Positions 1 to 64,000 of a stretch of DNA of 64,000 nucleotides are shown here, one piece after another. The notes beneath the pieces were generated by a model. It made no database searches. It was not told the DNA's origin and was given only the letters and a program-made list of their open reading frames with translations. A program made the position numbers and the translations under genes. Each line of letters starts with the position of its first letter. Position 1 is the first letter of the stretch. The DNA is from Magnetospirillum aberrantis SpK. GTDB lineage: Bacteria; Pseudomonadota; Alphaproteobacteria; Rhodospirillales; Magnetospirillaceae. The stretch is taken from NCBI RefSeq assembly GCF_011022235.1, contig NZ_JAAIYP010000007.1:1-64000 (forward strand). The letters run 5' to 3'.

Positions 1-3000
1 GTATCGTCGCCGGCCCCGCCCTCCAAGGTGTCGTCACCATCACCACCGGTCAGCATATTTGCCTGCGCGTTGCCGCGCAGGATATCGGCGAAATCAGAGC
101 CAACGACATTTTCGATGTTCGACAGAAAATCCCGTTCCGCTTCACCGCCATAGCCACGGCCGCTACCAAGATCGACGACGACCCCTTGTCCGGAATGGCT
201 GTAAACCGCGGAATCGATACCGTCACCTCCCTCCAACGCCTCGGCGTAGCCACCGTTCTCGCCACCTTCGAGGGCATCGTTTCCGCCTCCACCGACGAGC
301 ACATCACCACCGCCACCGCCAACCAGCGTGTTGTCTCCGCCGTCACCTTTAAGGGTGTCACGGAAAGCTGTGCCGACAACGTTCTCGACGTTACTGACGC
401 TTTGAGGCATGGACCAGGAGCTTCCGTCGGGTCCCGAGCCGGCTATGCTGCCGGAACCGGTCGACAGGTCGACCGACACGCCGCCGCCCGAATCGCCAAA
501 TGTCAGGGTGTCGTTGCCAGCGCCTCCATCAACGCTAGCGGCATAGCCCCACCAACCAAACAGGTCGTCCCGGTATCCCGTTCGATAGCCACCACTGAGG
601 ACATCGTTCCCGCCCCCACCAATCAGCGTGCTCGCTCCGAACAGGTAATAACCGGTACCATTAGGGGCCGTCAGGACCAAATTCAAATGGTTGATCAAGT
701 CTGAATAGTCGCTGATGACGGCGGTATGGACAGAACCATCCTGTTCACGGAACTGAATCGTGGGCCGGTTGGCCGTACCGTCGAAATAATTGACGATGGT
801 CGCCCGTTCGCCGGATGAATTATCCACCAGAATAAGGTCATTTTGGCATGCGCTGATGGCCACGTCACCGACATGGCCGTTAACAGTCCACATGACCACA
901 TCAGAACTGTCGGCGTAGATAAGGTCCGAGCCGCTGTTGGTACCGACGCTAAAGGTGTCGCTGCCGCCACCGCCGGTCAGGATATCGTCACCGGCACCAC
1001 CGATCAGCGTATCGTTGCCGCCATCGCCCCAGATTCGATCATTGGAACTTGAACCGTAAAGGATGTCGTTGCCGTTGCCGCCGTAGAGGTCGGCCTTGTT
1101 GATACTGCCGAGCGACAGCACATCCGAACCTTGACCACCGACCAGCGTCTCGACGTTGATCGCACGGTCGAGATTGAAGACCACGCCGCTATTGTCACCG
1201 ATCAGAACGGTATCCGAACCAGTGCCGCCATCGATCACCGTATCGACTGTATCGACGACCAAGGTGTCATCTCCGGCACCACCCAGCAGTTCATCTGCCC
1301 CGCCATTGCCGATCAATGTGTCGTTGCCGTAGGAGCCAAAAATCCAGTTATCCGAGCTATTGCCGTAGCCGGTAAAATTCAGGTAGCCGATATACTGTAG
1401 AGCTTCGAAATTTGCCAAGAGGGTGTAATTTGTGATCGATGTGCGCACGAGGTCACGGCCCTCGCCAGCACTTTCAATAATCACATCACCGGGAGCGTTG
1501 ACGAGGTAAACGTCGTCACCGGCACCGCCCATCATGGTGTCGCTGCCGAGGCCGCCGTCAAGCAAGTCGTCGCCTGCGCCACCATATAAACGGTCGTCAC
1601 CATCCCCACCGTCAAGCGTGTCGCCGCCATCCCCGCCATCTAGCTGGTCTGCGCCCTGGCCTCCATAAAGCGTGTCGACGCCGGTCCCACCGACCATGTG
1701 ATTGTCGAGCGCATTTCCTGTTCCCACAAAGGGATCGGCACCCAGATGCACAAGGGCTTCGAAATCAGCTCCCAGCGTGAACGTTGCGGTACTGGCATAG
1801 ACGGTGTCGTAGCCCCCACCAGCGTTTTCAGAGATGCAATCTCCAACAGAATCTACGTAATAGACATCATTGCCGGATCCACCGATCATCGTGTCGTTGC
1901 CGCCGCGACCGTCTAAGACGTCCGCACCAGCGCCGCCTTGGATCAAGTTCGCACGGGCGTTACCTGTACCACTGAAGGACGAGGAACCGACATAGATCAG
2001 GTTCTCAACCTCATCGCCCAAAATGTAGGATTGCAGGCTCGTGCGAACGCTATCTCGGCCACCACCATATTCCTCGACGACCACGTCGTCGGCGTTGTCC
2101 ACCATGTAGACATCGTCGCCGACGCCTCCCACCATTCGGTCGGCTCCCGCACCACCGTCCAGGGTGTCGTTTCCGGCACCACCGAGGAGAGTATTGGTCT
2201 CGGCGTTGCCGGTTCCAACAAAATCCCCGGCACCTTCATGCACGAGCATTTCAATGCCCGCCCCGAGCGTATAGCTGGTGGTCAAAGCCCGTACGGTATC
2301 GAACCCCTGTCCTACGGTTTCAACAACCACGTCACCGGCGTCATCGACAACAAAGATGTCGTCACCCGCACCACCGCTCATCGTGTCGGCACCGGCACCG
2401 CCATCCAGGAAGTCGTTGCCACCGCCACCATTGAGAAAATCATTGCCGGCACCGCCGACCATTGTGTTCGCGCTGGCGTTGCCGATGCCGGAGAACGCGT
2501 CTAAACCCTGGTAGACGATGTCCTCAACCTCCGCCGCCAGTGTATAGGCAGCCAGCGACGTGATCACCGTGTCGTGACCACCATCGGCAATTTCCACCAA
2601 GATATCGCCCACGTGGTCCACATGGTAAACGTCATCGCCGCTGCCGCCCGCAAGCGTGTCAGCCCCCAAACCACCGTCCAGGATGTCTGCACCAGCCCCA
2701 CCGTAGAGGGTATCGGTCACAGCACCGCCTGTGATGACATTGTCGGAATCGTTCCCGGTTCCGATAAAAGCGCCAGAACCGACAAAGCGGAGGTTTTCTA
2801 TCTCCTCACCGAGCGTGTAGGTTGCCGCGGATGTTTGTACGGTGTCGATGCCCCCATCCGCCTGCTCGACCAGTTGATCACCGCTATCATCGACCAAATA
2901 CAAGTCGTTTCCGGTACCACCGATCAGAATGTCGGCTCCAGCATCGCCGTCTAGGGTGTCGTCACCAGCCCCGCCATCCAGCGTATCGGCACCGGTTCCA

Positions 3001-4295
3001 CCGACCAACCAGTTGTCCAACGCATTGCCCACCCCGACGAAAGTGCCGGTTCCGGTGAATTTTACGTTCTCAATCTGGTCCGCAAGGCCAAAGGCCTGAA
3101 GCGACGTCTCCACCATGTCGATGCCACCGTTGGCATCTTCGACAACCCAATCCCCCACGTCATCGACACGGTAAAGGTCATTTCCGGCACCACCAACCAT
3201 GACGTCCGCACCAGTGCCGCCATCGAGGACGTCATCGCCGGAACCACCCACCAGCGTATTGTCCTTGGCGTTGCCGAGTCCGGTGAAATTGGTGCTGCCA
3301 TCGTGCGCCAGGTTTTCGAAGGCATTCCCCAACTGGTACGACGCAAGGGAGGTGACGATGGTATCCTCACCGTCCTCCTCGGCGCTCTCCACCAACACGT
3401 CGTCCACCTGATCGACCACGTACGTATCGTTGCCGACACCGCCGGTCAGGGTGTCCGCCCCCTGACCGCCATCAAGCGTGTCATCACCAAGGCCACCATC
3501 AAGCGTGTCGCCGCTGGCACCGCCAATGATGACGTTGGCTGCATCGGTGCCTGTACCGATGAAGGCGCCCTGCCCGGTGAAGATCAGGTCCTCAACCTGG
3601 CCACCGAGCGTGAAGGTGTTGAGAGTGGTGACGATGGTGTCCTCACCTTCACCAACGGCTTCAATCACCACGTCAGAGGCGGAATCCACCATGTAGGTGT
3701 CATCCCCCGTCCCACCCGCAAGCGTATCGACCCCAACGCCGCCATCAAGCGTGTCATCGCCCCCCAAGCCTGTCAGGAAGTCGTTCCCCGTCCCCCCCGT
3801 GATCAGGTTGTCGCCATCATTGCCGATACCGGCGAAATCTCCGTCACCGACGAATTGCAGATTTTCCACATTAGCGGTCAACGTATAACCGGCCAGCACG
3901 GTTTGCACCCGGTCACGGCCTTCCCCCACCGCCTCAATGACAGTGTCCCCTTCTCCCACGAGGAAGGTGTCATCGCCGTCGCCACCGCGCAGCGTATCTG
4001 CGCCCGCGCCGCCGTCGAGCGTGTCGTCATCGGCGCCACCATCAAGATAATCCGCGCCCGCACCGCCGATCAGGGTGTCCGCCCCGGCACGGCCGTAAAT
4101 AGCCGCACTGACCGTGACCCCTGCACTCAGCACATCCGTGCCCGCGCTGCCCAGAGCCATTTCCACGTTGGCTGCGCCCAGATCGAAAACCATGCCGCGG
4201 TCATCCTCGATGACGACCACGTCCTGCCCGTCGCCGCCGTCCACCAGCGTGTCGTCCTTGTCGATCACCAGTGTGTCGTCACCAGCCCCCCCCCC
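1..4295 (-). CDS. RTX calcium-binding protein, downstream part, out of frame with its start; runs off window
   Basis: Reading the minus strand in the frame entered by dropping one G from the run at 4286-4295, translation stays open to position 1, still inside GGAGDDT-type repeats. I read it through by eye without meeting a stop. The product is almost entirely hemolysin-type nonapeptide repeats (GGxGxDxLx), which bind calcium as a parallel beta roll outside the cell after type I secretion. They are arranged in nine or ten larger modules between about 1400 and 3890. Nearer the window edge are more diverged stretches with an NVENVVGTAF-like motif. The C-terminal secretion signal would lie beyond the window. 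As sequenced, this part has no start of its own and is expressed only if the G run changes length or ribosomes shift frame. Confidence 0.8.
1400..3890 (-). repeat. Nine to ten tandem RTX super-modules of about 82-110 residues
   Basis: Each module follows the order: YTLGxxxENLxxxG; FxGTGNxxDN; two to four GGxGxDTLDG nonapeptides; GDDxYxVDxxGDxVVE; GxDTVxTSL. Read from about 3890 towards 1400 I count nine full modules and a tenth that departs after its first nonapeptides. Modules differ clearly in sequence, so this is an old protein-level duplication rather than an identical DNA satellite. Length varies through the number of nonapeptides; the ninth has the most. Confidence 0.75.
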
Positions 4296-7200
4296 TCAGG
4301 ACGTCGGCACCATCTGCACCGTCCAGAATGTCGTTGCCGCCCCCCCCGAGCAGAGTGTCGTTTCCGTCGCCACCATCCAGGCGGTCGTCGCCACCATTAC
4401 CGGTCAGAGTGTCGTCGCCCCCTTCGCCGACCATGAGCACAGCATCGGAACCAGAGGTGAAGAGCACATCGTCTCCGACACTCCCTTGAGCCTCTTCCAC
4501 ATGAATGGCGGCAAGGTCTAACGAGACTCCGGCCTCGCCATCCACCACCAGGGTATCGTGACCATCGCCACCGTCGATGTTGGCTTGCGAATCGTCGGCG
4601 TCCACCACCAACAAGTCGTTCCCGGCACCACCACGGATGGTGTCGCTGCCAGCGCCGCCGACCAGCCAGTCGTTGCCTGCGGCACCGATGACGCTGTCGT
4701 TGCCGTCATGGCCGCTGATCATCACGTCGCCGGTACCGGCCGCCATCAACTGGTCGCCCATCACGCTGCCCGAAACATAGCGTGCGGTGTCGGCGGAGAA
4801 GGTAAGAACCTGCGGGGTGCTCGCGGTGGCAAAGGTAATGGACTCGCCGGAATCCAGGCTGATCTGTTGCCAGTTGGTCGCCACCGTCGAAATTTTCAGT
4901 CCGCGCTCGCTGGTTTCCAAAAAGACGTCGCCGACAAGACCATAGGAACTGTCCGCCCACTGGAAACGGCCAGTGCTGAGGACTTGGTTGCCTGTGCCCA
5001 GATCAGTGTTGAGCGAGGAAGAAATCTCGATGCCGACAATGCCAAGATTGACCAGGGTTTTCAGTTCCCCAATGTCGGTAACACCGTCCTGGTCGAGATC
5101 CTGCCAGATACGTACACTGTCAAAGGCAGCATCCTGCCAATTGAAAATGCCGTCATGGTTGCTGTCCACCGTCGCCAGGGCGGTGAAACCCGTCTTGGCG
5201 TTGGGATCCATGTATTGCGAGAACATTTCGGAGACGTCGTTGATAGCGCCGTCCCCATTGCGGTCATAGACCAGGAAGCCGTCTTCCGCCGCCACCCAGC
5301 CGGTACGCCGCACGAAACCCTGCATGGTGGTGTCAAACGCCACCTTGGACTCCGCCAAGGACACCAAATCCAACGTGCCGTTGCGGTTCAGGTCCAGCAC
5401 CAGCGGATCAACGCCCTGGAGAGGGTTGGCGGCATACCAGGCTTCCAGGTAAGAGCGTCGGGTGACGGTGTCGAAGCTGGTGGCCTGATCGAGCTTAAGC
5501 GCGGTCGCCTGCTGCTGGATTTGTGACCATTTCGCCTGTAGCGCGGGATCGTTGGCGTCGGCCAGCGCCCGCAGGAACAGGGCCGGGTTGTCCTTGTAAA
5601 GCGACCACTGTGACGCGGTCTCCAGATCGGCCTGCAATTGGGCAACCGTGGTCGCGGTGCTGTGCAGCAACGCTCGCTTCATGTAAATGTCGCCGCCTTC
5701 GATTTGCAGCGTCCGGACCAAACGCAATACGACTGCCGCCACAGCGGCCTGAGCATCCGTGGTCGTTATATCCGTGACATAATTCGTCGAATAATAGCCG
5801 AGCGAGGCACGCAAATTGTCATAGACATTGGCAATCCGCCCCCCCATGGCATCAAGGATGCCATTCAAGATGTCGCAGGCGGATTGTGCGATCTGACGCG
5901 CAGTGTCGACGCTGCCGCCATTGCCGGCCGACGCCCCCATGATGGCGAACCGCTCGTTGGTGACATCGATGTTGGCCTGGGCGAACGGCGGCGGCGGCGG
6001 GGCAGGGGCTTTCTTTTTCTTGCCGAAAAGACTGCCGAGAGCTTGCCCAACAAAAGAGCCAATGGCGGCACCAAGGCCTGGGATTTGGATGGCAATCTGG
6101 CCAATGGTTGCACCGACGGCACTGGTTATGGCGGTGATCTGCGGGTCGCCGTGGAAAAGCTCGGACCCCAACTTGTTGCCGATAAACGAGCCGCCGAAAT
6201 TCAGCGCGCCGTTCTCTAAAGCACTGGATAACCCGAAAGGTTGTACATTATCAGTGTTAGGCGGAATCAAGTTCCCCCCAATACCAGTCATCGGATCCCA
6301 GCCGCGAGCCATATTGGCGGAAATATATGAGGCAAGGCTTCCCAGAACCACGCCACCAGCCAGTCCGCCAGCCGTGGAGCCCAGTTTCGAGTCCAGGCCA
6401 ATGGTCTTGAACAATTGACCGCCTAGTTGACCGCCAAGATAGCCCCCAACGGCATTACCCGAGGCACCCTCGAACGATCCCCCCGCCCCCTGGTAATTGG
6501 GATTCCCCTCACCGCCTAACAGCTTGCTAATGGCTTCACCGAGGTATTCACCAGACGCTGAACCAAGAGATTGTGTAAAGAGACCAAGAACAAGGTGATC
6601 GCCCGCGACCAAGCTCCCCAGCTTACTACCCAACGTCGAGCCGACTGCACCTGGACCATAACTTGAGAGCCTCTCAAGGGTAGTTATCGGTCGTTTTGCA
6701 GCTACAGCTACAGCCTCCTGCTCAGACAAGCTCAGATCAGCGACAAGAACACCGTCATCCCGCAAATAACCAACAACGCAACCGTCATCCGACAATACAA
6801 TATTACGATCGCCATCATTATACATTTTCAAGTGAGAAACTTCACGGAGTTCAGCGTCTCCCGAATAAATGTCCTTTCCTTCCCCCCCCTCTATCACAAA
6901 AGAATAAACGCCGTTCGAACCAACAGAAATCTCCGTGCTCGAACCATCATCGACGAATGACAGTCTAGTAACAAGATTTGTTCCAACGAACCCAACCCCC
7001 CCTTGAACACCATAATCAACAAAAAAACCAGACGAACCATTGTATGTCATAACACTTGCGTATGCGATTTCGTCGCCATTTACGTACTCTATAAATACAT
7101 TAGCCTTTGAATCGTTTGGCCAATCATTCCACGCACCACCTGTACCAGAAGGAGCATATGAAAGATTCTCAACTTTTACTTCTGGCCGAACGTCATATGG

Positions 7201-8064
7201 GACAACACTGCCACCCTTATCGACAACATAGTAACCATCCGGGTCTTTAACGTAAGTCCCTATGGTGGGACCAAGCACGACCCGGTCCCCAGGCTTAATG
7301 CCGGGAGCAGAAACGGAATTTAGAAAGTCAATAGCATCACTTTCCACCTTCCATTCGAATTTAACAAAGCTAGAAATTGCATCAAGAGCATACGTGATGA
7401 GTGGATATTTGTCAGGAGGAGGAACATTTATGCCCTCATAATAAATTTGGTTTATAGCTCTCCTTTTCTGAGAATCCGTCAAACGTTGATCATTTTCTAT
7501 CTGCCTGCGCCTACCCCAGTAAACTTCATATTCATCAACCTGATTTCGCTGCCAAGGTCCTAAACGGTTATAGAGACCAACCAATGTAACAACATTATTC
7601 AATACACTCTCTTCCAGCAAAACTGAGAGATTATTCTGAAATCCTGGAACATCATCTACAGTAATGCCAATGGGTAGGCCAATATTTTCTTTTCCAATTT
7701 GGCGAAGAGCTCCGCGAGCCAGTGTATTACTGTTCTGCGCAGCATGATACGGTATTCCTTCAGATCTTTTATAAAAATCAGAAACCGCATTCCACTCCAC
7801 CTTAGCCGCATCACCTCTAGATATTTCAATACTATACGAATCGCTACCAGGTAAATATTGCCCAGCGTCAGCGGTATGCTCCGCCTCATCAACCTCAACC
7901 TTCATTTTAATTTCGCCAGAAACACCACCTAGCAAATCAATAGAATCCGGCCCACCGCGAGCGATATATTTTGTGTCGTCAACATCTGTAAAAACAAAAA
8001 AACAATGCCCATAGCTACCACTCTCTATTTTAGATACAAACATCTCAAGCTTTGAGGTTCCCAT
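4279..8064 (-). CDS. Giant RTX protein, N-terminal part, ending prematurely at a poly-G tract
   Basis: This 1261-residue reading starts at an ATG preceded by a good Shine-Dalgarno (ATAAGGGG). Residues 1 to about 480 are unlike anything I can name firmly. Around residues 130-170 a stretch with YHAAQNSN and a later PGFQNNL faintly recalls permuted papain-like (NlpC/P60-like) hydrolases, but the usual Cys is Asn. Residues 490-700 are Gly/Ala-rich and hydrophobic, then comes a KKKKAPAPPPPP linker. Around residues 900-1010 are Asp-rich EF-hand-like loops (DLNRNGTLD, DRNGDGAIND, DSNHDGIFN). RTX nonapeptides fill the rest to the stop. The end, RGGGW, is an artefact of the ten-G run; without one G the repeats continue for more than 1400 further codons. 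DNA from about 6230 to 8064 is visibly AT-rich compared with the downstream repeats, which suggests a mosaic or acquired 5' part. Confidence 0.85.
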   Translation of the reverse strand: MGTSKLEMFVSKIESGSYGHCFFVFTDVDDTKYIARGGPDSIDLLGGVSGEIKMKVEVDEAEHTADAGQYLPGSDSYSIEISRGDAAKVEWNAVSDFYKRSEGIPYHAAQNSNTLARGALRQIGKENIGLPIGITVDDVPGFQNNLSVLLEESVLNNVVTLVGLYNRLGPWQRNQVDEYEVYWGRRRQIENDQRLTDSQKRRAINQIYYEGINVPPPDKYPLITYALDAISSFVKFEWKVESDAIDFLNSVSAPGIKPGDRVVLGPTIGTYVKDPDGYYVVDKGGSVVPYDVRPEVKVENLSYAPSGTGGAWNDWPNDSKANVFIEYVNGDEIAYASVMTYNGSSGFFVDYGVQGGVGFVGTNLVTRLSFVDDGSSTEISVGSNGVYSFVIEGGEGKDIYSGDAELREVSHLKMYNDGDRNIVLSDDGCVVGYLRDDGVLVADLSLSEQEAVAVAAKRPITTLERLSSYGPGAVGSTLGSKLGSLVAGDHLVLGLFTQSLGSASGEYLGEAISKLLGGEGNPNYQGAGGSFEGASGNAVGGYLGGQLGGQLFKTIGLDSKLGSTAGGLAGGVVLGSLASYISANMARGWDPMTGIGGNLIPPNTDNVQPFGLSSALENGALNFGGSFIGNKLGSELFHGDPQITAITSAVGATIGQIAIQIPGLGAAIGSFVGQALGSLFGKKKKAPAPPPPPFAQANIDVTNERFAIMGASAGNGGSVDTARQIAQSACDILNGILDAMGGRIANVYDNLRASLGYYSTNYVTDITTTDAQAAVAAVVLRLVRTLQIEGGDIYMKRALLHSTATTVAQLQADLETASQWSLYKDNPALFLRALADANDPALQAKWSQIQQQATALKLDQATSFDTVTRRSYLEAWYAANPLQGVDPLVLDLNRNGTLDLVSLAESKVAFDTTMQGFVRRTGWVAAEDGFLVYDRNGDGAINDVSEMFSQYMDPNAKTGFTALATVDSNHDGIFNWQDAAFDSVRIWQDLDQDGVTDIGELKTLVNLGIVGIEISSSLNTDLGTGNQVLSTGRFQWADSSYGLVGDVFLETSERGLKISTVATNWQQISLDSGESITFATASTPQVLTFSADTARYVSGSVMGDQLMAAGTGDVMISGHDGNDSVIGAAGNDWLVGGAGSDTIRGGAGNDLLVVDADDSQANIDGGDGHDTLVVDGEAGVSLDLAAIHVEEAQGSVGDDVLFTSGSDAVLMVGEGGDDTLTGNGGDDRLDGGDGNDTLLGGGGNDILDGADGADVLRGGGW
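4286..4295. repeat. Ten-base C/G homopolymer in the RTX gene
   Basis: There are ten consecutive C on the plus strand (ten G in the coding strand). Nine G would give AGG GGG GGG GCT GGT GAC GAC, i.e. an uninterrupted RTX repeat. Ten G puts TGG TGA in frame and stops the protein. This is either a slippage switch, a recent inactivation or a sequencing length error. Confidence 0.9.
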
Positions 8065-8079
8065 AGCTTACACCCCTTA

Positions 8080-8559
8080 TCATAAAAACCCGTACGAAAC
8101 GCGGACATTAACGCCAGATAGAGTGCCAAGATCATAGAAAGAATCAAAGAAGACGACTATTCTACCAATAAACAAAGAAAAGCACGATGAACATCTAGTA
8201 ATAATAACCCTGCACAACGTCTCTCTGTGATGCATAATTTTGCATTCGGCGCTTATCTTAAATTGATCAATATCGCGACCAGAGCCATACTTACTCAAAA
8301 TACTTTTTACAACAAAATCGTTGTAAACATGAGCGGGTTGCCCGACCTTAATTGCCGAAGCAATATCTTCTTTCAGAGAGAGCTCATCAACACGGGCAGA
8401 TATTCCAAAGAATTTTGATATTAAATAGTCTTCAATATAAATTCCGTCATTAATTTCTCTAGAAAATGACGCATGTGGAATAAAAATAACAAAATGAAAC
8501 GACAAAAAATGCAACAGCAGCACAATATTTCGCGCCAACCGCCTTGCCGGTATATTCAT
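8080..8559 (-). CDS. Hypothetical exported protein, 159 aa
   Basis: I do not recognise a family. The N-terminus has basic residues then a strongly hydrophobic stretch (about residues 12-30), consistent with a signal peptide or anchor. A cysteine cluster (CRVIITRCSSC) lies around residues 115-125, and the C-terminus ends in an aromatic-rich VRVSYGFL. A GGGGG Shine-Dalgarno lies seven bases before the ATG. The gene sits 15 bp upstream of the RTX start and downstream of the HlyC-like acyltransferase on the same strand, so it is probably cotranscribed. Base composition is very AT-rich for this genome, a sign of acquisition. It could be an immunity or accessory protein of the RTX protein, but that rests on position alone. 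Confidence 0.6.
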   Translation of the reverse strand: MNIPARRLARNIVLLLHFLSFHFVIFIPHASFSREINDGIYIEDYLISKFFGISARVDELSLKEDIASAIKVGQPAHVYNDFVVKSILSKYGSGRDIDQFKISAECKIMHHRETLCRVIITRCSSCFSLFIGRIVVFFDSFYDLGTLSGVNVRVSYGFL

Positions 8560-8595
8560 ATTATACCCCCAAAAAAATCATGAATTAAAACCTAT

Positions 8596-8645
8596 TGCAC
8601 TGATCCATTCAGATGGTACAGCGAGCATTTGAATGGATCAGTGCA
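8596..8645. repeat. Perfect 16-bp inverted repeat
   Basis: TGCACTGATCCATTCA at 8596-8611 is matched by its exact reverse complement at 8630-8645, with an 18-base spacer. It lies between the acyltransferase and the AT-rich gene. There is no T tract, so it is not a standard terminator. It could be a protein-binding palindrome or a small mobile-element remnant. Confidence 0.85.
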
Positions 8646-8670
8646 CAATTCGTTGATTTTGTGGGCCGAT

Positions 8671-9189
8671 TTACCAGACAGAAGGTTCATGTCCATGAAC
8701 CTTCTGTCTGGATCGGACCACTATGATATTTGGCCGCACACCGCCAAACACCGTCTTGGTCAGATCCGCAACAATCTCTTCCAACGCGGACGCCTGTGCG
8801 AAAGGGGCAACGGTTTCAATAACCCAGGGGCGGTCGCCTGACTTCCAGTCGGTCGGCTTGAGGCGAGGCGTGCCAGCCAGCAAACGGGCCTCCACCTCCT
8901 CGCTCAGGAACCCCCAACTGACATAGGCGATGGGTTGGTTGTCCCGGTGATAAAGTCGCGCCTGTCCCAGTTGCAGCGGCGGCAACACCAGCCAGTCGAG
9001 GTCAGCCATGAACAGATGGCGGTGAGCAGGCGAGCGCCCCATCAGCCACGCCACGGCCCCCAGGGTGGTGAAGACCTGAGCAGAGTCTGGAACGGCTGGC
9101 CGCGGAATCTCACCGTCAGTCACACCCGCCTGGGCAGGCTTGTCGGCGTTGCCCTTGGGCTTGGAACGGGCGCTTTTTTGCTCGGACAC
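8671..9189 (-). CDS. RTX toxin-activating lysine acyltransferase (HlyC family)
   Basis: HlyC-type enzymes transfer a fatty acyl group from acyl-carrier protein to lysines of an RTX protoxin in the cytoplasm before export. The family pattern is clear: LGAVAWLMGRSPAHRHL near the N-terminus (the His in SPxHR corresponds to the catalytic His of HlyC), PIAYVSWGFLSEEVEARL in the middle, then WKSGDRPWVIETVAPF containing the conserved Asp. I place the start at GTG 9189, because an AAGGAG Shine-Dalgarno lies just before it; a longer reading to 9219 would translate that site. The Lys/Ala-rich first 30 residues are extra. The last dozen codons form a perfect hairpin and may not be original sequence. The gene heads the minus-strand unit acyltransferase, hypothetical, RTX protein, divergent from the exporter. 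Confidence 0.85.
   Translation of the reverse strand: MSEQKSARSKPKGNADKPAQAGVTDGEIPRPAVPDSAQVFTTLGAVAWLMGRSPAHRHLFMADLDWLVLPPLQLGQARLYHRDNQPIAYVSWGFLSEEVEARLLAGTPRLKPTDWKSGDRPWVIETVAPFAQASALEEIVADLTKTVFGGVRPNIIVVRSRQKVHGHEPSVW
8674..8711. repeat. Perfect 18-bp hairpin with two-base loop at the end of the acyltransferase gene
   Basis: CCAGACAGAAGGTTCATG at 8674-8691 is followed after TC by its exact reverse complement at 8694-8711. It covers the last codons and abuts the stop codon of the HlyC-like gene. A perfect 18-bp stem with a two-base loop is rare in coding DNA. It may be a snap-back duplication or an atypical terminator without a U tract. Confidence 0.9.
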
Positions 9190-9290
9190 CAAAGACTCCT
9201 TCAGAAGGATTGCGCACAAACAACTTTTAGGGGGGCAACCACGGAATCACGGCGACGTACTTTCTCCCTCCCAAAAGGCGAGCATTGTTC

Positions 9291-9305
9291 CTATTGGTTG
9301 CGAAT
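9291..9305. promoter_or_regulatory. 15-mer shared with the nsrR upstream region, in the 277-bp divergent promoter region
   Basis: CTATTGGTTGCGAAT occurs here and, identically, at 14825-14839 upstream of the NsrR-type gene. In both places an AAGATGC, which resembles the first part of NsrR half-sites, lies close by (9309 here on the plus strand, about 14817-14823 on the minus strand there). This whole 9190-9466 stretch holds no gene and must carry the promoters of the divergent acyltransferase and exporter genes. A role as regulator-binding site is inference. Confidence 0.45.
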
Positions 9306-9466
9306 TCTAAAAGATGCAGCATAGCTGGAAAATTTCCCTAAAAGCATATACACCTCATGCTAACACGGTCAACAATGCATACACTTATTGGGGGATTCGC
9401 GGGAATGGCTATGCGGTGCCTCTATTCCCGGCCCCATCTTGTACGGAGAAAGCCCGTTAGGGAGCC

Positions 9467-11338
9467 ATGACCACAACCAAACCAGAACCGCTCCCCGCGC
9501 GCGAAACCGATCCCGGCCTCGCCTGCCTCTCCCTGCTTGCCAAATACTTCGAAAAGCCCGGCGATTACGAGCAACTGCGCCACCGCCACGGCGATCCGAC
9601 CCACACCGCCGACGACATCGCCCTGGTGCGCTATGCCAAGGAACTGGGCTTCAAGGCGTCGGCCATCGACAGCGAATGGGACCGGCTTTCCCGCACGCCG
9701 CTGCCGTGTCTAGCGCGGCACAAGGACGGTGGCTGGTTCATCCTGGCCAAGGTGGCTGACGACCAAGTGCTGATCCAGGACCCGCGTGTCGGCCGTCCGG
9801 AACAATTGTCGCGCGAAGACTTCGAAGCGCGTTGGGACGGCCGTCTGGTGCTGGTGGCGACCCGCGCCCAACTGGCGGCGCTGGGAGCCAAGTTCGACCT
9901 GACGTGGTTCATTCCGGCGGTGGTCAAGTACCGCCGGCTGTTCGGCGAGGTGCTGATCGCCAGTTTCTTCCTGCAATTGTTCGGGCTGGTGTCGCCGCTG
10001 TTCTTTCAGGTCATCACCGACAAGGTGCTGGTGCACCGGGCGCTGACCTCGCTGGACGTCTTGGTGTTCGCGCTGATCGCCGTCAGCCTGTTCGAGGTGC
10101 TGCTGGGCTATTTGCGCACCTACATCTTCAGCCACACCACCAACCGCGTCGATGTGGAACTGGGGGCGCGGCTGTTCCGCCATCTGATGGCCCTGCCCAT
10201 CGCCTATCACGGCGCCCGGCAGGTGGGGCACACGGTGGCGCGGGTGCGCGAGCTTGAGAACATCCGTTCCTTCCTGACCGGCTCGGCGCTGACCCTGGTG
10301 ATGGATCTGCTGTTCACCGTGGTGTTCTTCGCGGTGATGTTCTGGTACGCGCCAATCCTGGCGTGGATCGTGGTCGGCTCGCTGCCGTTCTATGTGGCGC
10401 TGTCGGTGGCGGCGACGCCGGTGCTGAAGGCGCTGACCGAGGAAAAATTCAAGCGCGGCGCCGAGAACCAGGCCCTGCTGGTCGAGGCGTGCAGCGGCGT
10501 CGAGACGGTCAAGGCGCTGGCGGTGGAACCGCAGATGCAGCGCAAATGGGAAGAACAACTGGCCGCCTATGTGCAAATCGCCTTCAAGGCCACCAATTTC
10601 GGCGCGATGGCCAGCCAGGGGGTGCAGACCATCCAGAAGGTCAGCATGGCGCTGACCCTGTGGTTCGGCGCGGCGCTGGTGATGAACGGAGAGTTGACCA
10701 TCGGCGGGCTGGTGGCCTTCAACATGCTGGCCGGGCGGGTGTCCCAGCCCATTCTGCGTCTGGCCCAGTTGTGGCAGGATTTCCAACAGGTGCGCATCAG
10801 CGTCGACCGGCTGGGCGACATCCTCAACACCAAGCCGGAACCGGCAGCCCAGGCCCGCGCCGCCATGCCCGCCATCAAGGGCGCGGTGGAGTTCAAGGAG
10901 GTGGTGTTCCGCTATCGCCCCGACCGGGCGCCGGTGCTGAAAAGCGTGTCGCTGGCGGTGCCGCAGGGACAGGTGGTGGGCATCGTCGGGCCGTCGGGCT
11001 CGGGCAAGTCGACCCTGACCAAGTTGGTGCAGCGGCTTTACCTGCCGGAATCCGGCCGGGTGCTGATCGACAATCTGGACATCGCCAACGCCGAAGGACG
11101 CCTTCATAGCCGTGACCGGCGAAATCATCGCCAAGGCCGAAGAGTTCGACCCAGGCGGCGAGGCTGGCAAGAAGCTGGTGGAAACGGCAAAGGATGTGGG
11201 GAAAGTCCTGCTGCGCCACGGCACCTCGGCGCTCGTGCGCTTCGCCACCGCCGGTGCCCTGGACGGCAATTCTCTGGTGGCATTCGGCGAGGACACCGTC
11301 GATGCCGTCTCGGACAAGGCTGGCGACGTTGTTGGTGA
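9467..11338 (+). pseudogene. Truncated HlyB-type type I secretion ABC exporter
   Basis: Residues 1-135 are a C39-like N-terminal domain without the catalytic Cys, as in HlyB. Residues 150-450 are a six-helix exporter membrane domain. Residues 475-540 begin the ATPase domain with Walker A GPSGSGKST. Similarity stops at VLIDNLDIANA (about 11090), and the remaining 80 residues are an arginine-rich out-of-frame reading of another gene. Missing are the Q-loop, LSGGQ signature, Walker B and switch His; HlyB proteins are about 700 residues and here only about 540 are authentic. The start ATG has AGGGAG before it. It should have exported the neighbouring RTX protein. No HlyD-type adaptor gene follows. 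A deletion most likely joined this gene to the next fragment. Confidence 0.85.
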
Positions 11339-11986
11339 TCTGATCGCAAAGCAGTTGGAGAGCCGCCGCGACGAGCGCAAGGTCATGGCAGGATCCCCCC
11401 GCCGCCCTGGAGGCCGTGATCCCGGGTCGTTCGACCCGCCGGGCACCTTTCCCATGCCGAAGCCCCAGCCACCATCCAATGGTTCCAACCTGCCCGGCGG
11501 CGAACTGACGCAGCAACAGCAATTGGAGGCGCTGATCCGCATCATGAACGGCGGTAAGACGCCCGAGGCGGTCGCACAGAGGAACTTTTGGAACTGTCCA
11601 AAAAACTTGCCGCCCAAGACCCGGCAACGATGACCCCTGGGCAATTGGAACAGTGGCGCCGTGACATGACCAACATGCGGGAATTCCTGCGCCTCCCCAA
11701 TACGGACGATGAAGGGTGGAACCGGCCGCGAGGACCGAAGGAGGGAGAACGGCCGCAAGTCCCTGTAGGGGAGCCGAGGCAGCCTCCGGTCGAGGGGGCG
11801 CCTCTCTCGGAGAAAACCAAGGCAGGGGAAGCATTCGAGGCTCTTGATAAATGGTTCAAGGATTTGAAGAATTCCCCCCCATTCTCGGAAACCCCACCGC
11901 TTGACCCGCCTCCTCCGAGCGGTCCTTCGCCGCTGCCCACCGGCCGCCGCCGACCTGTCCCGCGATTGCGGCCACGGCGGCGTTGA
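11091..11986 (+). pseudogene. Fragment of an unknown proline-rich protein with an internal frameshift
   Basis: Beginning at the exporter breakpoint, the frame through GTG 11112 encodes AFIAVTGEIIAKAEEFDPGG and an Ala/Asp-rich stretch, then a proline-rich linker, and ends at 11633. A second frame from about 11583 to 11986 starts EELLELSKKLAAQDP and runs into a proline-rich, arginine-ended tail. Adding one base near 11580 joins the two into a single reading of about 295 residues, so I treat them as one gene broken by a one-base deletion and missing its 5' end. I recognise no family. The stop is followed at once by a terminator hairpin. Confidence 0.6.
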
Positions 11987-11991
11987 ACCGC

Positions 11992-12023
11992 AGGAGCCTG
12001 CGGCTTGCCCGCAGGCTCCTTTC
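11992..12023 (+). terminator. Rho-independent terminator
   Basis: AGGAGCCTGCGG at 11992-12003 pairs perfectly with CCGCAGGCTCCT at 12009-12020 around a five-base loop and is followed by TTTC. It closes the broken proline-rich gene just before the DUF2927 gene. Confidence 0.75.
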
Positions 12024-12038
12024 ACCTACAATGGCCCC

Positions 12039-12839
12039 ATGAAGCCTATCGACTGGATGGCCCTTATTGCCATCGCGGCTTATGCCGTTCTTCGCTTTTT
12101 CGTTTGGAGTCCTTCCGCCGAACGCATCGCGGAAGCGGATGCGCTTGTGTATAAATTCGAGCGGACCATTTTCGAATCAGAGGTTGGGGGCAAAAAGCTC
12201 CACATTCGGCGCTGGGAACATGACGTCGTCATCGGTGTGGCAGGCGAGTGGTCTAGTTATTACCTTCTCTACATCACCGATATCGCCGATCACCTGGCGC
12301 TGCTGACCGGCCGCCACATCAGCGTCATCGATCTTGGGGCCACGTATGTTCCCGACCAGACTTTTGCGGATAAGCCGACGCCGCGAGCACCCCAGGTAAA
12401 TTTCCTCGTCTTGTTGACACCGCATGCAAAGCTTGCCGAAACCATGAGCTTCATCCCTGGAGCAAAAGAAGAAATCGAAGCGCGGACACCAATGGGATAT
12501 GGCACTGGCGGGGGTACCGAGACAGAACAGACCATTGTCGCCGTGGCCGTCAGTGACAATTTCCCCGAACCTCAGGTTCTCGACACCCTTCTGGAAGAAA
12601 TCAGTCAAGGGTTTGGGCCGATCAATGACACCGAAATCGTCCATCCCTCGGTCTGGAGCGACAACCGCCCCACCTTCGACCGCCTTCCGCTCAACGATCA
12701 GATCGTCCTGCGGGCGCTGTATGATCCGGCCTTGACGCCCGGCATGCCGAAGGATCAGGCCATGCGTCTGGTACGCGACATCATCCCCCGGCTGGTCGAA
12801 GCCGCGCGGCAACAGGGCGAGCGCGCGTTGTACCAGTGA
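12039..12839 (+). CDS. DUF2927-family membrane-anchored protein
   Basis: This 266-residue protein starts at ATG 12039 with a short N-terminal hydrophobic helix (residues 5-20). DUF2927-like features are an IRRWEHDVVIGVAGEW stretch around residue 50, a NFLVLLT strand near 125, and near the C-terminus PSVWSDNRPTFDRLPLNDQIVLRALYDP followed by LTPGMPKDQA, the most conserved part of that family. Function is unknown; members are usually periplasmic or secreted and alphaproteobacterial. No obvious operon partner is present, with a terminator before it and insertion debris after it. A longer reading back to 11901 would cross the terminator and is unlikely. Confidence 0.7.
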   Translation: MKPIDWMALIAIAAYAVLRFFVWSPSAERIAEADALVYKFERTIFESEVGGKKLHIRRWEHDVVIGVAGEWSSYYLLYITDIADHLALLTGRHISVIDLGATYVPDQTFADKPTPRAPQVNFLVLLTPHAKLAETMSFIPGAKEEIEARTPMGYGTGGGTETEQTIVAVAVSDNFPEPQVLDTLLEEISQGFGPINDTEIVHPSVWSDNRPTFDRLPLNDQIVLRALYDPALTPGMPKDQAMRLVRDIIPRLVEAARQQGERALYQ

Positions 12840-12917
12840 TGGTGACCATCGGCCCGGCCCGATGACAGCGCCCGCCTGCGCGGGCTTGGCTACCAACCAC
12901 TGCTGCATACTGACCAT

Positions 12918-13136
12918 TTGCCCAAACGCGCTGATCTCGTTTGCATGGCCACCGAGCTGCGTGACTTACTGCCGTCTGCCTGGATGGACTTCGGCCATCT
13001 GCCGGCGCCGCACCCAGACAAAATCGTCCCAGTTGGTCCTGAGCGGGCTTACACACTGTTCTTGGAGCGGTATGAGGAACTGAAGCAGCTTGCGCGGCCT
13101 GCGGATAAAGTTCGGAAGGTCAAAAACACTCGATAA
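12918..13136 (+). CDS. Possible small hypothetical protein, 72 aa
   Basis: A TTG-started reading with a charged C-terminal helix (LFLERYEELKQLARPADKVRKVKN). I recognise no family, and there is no clear Shine-Dalgarno. It lies between the DUF2927 gene and transposase debris, so it may be a fragment rather than a gene. The gap 12840-12917 contains only a small GCCCGC/GCGGGC hairpin at about 12867-12882. Confidence 0.25.
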   Translation: MPKRADLVCMATELRDLLPSAWMDFGHLPAPHPDKIVPVGPERAYTLFLERYEELKQLARPADKVRKVKNTR

Positions 13137-13150
13137 ACTACACTAAGGGC

Positions 13151-13210
13151 TTGACGGATCACGAATGGTCGATCATCGAGCCCTTGCTTCCGAACAACCG
13201 AGCCAAAGCG
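13151..13210 (+). pseudogene. IS5-type transposase N-terminal remnant
   Basis: The reading LTDHEWSIIEPLLPNN matches the start of IS5-group transposases (LTDxEWxxIxPLLP), which is DNA-binding. Similarity is lost after about 20 residues and no other part of the element is visible. The stretch to 13452 holds only doubtful fragments. Confidence 0.6.
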
Positions 13211-13252
13211 ATTCAAGCTCGATCCGATCCATCAAATGCCGGGACTAAACAT

Positions 13253-13435
13253 CTAAGACGGCACAGAACCAAGTCGTTGAAGCACGCCGTGACCGTCACC
13301 ACGCTCCAACTCGGTGGCAGCCTTTTCCAAGGTCGCGACCCAATGACATTCGCCATGACGAGTCAGCAAGACCACGATCTCACGGATGGTCGCCAAAAGG
13401 CGCGCCAAAGAGACTTGGAACGTCGGTTCGTCCAA
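13253..13435 (-). pseudogene. Probable fragment of a small conserved hypothetical protein
   Basis: A 60-residue reading with ATIREIVVLLTRHGECHWVATLEKAATELERGD. The motif HGExHWxxxLExA followed by a short helix is seen in small conserved hypothetical proteins that end in a GGMGSxND-like tail. Here the tail is cut to RLGSVPS. The TTG start has no clear Shine-Dalgarno, and the open frame extends upstream into the end of the next gene. I treat it as a remnant brought or cut by the insertion debris at 13151. Confidence 0.3.
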
Positions 13436-13452
13436 GGCGCGCCCAGGCTCCC

Positions 13453-14232
13453 TCAGGTGATATTGAACCGCGCCAGGCTTTCGGCCAGATCGTCGCCGAA
13501 CTGCGCGCCCTTACGGATCAGCGCCGCGCGCGGCGGCAGACCGACCAGCTTGGGATGGCCCCAGTTGTAAGACGTCAGCACGGCGAAGGGAATGCCTTGG
13601 GTGGCCGGCATGGCGGCCAGCGCGCTGCCCAGGTCGACACCGCTCAGCACGCCCAGCTCCATGGAGGCGACCACCATGTCGGGCCGGGTGTGGACCACCA
13701 CCTCCAGCGCCTCGAACGGGTTGCGCACCACCGAGGTACGGTAGCCACAGGCCGCCAGTTCGCGTTCGACGATCCGGCTCATGGCCTTTTCCGGCACCAC
13801 CAGAAGAACCTCGACGTCCTTTTGTTCCAGGTTGCCGAAATCCACGTCGGCGGTCCGCTTGGCCGGCAGGGCACGGACCACGGTGGGGATTTCCGTCTCA
13901 CCCACCTGTTCGCCATCGGCCAGCTTCTCGATGCGGTCGATGAAGACCTGAATCTCGTCCAGGCCGGGCTGGCCGACCGTCTTCAGTTCGCCGACGTATT
14001 CCTCGAGACGATGGGTCACCAGCTTGATCAGCGGCAAACCCAGCGCCTGGGCCTGACTGCGCATGTTGCTGGCTTCGCGCTTCAGTGTCGCCAGTCCTTC
14101 GTCCAGACCGACGCTTTTCGAGCGCATGTTTCCCAAAAGCACCTGCAACGCGCTGGCCGTGTCGCGCAATTCTTCGAAGAATTCGCTGAGGACGCGACGT
14201 TCGTTCTCGTTGTCGCTATCATGGACCGCCAT
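13453..14232 (-). CDS. HPt-like helical domain fused to a degenerate receiver
   Basis: Residues 1-95 are helical and charged (FFEELRDTASALQVLLGN; LVTHRLEEYVGEL), like a phosphotransfer four-helix bundle. Residues 130-259 fold like a receiver (VEVLLVVPEKAMSRIVERELAACGY; FAVLTSYN; ALIRKG). At the place of the phosphorylated Asp the sequence is VVASMELGVLSG, so the acceptor is missing and the domain should be a pseudo-receiver. I chose ATG 14232 because GGGGAC lies just upstream; an extension to 14286 is possible but lacks one. It probably belongs with the neighbouring kinases, but the partner cannot be told from sequence. Confidence 0.7.
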   Translation of the reverse strand: MAVHDSDNENERRVLSEFFEELRDTASALQVLLGNMRSKSVGLDEGLATLKREASNMRSQAQALGLPLIKLVTHRLEEYVGELKTVGQPGLDEIQVFIDRIEKLADGEQVGETEIPTVVRALPAKRTADVDFGNLEQKDVEVLLVVPEKAMSRIVERELAACGYRTSVVRNPFEALEVVVHTRPDMVVASMELGVLSGVDLGSALAAMPATQGIPFAVLTSYNWGHPKLVGLPPRAALIRKGAQFGDDLAESLARFNIT

Positions 14233-14329
14233 TATGTCCCCCATGTGATCGGCATGGACACAAGGCATACACCAGTTCCGCACCAAGCGGAACCGGTGCT
14301 TTCCAGATCAGCCGCAAGCGCGTTCCAGA

Positions 14330-14785
14330 TCAGCCGCAAGCGGCCTTGGGCCACATGCAGCGCCGCCCCTCGGCAGCGATCATGTCGGCCAGGGTATAGC
14401 GGTCCAGCGCCTCGAAAAAGGCCGCCAGACCTTGGCCGAAGGCGAGCCGGGCGACACAGCCGCCCTGCAACAGGCAAGCCTCCTCGCCATCGCATTCGGT
14501 CCCCTCGCGCATGCAGCGGGCCAAGGCGAAATCTTCTTCGGTGCGGCGGACGAACTCGCCCAGACGCACTTCCTCGGGCTGCATCAACAGGCGCACCCCG
14601 CCGTACTTGCCGCGCACGGTCTCCAAGTATCCAGCCCGCCCAAGCTGGTGAACCACCTTGGTCAGGTGGTTCTTGGAGATGGCGTAGCAATCGGCGATTT
14701 CGCTGATGGTGACCAATTCTCCTTCACGGAGTCCGACGTGGACCAGAACCCGCAAGGCATAATCCGTATGAAGCGTGAGACGCAT
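14330..14785 (-). CDS. nsrR: Rrf2-family Fe-S repressor, NsrR type (nitric-oxide sensor)
   Basis: A 151-residue Rrf2 protein with the N-terminal winged helix (MRLTLHTDYALRVL, then ISEIADCYAISKNHLTKVVHQLGRAGYLETVRGKYGG). Cys98, Cys104 and Cys110 are spaced C-X5-C-X5-C and Asp8 is present. This is the ligand set known for NsrR [4Fe-4S] clusters, which react with nitric oxide and release promoters of NO-detoxification genes. IscR and RirA have other spacings. No NO reductase or flavohaemoglobin gene is adjacent, but a kinase with a nitrate/nitrite-sensing domain lies 3 kb away. Autoregulation is plausible, since a partial half-site AAGATGC and a 15-mer repeated elsewhere in the window lie just upstream. 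Confidence 0.8.
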   Translation of the reverse strand: MRLTLHTDYALRVLVHVGLREGELVTISEIADCYAISKNHLTKVVHQLGRAGYLETVRGKYGGVRLLMQPEEVRLGEFVRRTEEDFALARCMREGTECDGEEACLLQGGCVARLAFGQGLAAFFEALDRYTLADMIAAEGRRCMWPKAACG

Positions 14786-14824
14786 TCTTCCGACTTCGTG
14801 TTATCCCCCGAATGAGCGCATCTT

Positions 14825-14839
14825 CTATTGGTTGCGAAT
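14825..14839. promoter_or_regulatory. Repeated 15-mer in the nsrR/kinase intergenic region
   Basis: CTATTGGTTGCGAAT here is identical to 9291-9305. It lies 40 bp upstream of the nsrR ATG, with AAGATGC next to it on the nsrR strand. The rest of the 346-bp gap to the kinase at 15132 shows no gene I can support. Confidence 0.45.
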
Positions 14840-15131
14840 ATAAGGTCAACGCCCTATGCCACATGCCTCCCATGCGATCCTAAGGGGAACCTAATTTGCG
14901 CCTTTCCTTAAGACGCCGTCGGCGATACAAGTGATTGATCGGCAAGGAACGCCCAAAAAATGCCCAAAAAAGGACGGCCTGATGGGGGGGACGCCACTCT
15001 GGAGCACACGTGCCATCGGCAACCGGAAGCGCCACGGCCAGCCGACTGCTGCGATGGTCACGTCGTTATCTCGAGTTGAGACCGCCGACCAACAACGCTT
15101 CACCCGACATTCGGCCGGCTGAGCCTCCGCC

Positions 15132-18107
15132 ATGGCCGCCCGCCCCACCCTTCCCTGCAACAGGCTGAACCGCTGGATCAGGTTGCTGCCCATCGCCTGG
15201 CGCATCCCGCTGGTGGTGGCGCTCAACGCCGGGGTGGCGTTGACCGTGGGCGTGCTGGGCTGGCAGGGCGCCAACATGGTGCGGTCCGACCTGGACGAGT
15301 TGCAATTGGTGCAGCAACGCTCGCGCCAGTTGGCGGACATCGACGGACAGGCCGGACGTCTGCAAAGCCTGATCCGGCAATACCTCAACAGCCCCACCGA
15401 CGAATTGCTGAAAGAGATCATCCGCCGATCCGAGGACCTGTTCGCCGCCCTGGCCGCCACCGCGCCGGAAGAGGCGACCTCCAACGAGATGACACAGTTG
15501 AACGACGCCGCCCGGCGCTTCGTGTCAGGCTTCCAGCAACTCAAGAACATCAACGCCGAGATCGTCCGCGTCTACGAAAGTCAGATCGTCCACACCGCCA
15601 GCGAGATGAGCGGCCTTTACGCCATCTTGAATTCGACCGCACGCTCGCGCACCACCTCGCCACTGGCCCCGGCCCTGGTCAAGTCGCACGAAGACTTCGT
15701 CGAGGCGGTCATCGCCACCAACACTTTCTATTTCAACCCGACCCCGGCCAAGGCGGCGGCGGCCCACCAATCCCTGAACCGGGTAATCGACGCCATCCCC
15801 GGACTGGGCGAACTGACCAGCAGCGACCTGCAACGCGACGCGCTCGACGTCATCGCCTCGCGTGCCGCCACCTTGGACGAAGGAGTCGAGGCCATCGCCC
15901 ACGCGGTGGACGAACGGGCCCGCGTCCTGGCCAACGAGGTCGATGCCAACCAGGCGATCATGGCCATGGCCATCGACCGTCTGATCGTCCTGGGCCACGA
16001 ACGCGAAGAGACCCTGCAAGCGCAATCCCACGGCCTGTTGCGGCAAGTGGCCGGAGTGGGGGCGGTGCTGGGGCTGGCGTTGCTTCTGGTCGGCGCCTTG
16101 GCCAGCTGGGCCATCGGCCAGTCCATCCGCCAACCCATGCTGCGGCTGCGCCAAGTGATGGAAGACGGCGCCCGCGGCGACTGGGGACACGACATCGAGG
16201 ACCGCGACCTGCCAGACGAACTGGCGGCCATGGCCCGCACCATCGAGGTGTTCAAGCGCGACGCCGTCGAGAAAGCCCGGCTGGAGGCCGAACGCGCCGA
16301 GACCGTGGCCAGCGAGGAGGAAGCCAAGCGCCGCACCCTTCAGGACCTTCTGGCGCAGATGGAAGCCCACGAACACGGCCTGTCGGCGCGGCCTCTGGTG
16401 CCGGTGGCCCCCGCGGCCGAGGCGGCCGAGATCGCCGCCCAATTCAACCGGGTGCTCGCCAAATTCCAGGAGGCGGCACGCGACCGCGACGCCGCCATCC
16501 GCGAACTGACCCTGGCCATGGAACAAGCCGAATCCGCCAACCAGGCCAAGTCCGCCTTCCTGGCCGCCATGAGCCATGAAATCCGCACGCCCATGAACGG
16601 CGTCATCGGCATGCTGGAATTGCTGACGCACACCGGCCTCAGCGACGAACAGGGGAGCCTGATCGCCACCATTCGCGAATCAGGTCTGGCGCTTTTGGGC
16701 ATCATCGACGACGTCCTCGATTTCTCGAAGATCGAGGCGGGACGGCTGGAACTGGAACGGGTGCCGGTGGACTTTCACCGGCTGGTGGACGGGGTCGCCC
16801 AAACCCTGGCGCCGTCAGCATCGAAAAAAGGCTTTTCGCTGGTTAACTTCGTTGATCCGGCCATTCCTGCCGATGTCCTGGGCGATCCGGTGCGGATCAG
16901 GCAGATTTTGTTCAATCTGGCCGGAAACGCCGTCAAGTTCACCGAAAGCGGTCGTGTCGCCATCTTCGCCGAATACGCCGGCACCATCGACGGCAGACCC
17001 CGCGTCCGCGTTCGGGTCGTGGACACCGGCATCGGCATCGCCACCGAGGCGCAACGCCATCTTTTCCATCCATTCACCCAGGCCGAAAGCTCGACCACCC
17101 GCCGGTTCGGCGGCACCGGACTGGGACTGTCCATCACCCGACGTCTGGTGGAACTGATGGGCGGCACCATCGCGGTCTTCAGCCAACCGGGCAAAGGGGC
17201 GACCTTCCAGGTGGAACTGCCGCTCCACCCAGCCGCCGGCATCGAAACCGAACCGGCGATGCCCGAAGTGGACTTCATGGGGTTGCGGGTTCTGGTCGTC
17301 TGTCCCGACGACATGGAACGCACCACCGTCGCCCGTCACATGGAGCAGGCGGGCGCCGCCGTGGTCCGGGTGCCCGGCGCCGCCGGCGCCCTGGCCGCCT
17401 CGGAACGCGCCTCGACCACCCTGGCGCCGTTCGATCTGGCCATCCTGGCCGGCGACGCCGTCGATGCCGACGACCTGCGGACACTTGAGCGAACACCCCT
17501 TCTGTTCATCGACGGCGCCGAGCAAGGCGCGCGGGAACGGCTGGAACGCTTGCCAAACTGTGCCGGTTTCCTGGGGCGGCCGGCACCGCCATATGCCCTG
17601 CTGTCGGCGGTGTCACGCCTGAGCGGCGGATCGCCGCCGCCCGCCCTGTGCGCCCCGCGCGATCCCGTCCCGCGGCCTGTCCCGGTGAAGCCCGACGCCG
17701 GAACATACGACACCGGCACCGGCCTCGACATCCTGGTGGCCGAGGACCACCCGGTGAACCAACAGGTGGTGCTGCGTCAGCTTCGCCTTCTCGGCCACCG
17801 TCCAGAAGTGTTCCCCGATGGCGCCGCGGCACTGTCCGCCTGGCGGTCGCGGCCGTGGGACATGGTGGTCACCGATTGCCACATGCCGGTGATGGACGGT
17901 TTCCAGTTCGTCAAGGCGTTGCGGGAACAAGAACGGGCCAGCGGGCGTCACACGCCGGTTCTGGCGCTGACCGCCAACGCCATGTCGGGTGAAGCCGACC
18001 GCTGCCTTGCGGCGGGTATGGACGGATACCTGGCTAAACCTGTAGAACTTGCGCGCCTTCGTGAAGCCCTCGACCGCCTCCTGGCGGCCGAGGGGCGCGC
18101 CTCCTGA
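15132..18107 (+). CDS. Membrane hybrid sensor histidine kinase (TorS-like layout)
   Basis: The domain order over 991 residues is: TM1 (about 17-38), a helical periplasmic sensor (40-300), TM2 (about 303-328), HAMP (330-380), coiled coil, HisKA with phosphorylatable His482 in [13 protein letters not shown], and HATPase with N-box [15 protein letters not shown] and GGTGLGLS. A first, degenerate receiver follows ([13 protein letters not shown], no clear acceptor Asp), then a complete second receiver with Asp915 in [12 protein letters not shown]. The ligand is unknown; the layout resembles TorS but no tor reductase genes are nearby. No C-terminal HPt is present, so phosphate must pass to a separate HPt protein, possibly the one at 13453. 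The next kinase gene starts 10 bp after the stop, implying an operon. Confidence 0.85.
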
Positions 18108-18117
18108 CGGATATTGC

Positions 18118-20574
18118 ATGTCTTCCGCCCCTTCGACGCCCTTTCGACACAAACGGTTTCGCCTGATTGGCCGCAATCGGCTGGCGTTGGCGGTGTTGGC
18201 GCCGGTGTTGGTTCTGGTGGTGTTCTCGACCTATGTGGTCAACGAGAAACTGTCCACCTATCAGCGGAGCGCCGATCTGCTGATCGCCGCGCAACTGGCC
18301 CGCGCCGCCCAGGGGCTGTCACGGGAACTGGAAAGCGAGCGCGGTCTGTCCGCCCTTTACGTCGGCACCGGCCGGCAATCGTGGCGCGAGGAACTGGACG
18401 CCCAGCGCGCCAACACCGACGGCCGGGCCGAGGATTTCCGCCAAGTGGTCCTGACCCCCAAGGCGTCGGCGCTGTTCGGTGCGGCGCGAACCGACCTTGG
18501 ATTGGGGCAGTTGGACGCCTTGCGCGCCCTGGTGGACGGCGACGGCGCCCTCACCGAGGTCCTTGAAGGGTACGGCCGGCTGATTTCCACGCTGGTCTCG
18601 CGGGCATCCAAACTGCCGACGGCCGACCTCTCGACCCTGATCGCCGCCTATGTGGACCTGAGCCAGATGAAGGACCGGGCCACGCGCGAGCGCGCCATCG
18701 GGGCATCGTGGCTGTTGCAGGAACCGGGCCCGGAACGCGACGCCATGTTGCGCCAGTTGATCGAGGCCGAGGCCGAGCGCAAGGCGTTCGAACAATCCTT
18801 TCGCACCCACGCCTCGGCCGAACAACTGGACCTTTACGACAGCGTCGTCCGGGGTCCGTTGTTGGCGGAAATTCGCCGGCTGCACGACCAGATCGTCGAA
18901 CAACGCCTGAGTCTCGCCGACACGGACACCTGGCACCGCACCCATTTGGCGCTGACCGAACTTTTGGGGCTGGCCGAGGAAAAGCTGGCCACCGAGACCG
19001 AAGCCCACATCCACGCCAATCTGGTGTCGGCCCAGGTGACGTTCTATCTGGTGCTTTTAGGGATGGTGGCGCTGGTACTGTTCGCGCTGGAAACCCTGCG
19101 CCGCAGCGAACGCCGCGCCACCCGCGCCGAGGACCAGTCGCGCAAGCTGTTTCGCGCCGTCGAGCAAAGCCCGGTGTCGGTGATGATCACCGACACCGCC
19201 GGCCTGATCGAATACGTCAATCCCGCCTTCACCACCATGACCGGCTATTCACGGGTCGAGGTGCTGGGCCACAACCCGCGTCTGTTGCGGTCGTCGATGA
19301 CCCCCGATCACGTCTACCGGGAATTGTGGAAGACCATCGGCGACGGCCACGACTGGCGCGGCGAGATCGTCAACCTGCGCCACGACGGCAGCACCTATTG
19401 GGAACGCATGACGGTCGCGCCGGTCAAAGGGATCGACGGCACCGTCGAGAACTACATCGCGCTCAAGGAAGACGTCACCGAGGTTCACAACCTGCGTCAG
19501 GCGCTGGAACGGGAACACGCCAACGTCCGCCGCCTGCTCGAGGCGATCCATGACGGCATCGCGCTGACCGACGCCGAAGGCCGTTTCCAGTACGCCAACC
19601 CCGCCTTGGTCGCCCAATTCGGCAGCACCGATGGACGCACCGCGACCGAGGTGTTCGGCACACCGATCCCGGTGCCGGGTGGAGACGAGAATTCCCGGCG
19701 GTCGGAATGGCGCTCGCCCCGGTCGGGCCGCGTCTACGACCTCAGCTCGACCTGGGTCGCCACCCCGGAAGGCGGCATGTGGCTGTTGCTGGTGTTCCAC
19801 GACATCACCGTGCGCAAGCAGGCGGAAGAAGCCATGACCAGCGCGCGCGAGGCGGCCGAGTTGGCCAACCGGGCGAAAAGCGAGTTCCTGGCCACCATGA
19901 GCCACGAATTGCGCACGCCGCTGAACGCCATCATCGGTTTCTCGGAAATCATCGAGCAGCAATTGCTGGGTCCCATCGACCAGGGCCAGTACTGCGAATA
20001 CGCCCACGACATCAACGAATCGGGCAAGCACCTGCTGCAATTGATCAACGACATCCTGGACGTGGCCCGCCTCGAGGTCGGCCGCGTGGTCCTGCGCGAA
20101 GAAGAAGCCGACCCCGTCGCCCTGATCCAGTCCAGTCTGGCCATGGTGCGCGAACGGGCCGAGGCCGGACAGGTGGAGGTGTTCACCGAACTGCCGCCCG
20201 ACGTGCCGCATCTGTGGGCCGACCCGCGCCGTCTGAAACAGGTGCTGGTCAACGTGCTGGGCAACGCGGTCAAGTTCACCCCGGCCGGCGGGTCCGTCAC
20301 CGTCCGGCTGGCCTGTGAGTTCGACGCCCTGTCCATCACCGTGACCGACACCGGCATCGGTATCCGGCCCGAGGACCTGGCCAAGGTGATGGCCCCGTTC
20401 GGCCAAGCCGATTCCAGCATGGCCCGACGTTACGAAGGCAGCGGGCTGGGCCTGCCGCTGTCGCGCAAGCTGATGGACCTGCACGGCGGCGCTCTCAGGC
20501 TGGAAAGCCGGCCGGGCGCCGGCACCACCGTCACCTTGCGCTTTCCCGCCGAACGGCTGCGGCCCGCCGCCTGA
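18118..20574 (+). CDS. Sensor histidine kinase with nitrate/nitrite-sensing (NIT) and two PAS domains
   Basis: 818 residues from ATG 18118 (a longer frame to 18049 overlaps the previous gene). TM1 is at about 18-40. A periplasmic NIT-type domain follows, with its signature of helices and an ERG motif (SRELESERGLSALYVGTG). TM2 is near 305-328, then PAS1 (AVEQSPVSVMITDTAG), PAS2 (AIHDGIALTDAEGR), HisKA with His596 in ATMSHELRTPLNA, and HATPase (NVLGNAVKFT, DTGIGI, GSGLGLPLS). There is no receiver. NIT domains are thought to sense nitrate or nitrite in kinases and chemoreceptors. With NsrR close by, the block may monitor nitrogen oxides; that link is inference. Confidence 0.85.
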   Translation: MSSAPSTPFRHKRFRLIGRNRLALAVLAPVLVLVVFSTYVVNEKLSTYQRSADLLIAAQLARAAQGLSRELESERGLSALYVGTGRQSWREELDAQRANTDGRAEDFRQVVLTPKASALFGAARTDLGLGQLDALRALVDGDGALTEVLEGYGRLISTLVSRASKLPTADLSTLIAAYVDLSQMKDRATRERAIGASWLLQEPGPERDAMLRQLIEAEAERKAFEQSFRTHASAEQLDLYDSVVRGPLLAEIRRLHDQIVEQRLSLADTDTWHRTHLALTELLGLAEEKLATETEAHIHANLVSAQVTFYLVLLGMVALVLFALETLRRSERRATRAEDQSRKLFRAVEQSPVSVMITDTAGLIEYVNPAFTTMTGYSRVEVLGHNPRLLRSSMTPDHVYRELWKTIGDGHDWRGEIVNLRHDGSTYWERMTVAPVKGIDGTVENYIALKEDVTEVHNLRQALEREHANVRRLLEAIHDGIALTDAEGRFQYANPALVAQFGSTDGRTATEVFGTPIPVPGGDENSRRSEWRSPRSGRVYDLSSTWVATPEGGMWLLLVFHDITVRKQAEEAMTSAREAAELANRAKSEFLATMSHELRTPLNAIIGFSEIIEQQLLGPIDQGQYCEYAHDINESGKHLLQLINDILDVARLEVGRVVLREEEADPVALIQSSLAMVRERAEAGQVEVFTELPPDVPHLWADPRRLKQVLVNVLGNAVKFTPAGGSVTVRLACEFDALSITVTDTGIGIRPEDLAKVMAPFGQADSSMARRYEGSGLGLPLSRKLMDLHGGALRLESRPGAGTTVTLRFPAERLRPAA

Positions 20575-20680
20575 GCTGCCGCCTTACCGAAGCTTAACAA
20601 GACCCCACGGCCCGGATTGTTGAAATGGTCCGGGGACCGGGTTAGGGTCGGCCTCCACGAACACTTCAGGAAATGCCACA

Positions 20681-22030
20681 ATGCGCCGTGACCTTTCGGC
20701 CAAGTACGACCTTCGGGTTCCCCGTTACACCTCGTACCCGACGGCGCCGCATTTCCATCCGGGCGTCGGTCCCGACACCTACGGCCAATGGCTGGCCGGC
20801 ATCGACCCGGCCGAGGAATTGTCGCTGTACCTGCACATCGCCTATTGCGCCGAAATGTGCTGGTTCTGCGGCTGCCACACCAAGATCACCAAGAAATACG
20901 CCCCCGTCGCCGCCTACATGGACGCGCTGCTGGGCGAGGTCGATCTGGTGGCCCGAAAGCTTCCCACCCGCATGACGGCGCGCCACATTCATTTCGGCGG
21001 CGGCAGCCCGACCATCCTCAGCCCAGAGGATTTCGTGCGCACGGTCGACACCTTGCGCGATCGTTTCGCGGTCAAGCCCGACGCCGAGATCGCCGTCGAA
21101 CTGGACCCGCGCACCGCCGACGAGGCCTATGTCAAGGCCATGGCCAGCGCCGGCGTCACCCGCGCCTCGATCGGCGTGCAGGATTTCGACCCCAAGGTGC
21201 AAAAGGCCATCAACCGCATCCAGCCCTATGACGTCACCGCCAACGTCATCGACTGGCTGCGCAAGCACGGCGTGCCCCAGATCAACATGGATCTTGTCTA
21301 CGGTCTGCCGCACCAGACGGTGGACGGCCTTCTCGACACCATCGACAAGGCGCACGGCTTCGCCCCGCGCCGCATCGCCCTGTTCGGCTATGCCCATGTG
21401 CCGTGGATGAAGAAGCACATGCGCCTGATCCCCGAGGAAACGCTGCCCGACACCGACACCCGCTGGGAACAGTACGAACAAGGCACCGCCAAGCTGGAAT
21501 CCCTGGGCTACGTCAAGATCGGCCTGGACCATTTCGCCGCTCCCGACGACGAGTTGGCCATCGCCCTCAAGGCCAAGCGGCTGCATCGCAATTTCCAGGG
21601 CTACACCACCGACACCGCAGACACGCTGATCGGCCTGGGCGCCTCGGGCATCGGCTCGCTGCCGCAAGGCTATGTGGCCAATGTCGGCGAAATCCATTTC
21701 TATCAGGACGCCATCCGCCAGGGAAAACTGGCCACCGCGCGGGGCGTGGCGGTGAACGACGACGACCGGCTGCGCCGCGACATCATCATGACGCTGATGT
21801 GCGACCTGGAAATCGACCTTGACGTGGTCTGCGCCCGCCACGGTGCCGACGCCACGCAGTTCGAGGCCGAACTGGCCGCCATCGCGCCGATGCAGGAAGA
21901 CGGACTGGCGGTGGTCGAAGGCCATCGTATCACCGTCACCGACGAAGGCCGAACCCTGGTGCGCGCCGTCGCCTCGGCCTTCGACCGCTACCTGAAGAAG
22001 GGCGAACAGCGCCATTCCAAGGCGGTGTGA
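20681..22030 (+). CDS. hemN: Oxygen-independent coproporphyrinogen III oxidase
   Basis: A radical SAM enzyme that decarboxylates coproporphyrinogen III to protoporphyrinogen IX without oxygen, in the cytoplasm, for haem (and bacteriochlorophyll where present). 449 residues is normal for HemN. The cluster motif is C56-X3-C60-X2-C63-X-C65 (YCAEMCWFCGC), which is the HemN form, followed by HIHFGGGSPTIL and the C-terminal HemN domain. YTSYPTAPHF at the N-terminus is the HemN hallmark and argues against the HemW relatives. A CAGGA Shine-Dalgarno precedes the ATG. No FNR box is evident in the 106-bp gap upstream. It fits a facultatively anaerobic or microaerobic lifestyle. Confidence 0.93.
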   Translation: MRRDLSAKYDLRVPRYTSYPTAPHFHPGVGPDTYGQWLAGIDPAEELSLYLHIAYCAEMCWFCGCHTKITKKYAPVAAYMDALLGEVDLVARKLPTRMTARHIHFGGGSPTILSPEDFVRTVDTLRDRFAVKPDAEIAVELDPRTADEAYVKAMASAGVTRASIGVQDFDPKVQKAINRIQPYDVTANVIDWLRKHGVPQINMDLVYGLPHQTVDGLLDTIDKAHGFAPRRIALFGYAHVPWMKKHMRLIPEETLPDTDTRWEQYEQGTAKLESLGYVKIGLDHFAAPDDELAIALKAKRLHRNFQGYTTDTADTLIGLGASGIGSLPQGYVANVGEIHFYQDAIRQGKLATARGVAVNDDDRLRRDIIMTLMCDLEIDLDVVCARHGADATQFEAELAAIAPMQEDGLAVVEGHRITVTDEGRTLVRAVASAFDRYLKKGEQRHSKAV

Positions 22031-22158
22031 TCCACACCGCCGGGTAGCGGACCGGCCACCCGAACATGTCGCCTTGCCACCCCCTTGACGGGTGTTCCAC
22101 GTTCGCGCGCCCACGGGCATGCTGACGCCACAAGGGAGACGGCCAAGGAAAAGCGGCA

Positions 22159-23577
22159 ATGGATCAGTCTAGTCGCTATTGCTGCCTGGGCGCCGACGAG
22201 GCCGCGCTGATGGCCGGCGGCCGTCATGTCCTGGCCGCCTATGTGATGCGGCCGAAACCCGGTTTCGAGGCCATCTCCACCGCCGCCCACTTCGCCGCCG
22301 AATCCTCGACCGGCACCAATGTCGAGGTATGCACCACCGATTCCTTCACCCGCGCCCTCGACGCCCTGGTCTACGACCTGACTCCGCTCGAAGCCGGCGA
22401 AGTGCTGATGAAGATCGCCTATCCGGTGGACCTGTTCGACCGCAACGTCGGCGACGGCCGGGCCATGGTGGTGTCGTTGCTGACGCTGATGGTGGGCAAC
22501 AACCAGGGCATGGCCGACGTGGCCTACGCCAAGCTGATGGATTTCCACCTGCCACGCGACTTCCTGCTGGCGTTCGACGGGCCGGCCTGCAACATCGCCG
22601 ACCTGTGGCACGTCCTGGGCCGCCCGGAAACCGACGGTGGCATGATCGTCGGCACCATCATCAAACCCAAGCTGGGCCTGAGGCCGCAGCCTTTCGCCGA
22701 CGCCTGCCATCAGTTCTGGCTGGGCGGCGACTTCGTGAAGAACGACGAACCCCAGGGCAACCAGGTGTTCGCACCGTTCCGCGCCACCATGGAGCGCGTC
22801 GCCGATGCCATGCGCCGTGCCCAGGACAGCACCGGCGAGGCCAAGCTGTTTTCCGCCAACATCACCGCCGACGATCCTTTCGAGATGATCCGACGGGGCG
22901 AACTGATCCTGGAGGTGTTCGGCGAGAACGCCCACCACGTCGCCTTCCTGGTGGACGGCTATGTGGGCGGCCCCGGTTCCGTCACCTTATGCCGACGGGC
23001 TTTTCCCGACCATTTCCTGCACTACCACCGTGCCGGCCACGGCGCCATCACCTCGCGGCAATCCAAGCGCGGTTATTCCGTGCTGGCGCACATGAAGATG
23101 GCCCGCCTGCAAGGGGCGTCCGGCATCCATACCGGCACCATGGGCTACGGCAAGATGGAGGGCAGCGCCTGCGAACGCATCCTGGCCGCCATGCTGGAAC
23201 GCGACACCGCCGAGGGCACCCACTTCCAGCAATCCTGGCACGGCATGAAGGCGACCACGCCCATCATCTCGGGCGGCATGAACGCCATCCGCCTGCCCGG
23301 TTTCCTCGATAACCTGGGGCACGACAACGTGATCCAAACCTCGGGCGGCGGAGTGTTCGGCCATCGCGGCGGCCCGGCGGCGGGTGGGCGTTCCATCCGC
23401 CAGGCCTGTCAGGCATGGCGTCAGGGCGTCCAATTGGTGGAATTCGCCGCCCATCATGAGGAATTGCGCGACGCCTTCCTCAGTTTTCCCGAGGATTCCG
23501 ACCGCCTGTATCCGGGGTGGCGCGAAAAATTAAAGGTGCGAGACCCAGAATTGGAGTATGGGGAAAGCGGGCGATAG
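22159..23577 (+). CDS. cbbM: Form II ribulose-1,5-bisphosphate carboxylase/oxygenase
   Basis: Fixes CO2 onto ribulose bisphosphate as a dimer of large subunits without small subunits. All active-site landmarks of form II are present: [10 protein letters not shown] (catalytic Lys), [10 protein letters not shown] with carbamylated Lys194, the HRAGHGA His, and loop 6 ([10 protein letters not shown]). 472 residues is a little longer than usual (about 460), mainly at the C-terminus. AAGGAAA precedes the ATG. A TTGACG near 22084 could be a -35 element, but no confident -10 follows. Phosphoribulokinase starts 29 bp downstream. No cbbR, cbbO or cbbQ is in the window, so the pair is isolated from other Calvin-cycle genes. 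Confidence 0.95.
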
Positions 23578-23606
23578 CGCGCCCAGCTTGCAACAGGACC
23601 GCACCT

Positions 23607-24500
23607 TTGTCGAGAAAGCACCCGATCATCGCCGTGACCGGCTCTTCCGGCGCCGGCACCACCACCGTCAAGGAAGCTTTCGAACATATGTTCCGGCGCG
23701 AGGGCATCAAGCCGGCCATCGTCGAAGGCGACAGCTTCCACCGCTTCAACCGCCCCGACATGAAAAAAGCCATGGCCGAGGCCGAGAAGACCGGAAACCG
23801 GACCTTCAGCCATTTCGGCCCCGATGCCAACCTGTTTTGCGAACTGGAAGAGGTCTTCCGCCGTTATGGCGAAACAGGCCAGGGCCGCCGCCGTCTCTAC
23901 ATCCACAACGAGGAAGAGGCCCGGCGCTTCAGTCAGTTGAACGTCAAGTCAGGCGAGTTCACGCCGTGGGAAGACATGGCCCCCGACACCGATCTGATGT
24001 TTTACGAAGGCCTGCACGGCTGCGTCGTCACCAAGGATTGCAACGTCGCCCAGCACGTTGACCTGAAGATCGGCGTGGTGCCGGTCATCAACCTGGAATG
24101 GATTCAGAAAATCCACCGCGACACCGTCGTCCGCGGCTATTCCGAGGAAGCGGTGATGGACACCATCCTGCGCCGCATGCACGACTACGTTCATTACATC
24201 GTGCCGCAGTTCAAGCTGACCGACATCAACTTCCAGCGGGTTCCCATCGTTGACACCTCGGACCCGATCATCGCCCGCGACATTCCCACCGCCGACGAAA
24301 GTCTGGTGGTGATCCGCTTCCGCAAGCCGGACCGTTTCCGCGTCGACTTTCCCTTCCTGTTGCAGATGATCAAGGATTCGTGGATGAGCCGACGCAACAC
24401 CATCGTCGTCCCCGGCGGCAAGATGGGGCTGGCCATGGAATTGATCATCACCCCCATTTTGCGCCGCATCATGGAGGATCGCCGTTCGCTGATCGGCTGA
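23607..24500 (+). CDS. cbbP: Phosphoribulokinase
   Basis: Phosphorylates ribulose 5-phosphate to the RuBisCO substrate. I place the start at TTG 23607, giving LSRKHPIIAVTGSSGAGTTT, because class I enzymes begin SxKHPIIxVTGSSGAGT. Upstream in-frame codons overlap cbbM. 297 residues is normal. The P-loop is at 12-20 (GSSGAGTTT), followed by EGDSFHRF, the FSHFGPDAN segment typical of the octameric bacterial form, and DTDLMFYEGLHG with the catalytic Asp region. It is cotranscribed with cbbM and ends in a GC-rich hairpin region. Confidence 0.93.
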   Translation: MSRKHPIIAVTGSSGAGTTTVKEAFEHMFRREGIKPAIVEGDSFHRFNRPDMKKAMAEAEKTGNRTFSHFGPDANLFCELEEVFRRYGETGQGRRRLYIHNEEEARRFSQLNVKSGEFTPWEDMAPDTDLMFYEGLHGCVVTKDCNVAQHVDLKIGVVPVINLEWIQKIHRDTVVRGYSEEAVMDTILRRMHDYVHYIVPQFKLTDINFQRVPIVDTSDPIIARDIPTADESLVVIRFRKPDRFRVDFPFLLQMIKDSWMSRRNTIVVPGGKMGLAMELIITPILRRIMEDRRSLIG

Positions 24501-24510
24501 GAAAGTGCCT

Positions 24511-24556
24511 GCCCCCCGCCCCCTTCGGTTTTATCCGAAGGGAACGGGGGGTGGGG
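24511..24556 (+). terminator. GC-rich hairpin after prk
   Basis: CCCTTCGG at 24521-24528 pairs with CCGAAGGG at 24535-24542. The flanking C-run and G-run (GCCCCCC and GGGGGG) extend the stem past a small internal loop. There is no T tract here; the first hairpin of the array downstream has one. Confidence 0.5.
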
Positions 24557-24589
24557 CCTTCCCGCCAAGGAAGCTCGAATTGGAAGGTC

Positions 24590-24857
24590 GGGGGGAAAGC
24601 GTTTGGGGTCGCTTTCCCCCCTTTTTTGTCCGGTCGGAAACTTGGGGTTCGGGGACGTTTCCCGACCGGACCAAGGGATATGAGGGGGAGCGTTTGGGGG
24701 CCGCTCCCCCTCTAAGGGATTTCCCACGGCGCTGGGGTTCGGGGACGTGCCGTGGAACACCCCTGTTTCACAAGTTTGAGAGGAGCCCCGTTTGGGGGCC
24801 AGGGCTCCTCTCGCAATTCCCGCCGGCACTGGGGTTCGGGGACGGCCGGAGGGAATC
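24590..24857. repeat. Three tandem copies of a two-hairpin unit with conserved G-rich loops and variable stems
   Basis: Six stem-loops alternate. Type A: stems at 24590-24600/24611-24621, 24682-24691/24703-24712 and 24778-24788/24802-24812, with loops GTTTGGGGTC, GTTTGGGGGCC and CGTTTGGGGGCCA. Type B: about 24628-24641/24657-24671, 24721-24730/24749-24757 and 24816-24826/24844-24856. Each B loop carries YTGGGGTTCGGGGACG, at 24642, 24732 and 24829. The period is 91-96 bp. Stems differ almost completely between copies yet pair within each copy. The first A hairpin is followed by six T and can terminate prk. The array fills the gap between the convergent prk and the kinase at 24871. No protein-coding content is credible here. 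Confidence 0.85.
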
Positions 24858-24870
24858 GTATCGATGCCGT

Positions 24871-26580
24871 TCAGGCGGCCTGAGCCTCCTGCTCTTGTTG
24901 ATCGGCCACCACCGAAACCGTCAGCGGCAGCGAGAAACTGAAGACGCTGCCACGATCCAAGGTGGATTCCACCCACACCCGGCCACCCAGGCGTTCGACC
25001 ATGCGACGCACGATCGCCAAGCCGATACCGGTGGCCGTACGCCCCTCGACCGGGCTCAGGCGGTGGAAAATCTCGAACACACGCGGCAGATGACGTTCTT
25101 CGATGCCCACACCGTTGTCGCGAACGGAGAAGATGGCGAAACCTTCCTCGCGCCGGGCGGAGACATGGATCAGCGGCTTGCGTTGCGGACTGCGATAGCG
25201 CAAGGCGTTGTCCATCAACTGGGTGAAAATCTCGGTCAGGCTGCGTTCGTCGGCGGCGACCGCCGGCAAGGTGTCGATCAACACCGTGGCGCCGGAACGG
25301 CGAACCTCGTCAAGCAGACTGGCGGCCGCGGTGTTGACCGGACCAGAGGCCTGGACCAGGGCTTCGGCGCTGGGCAAATGATCGACGGCGACGAAAGCTT
25401 CCAGATCCTGGACCAGCTTGCGCATGCGTTGGGCGCCCGACACCACATGAGCCACATAATCGCGGCTTTCGGCGTCCAGGGCGTTTTGCGCGTGGGCCGA
25501 CAACAGCTGGGCGTAAGCCACCACCCGGCGCAGCGGTTCTTGCAGGTCGTGCGCGGCCACCTCGGCGATCCGCTCGAGGTCGGCGACATAACGGCGCAGC
25601 CGCTCGCGACTGGCCAACAACTCGGCCTTCTTCAGGGACAGGTCGCGGGTAATGGCCTCTTGCCGCCGCACCACCTTGTAGAGCATCAGCAGCGCCAGCC
25701 CAAGAACCGCGGTCACCACCACGCCGACCAACAGATACGCGCGTACCGTGTCGGCATGCGGCGCCAACACCTCGGCTTGCGAGCGGCCGACCCACACCGC
25801 CAGCGACAGATCGTCGAGGGTGCGATAGCTGGCGATTCGCAATTCGCCGTCCTGCGGGCCGACCACGCGCTGGCTGCCGACACCCGATCCAGAGAACAGG
25901 TTGCTGGCCATGCCCGGAGGCAACTCGCCCCCCAGAACCCCTTCCGAGGCGGCGCGGATGACCCCGTCGCGGCCAACCAGCAGGATAGCTCCCCGTGCGC
26001 CGACATTGATCGAGCCATAGAAGTCGGAAAGATATTGCGGGTCGAACGACAGCACCAGCACGCCGGCGAAAGTTTTACCTGGCCCTTCAAGACGTCTGGT
26101 CAACTGAATCGACCACTTCCCCGAGGCACGCCCCAAGACCGGCTTGCTGACGAACAAACGATCATTGGGAGTCTTGTGCACCTGGAAGTGTTCGCGGTCG
26201 GACAAGTCCACCGGGGTGAAACCCGCCACCGTGCTGTCGGCCAGCATGCCGTTGGCGTCGATCCGCGCCATCTGAAAGCTGACGTTGCGCAGGATCGAGG
26301 ACCGGGCGACCATGTTGCCCAAGTTGAAGTTCTTGGGGGCCTCTTCATACGCCGCCTTCATATAAAGCAACGTCTGATCAAGGCCGGCGACGGTCCGCTG
26401 GATGTGTTCCTGAAAGGCGCGGGCAAGGTTGGCGGTGTCCGCCTCGGCCTGGGCCAGGACACGGGCACGTTCCCGCCCGAGGTCCAGGGCAAGCCCCAGC
26501 CACAGCACGGCCAGCACAAGAACGCCGAACGCCGCCACGGCGCTCCCGGCATTCAGTCTGGTCAGCATGGCCCGTGGCAT
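24871..26580 (-). CDS. Cache-domain membrane sensor histidine kinase
   Basis: 569 residues from ATG 26580, chosen because GAAGGG lies six bases upstream; the in-frame ATG at 26643 has none. The first TM is at about 9-30. A periplasmic double-Cache-like region follows (to about 285, with FTPVDLSDREHFQVHK and GVLVLSFDPQYLSDFYG typical of Cache sensors), then TM2 at about 288-310 and a coiled coil. The phytochrome-type HisKA carries its His in IAEVAAHDLQEPLRRV. HATPase motifs are DNALRYR, DNGVGIEERHLPRVFEIF and TGIGLAIV. It is divergent from the response regulator at 26832, a likely partner. The ligand is unknown. Confidence 0.85.
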   Translation of the reverse strand: MPRAMLTRLNAGSAVAAFGVLVLAVLWLGLALDLGRERARVLAQAEADTANLARAFQEHIQRTVAGLDQTLLYMKAAYEEAPKNFNLGNMVARSSILRNVSFQMARIDANGMLADSTVAGFTPVDLSDREHFQVHKTPNDRLFVSKPVLGRASGKWSIQLTRRLEGPGKTFAGVLVLSFDPQYLSDFYGSINVGARGAILLVGRDGVIRAASEGVLGGELPPGMASNLFSGSGVGSQRVVGPQDGELRIASYRTLDDLSLAVWVGRSQAEVLAPHADTVRAYLLVGVVVTAVLGLALLMLYKVVRRQEAITRDLSLKKAELLASRERLRRYVADLERIAEVAAHDLQEPLRRVVAYAQLLSAHAQNALDAESRDYVAHVVSGAQRMRKLVQDLEAFVAVDHLPSAEALVQASGPVNTAAASLLDEVRRSGATVLIDTLPAVAADERSLTEIFTQLMDNALRYRSPQRKPLIHVSARREEGFAIFSVRDNGVGIEERHLPRVFEIFHRLSPVEGRTATGIGLAIVRRMVERLGGRVWVESTLDRGSVFSFSLPLTVSVVADQQEQEAQAA

Positions 26581-26787
26581 GGTGCGCCCTTCATAGTGAC
26601 CGCCGTCGCCGGATTTCTTCTTGCGAAGAACTCCATTGCCCATCCCATGGCGACGACGGCCGTCCGGTTACCCGGCTTCATTGGTGAATGCATGAACATT
26701 CGACCGACGAACCCGAAATCTGATGCTTGTTTTCTATCAACTCCCTTTCAATAAAATACTGGTTGTGATTGAATTCAGCTGAAATGC

Positions 26788-26806
26788 CGTGTGAACGGCG
26801 TGTAAA
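26788..26806 (+). promoter_or_regulatory. Candidate response-regulator direct repeat
   Basis: CGTGTGAA at 26788 and CGTGTAAA at 26799 are spaced 11 bp apart, about one helical turn, as expected for OmpR/PhoB-type dimers. They lie 26 bp before the regulator start in the 250-bp divergent region between kinase and regulator. Autoregulation is inferred. Confidence 0.35.
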
Positions 26807-26831
26807 TGTTGCGGCACGGAGGAGGTGGGCG

Positions 26832-27539
26832 TTGTCCGGGGGAAAGGCTCATGTGCTGATCGTCGAGGATGAACCCGTAACCCGGGGCAAGCTGGCCGCC
26901 CATCTGGTGGCCGAGGGCTTCCAGGTCAGCGAGGCGGCGGACGCCCGCGACATGCGCACCATCGTCTCGCGTACGGTGCCGGACGTAGTGCTGTTGGACA
27001 TCAACCTGCCCGACGAAAGCGGCCTGATCCTCGCCCGCGACCTGCGCGCCAAATCATCGGTCGGCATCATCCTGGTCACCGCCCGTCAGGACGAAACCGA
27101 CCGGATCGTCGGCCTGGAACTGGGGGCCGACGACTACATCACCAAACCGTTCAATCCGCGCGAACTGGCTGTCCGGGTACGCAACCTGATCCGCCGCGTG
27201 GCGCCCAGCATGGCCGCCGAACGCCAGGCCAGCGGCGTCTATGCCTTCGCCGGCTGGAAACTCGATTGCGACGCCCGGCAGTTGATCTCGCCACAGGGCG
27301 AGGCGGTGCGCCTGACGCGCGGCGAATTCGACGTCTTGGCGGCGTTGGCCCGCAACGCCGGCCGGGCGTTGACCCGCGACCAGTTGCTGGACTTGACCCA
27401 GCATGACGGCGAAGCGGTCATCGACCGCACCATCGACGTCCTGGTCGGCCGCCTGCGCCGCAAGATCGAGGTCGATCCCAAGCATCCGGCGATCATCGTC
27501 ACCGTACACGGCATCGGCTATCGGCTGGTCGCCGGCTGA
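26832..27539 (+). CDS. OmpR/PhoB-family response regulator
   Basis: 235 residues from TTG 26832, which follows a strong GGAGGAGG Shine-Dalgarno; the in-frame ATG at 26769 has none. The receiver is at 5-120, with acceptor Asp56 in VVLLDINLPDE, Thr in LVTARQDE and Lys in DYITKPFNPREL. The winged-helix output is at 140-233, with LTRGEFDVLAALARNAGRALTRDQLLDLT and the VDVLVGRLRRKIE plus VHGIGYRL ends. It probably pairs with the Cache kinase divergently encoded next to it. Confidence 0.88.
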   Translation: MSGGKAHVLIVEDEPVTRGKLAAHLVAEGFQVSEAADARDMRTIVSRTVPDVVLLDINLPDESGLILARDLRAKSSVGIILVTARQDETDRIVGLELGADDYITKPFNPRELAVRVRNLIRRVAPSMAAERQASGVYAFAGWKLDCDARQLISPQGEAVRLTRGEFDVLAALARNAGRALTRDQLLDLTQHDGEAVIDRTIDVLVGRLRRKIEVDPKHPAIIVTVHGIGYRLVAG

Positions 27540-27740
27540 ACCCAGTCGGCGCCTTCCAGACCGTGATGTGCTAACAGGGTGCGAAAAGTCCGTTTCGACC
27601 TATCCGTACCTTTTTCCGTCAGGCCCGGATCAAGTCCACGGCTGTCCGGTTTAGATTTTGTGGACTGAGTGCACGGTGTTGATTCTACTCGTATCCAGAC
27701 GTTTGCAGCGTTTCCTGGACACGAAATCGGAGTCAGCACC

Positions 27741-28340
27741 GTGCGGCACCACAATAGCGTCTTCCACGACCTGTTGAAGCGGGTTCCTTGGGATGAATTC
27801 GAGCGGCTGACCGCCGCCCATGGGGCGGATCACCGTATCCGGCGTCTGCCAACCAAGAGCCAGTTCATCGCGCTGCTGTATGGCCAGTTTTCCGGGGCTG
27901 CCTGGAGAGCCATGCGGTGCGGCTCTATCACGTCGGCGGATCCACCGTGTCGCGCTCGACCTTGGCGGACGCCAACGCCCAGCGGCCAAACGCGGTGTTC
28001 AGTGAGCTGTTTGCCGTGATGGTCGCCCGCGCACAACGCGGCCTGCGCCGCGCCGTCGGCGAGGCGACCTCCCTGATCGATTCGACCGGCACCCGCCGGG
28101 GCCGCGTGGGCGCACTTTTCGGCCAAGGCGTGCGGCGCCAAGGTCCACGTCATCACCGCTGCTCAGACCATGCCCATCGAGGCCGGGGCCACCTACGTCT
28201 TCGACCTCGGCGAGGTCCGGGTCAGGATCGAGACCGGCAAGGTGCTGCGCATCTGTTGGCCGCTCACCAGGGGGAAGGTTCATGGAGAGATGAGCCCCCT
28301 GGATCGGGCCACTAGCCTCCTCTATCGCCTTCTGGCATAA
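27741..28340 (+). pseudogene. Decayed IS4-type transposase (DUF4372 N-terminal domain)
   Basis: GTG 27741 starts VRHHNSVFHDLLKRVPWDEF and continues TKSQFIALLYGQFSGA, the N-terminal domain of an IS4 subgroup. The frame then shifts near 27905 to RLYHVGGSTVSRSTLADANA and IDSTG, the first DDE segment. It shifts again near 28100 to AWAHFSAKACGAKVHV and PIEAGATYVFDLG (second Asp). The rest of the catalytic core, with the Glu, is missing and only a C-terminal LDRATSLLYRLLA remains. At least two frameshifts and two internal deletions show it is dead. No terminal inverted repeats were found by eye. The 200 bp before it carry no gene. Confidence 0.8.
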
Positions 28341-28418
28341 TCACCACACTGGACATCGCTACCGCGACGCGGTATGAATTGCGAACGATTCGCATTTAGG
28401 CCGGAGAGGACACCGACC

Positions 28419-28964
28419 ATGTTCGCAGACAACACGCTGACGCCGAAAGAAGCCGTTCGCCTGTGCGCGCTGGGCACCATCGCCCGCGACCCCATGCGTT
28501 ATGCCGCGCTGGCCGGATCTGTTCGCCATTTCCTGTCCCGTGTGGCCGGGCCACAGCTCGACCTGATGGGCGCCTCGATCGAATTGCTGCGTTACGAGGG
28601 ACTGGTCGAGGCCCTGGACGGCGAGGGCATGGAGGACGATGCCCTGCTCGGCATCACCGAGGGCGGACGGCGCGAACTCAAGACCCTGTTGACCGCGCGG
28701 CTTCGCCCCAGCACCGATTTGTCCAAGCTGATCATCGCGCTCAAGATGCGCTTCCTTGACCTGTTGGAACCATCGGAACAGCGGGCCCAGGCCGATTTGC
28801 TGATCGAGATGGTCGAGGGCGAGTTGGCCCGTCTGCTCGACTTGCGCGGCAGCTTCGCCACCAACGATTCCGACCCCTGTCACCTGACCGACTGGCTGGA
28901 CCACGACATCCAGATCCTGGAATTGCGTCTGGAATGGCTGGAAGCGTTCCATAACCGATTGTGA
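28419..28964 (+). CDS. PadR-like helical regulator (tentative)
   Basis: 181 residues from ATG 28419, after GGAGAGG. The N-terminal part looks like a winged helix (LTPKEAVRLCALGTIARDP, then IELLRYEGLVEAL, then GITEGGRRELKTLLTARLRP, where a wing would be). The C-terminal part is helical (LKMRFLDLLEPSEQRAQADLL, then LTDWLDHDIQILELRLEWLEAF), as in PadR proteins with a dimerising tail. No ligand or target can be inferred. The stop overlaps the radC GTG by four bases, so the two are translationally coupled. Confidence 0.55.
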   Translation: MFADNTLTPKEAVRLCALGTIARDPMRYAALAGSVRHFLSRVAGPQLDLMGASIELLRYEGLVEALDGEGMEDDALLGITEGGRRELKTLLTARLRPSTDLSKLIIALKMRFLDLLEPSEQRAQADLLIEMVEGELARLLDLRGSFATNDSDPCHLTDWLDHDIQILELRLEWLEAFHNRL

Positions 28965-29680
28965 CGGCGGATTCCGACCTTCCCGGCCTGGCTGACGACG
29001 GCGCCAGCGACAAGCCCCATTACCTGGGCCATCGCGAACGGCTGCGCGAGCGTTTCCTGGTCGAACCAGAGGCCTTGCCCGATTACGAGGTGATGGAGCT
29101 GCTGCTGGCCAGCGTCATCCCCCGCCGCGACGTCAAACCGCTGGCCAAGCAATTGATCGACGAATTCGGCGGCTTCGCCGAGGCTCTGGCCGCCCCGTCA
29201 TCGGTTCTGGCACGGATCAAGGGAGTGTCGGCCGCCACCGCAACCTATCTGAAGGTGGTGGAACACGCCGCCCAGCGCATGCTTCAACTGAAAGTGCTGA
29301 ACCGCCCGGTACTTTCAGGCTGGGACACGCTGTTGGATTACTGCACCGCCAAGATGGGACGGTTGCCGGTCGAACAGTTCCGCCTGCTGTTCCTGGACCG
29401 CAAGAACGTCCTGATCGCCGACGAGTTGCAACAGGAAGGCACGATCGACCACACGCCCCTGTACCCGCGCGAGGTTCTGCGCCGGGCGCTGGAACTGCAC
29501 GCCAGCGCCATCATCATGGTGCACAACCACCCCAGCGGCGACCCCACACCGTCCAAGGCCGACATCGAGATGACCCGTACCGTCCGCGACGCGTTGCGCG
29601 CCGTGGGCATCGCCCTTCACGACCATCTGGTCATCGGCCGCAAGGGTCATACCAGCTTCAAGAGTGTCGGACTGTTATAA
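28961..29680 (+). CDS. radC: RadC-family JAB/MPN-domain protein
   Basis: 239 residues, starting at a GTG that overlaps the upstream stop. The N-terminal helix-hairpin-helix (LPDYEVMELLLASVIPRRDVKPLAKQL; LARIKGVSAATATYLK) is followed by a metalloprotease-like JAMM domain: H188-N-H190-P-S-G-D194 with Asp201 (HNHPSGDPTPSKAD). The C-terminal KGHTSFKSVGLL is typical. RadC was once called a DNA-repair protein, but its biochemical role is still unsettled. A bidirectional terminator follows. Confidence 0.9.
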   Translation: MTADSDLPGLADDGASDKPHYLGHRERLRERFLVEPEALPDYEVMELLLASVIPRRDVKPLAKQLIDEFGGFAEALAAPSSVLARIKGVSAATATYLKVVEHAAQRMLQLKVLNRPVLSGWDTLLDYCTAKMGRLPVEQFRLLFLDRKNVLIADELQQEGTIDHTPLYPREVLRRALELHASAIIMVHNHPSGDPTPSKADIEMTRTVRDALRAVGIALHDHLVIGRKGHTSFKSVGLL

Positions 29681-29683
29681 CGA

Positions 29684-29712
29684 AAAAGGCCGGGAGCATT
29701 GCCCGGCCTTTT
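29684..29712. terminator. Bidirectional terminator between radC and the zeta-subunit gene
   Basis: AAAAGGCCGGG at 29684-29694 pairs with CCCGGCCTTTT at 29702-29712. The A run and T run make it work for both convergent genes. Confidence 0.9.
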
Positions 29713-29732
29713 CGAAACAAATGACGGCAAGC

Positions 29733-30059
29733 TTACTTGCCGCCTTCTTCGATGATCTGGGCGCGGGCCACTTCGGCCAGACGCGCGAATTCCCGCTGCA
29801 CCTGGTGCTCGGTCACCGCCACACCCTTGGCGGTGAAATCGCTCATCACCTTGTGGCTGGCGTCATGGTCCGCCCCGGAAAACTCGACGTCGACCACCGA
29901 CAGGGCATAGGCCTTGGCGGCGTCACCCGACAGCCCCAGATGCTCGGCGGCCCACAAACCCAGCAGCTTGTCCCGGCGGAGGTTGACCTTGAATTGCGTT
30001 TCCTGGTCCAGCCGGTACTTCGCTTCGAACGCCTTCTCGCGGTCGTCGAACATAGTCAT
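29733..30059 (-). CDS. F1-ATPase inhibitor zeta subunit (DUF1476)
   Basis: 108 residues beginning MTMFDDREKAFEAKYRLDQE, the hallmark of the alphaproteobacterial zeta subunit, whose N-terminal helix enters F1 and blocks ATP hydrolysis. The remainder is a four-helix bundle (LLGLWAAEHLGLSGDAAKAYA; HKVMSDFTAKG; REFARLAEVARAQI). It sits alone, not in an atp operon, as is usual for this family. A GGAAG Shine-Dalgarno lies upstream. Confidence 0.9.
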   Translation of the reverse strand: MTMFDDREKAFEAKYRLDQETQFKVNLRRDKLLGLWAAEHLGLSGDAAKAYALSVVDVEFSGADHDASHKVMSDFTAKGVAVTEHQVQREFARLAEVARAQIIEEGGK

Positions 30060-30159
30060 GGTGCGCGACTTCCTTTTTCGCCCACTATAGGAAAGTGGTT
30101 GTCGTTGGGTCCCGATGCCATCGTGGCGAAGGTGTTATAGCCGCCGAAGCTTCCGGTAG

Positions 30160-30239
30160 AAACGGATTTTTCCCGGAACAAACGGATTTTTCCTGGGCCA
30201 AACGGATTTCCCCCAGAGCAAACGGATTTCTCGATGTGC
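30160..30239. repeat. Four direct 20-bp repeats ending in the start of the NRDE gene
   Basis: AAACGGATTT occurs at 30160, 30180, 30200 and 30220, exactly 20 bp apart, each followed by a less conserved ten bases. The last copy runs into ATG 30234, and its GGATTT may act as Shine-Dalgarno. Twenty bp is close to two helical turns, so all cores face the same side of DNA. A transcription-factor array or replication-slippage product are the simplest readings. Confidence 0.9.
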
Positions 30240-30989
30240 ACCGTGGTCATTTTACGCCGTCCTCTTGATCCCTGGCCGGTCCTGATCGGCGCCAACCGCG
30301 ACGAAATGGCCGACAGACCATGCAAGCCTCCGGCCCGGCATTGGCCGGACCGCCCCGAGGTGACGGCGGGCCTGGATGTCCTGGCCGGCGGATCGTGGCT
30401 GGGAATGAACGATTTCGGCGTAGTTGCCGCCATCCTGAACCGTGTCGGCACCCTGGGCCCCGAAGCCGGCAAGCGGTCGCGCGGCGAATTGGTGCTGGAG
30501 GCGCTGGACCACGCCGACGCCGTCGAGGCGGGGCATGCCTTGGCCGCGCTGGACGGCGGCGCCTACCGTCCCTTCAACATGCTGGTGGCCGACAACCGCG
30601 ACACGCTGTGGATCCGGGCCGACGGCGGCCGCCGCATCCAGGTCCACGCCGTGCCCGAGGGGCTGCACATGTTGACCGCCCAGGAACTGGACGACGATTC
30701 CAGCCCGCGCATCCGGTCCTATCTGCCGCGCTTTCGGGCCGCCGCCATCCCCGCCCCCGGCGACGACGAATGGAGCGCTTGGGCCTCGTTGCTGGCCGAT
30801 GGCGGCAACGGGCCCGACGGCGAGGAAGCGGCGGCCATGTGTTTCGCCAGACCCGGCGGCTTCGGCACCGTGTCGTCCTCGCTGATCGCCTTGCCGGCCA
30901 TCGGCGACGACCGCCCCCCGATCTGGCGCTTCGCCGCCGGTCGCCCCGATCTGACGCCATGGCGACCGATCCCCATGCATCGGAGCTAG
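30234..30989 (+). CDS. NRDE-family protein (DUF833/TANGO2-like)
   Basis: 251 residues with the family start MCTVVILRR, where Cys2 may be exposed as an N-terminal nucleophile, and the name-giving NRDE at residues 21-24. Other landmarks are LAGGSWLGMNDFGVVAAILNR and RPFNMLVADNRD. The family resembles Ntn hydrolases, and TANGO2 has been linked to haem or lipid handling; the bacterial role is unknown. There is no ordinary Shine-Dalgarno; the upstream region is made of 20-bp repeats. Confidence 0.85.
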   Translation: MCTVVILRRPLDPWPVLIGANRDEMADRPCKPPARHWPDRPEVTAGLDVLAGGSWLGMNDFGVVAAILNRVGTLGPEAGKRSRGELVLEALDHADAVEAGHALAALDGGAYRPFNMLVADNRDTLWIRADGGRRIQVHAVPEGLHMLTAQELDDDSSPRIRSYLPRFRAAAIPAPGDDEWSAWASLLADGGNGPDGEEAAAMCFARPGGFGTVSSSLIALPAIGDDRPPIWRFAAGRPDLTPWRPIPMHRS

Positions 30990-31050
30990 ACCCGATGTTC
31001 GCCCCCCTGCAAAGGCTGGCGGCCCCCTGATTTTCCTTAAACGCAACCCT

Positions 31051-31082
31051 GACGGGGGCGACACTTCGTTGTCTCCCCCGTC
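31051..31082. terminator. Long hairpin between the NRDE gene and purC
   Basis: GACGGGGG at 31051 pairs with CCCCCGTC at 31075-31082. After a single C/T mismatch GACA pairs with TGTC, leaving a small loop. No T tract follows, so it could be a weak terminator or a purC leader element. Confidence 0.5.
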
Positions 31083-31189
31083 GTTGCCTGCTATATGATC
31101 GCAGTGATCGACGGGACGCCCGGATCGTGGCCGTCCTGTTTTCCCCGCGCGAGACCCAAGCCCCGCGCTCCTAATACCGGATGTTTTCC

Positions 31190-31954
31190 ATGGCCCGACG
31201 CAGACAGATTTACGAAGGCAAGGCCAAGGTCCTTTTCGAAGGCCCCGAGCCCGGCACCCTGGTCCAGTACTTCAAGGACGACGCCACCGCCTTCAACAAC
31301 AAGAAAAAGGGCACCATCACCGGCAAGGGCGTGCTCAACAACCGCATCAGCGAATACCTGATGCTGAAGCTGGGCGAGATCGGCATCCCGACCCATTTCG
31401 TGCGCCGCCTCAACATGCGTGAGCAGTTGGTGCGCGAGGTCGAGATCATCCCGCTGGAAGTGGTGGTGCGCAACATCTCGGCCGGTTCGCTGGCCCAGCG
31501 CTTCGGCCTGTCGGAAGGCACCCCGCTGCCGCGCTCGATCGTCGAGTATTATTTCAAGTCCGACGCGCTCGGCGACCCCATGGTGTCGGAAGAGCACATC
31601 ACCGCCTTCGGCTGGGCCACCACCCAGGACCTGGACGAGATCATGTCGCTGGCGCTTCGGGTCAACGACTTCCTGGTCGGGTTGTTCCTGGGCATCGGCA
31701 TCCGCGTCGTCGACTTCAAGCTGGAGTTCGGCCGTCTGTACAACGGCGACGACATGCAGATCGTGCTGGCCGACGAGATCAGCCCCGATAATTGCCGCCT
31801 GTGGGACCTCAAGACCGGCGAGAAGATGGACAAGGACCGTTTCCGCCGCGACCTCGGCAACGTCGAGGAAGCCTATCAGGAAGTGGCCCGCCGCCTCGGC
31901 ATCCTGCCCGAGGGCGGCCCAAGGGACCTCAAGGGTCCCGCGACCATGCAATAA
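31190..31954 (+). CDS. purC: Phosphoribosylaminoimidazole-succinocarboxamide synthase
   Basis: Joins aspartate to CAIR with ATP in purine synthesis. The protein [22 protein letters not shown] is a textbook PurC start. ATP-grasp-like landmarks follow: [38 protein letters not shown] and [14 protein letters not shown]. 254 residues is normal. ATG 31190 fits family alignments best; ATG 31181 is possible. purS follows 22 bp downstream, so a pur operon starts here, but purQ and purL are not in the window. Confidence 0.95.
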
Positions 31955-31976
31955 CGCCGCAGGGAAGGAAGAAGAC

Positions 31977-32219
31977 GTGAAGGCGAAAGTTCACATCACC
32001 CTCAAGAACGGCGTCCTCGACCCCCAGGGCAAGGCGGTTCAGCACGCGCTGGGCTCGCTCGGCTTCTCTGGCGTCAACGATGTGCGCCAGGGCAAGTTCA
32101 TCGAACTGGACCTGACCGAGACCGACCCGGCCAAGGCCCGCGAGGCGGTCGAGCAGATGTGCAAGAACCTGCTGGCCAACACGGTCATCGAGAACTACAC
32201 CATCGATCTGACCGACTGA
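31977..32219 (+). CDS. purS: Phosphoribosylformylglycinamidine synthase subunit PurS
   Basis: 80 residues from GTG 31977, with GGGAAGGAAG just upstream. VKAKVHITLKNGVLDPQGKAVQHALGSLGF continues to VRQGKFIELDL and NTVIENYTIDL, a complete PurS. PurS forms the small structural subunit that bridges PurQ and PurL in the ammonia-channelling complex. A terminator lies 18 bp after the stop, so unusually purQ and purL do not follow. Confidence 0.93.
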   Translation: MKAKVHITLKNGVLDPQGKAVQHALGSLGFSGVNDVRQGKFIELDLTETDPAKAREAVEQMCKNLLANTVIENYTIDLTD

Positions 32220-32236
32220 GCGGACGACGGTGCCGA

Positions 32237-32272
32237 AAAAGGCCGGGAGGGCAAAAGCCCCCCGGCCTTTTC
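32237..32272. terminator. Terminator between purS and the convergent aminotransferase gene
   Basis: AAAAGGCCGGG near 32237 pairs with CCCGGCCTTTT ending at 32272 around a purine-rich loop. The sequence is close to the terminator at 29684 and is usable from both sides. Confidence 0.85.
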
Positions 32273-32292
32273 TTCGTTTCGGGCAAAGACGA

Positions 32293-33633
32293 CTATTCCA
32301 GGGAGAGGATGGCGTCGGCCACCGCGTTCATCAATCCGTCGAGATCGGATTTTTCCGCGACCAGAGGCGGGCCGAACTGAAGGGTGTCGCCGCCGTAACG
32401 GACATAATAGCCGGCATCCCAGCATTTCAACGCGATCTGCCACGGCCGCCGCGCCGGCTCGCCCGGCGCCGCCTCGATCTGCACGGCGCCGGCCAAGCCG
32501 AAATTGCGGATGTCGGCCACATGCCTCAGCCCCTTGAGGCCGTGCAGCACCGTCTCGAAATAAGGGGCCAATTCGGCGGCGCGGGCCGCCAGCTTCTCGC
32601 GCTCGAACAGGTCAAGCGCCGCAAGACCGGCGGCACAGGCCAGCGGATGGCCGGAATAGGTGTAGCCATGGGCGAACTCGACCTGATGATCGGGACCGCC
32701 GGCGGCCATGAAGGTGTCGTGGATCTCCGCTGTCGCCAGCACCGCCCCCATGGGTACGGTGCCGTTGGTCAACGCCTTGGCCACCGTCATGATGTCGGGA
32801 ACCACGCCGAAACAATCGGCGGCGAACGCCGCCCCGGTACGGCCGAAGCCGCTGATGACCTCGTCGAAGATCAACAAGATGCCGTGCTTGTCGCACAGGG
32901 CACGCAGCCGTTGCAGGTATCCCTTGGGCGGCACCACCATGCCGGCCGAGCCCGAGAACGGCTCGACGATGACCGCGGCGATGTTCGAAGCGTCGTGCAG
33001 GGCAACCAGATCCTCCAGCACGTCGGCCAGATGAGCGCCGTGTTCCGGCTGGCCCTTGGTGAAGGCGTTTTCCGGCAACAAGGTGTGGGGCAGATGATCG
33101 ACATCGCCCATGGTTCCGAAAATCTTGCGGTTGCCGACGATGCCGCCGACGCTGAGACCGCCGTAATTGACGCCGTGATAGCCCTTGGCCCGGCCGATCA
33201 GCCTGGTCTTGCCGGGCATGCCCTTCTGCCGCCAATAGCCCCGCGCCATCTTGAGCGCGGTATCGGCCGATTCCGAACCGGAATTGGTGAAGAACACATG
33301 GTCAAGCCCCTTGGGCGCCATGCCCGCCAGCTTGTCGGCCAGCAGGAAGGCCAGCGGGTGACCGAACTGGAAATTGGGGGCATAGTCCAAGGTGGCGACC
33401 TGACGGGCGACGGCGTCGGCGATTTCGCGACGACCGTGACCGAAACCGGTGCACCACAACCCCGACAGACTGTCGAACACCTTGCGCCCCCTGGCGTCGA
33501 TGAAATGGCACCCTTCGGCGCCCACCACCATGCGCGGGTTGTCCTTGAACTCGCGGTTGGCGGTGAAAGGCATCCAATAGGCGTCCATTTGCGCGCGGGT
33601 CAGCCCCGCCGCCGCCTGGGGATCAAAGGCCAT
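32293..33633 (-). CDS. Class III aminotransferase, omega-amino acid:pyruvate type
   Basis: 446 residues from ATG 33633, chosen for GGAGAAACC just upstream. PLP enzyme of the beta-alanine/omega-amino acid:pyruvate group: MPFTANREFK at the N-terminus, FFTNSGSESADTALK (phosphate cup), YHGVNYGGLSVGG, LLIFDEVISGFGRTG (Asp to pyridine N), and TVAKALTNGTVPMGAV with the Schiff-base Lys. GYTYSGHPLACAAG closes the site. The likely substrate is beta-alanine or a related amine, but exact specificity cannot be read from sequence. It is divergent from a LysR gene, its probable regulator. Confidence 0.88.
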   Translation of the reverse strand: MAFDPQAAAGLTRAQMDAYWMPFTANREFKDNPRMVVGAEGCHFIDARGRKVFDSLSGLWCTGFGHGRREIADAVARQVATLDYAPNFQFGHPLAFLLADKLAGMAPKGLDHVFFTNSGSESADTALKMARGYWRQKGMPGKTRLIGRAKGYHGVNYGGLSVGGIVGNRKIFGTMGDVDHLPHTLLPENAFTKGQPEHGAHLADVLEDLVALHDASNIAAVIVEPFSGSAGMVVPPKGYLQRLRALCDKHGILLIFDEVISGFGRTGAAFAADCFGVVPDIMTVAKALTNGTVPMGAVLATAEIHDTFMAAGGPDHQVEFAHGYTYSGHPLACAAGLAALDLFEREKLAARAAELAPYFETVLHGLKGLRHVADIRNFGLAGAVQIEAAPGEPARRPWQIALKCWDAGYYVRYGGDTLQFGPPLVAEKSDLDGLMNAVADAILSLE

Positions 33634-33702
33634 CCTGGTTTCTCCCGACATGATGGGCATGGTTGACGCCACCATGGGCGGGGGATTACACCCGATAAAT
33701 CC

Positions 33703-33730
33703 AAACTCTCTTTAGCTTAGTGAGAAGTTT
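33703..33730. promoter_or_regulatory. Imperfect palindrome in the LysR/aminotransferase promoter region
   Basis: AAACTCTC at 33703 and GAGAAGTTT at 33722-33730 are near-complementary arms, one base out of register, with a central AT-rich core TTTAGCTTAG. The position between the divergent genes suits a LysR-type operator. Confidence 0.4.
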
Positions 33731-33738
33731 GCTTAACC

Positions 33739-34644
33739 ATGTCGCTCTCACACCGCCCCCTGCCGTCGCTCGGCGACACCGATTTGCGGCTGTTGCGGGT
33801 GTTCCACAAGGTGGTGGAATGCGGCGGGTTCACCGCCGCCGAGATCGAGTTGAACATCTCGCGTGCCGCCATCAGCCAACACATGGCCGACCTGGAACGG
33901 CGGCTGGGGCTGAAATTGTGCCAACGCGGACGCGCCGGCTTCCGGCTGACCGACGAAGGCCGCGCGGTGCACGAAGCCAGCGGCCGCCTGTTGTCGGCGA
34001 CGGAAAGCTTCCGGGCCGAGATCAACGTCCTGCATTCCCGTCTCCGTGGCGAGTTGAACATCGGCATCACCGACAATCTGGTGACGTCGCCGCGCATGCG
34101 GGTAACCCAGGCGTTGCGCGCCCTCAAACGGCGTGGCCCCGAGGTGCGGATCAACATCCGCATGATCCCGCCCAACGAGATCGAACGCGGCGTGCTGGAT
34201 GGCCAGTTGCATGTGGGAGTGACGCCGGTTCGCCGGCCGTTGCCGGGCCTGGACACCCTGGCCCTTTATGACGAGGAAAGCGCGCTTTATTGCGCCGCCG
34301 GGCACCCGCTATTCGGCCGTGACGACCAGTTTCTGGACGACGCGACCGTCGCCGACGCCGACGCGGTGGCGCCGGCCACCCTGACGGCGGCCGAAACGGC
34401 ACCGTTGCGGGTGACCGCCACCGCCACCGACCGCGAGGGCGTGGCCTTCCTGATCCTGACCGATTGCTACATCGGCTTCCTGCCCACCCATTACGCCCGG
34501 CAATGGGTGGAACGCGGCCAGATGCGGGCACTGGCCCCCGGCCGCTTTGCTCAAAGCGTAGAATACCGCGCCGTCACCGCGCGAAACGGCCGGCCCAATT
34601 TGGTGCAGGAAACCTTCATGGACCTGTTACGCCAGGGGAAATAA
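33739..34644 (+). CDS. LysR-family transcriptional regulator
   Basis: 301 residues. The N-terminal winged helix-turn-helix is complete (DLRLLRVFHKVVECGGFTAAEIELNISRAAISQHMADLERRLG), followed by the wing (GRAGFRLTDEG) and linker helix. The effector domain starts near residue 95 (GELNIGITDNLVTSP). It is divergent from the aminotransferase and probably controls it; the effector is unknown. It is convergent with ridA with a four-base gap. Confidence 0.88.
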   Translation: MSLSHRPLPSLGDTDLRLLRVFHKVVECGGFTAAEIELNISRAAISQHMADLERRLGLKLCQRGRAGFRLTDEGRAVHEASGRLLSATESFRAEINVLHSRLRGELNIGITDNLVTSPRMRVTQALRALKRRGPEVRINIRMIPPNEIERGVLDGQLHVGVTPVRRPLPGLDTLALYDEESALYCAAGHPLFGRDDQFLDDATVADADAVAPATLTAAETAPLRVTATATDREGVAFLILTDCYIGFLPTHYARQWVERGQMRALAPGRFAQSVEYRAVTARNGRPNLVQETFMDLLRQGK

Positions 34645-34648
34645 TCCC

Positions 34649-35023
34649 CTATCCCACGCGGGCGACCACCTCGATCTCCAGCAACACGTCGCGCGGCAGG
34701 CGCGCCACCTGGACGCACGACCGGGCCGGCTTGTGGTCGCCGAAGGCTTTCTCGTAGATGCCGTTCAACTTGGCGAAATCTTCAAGGTCCTTGAGGAACA
34801 CCGTGGCCTTGACCACCTTGCCCAGGGAGGAGCCGGCCGCCGCCAGCACGGCACGCAAATTGGCGAACACCTGTTCCGCCTGTTCCTCGATGCCGGTTCC
34901 CACGATCTGACCGTCCAGCCCCAGCGGAATCTGGCCCGAGCTGTAGAACCAGCCATCGGTGGCGATCCCCTGGCTATAGGGGCCGATGGCGGCGGGAGCC
35001 TTGTCGCTGTGCACGGTCTTCAT
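34649..35023 (-). CDS. ridA: RidA/YjgF-family enamine/imine deaminase
   Basis: 124 residues from ATG 35023, after AAGGAAG. RidA hydrolyses reactive enamine/imine intermediates such as 2-aminoacrylate. Landmarks: IGPYSQGI near the start, [25 protein letters not shown], the substrate-binding Arg in [12 protein letters not shown], and LLEIEVVA at the end. It follows a 65-aa ORF by four bases and is probably cotranscribed with the mutase genes. A longer reading to 35086 overlaps that ORF and is less likely. Confidence 0.88.
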
Positions 35024-35027
35024 GGGA

Positions 35028-35225
35028 TCACGCTTCCTTGCGCTGGAACGTTGCGGGACGGGGTGCGCCCACACTAGAACGCCCAAGGACCAAAGTGAAG
35101 CGCGCCGCCGGTTCCGTCTTCGTCGGTTCGAGGGCGGGTCCGGGCACCTGTTCCGGCCCCCGCTCCAGCCACCCTTCGGGCAGAGGGCAGCAACCGGCGC
35201 CGGGAATCATCGGAATGTCGTCCAT
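35028..35225 (-). CDS. Small hypothetical protein, 65 aa, between mutB and ridA
   Basis: ATG 35225 has a strong GGGAG site 12 bp after the mutB stop, and the stop codon lies four bases before the ridA ATG. Those spacings favour a real, coupled gene. The sequence ([21 protein letters not shown] near the start) has a CC pair and many prolines and belongs to no family I know. It could also be a leader for ridA. Confidence 0.5.
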
Positions 35226-35237
35226 GGTTTGTCTCCC

Positions 35238-37433
35238 TCAGGCCGCCTTGGGGCCGTAGCCGAAACGCTCGTTCAACTTGTCCAACAGCTTTTCCGCCGC
35301 CTCGCTGATCACCGTGCCGGGCGGGAAGATGGCGGTGGCGCCGGCGGCATAGAGTTCGTCCCAATCCTGGGGCGGGATGACGCCGCCGACCACGATCATC
35401 ATGTCCTCGGCCCCCAGCTTCCTCAGTTCCTCCTTGAGCTGCGGCACCAGGGTCAGGTGGCCGGCGGCCAGCGAGCTGGCGCCGATGATGTGGCAGTCGT
35501 TCTCCACCGCTTGGCGCGCGGCTTCCGCCGGGGTTTGGAACAGCGGCCCGACGTCCACGTCGAAGCCCAAATCGGCGAAGGCGGTGGCGATGACCTTTTG
35601 CCCGCGGTCGTGGCCGTCCTGGCCCATCTTGGCGACCATGATGCGCGGACGACGGCCGTCGCGGGCGCGGAAATCCTCGATCTGGGCCTGAACCTTGGCG
35701 ACCTTGTCCGACGACCGCGCCGCCTCGCCGGCATAGACGCCGCTGATGGTGCGGATTTCCGCCTTGTGGCGGCCATAAACCTTTTCCAGGGCCAGCGAGA
35801 TTTCGCCGACGCTGGCCCGCGCCCGGATGGCCTCCACCGCCAGCCCCAGCAGATTGCCGGAACCGCTTTGCGCGGCGTTGGTCAGGGCGTCGAGCGTTTG
35901 CTGGCACCGCACGCCGTCGCGCTCGGCCCGCAATTTCTCAAGCTGAGCGATCTGCTTGGCGCGGACGCTGGTGTTGTCCACCTTGAGCACGTCGATGCTC
36001 TCGGCTTCATCCAGTTGGTACTTGTTGACACCGACCACCGTCTGGCGCCCGGAATCGATGCGGGCCTGGGTGCGGGCGGCGGCTTCCTCGATACGCATCT
36101 TGGGAATGCCGGTTTCGATGGCCTTGGCCATGCCGCCCTTCTGCTCCACTTCCTGGATGTGCTCCCAGGCACGGGCCGCCAGATCGCGGGTCAGCCGCTC
36201 CACGTAATACGACCCGCCCCACGGATCGATCACCCGGCAGGTGCCGCTTTCCTGTTGCAGGAAAAGCTGGGTGTTGCGGGCGATGCGGGCCGAGAAATCG
36301 GTGGGCAGGGCCAGCGCCTCGTCGAGCGCGTTGGTGTGCAAGGATTGGGTATGGCCCTGGGTCGAGGCCATGGCCTCGATACAGGTGCGGGTCACGTTGT
36401 TGAACACGTCCTGCGCCGTCAGGCTCCAGCCCGAGGTCTGGGAATGGGTGCGCAAACTCAGCGACTTGTCGCTTTTCGGGTCGAACTGCTTCATCAGCTT
36501 GGCCCACAGCATGCGCCCGGCGCGCATCTTGGCCACCTCCATGAAGAAGTTCATGCCGATGGCCCAGAAGAACGACAGACGCGGCGCGAACTGGTCGATG
36601 CTCATGCCGGTGGCCATGCCGGCGCGGGCGTATTCGACGCCGTCGGCCAGGGTATAGGCCAGTTCCAGATCGGCGGTGGCCCCGGCCTCTTGCAGGTGAT
36701 AGCCGGAAATGGAGATGGAGTTGAATTTCGGCATGTGCTGCGCCGTATAGGCGAAGATGTCCGAAATGATGCGCATGCTGGGCTTGGGCGGATAGATATA
36801 GGTGTTGCGGACCATGAACTCCTTGAGGATGTCGTTCTGGATGGTCCCCGACAGCTTGTCGGCGGAAACGCCCTGTTCCTCGGCGGCGACGATATAACCC
36901 GCCAGCACCGGCAGCACGGCGCCGTTCATGGTCATGGACACCGACATCTGGTCCAGCGGGATGCCGTCGAACAGCACCTTCATATCCAGGATGGAATCGA
37001 TGGCGACGCCCGCCATGCCGACGTCGCCGGGCACGCGCGGATGATCGGAATCGTAGCCGCGATGGGTGGCAAGGTCGAAGGCCACCGACAGGCCCTTTTG
37101 CCCCGCCGCCAGATTGCGGCGATAGAAGGCGTTGGATTCCTCGGCGGTGGAGAAACCGGCATATTGCCGCACCGTCCACGGCTGGTTCACATACATGGTG
37201 GGATACGGCCCGCGCAGGAACGGCGCCAGCCCCGGCAGGGTGTCCAAATGGTCCAGCCCGGCCAGATCGGCAGCGGTGTACAGCGGCTTGACGTCCAGCA
37301 ATTCCGGCGTCTGCCACAACGCCTCTTCCGGCATCTTCCCGGTTTCGGCCAGGAAGCGGGTGCGCCACGCCTGGAAATCGCTGTCGGTATCGCTGCCCAG
37401 CGCGATCTTGGTGAAATCGGGGAACGTGGACAT
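35238..37433 (-). CDS. mutB: Methylmalonyl-CoA mutase large subunit
   Basis: AdoCbl-dependent isomerisation of methylmalonyl-CoA and succinyl-CoA, the last step of propionyl-CoA use. 731 residues: a TIM barrel with [33 protein letters not shown] and [12 protein letters not shown], and a C-terminal B12-binding domain with DGHDRG (His608 is the lower cobalt ligand), SSLAAGH and VVGGVIPP. The ATG shares one base with the mutA stop (TGATG), so translation is coupled. Control is probably by the PccR-like regulator upstream of mutA. Cofactor supply links it to the B12 genes that fill the rest of the window. Confidence 0.95.
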
Positions 37434-39511
37434 CACAGGGCGACTCCCAGATCGGCCAGGGTGGAACGCAGGATGGCGAGCACGTCGCAGCCCACCGAGA
37501 TGAAACTATCGACACCCGCCGCCGCATAGATTTCGCGCTTGTCGCCGGGATTGCCCGCCAGGAACAAGGTCTTCACCCCGGCGGCCTTCAGCGCGCGGGC
37601 GAAGGCTTCCGCATGCTCCTCGTATTGAGCATCGCCGCCGCACAGCACGGCGATGCGGGCGCCGCTGTCCTTGAACGCCTGGACGCAGCTTCCCGCGTCC
37701 TTGAACCCGGAATTTCCCAAGGCCTGGATGCCGCCCGCCTCGAAGAAATTCTTGGCATAGGTGGCACGGGCGGTGTGTTGCGCCACCCGGCCCAAATTGG
37801 CCAGGAAGACCGAGGGCCACGCGCCCGTGGCCGCCTTGTGGGCGTCGGCGGCATCGCGTAGCGCCTCGAAGCTTTCGGCATGGCGGTGACGGGGCAAGGA
37901 GGAGACGGAACAGCCGGTTCCATCGGCCAGAAGGGCGGCCATACGGCCGAGACTGACACCCAGTTCGGCGGCATCCACCAGATCGTCCATGGTGTCGGCA
38001 CGCAACGCCTGGACCTCGATGCGCGCCGGCGCCAGCCGCACCGAGGCCTGCATGCGCAAGGTGGCGAAATCCGGTGCCGGCCGCTCCACCGCTTGCTCCA
38101 GGATGTTGGGGAATTCGTTGATGCCGGTCAGCGAATCCTTGCGTTTCGCGATGTTCCTTTCCCGCGCCGCCCACGATGCCGCCAGTTGTTCGGCCCACGA
38201 CCCGTCCAGCAGCACGGTGGCCATGCCGCCACGTCCTTCAATGTCCTGGAACAGCGCCCAGGCGGCATCGGCCAGTTGCCGGGTCAGCGTCTCGACGTAC
38301 CACGAGCCGCCGGCCGGGTCGGCCACCTTTGACAGCGAAGATTCTTCCTGCAACAGAATTTGGCTGTTGCGGGCGATGCGCCGGGCGAAATCGTCCGACG
38401 GCCCCAAGGCCGCGTCGAACGGCGCCACCGCCACGCTGTTGGCACCGCCGATCCCGGCGGCGAAGGCGGCCACCGTGGTCCGCAGCATGTTCACCCAGGG
38501 GTCGCGGCGCGACAGGATGCGTCGGGCGGTGCGGGCATGGATATGCATGGCCCGCGCCGGTGGCGTGGCGCCGCAGGCTTCGGTCAGTCGCGCCCACAAC
38601 AGACGGGCGGCACGCAGCTTGGCGATGGACAGGAACTGGTCGCAGCCGACCGAAAAGGTGAAAGCCATCTGGCGGCAGGCGTCGTCGATCCCAAGCCCGC
38701 CGTCGATCATGGCCCGCAGATAGGTCAGGCCGGTGGCCAAGGCGGCGGCCAGATCCTGGGCCTCGGTGGCGCCGGCGTCATAATGGACGCTGGTGTCCAC
38801 GCCGACCGCCGTGACATTGGGCCAGTTGGCGGCAGTCCAGGCGGCAAGGCCCGCCAGACGCGACAGCGCTGTATCCAGGGTCTGGGGAAGCTTGCCCTCG
38901 GACGCCAGCACCCCCAGCGGATCGGCGTTGAAGGCGCCGCTTGCCTGATCCGGCGCCACACCACGATTGCGCCACAGCGCCGCCAGCACGGCGGCGGCGG
39001 CCTCGGCCTGGGCGCCAGCCTCGAGCGACACCGGCGCCAGGTCCAGCAACACGCCGCGCAGCGCATGGTCGAGGTCGTCCACCGAATAGATCATGGCGCC
39101 GCCCCTGCCGGCCAGATCCTCGGCACGGACGTCGTCACCGTCCAACCCGTTGTGGACGGCGGCGTCGAAACGGATCGTCAACGCCGTGGCCCCACGCATC
39201 AAGTCGGTCAGCACGGCGTCGTTGAGCGCTTGCAGGTCGGGAGTGTCGTGTTCGGTGCGGATGGCCCAGCCATCCGGTCCGGCCCCGGCCGCCACCGCGC
39301 CGCGCGTATAGGGCGCCAACCCCGGCAGACCGTTCTCAACCGGGCTGTCGGCGCGGGTATAGAGCGGCTGCACGGCGATGCCTTCATAGAGCGGCGTCAC
39401 CAGCTTCTTGTCGAACGGCGCCCCCTTCAGCGCCTTGTCCACCGCCGCCAGCCATTGCTCGCGCGTGGGCGTGGGAAAATCCGATGCCAGGGACAGGGCC
39501 GGCTCGCTCAT
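37433..39511 (-). CDS. mutA: Methylmalonyl-CoA mutase small subunit
   Basis: 692 residues from ATG 39511, which follows GAGGAGG; in-frame upstream codons cross the promoter. It keeps the mutase fold ([42 protein letters not shown]) but lacks active-site residues. Its B12-like domain reads GNSGFKDAG where mutB has DGHDRG, so it does not bind cobalamin, as is normal for MutA. It forms the heterodimer with MutB. The gene is divergent from the pccR-like regulator with 118 bp between. Confidence 0.92.
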
Positions 39512-39541
39512 GGACGCCTCCTCTTGGGCGGGATGTGTTAT

Positions 39542-39630
39542 TCGCAAGATACGCAAGACATGTGGACACGACACCCGCAAAAGGGCTAATTCTTGCAACA
39601 GAGACAACACCATTTTGCGGATTTTGCGGA
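39542..39630. promoter_or_regulatory. Facing tandem TTGC-type operators between mutA and the pccR-like gene
   Basis: TCGCAAGATACGCAAGA (39542-39558) is a period-9 direct repeat. ATTTTGCGGATTTTGCGGA (39612-39630) is, on the other strand, TCCGCAAAATCCGCAAAAT, the same kind of repeat in the opposite orientation. It touches the regulator ATG, so it could give autorepression. A TTCTTGCAA lies between, at 39590. PccR/RamB-type regulators are known to bind TTGCAAA-like sites. Confidence 0.6.
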
Positions 39631-41057
39631 TGAAAAAGGTCTTTGCCGGCATACGCCTTCGCCGTCTGCGCGAGGAACAGCGCCTGACCCAGGCGGCGCT
39701 GGCTCGTGCGCTGGGGTTGTCGACCACCTACGTCAACCAGCTCGAACACGACCAGCGGCCCTTGACCCAGACGGTGGTGGACAAGATCCGCGAGATGTTC
39801 GGCACCAGCATTCCGCTGGACGAAGACGCCGAGGCACGACTGGCCGGCGAGTTGCGCGACGCCCTGGCGGAGATCGGCGACGGCGTGGCCCAGGCGGAAA
39901 TCCGCCAGCTTGCCACCACCATGCCCATGCTCGGCCGCGCCGTACTGAATCTGCACCGGCGGTATCGCCAGACCCTGGAGAAATCCGAGGCCTTGGCCGC
40001 CGGACTGGAGCAACGTGGCCAATCCATGACGGCGCTGATGCCGCACGAGGAAGTGCGCAATTTCTTTTATGACCGCCGCAACCACATCGCCGAACTGGAC
40101 GAAGCGGCGGAACACCTGTTCCAGCGCCACGGCCTGAGCGCCGGCAACATGGAACGCGACCTGGAACGGGTGCTGGCCGAAGTGCACGGCATCGCCATCC
40201 GCCATCACGACGGCGCCGACCACCGCCGCTTCGACCGCGCCTCCCGCGTACTGATCCTGCCGGCCAACCGCTCGCCCGGACAACAGGCGTTCCAGATGGC
40301 GACGCAACTGGCCTTCCTGAGCGTGGGCGCCCGCCTGGACGAACTGACGCGGGCCGGCAACTTCACCGGCCCCGAGGCCCGCGCCCTGGCCCGCATCGGA
40401 CTGGCCAATTATTTCGCCGGCGCGCTGGTGCTGCCGTACAGCCTGTTCCTGGCCTCGGCCGAGGAACTGAATTACGACATCGACCTGTTGGGCCGGCGCT
40501 TCGGCGTCGGCTTCGAGACGGTTTGCCATCGCCTGTCCACCCTGCAACGGCCGCGCTCCCAGGGGGTGCCGTTCTTTTTTGTCCGCGTCGACCGGGCCGG
40601 CAACATCTCGAAACGGCAATCGGCCACAGATTTCCACTTTTCGCGCGGCGGCGGCACCTGTCCCTTGTGGAACGTCTATGAAGCCTTCGCCAATCCCGGC
40701 CGCATCCTGACCCAGGTGGCGCGCATGCCCGACGACCGCACCTATCTGTGGGTGGCGCGCACGGTGTCGCACCGTTCCGGCGGCTGGGGGGCACCGGGCA
40801 AGGATTTCGCCATCGGCCTGGGCTGCGACATCCGCCACGCCCACCGCCTGGTCTATTCCAAGGGGCTGGACCTGACCGACCCCAGCGCCGCCACCCCCAT
40901 CGGCGGCGGCTGTCGGGTGTGCGAACGCGCGTCGTGTCCGCAACGCGCCTTTCCCGCCATCGGCCGCCCGCTGGCGGTGGACGAGAACCGCAGCCGTTTC
41001 GAACCCTATGCCGCCGCCGGGCTTGACACCCCGCCCGCCCCCTCCTACCGTCCCTAG
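39630..41057 (+). CDS. pccR: Short-chain acyl-CoA regulator, PccR/ScfR (RamB-like) family
   Basis: 475 residues from ATG 39630. An XRE helix-turn-helix (RLRRLREEQRLTQAALARALGLSTTYVNQLEHDQRPL) is joined to an IrrE/ImmA-like domain. The usual HExxH is degenerate, reading FFYDRRNHIAELD and ILPANRSPGQQAFQMATQLAF. A C-terminal DUF2083-type region follows, with cysteines (GGGCRVCERASCPQRAFP). The family controls propionyl-CoA or acetyl-CoA assimilation genes, in line with the divergent mutAB. The acyl-CoA sensed is likely propionyl-CoA, by context. A cobalamin riboswitch starts right after the stop. Confidence 0.82.
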   Translation: MKKVFAGIRLRRLREEQRLTQAALARALGLSTTYVNQLEHDQRPLTQTVVDKIREMFGTSIPLDEDAEARLAGELRDALAEIGDGVAQAEIRQLATTMPMLGRAVLNLHRRYRQTLEKSEALAAGLEQRGQSMTALMPHEEVRNFFYDRRNHIAELDEAAEHLFQRHGLSAGNMERDLERVLAEVHGIAIRHHDGADHRRFDRASRVLILPANRSPGQQAFQMATQLAFLSVGARLDELTRAGNFTGPEARALARIGLANYFAGALVLPYSLFLASAEELNYDIDLLGRRFGVGFETVCHRLSTLQRPRSQGVPFFFVRVDRAGNISKRQSATDFHFSRGGGTCPLWNVYEAFANPGRILTQVARMPDDRTYLWVARTVSHRSGGWGAPGKDFAIGLGCDIRHAHRLVYSKGLDLTDPSAATPIGGGCRVCERASCPQRAFPAIGRPLAVDENRSRFEPYAAAGLDTPPAPSYRP

Positions 41058-41059
41058 CG

Positions 41060-41270
41060 GTTACGGTCTTCGGGAACCCAATACCCGGAGCTAAGAGGGA
41101 AGCCGGTGCGAAACCGGCGCTGCCCCCGCAACTGTCAGCGGCGAGCCGCCGTCCACCATGGCCACTGGGGCAAGCTCCGGGAAGGCCGGACCAAGGCCAC
41201 GACCCGCGAGCCAGGAGACCTGCCGCAACCCTTGTCAACGTCGTCGGGCGGGGTGTCCCGGTGGGGTGAG
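41060..41270 (+). promoter_or_regulatory. Cobalamin riboswitch 1, before the 124-aa unknown gene
   Basis: Consensus elements in order: GAGGGAAGCCGGTG (about 41095), GCTGCCCCCGCAACTGTCAG (41119), GCCACTGGG (41161), CCGGGAAGG, and the B12 box AGCCAGGAGACCTGCC at 41209-41224. A GGGCGGGGTGTCCCGGTGGG hairpin follows and may be the kissing-loop/expression part. It is very similar to riboswitch 2 at 45315. Binding of cobalamin should lower expression of the gene at 41330. Confidence 0.92.
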
Positions 41271-41329
41271 CGTGTCCCAAAGGGACCCGCCTGCTCGGAT
41301 GCCCGCCTTTCGTCTGCAAAGAGGTGCGC

Positions 41330-41704
41330 ATGCCGGTTCCCGCCGACCAAGACCCCACGGACAACGTCGTCCGCCTGAATTTCACCGCCCGCCCGATGCC
41401 GAAGGGCCCGCAAGCCATGGCGCCCTTTTTGCTGGAAGCCCGCGCCGACGGCTGGAAGATGCATACCGGCGGCCGCACGCTGGACGCCGCCGAATTGGCC
41501 TCGGCCGCCGACCTGTTGCGCGACATCGCCCGCTCGTTGACCGACATGGCGCGCGAAAGCGCCGGACAGCCGGCCCAGCCCTGCATCGCCGAATTCGTGC
41601 TGTACGACACCGGCGGCATCGACCATTGGGTCGCCGACGGCGCCGACCGCACCCGCCTGCGGCTAGGGCTACGCACCGCCATCAGCACCATCCGCGACCC
41701 GTAA
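41330..41704 (+). CDS. Unknown 124-aa protein under a cobalamin riboswitch
   Basis: I do not recognise a family. ATG 41330 follows AGAGGTG. The N-terminus is polar (DNVVRLNFTARPMPKGPQ), followed by a compact alpha/beta-like region: APFLLEARADGWKMHTGGRTL, helix AAELASAADLLRDIARSLTDMA, then CIAEFVLYDTGGIDHWVADG and RLRLGLRTAISTIR. There is no signal peptide or membrane segment, so it is probably cytoplasmic. It is the only gene between its riboswitch and the efe genes. Its riboswitch is a close copy of that of nrdAB, and nrdA also has a polar extension with NLVPLRPR. A function tied to B12 shortage, perhaps with ribonucleotide reductase, is inference. Confidence 0.75.
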   Translation: MPVPADQDPTDNVVRLNFTARPMPKGPQAMAPFLLEARADGWKMHTGGRTLDAAELASAADLLRDIARSLTDMARESAGQPAQPCIAEFVLYDTGGIDHWVADGADRTRLRLGLRTAISTIRDP

Positions 41705-41828
41705 CAAAGCGGCGGGAACCGCCATTTCCCGCCATTTCTCGGCTTCCCCCCACGCGGGGTTGCGAAGCCCGTTACGCATTTTCCCTCAGTCTTAGCCTTG
41801 ACAGATGGGACACGAGGCGTCATTCATT

Positions 41829-41847
41829 GCGAATGATAACGCTTCTC
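41829..41847. promoter_or_regulatory. Fur-like box before efeO
   Basis: GCGAATGATAACGCTTCTC matches 13 of 19 positions of the classic Fur consensus. It lies 97 bp before efeO in a 239-bp gap that otherwise shows no gene. Iron repression of the efe genes is expected; the exact regulator (Fur or Irr) is not decidable here. Confidence 0.5.
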
Positions 41848-41943
41848 AATATTAAATTTCGCTCTCTGCCGCGCGCCATCGGCTCGGCACGCCGCCCCTT
41901 GCGGGCCGCCGCCCTTTCCCTTCCTTCTTCGAAAGCTTGAGAC

Positions 41944-43107
41944 ATGCCGCAGCCGTTCATCAGAAAGGCTTTGCTGGCCACGTCCGTCGTCGGTCTCACC
42001 GTCGCCGCCGGCGTGGCCGTGTTCGTCGCCGCCGAGCGCCAACAGAAGCGGGACCAGGTGACCACCGTGGTCCTGGACGGCAAGACCTGCCAGCCCGCCA
42101 ACCTGACCGTCCCCGCCGGCCGCAACACCTTCCTGATCAAGAATGTCGGGCCACGCACCATCGAGTGGGAGATCCTCAAGGGCGTCATGGTGATCGAAGA
42201 GCGCGAGAACATCCGCGCCGGCCAAAGCCAGACCATGACCGTGACGCTTGAGCCCGGCACCTACGAGATCACGTGTAGCCCGCGCTCCAAGTTCGTCGCC
42301 GACCTGCGCGGCAAACTGGAAGTCACCGCCGCCCCCGGCGGCGCCCCAACCAAGCCGACCCCGGCCGAAATGATCGGCGCCCTGGCCGAATACCGTTTCT
42401 ACGTGTTCGAGGAAGTCAGCGAACTGATGGACAAGACCACCGCCTTCGTCGAGGCGGTCAAGGCGGGCGACGTCACCCAGGCCAAGGCCCTGTACGCGCC
42501 GGCCCGTGTCCATTACGAACGCATCGAACCGGTGGCCGAATTGTTCTCGGACCTGGACGGCGCCATCGATTCGCGCGCCGACGACCACGAAAAGGCCGAG
42601 ACCGATCCCGGTTTCACCGGCTTCCACCGCCTAGAGCACGCTTTGTGGGTGGACGGTTCCACCAAGGACATGGAAGCGGTCGCCGACAAGCTGTTGACCG
42701 ACGTGGCCGAGCTTCAGTCGCGCGTGCGCAGCCTGGATATCCCGGCCGGCAAGATGGCCGGCGGCGCCGCCCTGTTGCTGGAGGAAGTGGCCGCCACCAA
42801 GATTTCCGGCGAGGAAGAACGCTACAGCCGCACCGATTTGTGGGATTTCGCCGCCAACCTGCAAGGTGCGGCCAAGGTGGTCGACCTGTTGCGCCCCATG
42901 CTGGTCAAGCTGGACGCGCCGCTGGTGGACAGGATCGACACCAACATGGCCGCCGTCAAAGCCGTTCTCGACCGATACGCCACCCCGGACGGCGGCTTCC
43001 AGACCTACGACAAGCTGGCCGACGCCGACCGCGCGGCCCTGCAAGGCCCAGTCACCATCCTGGCGGAAGATTTGTCGCGCCTGCGCGGCACCCTTGGTCT
43101 CGATTGA
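41944..43107 (+). CDS. efeO: EfeO-type periplasmic iron-uptake protein (cupredoxin plus imelysin/M75 domain)
   Basis: 387 residues. An N-terminal hydrophobic segment (9-30) serves as signal or anchor. A cupredoxin-like domain is at about 38-128 (KTCQPANLTVPAGRNTFLIKN, then LEPGTYEITCSPRSKF). The imelysin-like domain is at about 140-385, with the metal-binding HxxE motif at His228 ([10 protein letters not shown]). EfeO delivers iron to the EfeU permease, with EfeB removing iron from haem or oxidising Fe(II). Here no efeU is visible before or after. Downstream efeB starts 18 bp after the stop. Confidence 0.88.
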   Translation: MPQPFIRKALLATSVVGLTVAAGVAVFVAAERQQKRDQVTTVVLDGKTCQPANLTVPAGRNTFLIKNVGPRTIEWEILKGVMVIEERENIRAGQSQTMTVTLEPGTYEITCSPRSKFVADLRGKLEVTAAPGGAPTKPTPAEMIGALAEYRFYVFEEVSELMDKTTAFVEAVKAGDVTQAKALYAPARVHYERIEPVAELFSDLDGAIDSRADDHEKAETDPGFTGFHRLEHALWVDGSTKDMEAVADKLLTDVAELQSRVRSLDIPAGKMAGGAALLLEEVAATKISGEEERYSRTDLWDFAANLQGAAKVVDLLRPMLVKLDAPLVDRIDTNMAAVKAVLDRYATPDGGFQTYDKLADADRAALQGPVTILAEDLSRLRGTLGLD

Positions 43108-43125
43108 GGAAGCAAAGAAACAGCC

Positions 43126-44358
43126 ATGCTTAACCTGTCTCGCCGTTCCCTGTTGCAAGGCGTCGCCGTCACCGCCGGCGCCGTCCCGCTTGCCGCGACC
43201 CTGCCCCGCGCCGCCACCGCCCAGCCGGGCGCCAAGGCCGGAAACGTGCTGCCGTTCCACGGCGTGCACCAGATGGGCATCGTCAACGCGCCGCCCGCCG
43301 CCGGCATCCTGGCCTCGTTCTCGGTCCTGGCGCCCGACCGCAAGGAGTTGGAGCGGCTGATGCGTACGCTGACCGAGCGGACGGCCTTCCTGATGGCGGG
43401 CGGCACGCCGCCGGCCTTCGACCCGCGCTTTCCACCCGCCGATTCCGGCATCCTGGGCCCGACCATCGTGCCCGAGAACCTGACGGTGACGGTGGCGGTC
43501 GGCGAAAGCCTGTTCGACGACCGCTTCGGCCTGCAAAAGCTCAAGCCGGCGCGTCTTCACACCATGACCCGCTTTCCCAACGACGCGCTTGAGGCCGGCA
43601 TGTGCCACGGCGACGTGCTGTTGCAGATCTGCGCCGACACCCAGGCGGGCTGCATCCACGCCTTGCGCGACATCATCAAGCACACCCCCGATTTGCTGAT
43701 GCTGCGCTGGAAGATCGACGGCTTCCTGCCGGCCCAGCCGGCCGATGGCACCGCCGAGACGCCGCGCAACCTGTTCGGGTTCAAGGACGGCACCGCCAAT
43801 CCCGACACCACCAACGCCAAGCTGATGGAAGAGGTGGTGTGGGTCCAGCCCGGCGGCGACGAGCCGGCGTGGACCGCCGGCGGTTCCTATCAGGCGGTGC
43901 GGCTGGTGCGTCACTTCGTCGAACGCTGGGACCGCACCCCGCTTCAGGAACAAGAAGCCATCTTCGGCCGCAAGCGCGACAGCGGCGCCCCCATCGGCGG
44001 CAAGACCGAACACGAGATTCCCGATTACGCCGCCGATCCCGAGGGCAAGGTCATCCCGCACGATTCCCACATGCGGCTGGCCAACCCGCGTGATCCCGAA
44101 TCGCGCAAGCACCTGCTCCTGCGCCGCGCCTTCAATTATTCGCGCGGCGTCACCAAATCGGGCCAACTGGACATGGGACTGGCCTTCATCTGCTTCCAGC
44201 GCGACCTGGAGGCCGGCTTCATCTATGTCCAAAACCGCCTGAACGGCGAACCGTTCGAGGAATACATCAAGCCGTTCGGCGGCGGATATTTCTTCGTCCT
44301 GCCCGGTGTCGCCGACCCGTCCAGCCATTTCGGCCAGGCCTTGCTGGAATCCGCCTGA
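43126..44358 (+). CDS. efeB: EfeB-type Dyp peroxidase, Tat-exported
   Basis: 410 residues. The N-terminus SRRSLLQG plus hydrophobic stretch is a Tat signal, so the haem protein folds before export. The Dyp signature GFKDGT is at 218-223 with catalytic Asp221. A likely proximal haem ligand is His315 in [11 protein letters not shown], and the C-terminus holds [14 protein letters not shown]. Length and order between two EfeO-like genes identify EfeB rather than cytoplasmic DyP enzymes. Confidence 0.9.
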
Positions 44359-44396
44359 CCGCGCCCCTTTCCCACCACCACAGGAGCTTTCCCGTG

Positions 44397-45212
44397 ATGA
44401 AAATGCTTTCCGTCAGCACGGTTCTCGCCGGCCTTTTTCTCGCTTCTCCGGCCATGGCGGCGCCGCCGCCCGAACTGGTCGGCGCGGTGACCGAGTACAA
44501 GATCTACGTCTCGGTCGAAACCAAGGCGCTGGTCGAGAAGACCAAGGCCTTCACCGCCGCCGTCAAGGCCGGTGACGTCGCCAAGGCCAAGGCGCTGTTC
44601 GCCCCCACCCGCGTCCATTACGAACGGATCGAGCCGGTGGCCGAGTTGTTCGGCGACCTGGACGGCAGCATCGACTCGCGCGCCGACGACCACGAGAAGG
44701 CCGAGGCCGATCCTGGCTTCACCGGTTTCCATCGCCTTGAGCACGCCCTGTGGGTGACCGGCTCGACCAAGGGCATGGAAGCGGTGGCCGACCAGTTGCT
44801 GGCCGACGTCACCGACCTTCAGGGCCGCATCAAGGGCCTGGCCGTGCCGCCCGAAAAGATGGTCGGCGGCGCCGCCCTGTTGATCGAGGAAGTGGCCGCC
44901 AGCAAGATCTCGGGCGAGGAAGACCGCTACAGCCACACCGACCTGTGGGACTTCCACGCCAACGTCGAAGGCAGCGCCAAGATCGTCGATCTGTTGCGTC
45001 CCATGCTGGTCAAGACCGACAAGCCGCTGCTGGACAAGGTCGATGCCAACCTGGCCACCGTCAACAAGGTGCTGGCCAAGTACGCCACCAAGGATGGCGG
45101 CTTCCAGACCTACGACAAGCTGACCGAGGCCGACCGCGCCGCCCTTCAGGGGCCGATCACCGCCCTGGCCGAGGATCTGTCCAAGCTGCGCGGCACCTTG
45201 GGCCTGAACTGA
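44397..45212 (+). CDS. Second EfeO-like protein without cupredoxin domain (EfeM type)
   Basis: 271 residues from ATG 44397 with a clean signal peptide ending SPAMAA. The mature part is a single imelysin/M75 domain with [10 protein letters not shown]. It is closely similar to the C-terminal half of the EfeO encoded 1.3 kb upstream (shared [31 protein letters not shown]), so it arose by duplication and loss of the cupredoxin domain. It is the third gene of efeO-efeB-efeM and is closed by a strong terminator. How iron then crosses the inner membrane is unclear without efeU. Confidence 0.87.
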
Positions 45213-45227
45213 TAAAATCTGCTTTCG

Positions 45228-45261
45228 GCGCCGGCATGCCTTCGCGCATGCCGGCGCTTTT
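45228..45261 (+). terminator. Rho-independent terminator of the efe operon
   Basis: GCGCCGGCATGC at 45228-45239 pairs perfectly with GCATGCCGGCGC at 45246-45257 around a six-base loop, followed by TTTTCTTTTTT. Confidence 0.95.
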
Positions 45262-45314
45262 CTTTTTTGCAAACCCGCCTTGACTCGTCCCCATTCCAGG
45301 ACATAGCCTATCTT

Positions 45315-45530
45315 GCGTTACGGTTCCCCGGACACCACAACATCCGGGGCTAAGAGGGAAGCCGGTGCGAGACCGGCGCTGCCCCCGCAACTGTCAGCGG
45401 CGAGCCTTTGTCCATCATGCCACTGGGGAAACCCCCTGGGAAGGCGGACAGGGGCCGCGACCCGCGAGCCAGGAGACCTGCCGTGACCTGTTTGTCGTCC
45501 ACGGGCGGGGTGTCCCGGTGGGTCGCCTGC
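45315..45530 (+). promoter_or_regulatory. Cobalamin riboswitch 2, before nrdAB
   Basis: Shares long identical blocks with riboswitch 1: GCTAAGAGGGAAGCCGGTGC, GCTGCCCCCGCAACTGTCAG, GCCACTGGG, the B12 box AGCCAGGAGACCTGCC (45467-45482) and GGGCGGGGTGTCCCGGTGGG. Cobalamin binding should repress the B12-independent reductase downstream, as described for class I reductases in bacteria that also own a B12-dependent class II enzyme. Confidence 0.93.
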
Positions 45531-45587
45531 CGCATCCGTGCCGCATCGCGTCCGCAATTCCCCGCTCCATCCCGGAGGGGGATTTTC

Positions 45588-47477
45588 ATGTCGTCCGCGC
45601 CCGCCTTTGATTTCGACCGCACCGGCAATCTGGTGCCGCTACGCCCGCGCCAGCAGCACGCCGGGCCGTCGCCGCGCCGCCATCGCCTGGAGCGGCCCGC
45701 CCCGTCGGAACTGCGCCTGGACCGCTCGCGCGACGACAAGCTGACCGCTTTCGGCAAGGCCACCCTGGGCGACCGCTATCTGATGCCCGGCGAGGGCATC
45801 CAGGACATGTTCGCCCGCGTCGCCTGTGCCTTCGCCGACAATGCCGCCCACGCCCAGCGGCTGTATGATGCCATGTCCAATCTGTGGTTCATGCCCGCCA
45901 CGCCCATCCTGTCCAACGGCGGCACCACGCGCGGCCTGCCGATCTCGTGCTTCCTCAATTCCGTGCCCGACAGCCTGGACGGCATCGTGGCGGTGTGGAA
46001 CGAGAACGTGGACCTTGCCTCCAACGGCGGCGGCATCGGCACCTATTGGGGTGGCGTGCGCTCCATCGGCGAGGCGGTAAAGGGCAATGGCGCCACCTCG
46101 GGCATCATCCCCTTCATCCGCGTCATGGACAGCCTGACGCTGGCCATTTCCCAGGGCTCGCTGCGGCGCGGCTCGGCAGCGGTTTACCTGGACGTGCATC
46201 ACCCCGAGATCGAGGAATTCCTGGAAATCCGCAAGGCATCGGGCGATTTCAACCGCAAGAGCCTGAACCTGCACCATGCCATCAACGTCACCGACGAATT
46301 CATGGAAGCGGTGCGCGACGACAAGCTGTTCGGCCTGAAAAGCCCCAAGAGCGGCGAGGTGCTGCGCCATGTCAGCGCCCGCGCCCTGTGGCAGAAGATC
46401 CTGGAAATCCGCCTGCAAACCGGCGAGCCCTATCTGCTGTTCACCGACACCGTCAACCGGGCGCTTCCCAAGCATCAGCGCGAACTGGGCCTGAACGTGC
46501 GCTCGTCCAATCTGTGCGCCGAGATCACCCTGCCCACCGGCCAGGACCATCTGGGCCAGGAACGCACCGCCGTATGCTGCCTGTCGTCGCTGAACATCGA
46601 AACCTGGGACGAGTGGGAGCAGGCGCCCGGCTTTGTCGAGGATGTGCTGCGCTTCCTCGACAACGTGCTGTCGCATTTCATCGCCACCGCCCCCGACGGT
46701 ATGGAGCGCGCGGCCTATGCCGCCATGCGCGAACGCTCGGTGGGGCTGGGGGTGATGGGCTTCCATTCTTTCCTGCAAGCGCGCGGCCTGCCGTTCGAAA
46801 GCGCCCTGGCGAAATCGTGGAACCTGCGCATCTTCAGGAAAATCCGGCGCGACGCCGACGCGGCCTCGGTCGATCTGGCCGAGGAACGCGGCCCCTGCCC
46901 CGATGCCGCCGAGCGCGGGCACCAGGCGCGGTTCAGCCACAAGCTGGCCATCGCGCCGACCGCCAGCATCAGCATCATCTGCGGCGGCACCAGCGCCTGT
47001 ATCGAGCCGATTCCGGCCAACGTCTACACCCACAAGACCCTGTCCGGCTCGTTCTCGGTGCGCAATCCGCATCTGTCGCGGCTGCTGGCGGAAAAGGGCC
47101 TGGATACGCCCGAGACATGGCAGTCGATCATCGAGCACGAAGGCTCGGTCCAGCATCTGGACGGCCTGAGCGACGACGAGAAACTGATCTTCCGCACCGC
47201 CTTCGAGATCGACCAGCGTTGGGTCATCGATCTGGCCGCCGACCGCGCCCCCTATATCTGCCAAAGCCAGTCCATCAATCTGTATCTGCCCGCCGACGCC
47301 GATAAATGGGACTTGCATATGCTGCACTGGACGGCGTGGGAGCGCGGCCTCAAGAGCCTTTATTACTGCCGCTCGAAATCGGTGCGCCGCGCCGCCTTCG
47401 TCGGCGGCGAGACCAAGGCGAAGGAAACCATGGCCGCACCGCGCACCGATTACGATGAATGCCTGGCTTGCCAGTAA
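45588..47477 (+). CDS. nrdA: Class Ia ribonucleotide reductase, large subunit
   Basis: Reduces ribonucleotides using a radical from NrdB. 629 residues from ATG 45588, with GGAGGGG upstream. Seen: PATPILSNGG, GLPISCFLNSVPDS (first redox Cys), SNGGGIGTYWGGVRSIG, the active-site NLCAEI segment, CCLSSLN (second redox Cys), APTASISIICGGTSACIEP, and the C-terminal shuttle ECLACQ. There is no ATP-cone, so overall activity control by dATP should be absent. nrdB starts 11 bp after the stop. Confidence 0.93.
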   Translation: MSSAPAFDFDRTGNLVPLRPRQQHAGPSPRRHRLERPAPSELRLDRSRDDKLTAFGKATLGDRYLMPGEGIQDMFARVACAFADNAAHAQRLYDAMSNLWFMPATPILSNGGTTRGLPISCFLNSVPDSLDGIVAVWNENVDLASNGGGIGTYWGGVRSIGEAVKGNGATSGIIPFIRVMDSLTLAISQGSLRRGSAAVYLDVHHPEIEEFLEIRKASGDFNRKSLNLHHAINVTDEFMEAVRDDKLFGLKSPKSGEVLRHVSARALWQKILEIRLQTGEPYLLFTDTVNRALPKHQRELGLNVRSSNLCAEITLPTGQDHLGQERTAVCCLSSLNIETWDEWEQAPGFVEDVLRFLDNVLSHFIATAPDGMERAAYAAMRERSVGLGVMGFHSFLQARGLPFESALAKSWNLRIFRKIRRDADAASVDLAEERGPCPDAAERGHQARFSHKLAIAPTASISIICGGTSACIEPIPANVYTHKTLSGSFSVRNPHLSRLLAEKGLDTPETWQSIIEHEGSVQHLDGLSDDEKLIFRTAFEIDQRWVIDLAADRAPYICQSQSINLYLPADADKWDLHMLHWTAWERGLKSLYYCRSKSVRRAAFVGGETKAKETMAAPRTDYDECLACQ

Positions 47478-47488
47478 GGGGAATGCAC

Positions 47489-48562
47489 ATGAATCTCGGA
47501 CATATCAATCCCCTGGAGTTGGTCAACACCGGCAAAATCGGGCTGTTGCAAGGCAGCGGTGCCTATAATGTCGAGCGCTATCCCTGGGCCTATGATTTCT
47601 GGAAGAAGCAGCAGCAGGTCCATTGGATGGGCGAGGAAGTGCCCTTGGGCGAGGACCTCAAGGATTGGGCGTCCGACCGGGTATCGGACCAGGAGCACAA
47701 CCTGCTGACCCAGATTTTCCGCTTCTTCACCCAATCGGATGTGGAGGTCAGCGACAATTACCTCAAGCGCTACATGCCGATTTTCCAGCCGCTTGAGATT
47801 CAGATGATGATGGCCGGTTTCACCAACATGGAAACCATCCACATCGACGCCTATGCCCTGCTGCTGACCACGCTGGGCATGCCGCAGACCGAGTTTTCCG
47901 CCTTCCGCGACTATGCCGCCATGCGCGACAAGGCCGATTACATGCACAGCTTCGGCGTCGGCACGGTGGCCGACGTGTCGCGCACGCTGGCCATGTTCGG
48001 CGCCTTCACCGAGGGCATGGCGCTGTTCGCCAGCTTCGCCATGCTGCTGAACTTCCCGCGCCACAACAAGATGAAGGGCATGGGCCAGATCGTCACCTGG
48101 TCGGTGCGCGACGAGTCGTTGCATTGCGAGGGCATCATCCGCCTGTTCCACGAATGGAACCGCGAAACCGGCGCGCTGACCAAATCCGTGCGCGACGACA
48201 TCCTGGACGTGGCGCAGACCATGGTGGGGCTTGAGGAAAAGTTCGTCGATCTGGCCTTCGAACTGGGCGCGGTCGAGGGCATGCGGGCCGAGGACATCAA
48301 ATCCTACGTCCGTTACGTCGCCGACTGGCGCCTGACCCAATTGAAGCTACCGATCCTTTTCGGTCATTTCCGCGCCACGGAAACCGGCTACGAACAGACC
48401 AAGCCCCACCCCCTGCCCTGGCTGGTGGAAATCCTCAACGGCGTCGAACACGCCAATTTTTTCGAACAGCGGTCCACCGAATATTCCAAGGCGGCGACGC
48501 AAGGCGCCTGGGACGGTGCCGACGGCGTCTGGGCGGAATTCGACCGCCTGCAAGGAGCGTGA
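47489..48562 (+). CDS. nrdB: Class Ia ribonucleotide reductase, small subunit
   Basis: 357 residues from ATG 47489, after AAGGGG. A ferritin-like diiron protein that stores the tyrosyl radical. ETIHIDAY carries the metal ligands Glu and His and a Tyr seven residues after the Glu, the place of the radical Tyr in class Ia. VRDESLHCEG provides the second Glu/His pair. EILNGVEHANFFEQRSTEYSK is the C-terminal tail that contacts NrdA. The stop lies two bases before the cobW ATG. Confidence 0.93.
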   Translation: MNLGHINPLELVNTGKIGLLQGSGAYNVERYPWAYDFWKKQQQVHWMGEEVPLGEDLKDWASDRVSDQEHNLLTQIFRFFTQSDVEVSDNYLKRYMPIFQPLEIQMMMAGFTNMETIHIDAYALLLTTLGMPQTEFSAFRDYAAMRDKADYMHSFGVGTVADVSRTLAMFGAFTEGMALFASFAMLLNFPRHNKMKGMGQIVTWSVRDESLHCEGIIRLFHEWNRETGALTKSVRDDILDVAQTMVGLEEKFVDLAFELGAVEGMRAEDIKSYVRYVADWRLTQLKLPILFGHFRATETGYEQTKPHPLPWLVEILNGVEHANFFEQRSTEYSKAATQGAWDGADGVWAEFDRLQGA

Positions 48563-48564
48563 AC

Positions 48565-49593
48565 ATGCGTAAAATCCCCACCACCATCATCACCGGCTTC
48601 CTGGGCGCCGGCAAAAGCACCCTGGTCCGTCACCTGATGGAACACAATCGCGGCCGCCGCATCGCGCTGATCGTCAACGAATTCGGTGATGTCGGCATCG
48701 ACGGCAACATGCTGGCGTCATGCGGCGTGGCCGGCTGTACCGAGGACAGCATCATCGAACTGGCCAACGGCTGCCTGTGCTGCACCGTCGCCGACGAATT
48801 CCTGCCGGTGATGCAGGCGTTGGTGGAACGCGCCAACCCGCCCGAACACATCCTGATCGAAACCTCGGGCCTGGCCTTGCCCAAGCCGCTGGTCAAGGCC
48901 TTTCACTGGCCGGAAATCCGCTCGCGCGTCACCGTCGATGGCGTGGTGGCGGTGATCGACGCCGAGGCCGCCGCCTCGGGGCGCTTCACCAGCACGCCCG
49001 AGGAAATGGCCCGTCCCGACCACGACAACCCGCTGGAGGAAGTGTTCGACGACCAGTTGACCTGCGCCGACATGGTGCTGCTCAACAAGGTCGATCTGGT
49101 GGACGCCGACGGCCTGGACCGCGCCCAGGCCCGCATGGCGGACAAGCTGCGCCCCGGCGTCAAGGTGGTGGCAACCCGCCATTCCGCCCTTGACCCGGTG
49201 GTGGTACTGGGCCTTGACGCCGGAGCCGAGGACGACCTGGACACCCGCCCCAGCCTGCACGACAGCGCCGCCGACCACGACCACGACGATTTCGAAAGCT
49301 TCGCCGTCGCCTTGCCCGAGGTCGCGGACCTCGACGCACTGGCCGAACGGCTGCGCCGCACCATCGCCGACCACGACATCCTCAGGCTCAAGGGCTTCGT
49401 CGCCGTCCAGGGCAAGGCCGCCCGCCATGTGATCCAAGCGGTGGGCGCCCGCCTGGATGGCTATTACGACCGCCCCTGGGGGCCGGGCGAAGACCGCAAA
49501 GGCCATGTGGTGGTGATCGGCCGCAAGGGATTGGCACGGGAAGACATCGCGGCCCGCGTGCAAGGAGACGCCTCCGTCATTACCAACCGATAA
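48565..49593 (+). CDS. cobW: CobW-family GTPase
   Basis: 344 residues from ATG 48565, after AAGGAG that overlaps the nrdB end. Walker [10 protein letters not shown] (11-19), the metal motif C70-L-C72-C73, LNKVDL as the guanine motif, and a His/Asp-rich stretch [12 protein letters not shown] before the C-terminal CobW domain. COG0523 GTPases are metallochaperones; CobW proper supports cobalt insertion in the aerobic B12 pathway. Because it is in the riboswitch-controlled nrd operon it is most likely cobalt-related. A zinc or iron-delivery paralogue that serves NrdB is an alternative worth considering. Confidence 0.82.
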
Positions 49594-49645
49594 CGAAATT
49601 TCTTTGGCACCCCCCCTGCCCGCACGTTACATTCGGGCAGGGGAC

Positions 49646-51715
49646 ATGCACGTGCACCATTCCATCGAAGACCGTATCGCCGTCGAACTCTTGCGCCGTC
49701 TGGTCGCCAACGCCACCATTCCCCTGGTGGGCGTATTGCTGGGCACGGTGCTTATCGCCACCACCCATTGGGACACCCGCGACCACGCGCTGATCCTGGG
49801 CTGGGCGGCGCTGGTGGCGGTGGCGCTGGTGTTCCGCACCGCGTTGACCCTGTCCATGCGCCGCCGTCTGGAGCACGCGGCGGCCGAGCCCGGAACGCCC
49901 CAGCTTTACGCGCTTTCCTTCGCCTTCAGCGGCATCGCCTGGGGCGTGGGCGGGCTTTTGGTCAAGGGTGCCGACCCCATGGCCATGGTCATCACCATCA
50001 CCGGCATGCAGGCCATGGTAATGGGCGGCGTCGCCACCATCAGCGTGTTCATGCCGGCGTTCTGGGCGTTTTCGATCCCGGCCATGCTGCCACTGGTGGT
50101 CGGGCTGGCCCTGATGGGCGGACAGGCCGGATGGGTCCTGACCCTTTACAACGTCATCTTCTTTCTGTTGATGGCCGGCATCGCGCGCCGGGCCCACGCA
50201 TCGTTGCGCCACGCGCTCAGGCTGGGTTTCGAGAAAGAGGACCTGATCGCCGAGATCAGTTCGGCACACCGCGAAGCCGCCGCCGCCAACCGCGCCAAGT
50301 CGCAATTCCTGGCGACCATGAGCCACGAAATCCGCACCCCCATGAGCGGCATCATCGGTCTGGTGCGGTTGATGTTGGAACGCCCCCTCGATCCCGAGCA
50401 ACACGACCACGCCGACACCATCCGCCATTCGGCCGAGGCGTTGCTGGCGATCCTGGACGACATCCTGGACTTCTCGAAACTGGAGGCCGGCAAACTGAGC
50501 ATCGAGGCGATGCCGCTCGACCTGCCGCTGCTGATGACGCGGGTGGCCGAACTGATGCGCCCGCGCGCCGAGGACAAGGGATTGTCCCTGACGTTGTCGC
50601 TGGCCCCCGACCTGCCGCGCGCCATCCATGCCGACCCCACGCGCCTGCGCCAGATCCTGCTGAATTTGATCGGAAACGCCGTCAAGTTCACCGAACGCGG
50701 CGGCGTCTCCATACAGGCGACGGCACAAGACGGCCGCCTGTCCATTGCCGTCGCCGACACCGGCATCGGCATGCCCCCCGAGGTTCAGGCGCGGCTTTTT
50801 TCCGAATTCACCCAAGGCGACGGCACCATCGCCCGCCGTTTCGGCGGCACCGGCCTGGGATTGGCCATCTGTCGGCAATTGGCGACGCTGATGGGCGGCA
50901 CCATCGGCGTGGACAGCCAGCCCGGCCAGGGCAGCACCTTCCGCCTGGACCTGCCGCTGGTGCTGAGCACCCCCGAACGGTTGAACGCCGCCCCGACGGC
51001 CGGGCCGGTGCCCGAGTTGCCGGCGCTGCGCATCTTGCTGGCCGAAGACAATCTGGTGAACCAGAAGGTGACGGTCACGCTGCTGACCCGTGCCGGCCAT
51101 GCCGTCACCGTCGCCGACGACGGCCTGCGGGCGGTTGAGCGGGTCGCCGCCGAGGATTTCGACGTCATCTTGATGGACATGCAGATGCCGGTGATGGACG
51201 GGCTCGAGGCGACGCGGCGCATCCGCACCTTGCCCGAGCCGCGCTGCCGCATTCCCATCCTGGCGCTCACCGCCAACGCGCTCAAGGGCGACGACGAACG
51301 GTGCCTGGACGCCGGCATGGACGGCTATTTGACCAAGCCGGTCAACGGCCCGGCGCTGTTCACCGCCCTTGGCCGGATGGTGGACGCCTCGACCGTTCCC
51401 CATCCCGCCGTCGAGGAAAGCACCTTGGCGCAGATGCTGGCGATCTGCGGCCAGGATGCCAGGGGCATGGTGGACCTGTTCATCCGCGAAGCGTGGAAAT
51501 CCCACGACGCGCTGATGGCGGCCGACACCCCCGAGGCCATGGCCGCCGCCGCCCACGACCTGAAATCCATGGCCGGGACCATGGGATTGCGCACGCTGCA
51601 ATCCCTGGCCGACACCATCGAACAGGCCTGTCGCCAGGGGCGGCACCACGACGCCCTTCCCCTGGCCCAGGATTTGCGCCCGGCCCTGGAACGGGCGGTG
51701 ACGCAACTGGCATAG
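49646..51715 (+). CDS. Membrane hybrid histidine kinase with receiver and HPt
   Basis: 689 residues from ATG 49646 with GGGGAC just upstream. Five or six N-terminal membrane helices (about 20-180) form an integral sensor without a large periplasmic loop. HisKA has His227 ([13 protein letters not shown]), HATPase has [16 protein letters not shown] and GGTGLGLA, the receiver has Asp511 in [12 protein letters not shown], and a C-terminal HPt carries [12 protein letters not shown]. The full phosphorelay is thus in one chain. No response regulator is adjacent. It converges with cobH with a six-base gap. Confidence 0.86.
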
Positions 51716-51721
51716 GCGCGG

Positions 51722-52339
51722 CTATTTACCGATCAACAAGGCGTTGACCGCGGCCGAGGCCATGGCGCTGCCGCCGCGCCGGCCCTTGACCGTGATGAAC
51801 GGCACGCCCCCCGCCCGTTCGATCAGCGCCGCCTTGGATTCGGCCGCACCGACAAAGCCGACCGGCGTGGCGACGATCAGCGCGGGACGCGGCGCGCCGG
51901 CCTCCAGCATGTCGAGCAGATGGAAAAGCGCGGTCGGCGCGTTGCCGATGGCCACCACCGCGCCGTCAAGATGCGGCCGCCACAAATCGGCGACGGCGGC
52001 CGAGCGGGTGTTGCCCATCGCCTCGGCGTGCTTGCGCGTCGCCTCGTCGCGGATCAGGCTGATCACCTGATTGGTCCGGCCATGGCCGGCGGTGACGCCC
52101 TGGGCCACCATCTCGCAATCGGCCAGGACCGGAGCCCCCGCCGCCAAGGCGGCACGGCCGGAACGTCCCGCGTCGTCCGACCACACAAGGTCGGCGACCA
52201 GGTCGGTCATGCCGCAGGCGTGGATCATGCGCACCACCACCGCCTCAAGGTCGGCGGGAACGCCGCTCAGATCCGCTTCGGCACGGATGGTGGCAAAGGA
52301 CTGACGATAGATTTCGTGGGCATCGCGAACATAGCTCAT
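51722..52339 (-). CDS. cobH: Precorrin-8X methylmutase
   Basis: Moves the C-11 methyl to C-12, turning precorrin-8X into hydrogenobyrinate in the aerobic B12 route. 205 residues, normal for CobH/CbiC. The catalytic His40 sits in RMIHACGM; further landmarks are GAPVLADCEMVAQG, NTRSAAV, AIGNAPTALFHLLDML and ATPVGFVGAAESKAAL. It follows tonB by 15 bp, as the third gene of the riboswitch-controlled btuB-tonB-cobH unit, away from other cob genes. Confidence 0.92.
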   Translation of the reverse strand: MSYVRDAHEIYRQSFATIRAEADLSGVPADLEAVVVRMIHACGMTDLVADLVWSDDAGRSGRAALAAGAPVLADCEMVAQGVTAGHGRTNQVISLIRDEATRKHAEAMGNTRSAAVADLWRPHLDGAVVAIGNAPTALFHLLDMLEAGAPRPALIVATPVGFVGAAESKAALIERAGGVPFITVKGRRGGSAMASAAVNALLIGK

Positions 52340-52354
52340 GACGAACCTCTTTGC

Positions 52355-53110
52355 TTAACGCGCATCGGCAACAGCGATGCCGTCCAGTTGGAAACGAATG
52401 GGAACGATGATGTCGGCGGCGACCGCCACCCCGCCGCGCCGCGCCGGGGTGAAACGCCAGTTGCGCACCGCCTTCTGCGCCGTTTCGTCCAGCATTTCCG
52501 AACCGCTGGACGCAACCACCACGACCGATCGCGGATGGCCCGCGACATCGACCGACACCCGCAACGACACGGTTCCTTCAACTCCGCGACGGCGGGCGGC
52601 CAAGGGATAGGACGGCAAGGGATTGTCGTCGTAGCCGGGACGGGCGTCACCCCCCGGCAAGCCGCTTCCCGCTTCCGTACCGCCCGCACCGCCGGTTCCA
52701 GAAGCGGTCGCGGCGACGTTTGAAGACGGGTTTGCGCCACCGTCCCCCTCCGACGCCGCCGGCTCGGAAACCGCCGGTGCCGGGGCCGCCGCTTGAGGAG
52801 ACGGAGCGACCGGCATCGGCGCAGCAGCCGGCTTCGCCGCCTTCCGCGGCTGAGCCTGCGCCTTTGACAACGGCTTCGACTTCACCTGTTCCGGCGGGGA
52901 AACCGGGGCCGGCGCGGGCAGGCCGGGCGCCGGATTTGGCGGTTCCGCCGCCGCCAGGACCAGTTCCACCACCATGGGCGCCTCGGTCTCGGCTGGTGGC
53001 CGCAACTCGGCCGCCAGCAAGGCGCTTCCCGCCGCCAGCGCGTGGAAGAGCACGGAAAGGGCAGCCCCTTTCCAATCCCTGCTCCGCGTGGTGACGGGAA
53101 GCCGCGTCAT
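52355..53110 (-). CDS. tonB: TonB-family energy-transducing protein
   Basis: 251 residues. A single N-terminal TM helix (about 15-35), a long Pro/Ala-rich periplasmic spacer (50-150), and the C-terminal TonB fold with PLPSYPLAARRRGVEGTVSLRVSVDVAGHP and VRNWRFTPARRGG. The ATG overlaps the btuB stop (ATGA), so it is a TonB dedicated to the B12 receptor. No exbBD genes accompany it. Confidence 0.88.
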   Translation of the reverse strand: MTRLPVTTRSRDWKGAALSVLFHALAAGSALLAAELRPPAETEAPMVVELVLAAAEPPNPAPGLPAPAPVSPPEQVKSKPLSKAQAQPRKAAKPAAAPMPVAPSPQAAAPAPAVSEPAASEGDGGANPSSNVAATASGTGGAGGTEAGSGLPGGDARPGYDDNPLPSYPLAARRRGVEGTVSLRVSVDVAGHPRSVVVVASSGSEMLDETAQKAVRNWRFTPARRGGVAVAADIIVPIRFQLDGIAVADAR

Positions 53111-55068
53111 TCGCCGTCGCCGGTCAGCGCCCTGGCCGGCTCGAACGACACCTTGACGCCGGCGAAGACCCCTCGGCCGCCGGTTTCGGCGTAGCCCCAG
53201 GCGCTTTCGTGATAACGGTCGAGAATGTTCTCGACCCGGCCGAACAGTTGGACGGTGTCGTTGATGTCGTAACTGCCGGCCAGATTGAATTCCACGTATT
53301 CGCCATGGCGGTTCGGCGGCTGGTCCGCGCTGGTCGAACGGTTTTCCTGGAAGTCCGAGCTATAGACCGTGGACAGGGTCAGGTTGGCGCGCTTTTCCCA
53401 AAAGCGCCAGTTGACGTCCACGCCGGCCCGATGCATGGGACGGCGAGCCAGTTCCTCGCCGGACAGCCGGTCATATGCACGAGTGTAGGTGTAGTTGGGA
53501 TTAAGGGACAGGGATTGGCCGCCGTCATCGAACACCAGATAGTTGAAGAAGGTTTCGATGCCGTAGGTCGTGCCCTTGCCGACGTTCTGATACTGTTTGT
53601 CGACGCTGTTGTATTCGATCAGGTTGGCGATGTCGTTGCGGAACCAGGTCAGCCCGGTCTTGGCCCGGCCCGACAGCAATTTCTGTTCGACGCCCACATC
53701 CCATCCACGTCCCATTTCCGGCTGAAGCTCAGGATTGGGATTTCCCGACGGATAATGGATCTGATAGAGCAGCGGCGCCTTGAACGTCGTGCCATAGGAC
53801 GCCTTGAGCGTGGTGTCCGCAGTCACGTGCCAGGCGCCGGAACCGAACCATGTCGGTTGCCAGCCGAACGCCTCGTGATCGTTGCCGCGCCAGCCGGCGG
53901 TGAGGTCCAGCACGTCGAACAGATGCGCCTGATGCTGGATCAGCCCCGACAAGGTGGTCATGCTGGCGTCGACCTTTCCGGGACGCTGATAGTTCCTTTG
54001 CCGGTACTTGTCCTCGACCCCTTCGAAGATGAAGGTGGTGGTGTGGTCCTTGTGGAAACGCAGGTCGTTCTGCCACGAGGCGTTGACGGTGGTGCTTTCG
54101 TAAGAGGCGCACAGCGGCCCGCCGATGGTGCAGCCCGTGGTGGTCCCGCCCATGTTCCATTGGTCGTTCTTCACGCCCGACACGCTGGCGGTCTGGGTCC
54201 ACGCCTCGTCGAACAGCGACAGCGTGCCCTTGAGGTGGCCGTTGTCCACATGCTTGTGCTTGGACCGCATGGTGTCCATGGTGCCCGGCGTCTTGCTGCC
54301 GTCCAGTTCCGACCACATGTCGGTGTGGGAATAGCGCGCCTCGATCTCGCTGTTGTCGGTGGGCGAAACGCCCAGCTTGAGGTGGTAGGTGTTGTTCTGC
54401 GACCCATCCTTCTCCGAGCCGTAGCCCCGTTCCTCGGACGCGGTGGACCAGCCGGCGGTGCGATAGCGCGACCAGCCGAAACTGTAGTCGTAGCGGTCGC
54501 CGCCGCCGCTGGTCGACACGCTTTCGCGGTTGGTGCCGAAACTGCCCAATTCGCCAAGCGCGGTGACCTTCATCGGCCCCTTGCCCTTTTTGGTGATGAT
54601 GTTGACCACGCCGCCCACCGCGTCCGACCCCCATTGGCCGGCGGCGGGACCGCGCAACACCTCGATCCGCTCGATGTCGTCGGTCTGCATCCAGTCGAAA
54701 TCGAAATTGTACATGGTGTCGTGGTAGTTCACACGCTGCCCGTCCACCAGCACCAGGGTATGGTTGGTGTCGGTGCCGCGGATACGGATTTGCGAGGTCG
54801 ATCCCATGCCGCCCTGGCGGGTGATCGACAGGCCCGGAACGGTCCGAAGCGCGTCCTCGACCTTGGTGATCTGCTTGTCCTCGATCTCTTCCGCCGTGAC
54901 CACGGTGACCGAACTGCCCACCTGGTCGGCCTTGGTCTTGGTGCGGGTGGCGGTCACCACCACGTCGTCAAGGACGATCGGCGCCTGTTCGGCCCAGGCC
55001 GGCGCGACGACGAACGCCGCCGCCACCAACGGCCAGGAACGGGGGCGACGGGGACGAAAAACAGACAT
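53107..55068 (-). CDS. btuB: TonB-dependent outer-membrane receptor, BtuB-like
   Basis: 653 residues from ATG 55068, after AGAGGAG. The signal peptide ends AWAEQ. The TonB box is close to APIVLDDVVVTATRT. The plug domain at about 45-155 has RIRGTDTNHTLVLVDGQRVN and EVLRGPAAGQWGSDAVGGVVNIIT, then a beta-barrel to the terminal VKVSF. Identification as a cobalamin receptor rests on the riboswitch 250 bp upstream and the tonB-cobH neighbours as much as on sequence. Confidence 0.88.
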   Translation of the reverse strand: MSVFRPRRPRSWPLVAAAFVVAPAWAEQAPIVLDDVVVTATRTKTKADQVGSSVTVVTAEEIEDKQITKVEDALRTVPGLSITRQGGMGSTSQIRIRGTDTNHTLVLVDGQRVNYHDTMYNFDFDWMQTDDIERIEVLRGPAAGQWGSDAVGGVVNIITKKGKGPMKVTALGELGSFGTNRESVSTSGGGDRYDYSFGWSRYRTAGWSTASEERGYGSEKDGSQNNTYHLKLGVSPTDNSEIEARYSHTDMWSELDGSKTPGTMDTMRSKHKHVDNGHLKGTLSLFDEAWTQTASVSGVKNDQWNMGGTTTGCTIGGPLCASYESTTVNASWQNDLRFHKDHTTTFIFEGVEDKYRQRNYQRPGKVDASMTTLSGLIQHQAHLFDVLDLTAGWRGNDHEAFGWQPTWFGSGAWHVTADTTLKASYGTTFKAPLLYQIHYPSGNPNPELQPEMGRGWDVGVEQKLLSGRAKTGLTWFRNDIANLIEYNSVDKQYQNVGKGTTYGIETFFNYLVFDDGGQSLSLNPNYTYTRAYDRLSGEELARRPMHRAGVDVNWRFWEKRANLTLSTVYSSDFQENRSTSADQPPNRHGEYVEFNLAGSYDINDTVQLFGRVENILDRYHESAWGYAETGGRGVFAGVKVSFEPARALTGDGE

Positions 55069-55319
55069 GGAACAGCTCCTCTCGATCCGCGAATGGTCAT
55101 GACGAATGCCGGACAAAGGCACCCGCCGCGTGGTCGCGCGAAGCTGTGAAAAGTTGGAATGGGGCTTGACCAAACCCGCCGGAACCGCCCTTGCGGTCTG
55201 CGGTCGTTTTCGATGTCGTTGGTCTTAGCTTGTTTCCGGTCCTCTTTCCCACAGCAGCGCAAAGCGCACCACCACAGGCGAAAGAGCCATACCAAACGGG
55301 TGTCCCGCCCGTCGGAAAG

Positions 55320-55505
55320 GTGATACTCGCGCCGGCAGGTCTCCTGACTCGCGGATTGTCGGAACGCCCCTCGCCTTCCCGGTTTCCCAGTGGCTGATTG
55401 AGAGGCCCCTAGCCGCTTACAGTTGCGGGAACAGTCGCGGAATCGCACCGCGTTCCCTCTTGCCCCCCATCACGGGGACCGTCGCTGGGCACAGGAATAC
55501 CCTTG
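55320..55505 (-). promoter_or_regulatory. Cobalamin riboswitch 3, before btuB-tonB-cobH
   Basis: On the minus strand: GAGGGAACGCGGTGCGATTC, CCGCAACTGTAAGCGG, GCCACTGGGAA, CCGGGAAGGCG and the B12 box AGTCAGGAGACCTGCC (55349 down to 55334). A leader of about 250 nt separates it from the btuB ATG and contains no gene I can support. Confidence 0.93.
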
Positions 55506-55574
55506 CGGATTTTAGGGTGTCAAGGGTGCATGCAGGTTGCATCTTGACCTTGCCATATCACCTGACCCAAGGTG

Positions 55575-55795
55575 TGGCCGTCTTCGGTGTCCGAAGGCGG
55601 CCCTGGCCGCCCTTGGATCGCAAGTGGGAACCCGGTGGAAATCCGGGACTGTCGCGCAGCGGTATTGGGGAACGAAGGCCACAAGGCGGCACGTGCCGCC
55701 GGGCACTGGTCCGAATGGACCGGGAAGCCGTGGCCCAAGGATCGTCGGACGGATTGGTCCGACCTGCCCCTAAGTCCGAACACCGGCCGAAGACA
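55575..55795 (+). promoter_or_regulatory. Variant cobalamin riboswitch 4, before btuFCD-like genes
   Basis: GGGAACCCGGTGGAAATCC, GGGACTGTCGCGCAGCGG, GGGCACTGG and CGGGAAGCC match the cobalamin riboswitch core in order. The B12 box is altered: GGATTGGTCCGACCTGCC stands where AGCCAGGAGACCTGCC is expected, keeping only CCTGCC and losing the GGAGA. It may be a structural subclass or respond to a different corrinoid. About 125 nt of non-coding leader follow before ATG 55921. Confidence 0.75.
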
Positions 55796-55920
55796 TGACG
55801 GGGGAATGGTCCCGCCGTCATCGACATGGGCTTTCGCGTCAAAAGGCACCATGACCGGAGAGGCGATGCCCCTTCCGCGTCCTGGCCCCGCGCGCAAGCC
55901 GGAACAGGCGGAAGGACGTC

Positions 55921-56823
55921 ATGCTTTCCTTTCTTCCCAAGGGCCCGCGCGCAACGGGTCTTGCGCTGTTGGCGCTGTTGACGGCGACGTCCATGGCCCA
56001 GGCCCAGACACACCCCCGCGTCATGTCCCCCCGCGTCATGTCCCCCCGCGTCATGTCCATCGACAATTGCGCCAACCAGTACCTGATGGCGCTGGCCGAC
56101 CGCGAACAGATCGTTTCCCTGGCCAAGGGCGGCGACCAGACCACCCTTGCGTTCCTGTCGGCACGGGTCGAAGGCGTGCCGCGCAACCACCGCACCGTCG
56201 AGGAAATGGTGGCCGCCCGTCCCGACATCCTGTTGACCGGACAATGGGCGATGAGCGCGGCCAAGGTGGCGAAACATTTCGGCGTGCGCGTCGTCGCGCT
56301 GGAGGCGCCGCGCGACATCGCCCAGGCCCGCCGCCAGATCCTGGACGTCGCCCATCTGTTGGGACAGGAGGAACGCGGCCGCGCGCTGGTCGCGGACCTG
56401 GACCAAAGCCTCGCCGAGGCCGCGGCGCGGCGGAAGCAACACCGCACCGAGGGCGTGGTCTACCGCAGCGGCGGCTATGCCTATGGCGCCGACACCTTGG
56501 TCGATTCGATCATGGACGGGGCCGGTATCGCCAACGTCGCCGCCCGACTGGGCCTGCGCCGGGCCGGCAACATCGACATGGAAACCCTGTTGGTGGCCCG
56601 CCCCCAGGTCATGCTGGACGACCAGGCCCGCGACGCCCGCGATCCGCGCATCGCCACCGACTTCCTGGCCCATCCGGCGCTGCGGCGCGGTTTGCCACAG
56701 GCGACGCGCATCCAGTTCCCCATGGCCTATTGGCTATGCGGCGGCGAGGCGTTGCCGATGGCGGTGTCCTCGCTCGCCACCTTGGTCAGCGAACGGGACG
56801 CCAAGCGGGAGGATGTGCGATGA
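55921..56823 (+). CDS. btuF: Periplasmic substrate-binding protein of a corrinoid/metal ABC importer (BtuF-like)
   Basis: 300 residues with a signal peptide ending near SMAQAQ. Two lobes are joined by a long helix, as in the helical-backbone family: DNCANQYLMALADREQIVSL at the start, RPDILLTGQWAMSA, and RPQVMLDDQ in the C-lobe. The first strand motif PRVMS is present three times in tandem (residues 32-46), through a 15-bp DNA repeat. It overlaps the permease gene by four bases and follows the variant riboswitch. BtuF is the best guess from context; a cobalt- or siderophore-binding role is possible. Confidence 0.8.
   Translation: MLSFLPKGPRATGLALLALLTATSMAQAQTHPRVMSPRVMSPRVMSIDNCANQYLMALADREQIVSLAKGGDQTTLAFLSARVEGVPRNHRTVEEMVAARPDILLTGQWAMSAAKVAKHFGVRVVALEAPRDIAQARRQILDVAHLLGQEERGRALVADLDQSLAEAAARRKQHRTEGVVYRSGGYAYGADTLVDSIMDGAGIANVAARLGLRRAGNIDMETLLVARPQVMLDDQARDARDPRIATDFLAHPALRRGLPQATRIQFPMAYWLCGGEALPMAVSSLATLVSERDAKREDVR
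56014..56058 (+). repeat. Three exact 15-bp repeats in the binding-protein gene
   Basis: CCCCGCGTCATGTCC occurs three times without interruption, coding PRVMS-PRVMS-PRVMS in frame. Only one copy is expected in this protein family, so two extra copies were added recently by slippage. Confidence 0.97.
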
Positions 56824-57818
56824 CATCCCTGTCTTTCGCCCGTCGCGACGGGCGCCTGTTGCTGTTGCTGGGCTTGCTGGTCGCGGTGTTGTCGGTGGTG
56901 TCGCTGGCGGTCGGCCCGACCGAGATCCCCCTTTCCGGCCTGTTCGAAAGCGGTGACGGCCCCAACGCCATCATCATGCAGGAATTGCGGCTGCCGCGCG
57001 TGCTGCTCGCCTTGTGCGTGGGCGGCACGCTGGGGCTGGCCGGTGCGGCACTTCAGGGATTGCTGCGCAACCCGCTGGCCGAACCGGGACTGGTCGGCGC
57101 CTCGTCCTCGGCGGCGCTGGGCGCGGTGCTGGTGCTGTATTTCGGCATCTACAACCTGTTCCCGCTGGCCTTGCCGGTGGCGGCCATCCTGGGCGCGCTG
57201 GCGGCGGTGGGGTTGCTGTACCTGCTGGCCGGGCGCAATCCCGGCGTGATGACGTTGATCCTGGCCGGCATCGCCGTCAGTTCCCTGGCCGGTTCGGTCA
57301 TCTCGCTGGCCATCAACATGTCGCCCAATCCCCATTCGGCGGCGGAAATCGTCTTCTGGCTGTTGGGGTCGTTGAAGGACCGCAGCATGGACCATTTCCG
57401 TCTCGCCCTGCCGTTCATGGTGGCGGGTACGGCGCTGCTGCTGACCTCGGGGGCGGCGCTGGACGCGCTGACGCTGGGCGAGGACACCGCCCGCACCCTG
57501 GGCTTCAACCTTGGCCGCGTGCGCTTCTTCCTGGTGGCCGGCACGGCGCTGACGGTGGGGTCGGGGGTGGCGGTGACCGGGGCCATCGGCTTCATCGGGC
57601 TGGTGGTGCCGCATCTGCTGCGCCCCTTTGTCGGTTACCAGCCGCGCCGACTGTTGCCGGCCAGCCTGTTGGGCGGCATGGCGCTGTTGCTGGCCGCCGA
57701 CATCGGCGTCCGACTGATTCCCACGCAACTGGAACTGAAGCTGGGGGTGCTGACGTCGCTGGTGGGTGCGCCGTTTTTCCTGGCCCTGGTACTCAAGACA
57801 CGGAAGGTGATGCAGTGA
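56820..57818 (+). CDS. btuC: FecCD/BtuC-family ABC permease
   Basis: 332 residues from ATG 56820, overlapping the btuF stop (ATGA). About ten hydrophobic helices. Family landmarks: LRLPRVLLALCVGGTLGLAGAALQGLLRNPLAEPGLVG, GIAVSSLAGSVISL, WLLGSL, LGFNLGRVRFFLVAGTALTVG and GFIGLVVPHLLRPFVGYQPRRLLPAS, which includes the ATPase-contacting loop. Its own stop overlaps the btuD ATG. Confidence 0.88.
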   Translation: MTSLSFARRDGRLLLLLGLLVAVLSVVSLAVGPTEIPLSGLFESGDGPNAIIMQELRLPRVLLALCVGGTLGLAGAALQGLLRNPLAEPGLVGASSSAALGAVLVLYFGIYNLFPLALPVAAILGALAAVGLLYLLAGRNPGVMTLILAGIAVSSLAGSVISLAINMSPNPHSAAEIVFWLLGSLKDRSMDHFRLALPFMVAGTALLLTSGAALDALTLGEDTARTLGFNLGRVRFFLVAGTALTVGSGVAVTGAIGFIGLVVPHLLRPFVGYQPRRLLPASLLGGMALLLAADIGVRLIPTQLELKLGVLTSLVGAPFFLALVLKTRKVMQ

Positions 57819-58594
57819 TGCTGACGGCCACCGACATCCATCTGAGGCGCGGCGACAACACCGTGCTGAAAGGCGTGGATTTCCACCTGTCCATGGGCGA
57901 GATGATCGGCCTGATCGGTCCCAACGGCGCCGGCAAGACCTCGCTGCTGCGCTGTCTGGTCGGGCTGGAACGCCCGGAACGGGGGGAAATCCGCCTGGGC
58001 GACAAGTCCCTGGCACATTGGCCGGCCCGCGCCTTGGCCTCCGAAATCGCCTATCTGGCGCAAAGCGCCGCCTGCCACTGGCCCATGGCGGTCGAGCGCA
58101 TCGTCGCCCTGGGCCGTCTGCCGCATCTGGGATCGTGGCAGTCCCCCGCCGCGACCGACGTGGCGGCGGTGAAACAGGCCATGGCGGCGACCGACGTCGC
58201 CCATCTGCGCCACCGTCAGGCCACCGCCCTGTCGGGCGGCGAACAGGCCCGCGTGCAATTGGCCCGGTCGCTGGCGGTGGGGGCACGCGGATTGTTCGCC
58301 GACGAACCGGTGGCCGGCCTCGATCCCGGCCATCAGATCCAGGTGATGGAATTGCTGCGCGGCCACGCCCGCTCCGGGCACGCGGTGGTCATCGTGCTGC
58401 ACGACCTGACCTTGGCCGCGCGCTATTGCTCGCGGCTGGTGCTGATGGCCGAAGGCAAGGTGGCGGCCGAAGGTTCCCCGGCCGAGGTGATGACCCCCGG
58501 CAACCTGGCCGCCGTCTACGGCATCGCCGCCCGCATCGAAACCCACGACACCGGGTTGCTGGTGGTGCCGGCGGGGCTGGCTCACTCGCGGTAA
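57818..58594 (+). CDS. btuD: ABC ATPase of the corrinoid importer (BtuD-like)
   Basis: 258 residues from ATG 57818 (TGATG overlap with the permease). Walker A GPNGAGKTS, signature LSGGEQAR, Walker B LFADEPVAGLD, switch His in VLHDLTLAARYC. The operon btuF-btuC-btuD is complete. Its 3' end overlaps the convergent permease gene at 58582 by 13 bases. Confidence 0.88.
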   Translation: MLTATDIHLRRGDNTVLKGVDFHLSMGEMIGLIGPNGAGKTSLLRCLVGLERPERGEIRLGDKSLAHWPARALASEIAYLAQSAACHWPMAVERIVALGRLPHLGSWQSPAATDVAAVKQAMAATDVAHLRHRQATALSGGEQARVQLARSLAVGARGLFADEPVAGLDPGHQIQVMELLRGHARSGHAVVIVLHDLTLAARYCSRLVLMAEGKVAAEGSPAEVMTPGNLAAVYGIAARIETHDTGLLVVPAGLAHSR

Positions 58595-59337
58595 CGCGCC
58601 ACCACCCACACCGCTGCCGCCAGCAAGGCCACGGCGAACGCCGTCAGGGCCGCCAGCGCCCAAAGCGCCTCGGCGGTCAGGCCCGGCTGGCGGAGCGCGA
58701 TGTTGGCGTGGGTCAGCGGCAACAGATGCAACGGCCCCGACAACCAGCCCGGCAGGTTGGACAGCGGAAAGAACGTGCCGCAAAAAAAGCCCATGGGGGT
58801 GATGACGAAGTTGGTGTAGGTGGTGTGTTCCTCCATGCCGCGCGTCTTGAGACCGATCACCATGCCGATGGCGGCGAACAGCGCGGTCTCAAGCAACAGC
58901 GCCAGCGGCAATGCCACCGACGGTTCCGGCCGCCAGCCGGCGGCCAGACCGGCCACCCCAACCAACAGCGTGGCGATCAGCCCACGCGCCATGCCCGCGC
59001 CGACATTGCCCGCCACCACGGCCACCGGCGACACCGGCGCCAGCATGACCAATTGCCAGGTGCGATGATAGAAACGCGCGATATTGAGGCCGCTGGCCAC
59101 CCAGTTGAAGGAATTGTGCATGGCCGCCATTCCCATCAGCCCCGGCACCAGGAACGACAGGTAATCCCCGCCGTCCACCCGCACCTGACGCCCCAGCCCC
59201 AATCCGAACACCACCATGTACATCAGCGGCGTGATCATGGTGGACAAGACGAAGCTGGGCCGCGCCAGCTTGAGCCGGAACAGCAGCATCTCGCGCCGGA
59301 AGATGGAACCGGCGCCGGCCAGGGGATTGGCGTTCAT
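58582..59337 (-). CDS. ABC-2 type transport permease
   Basis: 251 residues from ATG 59337, which overlaps the stop of the ATPase gene (ATGA). Six hydrophobic helices, with STMITPLMYMVVFGLGLG and PMGFFCGTFFPLSNLPGWL, the latter the ABC-2 signature region. It is the exporter half of an ATPase/permease pair and the last gene of a five-gene overlapping operon with a FecBCD-like importer. The cargo is unknown. Confidence 0.85.
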   Translation of the reverse strand: MNANPLAGAGSIFRREMLLFRLKLARPSFVLSTMITPLMYMVVFGLGLGRQVRVDGGDYLSFLVPGLMGMAAMHNSFNWVASGLNIARFYHRTWQLVMLAPVSPVAVVAGNVGAGMARGLIATLLVGVAGLAAGWRPEPSVALPLALLLETALFAAIGMVIGLKTRGMEEHTTYTNFVITPMGFFCGTFFPLSNLPGWLSGPLHLLPLTHANIALRQPGLTAEALWALAALTAFAVALLAAAVWVVARYRE

Positions 59338-60053
59338 TCCCGTCCTCCCGCCCCCAGGGCGACCACCACGTCCTCGAGACGCGGCCCGCCATGGCGGGCG
59401 ACCAGTTCCTCGGGCGAGCCCAAGGCGACGATGCGGCCATGGTTGATGATGCCGACCCGGCCGCACAGGGCCTCGGCCTCCTCGACGTAATGGGTGGTGA
59501 GGACGATGGTGCAGCCGCCGTCGCGGATGTCGCGGACCAGATCCCACAGGTCGCGACGGATGGCGGGGTCCAGGCCGGTGGTCGGTTCGTCCAGCAACAG
59601 CACCTTGGGTTCGGTCATCAACGCGCGGCCGATGACCAGCCGGCGCCGCTGGCCGCCCGACAGCCGGTCGACCGGCGTGTCGGCCTTGGCCGCAAGCCCC
59701 AACCGCCCGATCATCGCGGCAACCCGTTTCTCCACATGGTCCAGCCGATGCAGACGGGCGTGAAAGGTCAGGTTCTGACGCGGCGACAAGTCGCGGTCCA
59801 GGTTGTTTTCCTGGAACACCACCCCCAACAACCGCTTGACCGCGCCCGCCTGGGTCACCGTGTCGTGCCCGCCCACCGCCAGACGGCCACCATCGGGCCG
59901 CGCCAGGGTGGACAGCATGCGGACCAAGGTGGTCTTGCCGGCGCCGTTGGGTCCCAACAGGCCGAAAGCCTCGCCCTCGGCGATGTGCAGGTCGACGCCG
60001 TCCACCGCCACGGCCGCGCCATAGCGCCGGGTCGCCGCCTCTATTCGGATCAT
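59334..60053 (-). CDS. ABC-2 exporter ATPase
   Basis: 239 residues. Walker A GPNGAGKTT, Q-loop VVFQENN, signature LSGGQRRRL, Walker B VLLLDEPTTGLD, switch His TTHYVEEAE. Drug/antibiotic-exporter (DrrA/NodI-like) type. It overlaps the preceding ATPase gene by four bases and the permease by four bases. Confidence 0.87.
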   Translation of the reverse strand: MIRIEAATRRYGAAVAVDGVDLHIAEGEAFGLLGPNGAGKTTLVRMLSTLARPDGGRLAVGGHDTVTQAGAVKRLLGVVFQENNLDRDLSPRQNLTFHARLHRLDHVEKRVAAMIGRLGLAAKADTPVDRLSGGQRRRLVIGRALMTEPKVLLLDEPTTGLDPAIRRDLWDLVRDIRDGGCTIVLTTHYVEEAEALCGRVGIINHGRIVALGSPEELVARHGGPRLEDVVVALGAGGRE

Positions 60054-60826
60054 ATCGCTCTCCGTGCCACGACGGCGTGCCGTCCGGCCAATTCCACCAC
60101 CTCGGCCTCGACCCCGAACACCGTCGCCAGATTGGCGGCGGTGACCACCTGGGGCGCCGGGCCGTCGGCGTGGACACCGCCGTCGGCCAGCATCAGCACC
60201 CGGTCGGCGAAAGCCAAGGCGAGATTGGGATCGTGCAACGACATCAGCACCGTCAGCCCCCGCTGTGCCGCGATGGCCCGCACGGTCTGCAAGACAAGAA
60301 GTTGATTGCGCAAATCCAGATGCGAGGTCGGTTCGTCCAGCAACAGCACCGGCGCCGCCTGGGCCAGGGCGCGGGCGACCATGACCATCTGCCGTTCACC
60401 GCCGCTGAGTTCGGCGAAACGCCGCGCGGCCAAGGCCGACACCCCCACCTGGGCCAACGCCTCCTCGGCGGCCTGACGGTCGCGCCGGCCGGGGGCGGAA
60501 AACGCCCCCACATGGGCGGTGCGTCCCATCAACACTACTTCGAACACGTCATAGTCGAACGACATTTCATGGTCCTGGGCCACGCTGGCCACCATCAGCG
60601 CCCGGCGCCGCGCCGGCTGATTGGCGACGGCGTGTCCGGCCACCGTCACCTGGCCGGCGGTGGGGCGCCATTGGCCGGAAACACAACGCATCAACGTGGT
60701 CTTGCCACAGCCGTTGGGTCCCAGCAACGCCACCACCTCGCCGGGAGCGATGGCGAAATCCACGCCGCGCAGCACCTCGGGCCCGGCGGCGGCGTGGCGG
60801 AAGCGCACATCCGAGACCCGGATCAT
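60050..60826 (-). CDS. FecE/BtuD-type ABC ATPase
   Basis: 258 residues from ATG 60826. Walker A GPNGCGKTT, Q-loop VASVAQDHE, signature LSGGERQMV, Walker B VLLLDEPTSHLD, switch His MSLHDPNLALAFADR. Typical of siderophore, haem or cobalamin importers. All neighbours in this operon overlap by four or more bases. Confidence 0.87.
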   Translation of the reverse strand: MIRVSDVRFRHAAAGPEVLRGVDFAIAPGEVVALLGPNGCGKTTLMRCVSGQWRPTAGQVTVAGHAVANQPARRRALMVASVAQDHEMSFDYDVFEVVLMGRTAHVGAFSAPGRRDRQAAEEALAQVGVSALAARRFAELSGGERQMVMVARALAQAAPVLLLDEPTSHLDLRNQLLVLQTVRAIAAQRGLTVLMSLHDPNLALAFADRVLMLADGGVHADGPAPQVVTAANLATVFGVEAEVVELAGRHAVVARRAI

Positions 60827-61800
60827 GCCCCCCACCTTCCCTTGCGGCCCCGGCGCAACAGCAGCACGAAGAACGGCGCGCCGGCAAGGGCGGTGACGAT
60901 GCCCACCGGCACCTCCCAATTGGCCAGGGACCGCGCCACCGTGTCGGCGGCGATGACGAAAGTGGCGCCGCCGGCCATGGCCAGCGGCAACAGGCGGCGG
61001 TGATCGGGACCGAAGACCATGCGCACCAGATGCGGCACCATCAGCCCCACCCAACCGACGATGCCGCTGACCGACACCGCGACCGCGACCGCCAACGTGG
61101 TGACGGTTATCAGCAAGAAGCGCAGCCGTCCGGCCTCGACCCCCAGGGCGCGGGCCTCGTCGTCGCCCAGGCTGAGAGCGTTGAGCCGCCAGCGCAGCGC
61201 CAGCACCGGCCCCAGCCCCACCACCAGCGCTCCGGCCACCAAAGCCACCTGTTGCCAGCGCGCCAGGGCGAAGCTTCCCATCAGCCAAAAGACGATGCTT
61301 TGCAGCCGTTGCGGATCGACCATCACCTTGACCAAGGACACCAGGGCGGTGAACAGCGCCGACACCACCACCCCGGCCAACACCAGGGTCAGCCGGCTGT
61401 CGCCGCCGACGCCGCCCAGGACACAGGCCGCCGCCACCGCCAGCGCGGCGAAGAAAAAGGCCAGGAACGGCAACGGCAGGGCCGGCACGAAACCGATTCC
61501 CACCGCACAGCCGAACGCCGCCCCGGCCGAGACGCCCAGGATGAAGGGATCGACCAACGGATTGCGGAACACCGCCTGAAGACAGGTGCCCGACCCGGCC
61601 AGGATGGCGCCGACCAATCCGGCCAGCAAGATGCGCGGCAGGCGGATGTCGAGGACGATCGAGCTTTCCGGTCCCGCCGGAACGCCGGTCAGGGCGGCCC
61701 ACACCGCCTGCGGAGTCAGTCCGTAGGCGCCGACGAACAACGCCGCCGCCGCCGCCGCCAGCGGCGACAGGACCACCAGACTAAGGCTTAGGCGCGACAA
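60823..61800 (-). CDS. FecCD/BtuC-family ABC permease, second system
   Basis: 325 residues from a TTG at 61800 inside the end of the binding-protein gene (20-base overlap). Landmarks: IRLPRILLAGLVGAILAGSGTCLQAVFRNPLVDPFILGVSAGAAFG, LGVEAGRLRFLLI and GWVGLMVPHLVRMVFGPDHRRLLPL. The TTG start is the first usable codon; no strong Shine-Dalgarno is visible, consistent with coupled translation. Confidence 0.85.
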   Translation of the reverse strand: MSRLSLSLVVLSPLAAAAAALFVGAYGLTPQAVWAALTGVPAGPESSIVLDIRLPRILLAGLVGAILAGSGTCLQAVFRNPLVDPFILGVSAGAAFGCAVGIGFVPALPLPFLAFFFAALAVAAACVLGGVGGDSRLTLVLAGVVVSALFTALVSLVKVMVDPQRLQSIVFWLMGSFALARWQQVALVAGALVVGLGPVLALRWRLNALSLGDDEARALGVEAGRLRFLLITVTTLAVAVAVSVSGIVGWVGLMVPHLVRMVFGPDHRRLLPLAMAGGATFVIAADTVARSLANWEVPVGIVTALAGAPFFVLLLRRGRKGRWGA

Positions 61801-62770
61801 GGGGATTCATCCGGTCGTAAGAGACGCCGTAAAGGCCGCGCATGTAGCCGTCGATCCTGCCGACAACGTCCACGTCGGCATAAAGTTCGGGATAGGCGGT
61901 GGCCGCCACCCACAATGCCTTGGCCGCCACCCGCGGCGACGACGTGGACCAGCGCGGTCCGCGAAAGACGGCATGTTGGCGGACCGCCCGCAACTGGCTC
62001 CATTGCGGATTGGCCATCACCTCGTCCACGTCGGTATGGGAATAGCCCCACACATACAGCAGATCGGGATTCCACGCCAGGATGCGTTCCGGCGACACCT
62101 CGCCGGTGCGCCGCTCGACCTCGTCGGCGGCGTTGACGATACCGGCGGTGCGCAACAGGTCGGACAGCACGCCCTCGCGTCCGGCCACCGTGTTCTGGCG
62201 TCCCACCATCCACATGCCGCGCCGCCGCTGTTCCGGGGCAAGGCGGGCCGCGCGTCCGGCGACAAAGGCCATCATGGCGCGGGCTTCGTCCTCGGCCTTG
62301 GCCGCCGCCTGTTCGGCGCCGAACAACCGCCCCTCAAGCGCCATGGCCGCCATCACCTCGTCGAAGGATTCGGGGCGCAGGGCGATCACCGTCAACCCCT
62401 TGTCGGCCATGTAATCCACAAGCTGGCGGTTCAGGTCCCAGGTCACCACCAGATCGGGCTTGAGCGCCATCAACGCCTCGATATTGACGTCGACCGGCGT
62501 GCCGACATCGGTGAAACGCCTCGCCGCGTCGGGAACGCTGGCCCGGATCAGGTCGTTGGCGAAGGCGAAGCGCGACACGCCCACCACCCGATCCCATGCC
62601 CCCAGCGCGGCGACCAGTTCGTAGGTGTCAAGCAGCACCGCCCGCTTCACCGGCACCTCGACCGTCACCACCCGGCCGAACTTGTCGGTGACGGACAGGC
62701 TTTCCGCATGGGCTTCGATTCCCAGGAAAAGCACCAGAAACAAGGCCACCACCCTGGCCGTCATCGTCAC
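61781..62770 (-). CDS. Periplasmic substrate-binding protein of the second FecBCD-like importer
   Basis: 329 residues with signal peptide ending EAHAES. Lobe 1 has VSRFAFANDLIRASVPDAARRFTDVGTPVDVNIEALMALKPDLVVTW, lobe 2 has GMWMVGRQNTVAGREGVLSDLLRTAGIVNAA. The family binds ferric siderophores, haem, cobalamin or metal chelates. It heads the five-gene minus-strand operon and is divergent from the riboswitch-controlled radical SAM gene. I see no riboswitch on its own strand. Confidence 0.86.
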   Translation of the reverse strand: MTMTARVVALFLVLFLGIEAHAESLSVTDKFGRVVTVEVPVKRAVLLDTYELVAALGAWDRVVGVSRFAFANDLIRASVPDAARRFTDVGTPVDVNIEALMALKPDLVVTWDLNRQLVDYMADKGLTVIALRPESFDEVMAAMALEGRLFGAEQAAAKAEDEARAMMAFVAGRAARLAPEQRRRGMWMVGRQNTVAGREGVLSDLLRTAGIVNAADEVERRTGEVSPERILAWNPDLLYVWGYSHTDVDEVMANPQWSQLRAVRQHAVFRGPRWSTSSPRVAAKALWVAATAYPELYADVDVVGRIDGYMRGLYGVSYDRMNPLVAPKP

Positions 62771-62884
62771 CCACCCGTCAAATTATGCGACTGCGTTGGA
62801 TTGGTAGGCGATCGCGACCACCTCAGGCAACCCTAAAGTGATGGTTGACAGGCTGGCGCCGCGGGTGCCAGTTTGCGCCCTGCG

Positions 62885-63130
62885 TACAGGTTCCCCATTG
62901 GGCAAACCCCAGGGGATTAATAGGGAACACGGTAAGGACGACCCGTTTCGGGGCCGAATCCGTGGCTGCCCCCGCAACTGTGAGCGGCGAGCTTGCGTCC
63001 ACGCTTGACCACTGGGACATCCCCGGGAAGGTCGGACGCCAAGCCCTGACCCGCAAGCCAGGAGACCTGCCTGACGCCGTCGCCCAACCGTCCGAGCGGG
63101 GTGTCTCGGGGGTGCGGAAGCCTTTCTTCC
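62885..63130 (+). promoter_or_regulatory. Cobalamin riboswitch 5, before the radical SAM gene
   Basis: Elements in order: TAGGGAACACGGTAAGG, GCTGCCCCCGCAACTGTGAG, CCACTGGGA, CCGGGAAGGTC, B12 box AAGCCAGGAGACCTGCC (63055-63071), then GGGGTGTCTCGGGGGTG. It occupies most of the 450-bp divergent gap. Confidence 0.92.
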
Positions 63131-63220
63131 GATGGTGGTGACGTCGTTTCCGGCGCATGGCGCGGGACGGGTCCGGCCTGTCCGCGTCACGGCCGGATGG
63201 CTTTGTCGCGCGGAGGGCCG

Positions 63221-64000
63221 ATGGCTGGGCTTGATCTTCTTGTGGTGTGGGCGACGACCCGCTGTCAGCTGACGTGCCGCTATTGCTACATGTCGGCCGG
63301 CGACGGACCGGGCCGCGACCTCGATCCCGCCTTGTTCGCCGCCTTGCTGGACGCGGTGCCGCTGGCCCCCGGCGCGACGGTTCAGATCGCCGGCGGCGAA
63401 CCGGGACTGGTGCCCGAGGTGGTGGACACCGTCGCCGACGCCGCCTGGCGGTGCGGCGCCGGCCGCGTCGGCATCCAGACCAACGGACTGGCCATCGACG
63501 ACCGTTTCCTCGAACTGGTGCGGACCCGGCGCCTGGGCGTCGGCGTCAGCCTGGACGGTCCGACAGAGGTCAACGACGCCGTACGCGGCCGCACCGCCGA
63601 AGTCCTGGCCGGTTTGCGGCGCCTTGACGAAGCGTCCATCCCCTTTGGCATCACCACCGTTCTGACCCGGCAATCGCTTGCCGGCTTGCCGCGTATTGCC
63701 ATGTTGCTGGGCGGCTTCGCCCAGGCCCGTTCCATCGGGCTTGACATCCTGCGCCCGACGGGGCGGGGAAGCGACCTTTCCCTGCCCTCCGCGAGCGAGG
63801 TGGCCCACGCCTATGAGCAATTGGCGACCGCTCTGGCCTGGGTCAACCAAAGACGGCGCTGCCCCATCAAACTGCGCGAGGCGGCCAGCGTCGCCTGTGG
63901 CGAGAAACGCGCCTGTTGCCCGGCCGAGGAAGGGCGCGCGGCGGTGTTGACCCCCGACGGCACCTTGTGGCCGTGCGCCAGTCTGGTCGGCCAGACCGAA
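63221..64000 (+). CDS. Radical SAM protein with SPASM-like cysteines, partial at window end
   Basis: ATG 63221 follows CGGAGG. 260 codons are visible, with no stop. The SAM-cluster motif is C15-X3-C19-X2-C22 (TTRCQLTCRYCYM), followed by IAGGEPGL and VGVSLDGPTEVNDAVRG. A downstream Cys set (SVACGEKRACCPAEEG, then TPDGTLWPCASLVG) is like SPASM/twitch domains that hold auxiliary clusters in peptide-modifying or cofactor-making enzymes. I cannot name the substrate. Control by a cobalamin riboswitch suggests a role in corrinoid or cobalt metabolism or a B12-independent backup reaction. Confidence 0.82.
   Translation, partial: MAGLDLLVVWATTRCQLTCRYCYMSAGDGPGRDLDPALFAALLDAVPLAPGATVQIAGGEPGLVPEVVDTVADAAWRCGAGRVGIQTNGLAIDDRFLELVRTRRLGVGVSLDGPTEVNDAVRGRTAEVLAGLRRLDEASIPFGITTVLTRQSLAGLPRIAMLLGGFAQARSIGLDILRPTGRGSDLSLPSASEVAHAYEQLATALAWVNQRRRCPIKLREAASVACGEKRACCPAEEGRAAVLTPDGTLWPCASLVGQTE

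Follow-up and report, generated by a model that had tools for sequence, protein, structure and literature searches.

Six hairpins lying in tandem between prk and a histidine kinase gene of Magnetospirillum aberrantis SpK make up what is apparently an undescribed kind of structured RNA, kept beside a two-component system in Magnetospirillum and its close relatives. This array RNA probably has a regulatory function. The array was found in a stretch of 64,000 nucleotides, hereafter called the window, where three tandem pairs of a type A and a type B hairpin occupy the intergenic positions 24590-24858 and follow one another on the plus strand in the order A1, B1, A2, B2, A3 and B3. The array, the genes on either side of it and the adjoining elements are the following:

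23517-24500, plus strand: prk
24502-24575: a second palindromic element, GC-rich and ending in CTTCCCGCCAAGGAAGCT, in the space from prk to the array
24590-24621, minus strand: hairpin A1, last on the RNA, minus-strand loop ACCCCAAA
24628-24671, minus strand: hairpin B1, loop GTCCCCGAACCCCAA
24682-24712, minus strand: hairpin A2, loop GCCCCCAAA
24715-24764, minus strand: hairpin B2, loop ACGTCCCCGAACCCCAGC
24778-24812, minus strand: hairpin A3, loop GCCCCCAAA, as in hairpin A2
24814-24858, minus strand: hairpin B3, first on the RNA, 12 nt past the kinase gene, loop CGTCCCCGAACCCCAGT
24871-26643, minus strand: histidine kinase of 590 aa with HisKA and HATPase_c (a dCache match lay below the cut-off)
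26734-26807, no strand assigned: conserved kinase/regulator intergenic region, its features recognised by eye in an alignment, putative control site
26832-27539, plus strand: OmpR/TorR-type response regulator, start near 26832 suggested by homology

An initial annotation of this DNA had recognised the six alternating hairpins, and the array proved to be real. All six were formed in the minimum-energy fold of the minus strand (-150.8 kcal/mol), and none of 200 dinucleotide shuffles was as stable (mean -106.5, z = -9.3). The plus strand of the window array gave z = -2.7, with hairpins B2 and B3 disrupted. The exact B-loop 15-mer had three matches in this genome, all within the array, and a shorter B-loop 11-mer had two further copies outside it. 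When the B motif was searched with up to three mismatches in the 64-kb window alone, nine matches were obtained versus 5.7 expected, no excess over chance; the array is regarded as certain because of its tandem structure and the relatives described below, not because of this motif count. A stretch similar to the palindromic element at 24502-24575 also adjoins the array, as judged by eye, in genomes G025, G026 and G028. An Rfam scan found no family at gathering score at the array. As a separate observation, five cobalamin riboswitches (RF00174), each above gathering score, lie in the window within a span of about 22 kb:

41047-41241, plus strand: cobalamin riboswitch
45304-45499, plus strand: cobalamin riboswitch
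55317-55498, minus strand: cobalamin riboswitch
55568-55805, plus strand: cobalamin riboswitch
62870-63088, plus strand: cobalamin riboswitch

The strand that carries the structure can be deduced from the stems, which are alike on both strands except that a G.U pair on one strand is an A.C mismatch on the other. Because the alignments A3 and A4 had been fitted to the structure and so favour it, the strand tests used a stem finder that treats both strands symmetrically. In the interior of the stems of 84 hairpins from 15 genomes, the plus-strand reading contained 84 A.C (equivalent to G.U on the minus strand) versus 14 G.T, and the lean had the same direction in all 15 genomes. The held-out genus, with 56 hairpins from 14 genomes outside the model, gave 87 G.U versus 6 A.C on the RNA strand. 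G022, G023 and G027 have lost the loop motif in the B hairpin of the first unit; these hairpins were retained in the counts. The wobble and covariation counts alike represent related sequences and not independent events. The folding z-score of the array alone (30 shuffles each) was lower on the RNA strand in 29/29 arrays, with a median of -8.3 versus -3.0; with longer flanks, raw energy favoured the RNA strand in 11/15 genomes and the plus strand in 4/15. Taken together, the wobble asymmetry and the predicted folding show the selected molecule to be a minus-strand RNA with the same sense as the kinase gene and with C-rich loops (UCCCCGAACCCC in type B and CCCC(C)AA in type A). The G-rich loops of the initial annotation, and with them its suggestion of a G-quadruplex former, therefore belong to the strand that is not the selected one.

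The loops are nearly invariant, and the stems vary but remain paired. Arrays contain from one to three B-A hairpin pairs, and among 70 such units in 29 genomes TCCCCGAACCCC was exact in 61 B loops, CCCC[GA]AACCC was present in 65 B loops and CCCC(C)AA in 68 A loops, with CCCC(C/G)AA-type cores in both hairpins of 65 units; the near-invariance ascribed to the loops from the window was thus confirmed. At L158, L159 and L164 the first-unit B hairpin is kept and its loop motif is lost.

For the stems, the automatic consensus fold of a MAFFT alignment gave the A stem only and the resulting model (R1) was set aside; the B stem was placed by hand, and the covariance model R2 was built from 42 units of 15 genomes. 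In the held-out genus g16, 94.5% of 437 cells were paired, compared with 78.1% after shuffling and 45.4-71.8% after sliding, changes on both sides were found in 76 cells versus 20.8 shuffled, and 14 of 17 pairs had changes on both sides versus 8.6 shuffled. In the model set, pairing was 78.3% of 710 cells versus 58.9% shuffled and double-change cells numbered 158 versus 62.8 shuffled; pairs showing any double change numbered 15 versus 14.7 shuffled, which is no excess. Both alignments were fitted to the structure, so that these figures lean towards it. In an arm-swap control on the held-out hairpins, real stems scored at least 22 (median 30), whereas swapped arms had a median of 11, a 95% point of 27 and a maximum of 32, an overlap with the real scores that arises partly because orthologous arms still pair. 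The claim that both arms of the stems had changed with pairing kept, which was first made from the three units of the window, thus holds among relatives in which the stems covary, and it points to a structure under selection whose loops are of specific sequence, which sets the array apart from ordinary terminators and REP elements.

An exact search for the loops found them in 18 of 55 genomes of the family, including 13/13 of the window's genus. The covariance-model search that the initial annotation had proposed was carried out with R2. Of the 317 genomes searched in the order, 29 gave the array, in 4 of 115 genera and all within one family: 13/13 genomes of the window's genus, G003, G010 and 14/17 genomes of g16. 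No R2 match was obtained in the other 285 genomes of the order under strict filters, with which weak matches are lost. The initial annotation had named a lack of other genomic copies together with a lack of RNA, or stems failing to covary among relatives, as findings that would speak against it; the exact B loop indeed has no other copy in the genome, and 28 other genomes carry the array, with covarying stems. The R2 matches sit at one place per genome, which does not agree with the mobile structured repeat family that had also been suggested. Exact-pattern matches outside arrays (L006, L008, L022 and L023) were dropped as chance, as was a second place in G026 (contig C272; L163), where the R2 match covered only 17 positions with 18.3 bits. 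A contig-wide scan with the exact 15-mer returned at least 120 stretches, mostly scattered among unrelated phyla, and among the matches listed the useful Magnetospirillum records were L127 and L132 only.

In the window the array comes after the stop codon of the kinase gene on the same strand, and the kinase and regulator genes are divergent. The region between them contains repeats with TT at a spacing of about 11 bp (26769-26807) that are conserved, by eye, across 31 aligned genomes. Most of these genomes also have, towards the kinase, a TATAA-like box, which is not clear in the window. The longest open reading frame of the regulator starts at 26769 and overlaps the repeats. We propose that 26734-26807 could be a regulator-driven control site or promoter of the kinase-array transcript.

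The response regulator was matched beside the array in 28/29 genomes (partly at the locus edges in g16), with 79-97% identity in the first-set comparison. The exception is G030, in which the array contig ends inside the kinase gene and the remainder of the kinase and the regulator are on another contig. At E <=1e-95 the regulator was found in 31/55 genomes of the family, namely 28/29 array genomes and G034, G035 and G041; the array genome missed at this threshold is G038, whose locus shows the regulator match only at its edge. The kinase adjoins the array, with the array directly 3', in 27/29 genomes. In G029 and G010 the array lies beside the regulator with no adjacent kinase match, and their best kinase matches, with 39% and 41% identity, lie elsewhere. 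In g16 the kinase matches that of the window in the kinase part only, and its open frame is about 370 aa (e.g. L186) versus 590 aa in the window. The regulator and a related kinase are present and the array is absent in G034, G035 and G041, where no tandem hairpins were seen near the regulator; a loose motif search near the regulator of array-less genomes gave one match each in L227 and L233. The linkage between array and regulator may be plain vertical inheritance.

The association with the 3' end of prk that was seen in the window is not general. The array has prk directly before it in 3 of 15 first-set stretches (G000, G028 and G030) and further off in 6; no prk match was found in the remaining 6, nor in any of the g16 loci (14, each about 3 kb long). 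The constant neighbours are the regulator and, mostly, the kinase. In the window, A1 may serve as an added terminator for prk, since it is followed by TTTTTT on the plus strand. By a crude count, at least six T in 9 nt follow A1 on the RNA strand in 6/15 genomes, the window not among them, and an equal run (at least six of 9) is present on the other strand in 3/15; a terminator-like T-run at A1 gives no account of the other five hairpins.

The explanation that we tentatively favour, with a probability approaching an even chance, is that the array is the 3'UTR-type portion of a response-regulator-linked, trans-acting regulatory RNA, located at the 3' end of the kinase transcript and carrying repeated C-rich docking loops. 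Transcription of kinase and array would probably start from the kinase/regulator intergenic region, driven by the neighbouring response regulator, and the hairpin part (about 80-290 nt) would accumulate as, or be processed to, a stable RNA. Rigid stems would keep the C-rich loops open, so that one docking site is offered in several copies, and the partner would most likely be G-rich mRNA stretches, which the loops would reach by short pairing; a mechanism of this kind has been proposed for alphaproteobacterial sRNAs with CCUCCUCCC loops. Signalling through the two-component system could in this way alter the translation or decay of the targets. A position on the same strand directly after a coding gene, as expected of the 3'UTR type, was found in 27/29 arrays, the others being those of G029 and G010. 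Against this explanation stands the presence of the regulator and a related kinase without the array in the three genomes named above.

Candidate targets were sought with the complement of the B loop. As an 11-mer it occurred in 42 copies outside arrays in 13 genomes versus 37 for the reversed control, and in G020 there was no copy outside the array. No full-length complementary target stands out, and pairing, if any, must therefore be short. Among 48 listed sites that were compared (from two sets of matches, 30 taken from each, and including three array sites), the pairs in orthologous DNA besides the array pairs were L241/L252, L243/L255, L248/L253 and L267/L284, and L238/L274 was a weak match with inverted order. 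Two sites may be leads, that of L243/L255, 4 nt ahead of a possible GTG start, and that of L261, 1 nt ahead of a possible ATG. The loop complement before ATG had many more matches than the reversed control in 13/13 genomes; this control is unsuited and the excess uninformative, because the codon use of GTA is unlike that of the reversed word.

The main rival of a trans-acting RNA, by analogy with CsrB, is a protein decoy, in which the CCCC(C/G)AA loops would titrate many copies of one RNA-binding protein, in the way that CsrB and RsmZ act on CsrA, and the two-component system would command synthesis of the RNA. We consider this unlikely, but the logic of the design is the same: as in the decoys CsrB, RsmY and RsmZ, hairpins are repeated with one fixed loop motif, free stems and a link to a response regulator, and in E. 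coli the two-component system BarA-UvrY is described as driving CsrB/C (PMC7652899). The missing enrichment of a long complementary target would also agree with a decoy. The known decoys have GGA loops and CsrA as partner, whereas the array RNA consensus and its loops are without GGA and CsrA was found in 0/21 genomes, compared with 3/14 controls.

A somewhat less probable alternative is that the array acts in cis as a 3'UTR, protecting the kinase mRNA, terminating converging transcripts or loading or holding Rho through its C-rich loops, with no role in trans. It would be in keeping with the location of the array directly 3' of the kinase gene in 27/29 genomes, with the T-rich sequence after A1 on one strand or the other in a number of genomes and with the separation of converging genes by the array in the window. 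However, stability or termination does not need two loop sequences that are kept over four genera while the stems change, and G029 and G010 have kept the array although no kinase adjoins it.

A DNA-level element (a cruciform or protein-binding site) or a mobile REP-like repeat might be read from the tandem palindromes but is very improbable, given the strong strand asymmetry of the wobble pairs, not expected from DNA hairpins, the single place per genome beside the same regulator in 28/29 and the B-loop 15-mer that is found nowhere else in the window's genome, where a REP family would have many dispersed copies. Just as improbable is a plus-strand RNA with G-rich loops or G-quadruplexes at the 3' end of prk: the plus strand does have GGGG runs, A1 with TTTTTT can terminate prk and the fold with flanks is more stable on that strand in 4/15 genomes, but the predicted plus-strand fold disrupts B2 and B3, wobble pairs (84 versus 14) and array-only z-scores (lower in 29/29) favour the other strand, and prk is directly adjacent in the 3/15 stretches only. 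Because of its strand, its single place and its linkage to the regulator, the array is thus not a mobile repeat, a G-quadruplex or a prk element and is probably not a plain terminator, and the RNA- or protein-binding array, also among the possibilities raised at the outset, remains the leading class. A bolder statement, which is possible but doubtful, is that response regulator and multi-loop RNA form a conserved unit in which the RNA is the lasting output and the kinase is exchangeable (in the sister genus it matches in the kinase part only) or absent, in which case the RNA is left beside the promoter region of the regulator, and that the CCCC(C/G)AA loops dock a partner (RNA or protein) new to bacteria.

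The regulatory RNA proposed here is compact and family-specific with a clear anatomy, and it is present in a genus that has culturable magnetotactic members amenable to genetic work. Through it a structured RNA is linked to a two-component system. Arrays that lack a neighbouring kinase are natural variants in which its function can be tested, and the loop motif and the covariance model can be used for finding the partner.

A trace of the locus may already have been published. In a transcriptome study of M. gryphiswaldense, an entry named 'BjrC80 sRNA' is placed at 1,456,741-1,456,921 (181 nt, minus strand) with 43.4 bits; the study describes it as of function unknown and upstream of hypothetical proteins, with no transcription start mapped in either condition (PMC9549626). 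The array of G020 gives a BjrC80 match over 181 nt with 43.5 bits, from which we infer that G020 belongs to that species and that this entry is the array locus, the difference in coordinates being of the kind found between assemblies. The absence of a mapped start from the entry fits a 3'UTR origin without showing that the RNA exists. Among the open-access papers listed in our searches we found no other description of the array RNA or of its loop CCCCGAACCCC.

The BjrC80 sRNA (RF02354) resembles the array in having several hairpins, C-rich loops and a similar length. On the RNA strand of the array its model scored 41.5 bits in the window, 43.5 in G020 and 23.9 in G003, far below the gathering score of 80. 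Among 385 genomes of the class, three had a BjrC80 match at E <=0.001, one of which was above the cut-off with 130.1 bits. In the reciprocal test, the array model gave no match with E up to 1 at one genuine BjrC80 locus (L174), and the BjrC80 loops differ from those of the array, which suggests that the published M. gryphiswaldense entry is a different RNA. By eye, a reading frame resembling a response regulator lies shortly after the genuine BjrC80 locus L174 (in G413), on the same strand. The 6C RNA (RF01066) likewise has hairpins with C-rich loops and gave same-strand scores of 21.0 and 16.5 bits (gathering score 47), but these are not significant (E = 1.5 and 9.6) and its loops differ in the alignment.

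The SmelA075/CcsR ('cuckoo') sRNAs of Rhizobiales and Rhodobacter share with the array repeated hairpins, a common C-rich loop and variable stems, and CcsR has the same loop motif as SmelA075 and SmelA099. SmelA075 and SmelA099 are described with three or four hairpins, the loop CCUCCUCCC and more variable stems, and alphaproteobacterial sRNAs with this loop were proposed to block ribosome-binding sites (PMC3927594); CcsR1-4 are reported to derive from a 3'UTR (PMC8625941). In contrast, the array has the loops CCCC(C/G)AA and UCCCCGAACCCC, not the anti-Shine-Dalgarno CCUCCUCCC, and it consists of two alternating hairpin types at one locus that is tied to a two-component system. By this comparison, the best reading is that the array RNA would follow a known general design, that of the alphaproteobacterial multi-hairpin sRNA, with another loop and in a family-specific form.
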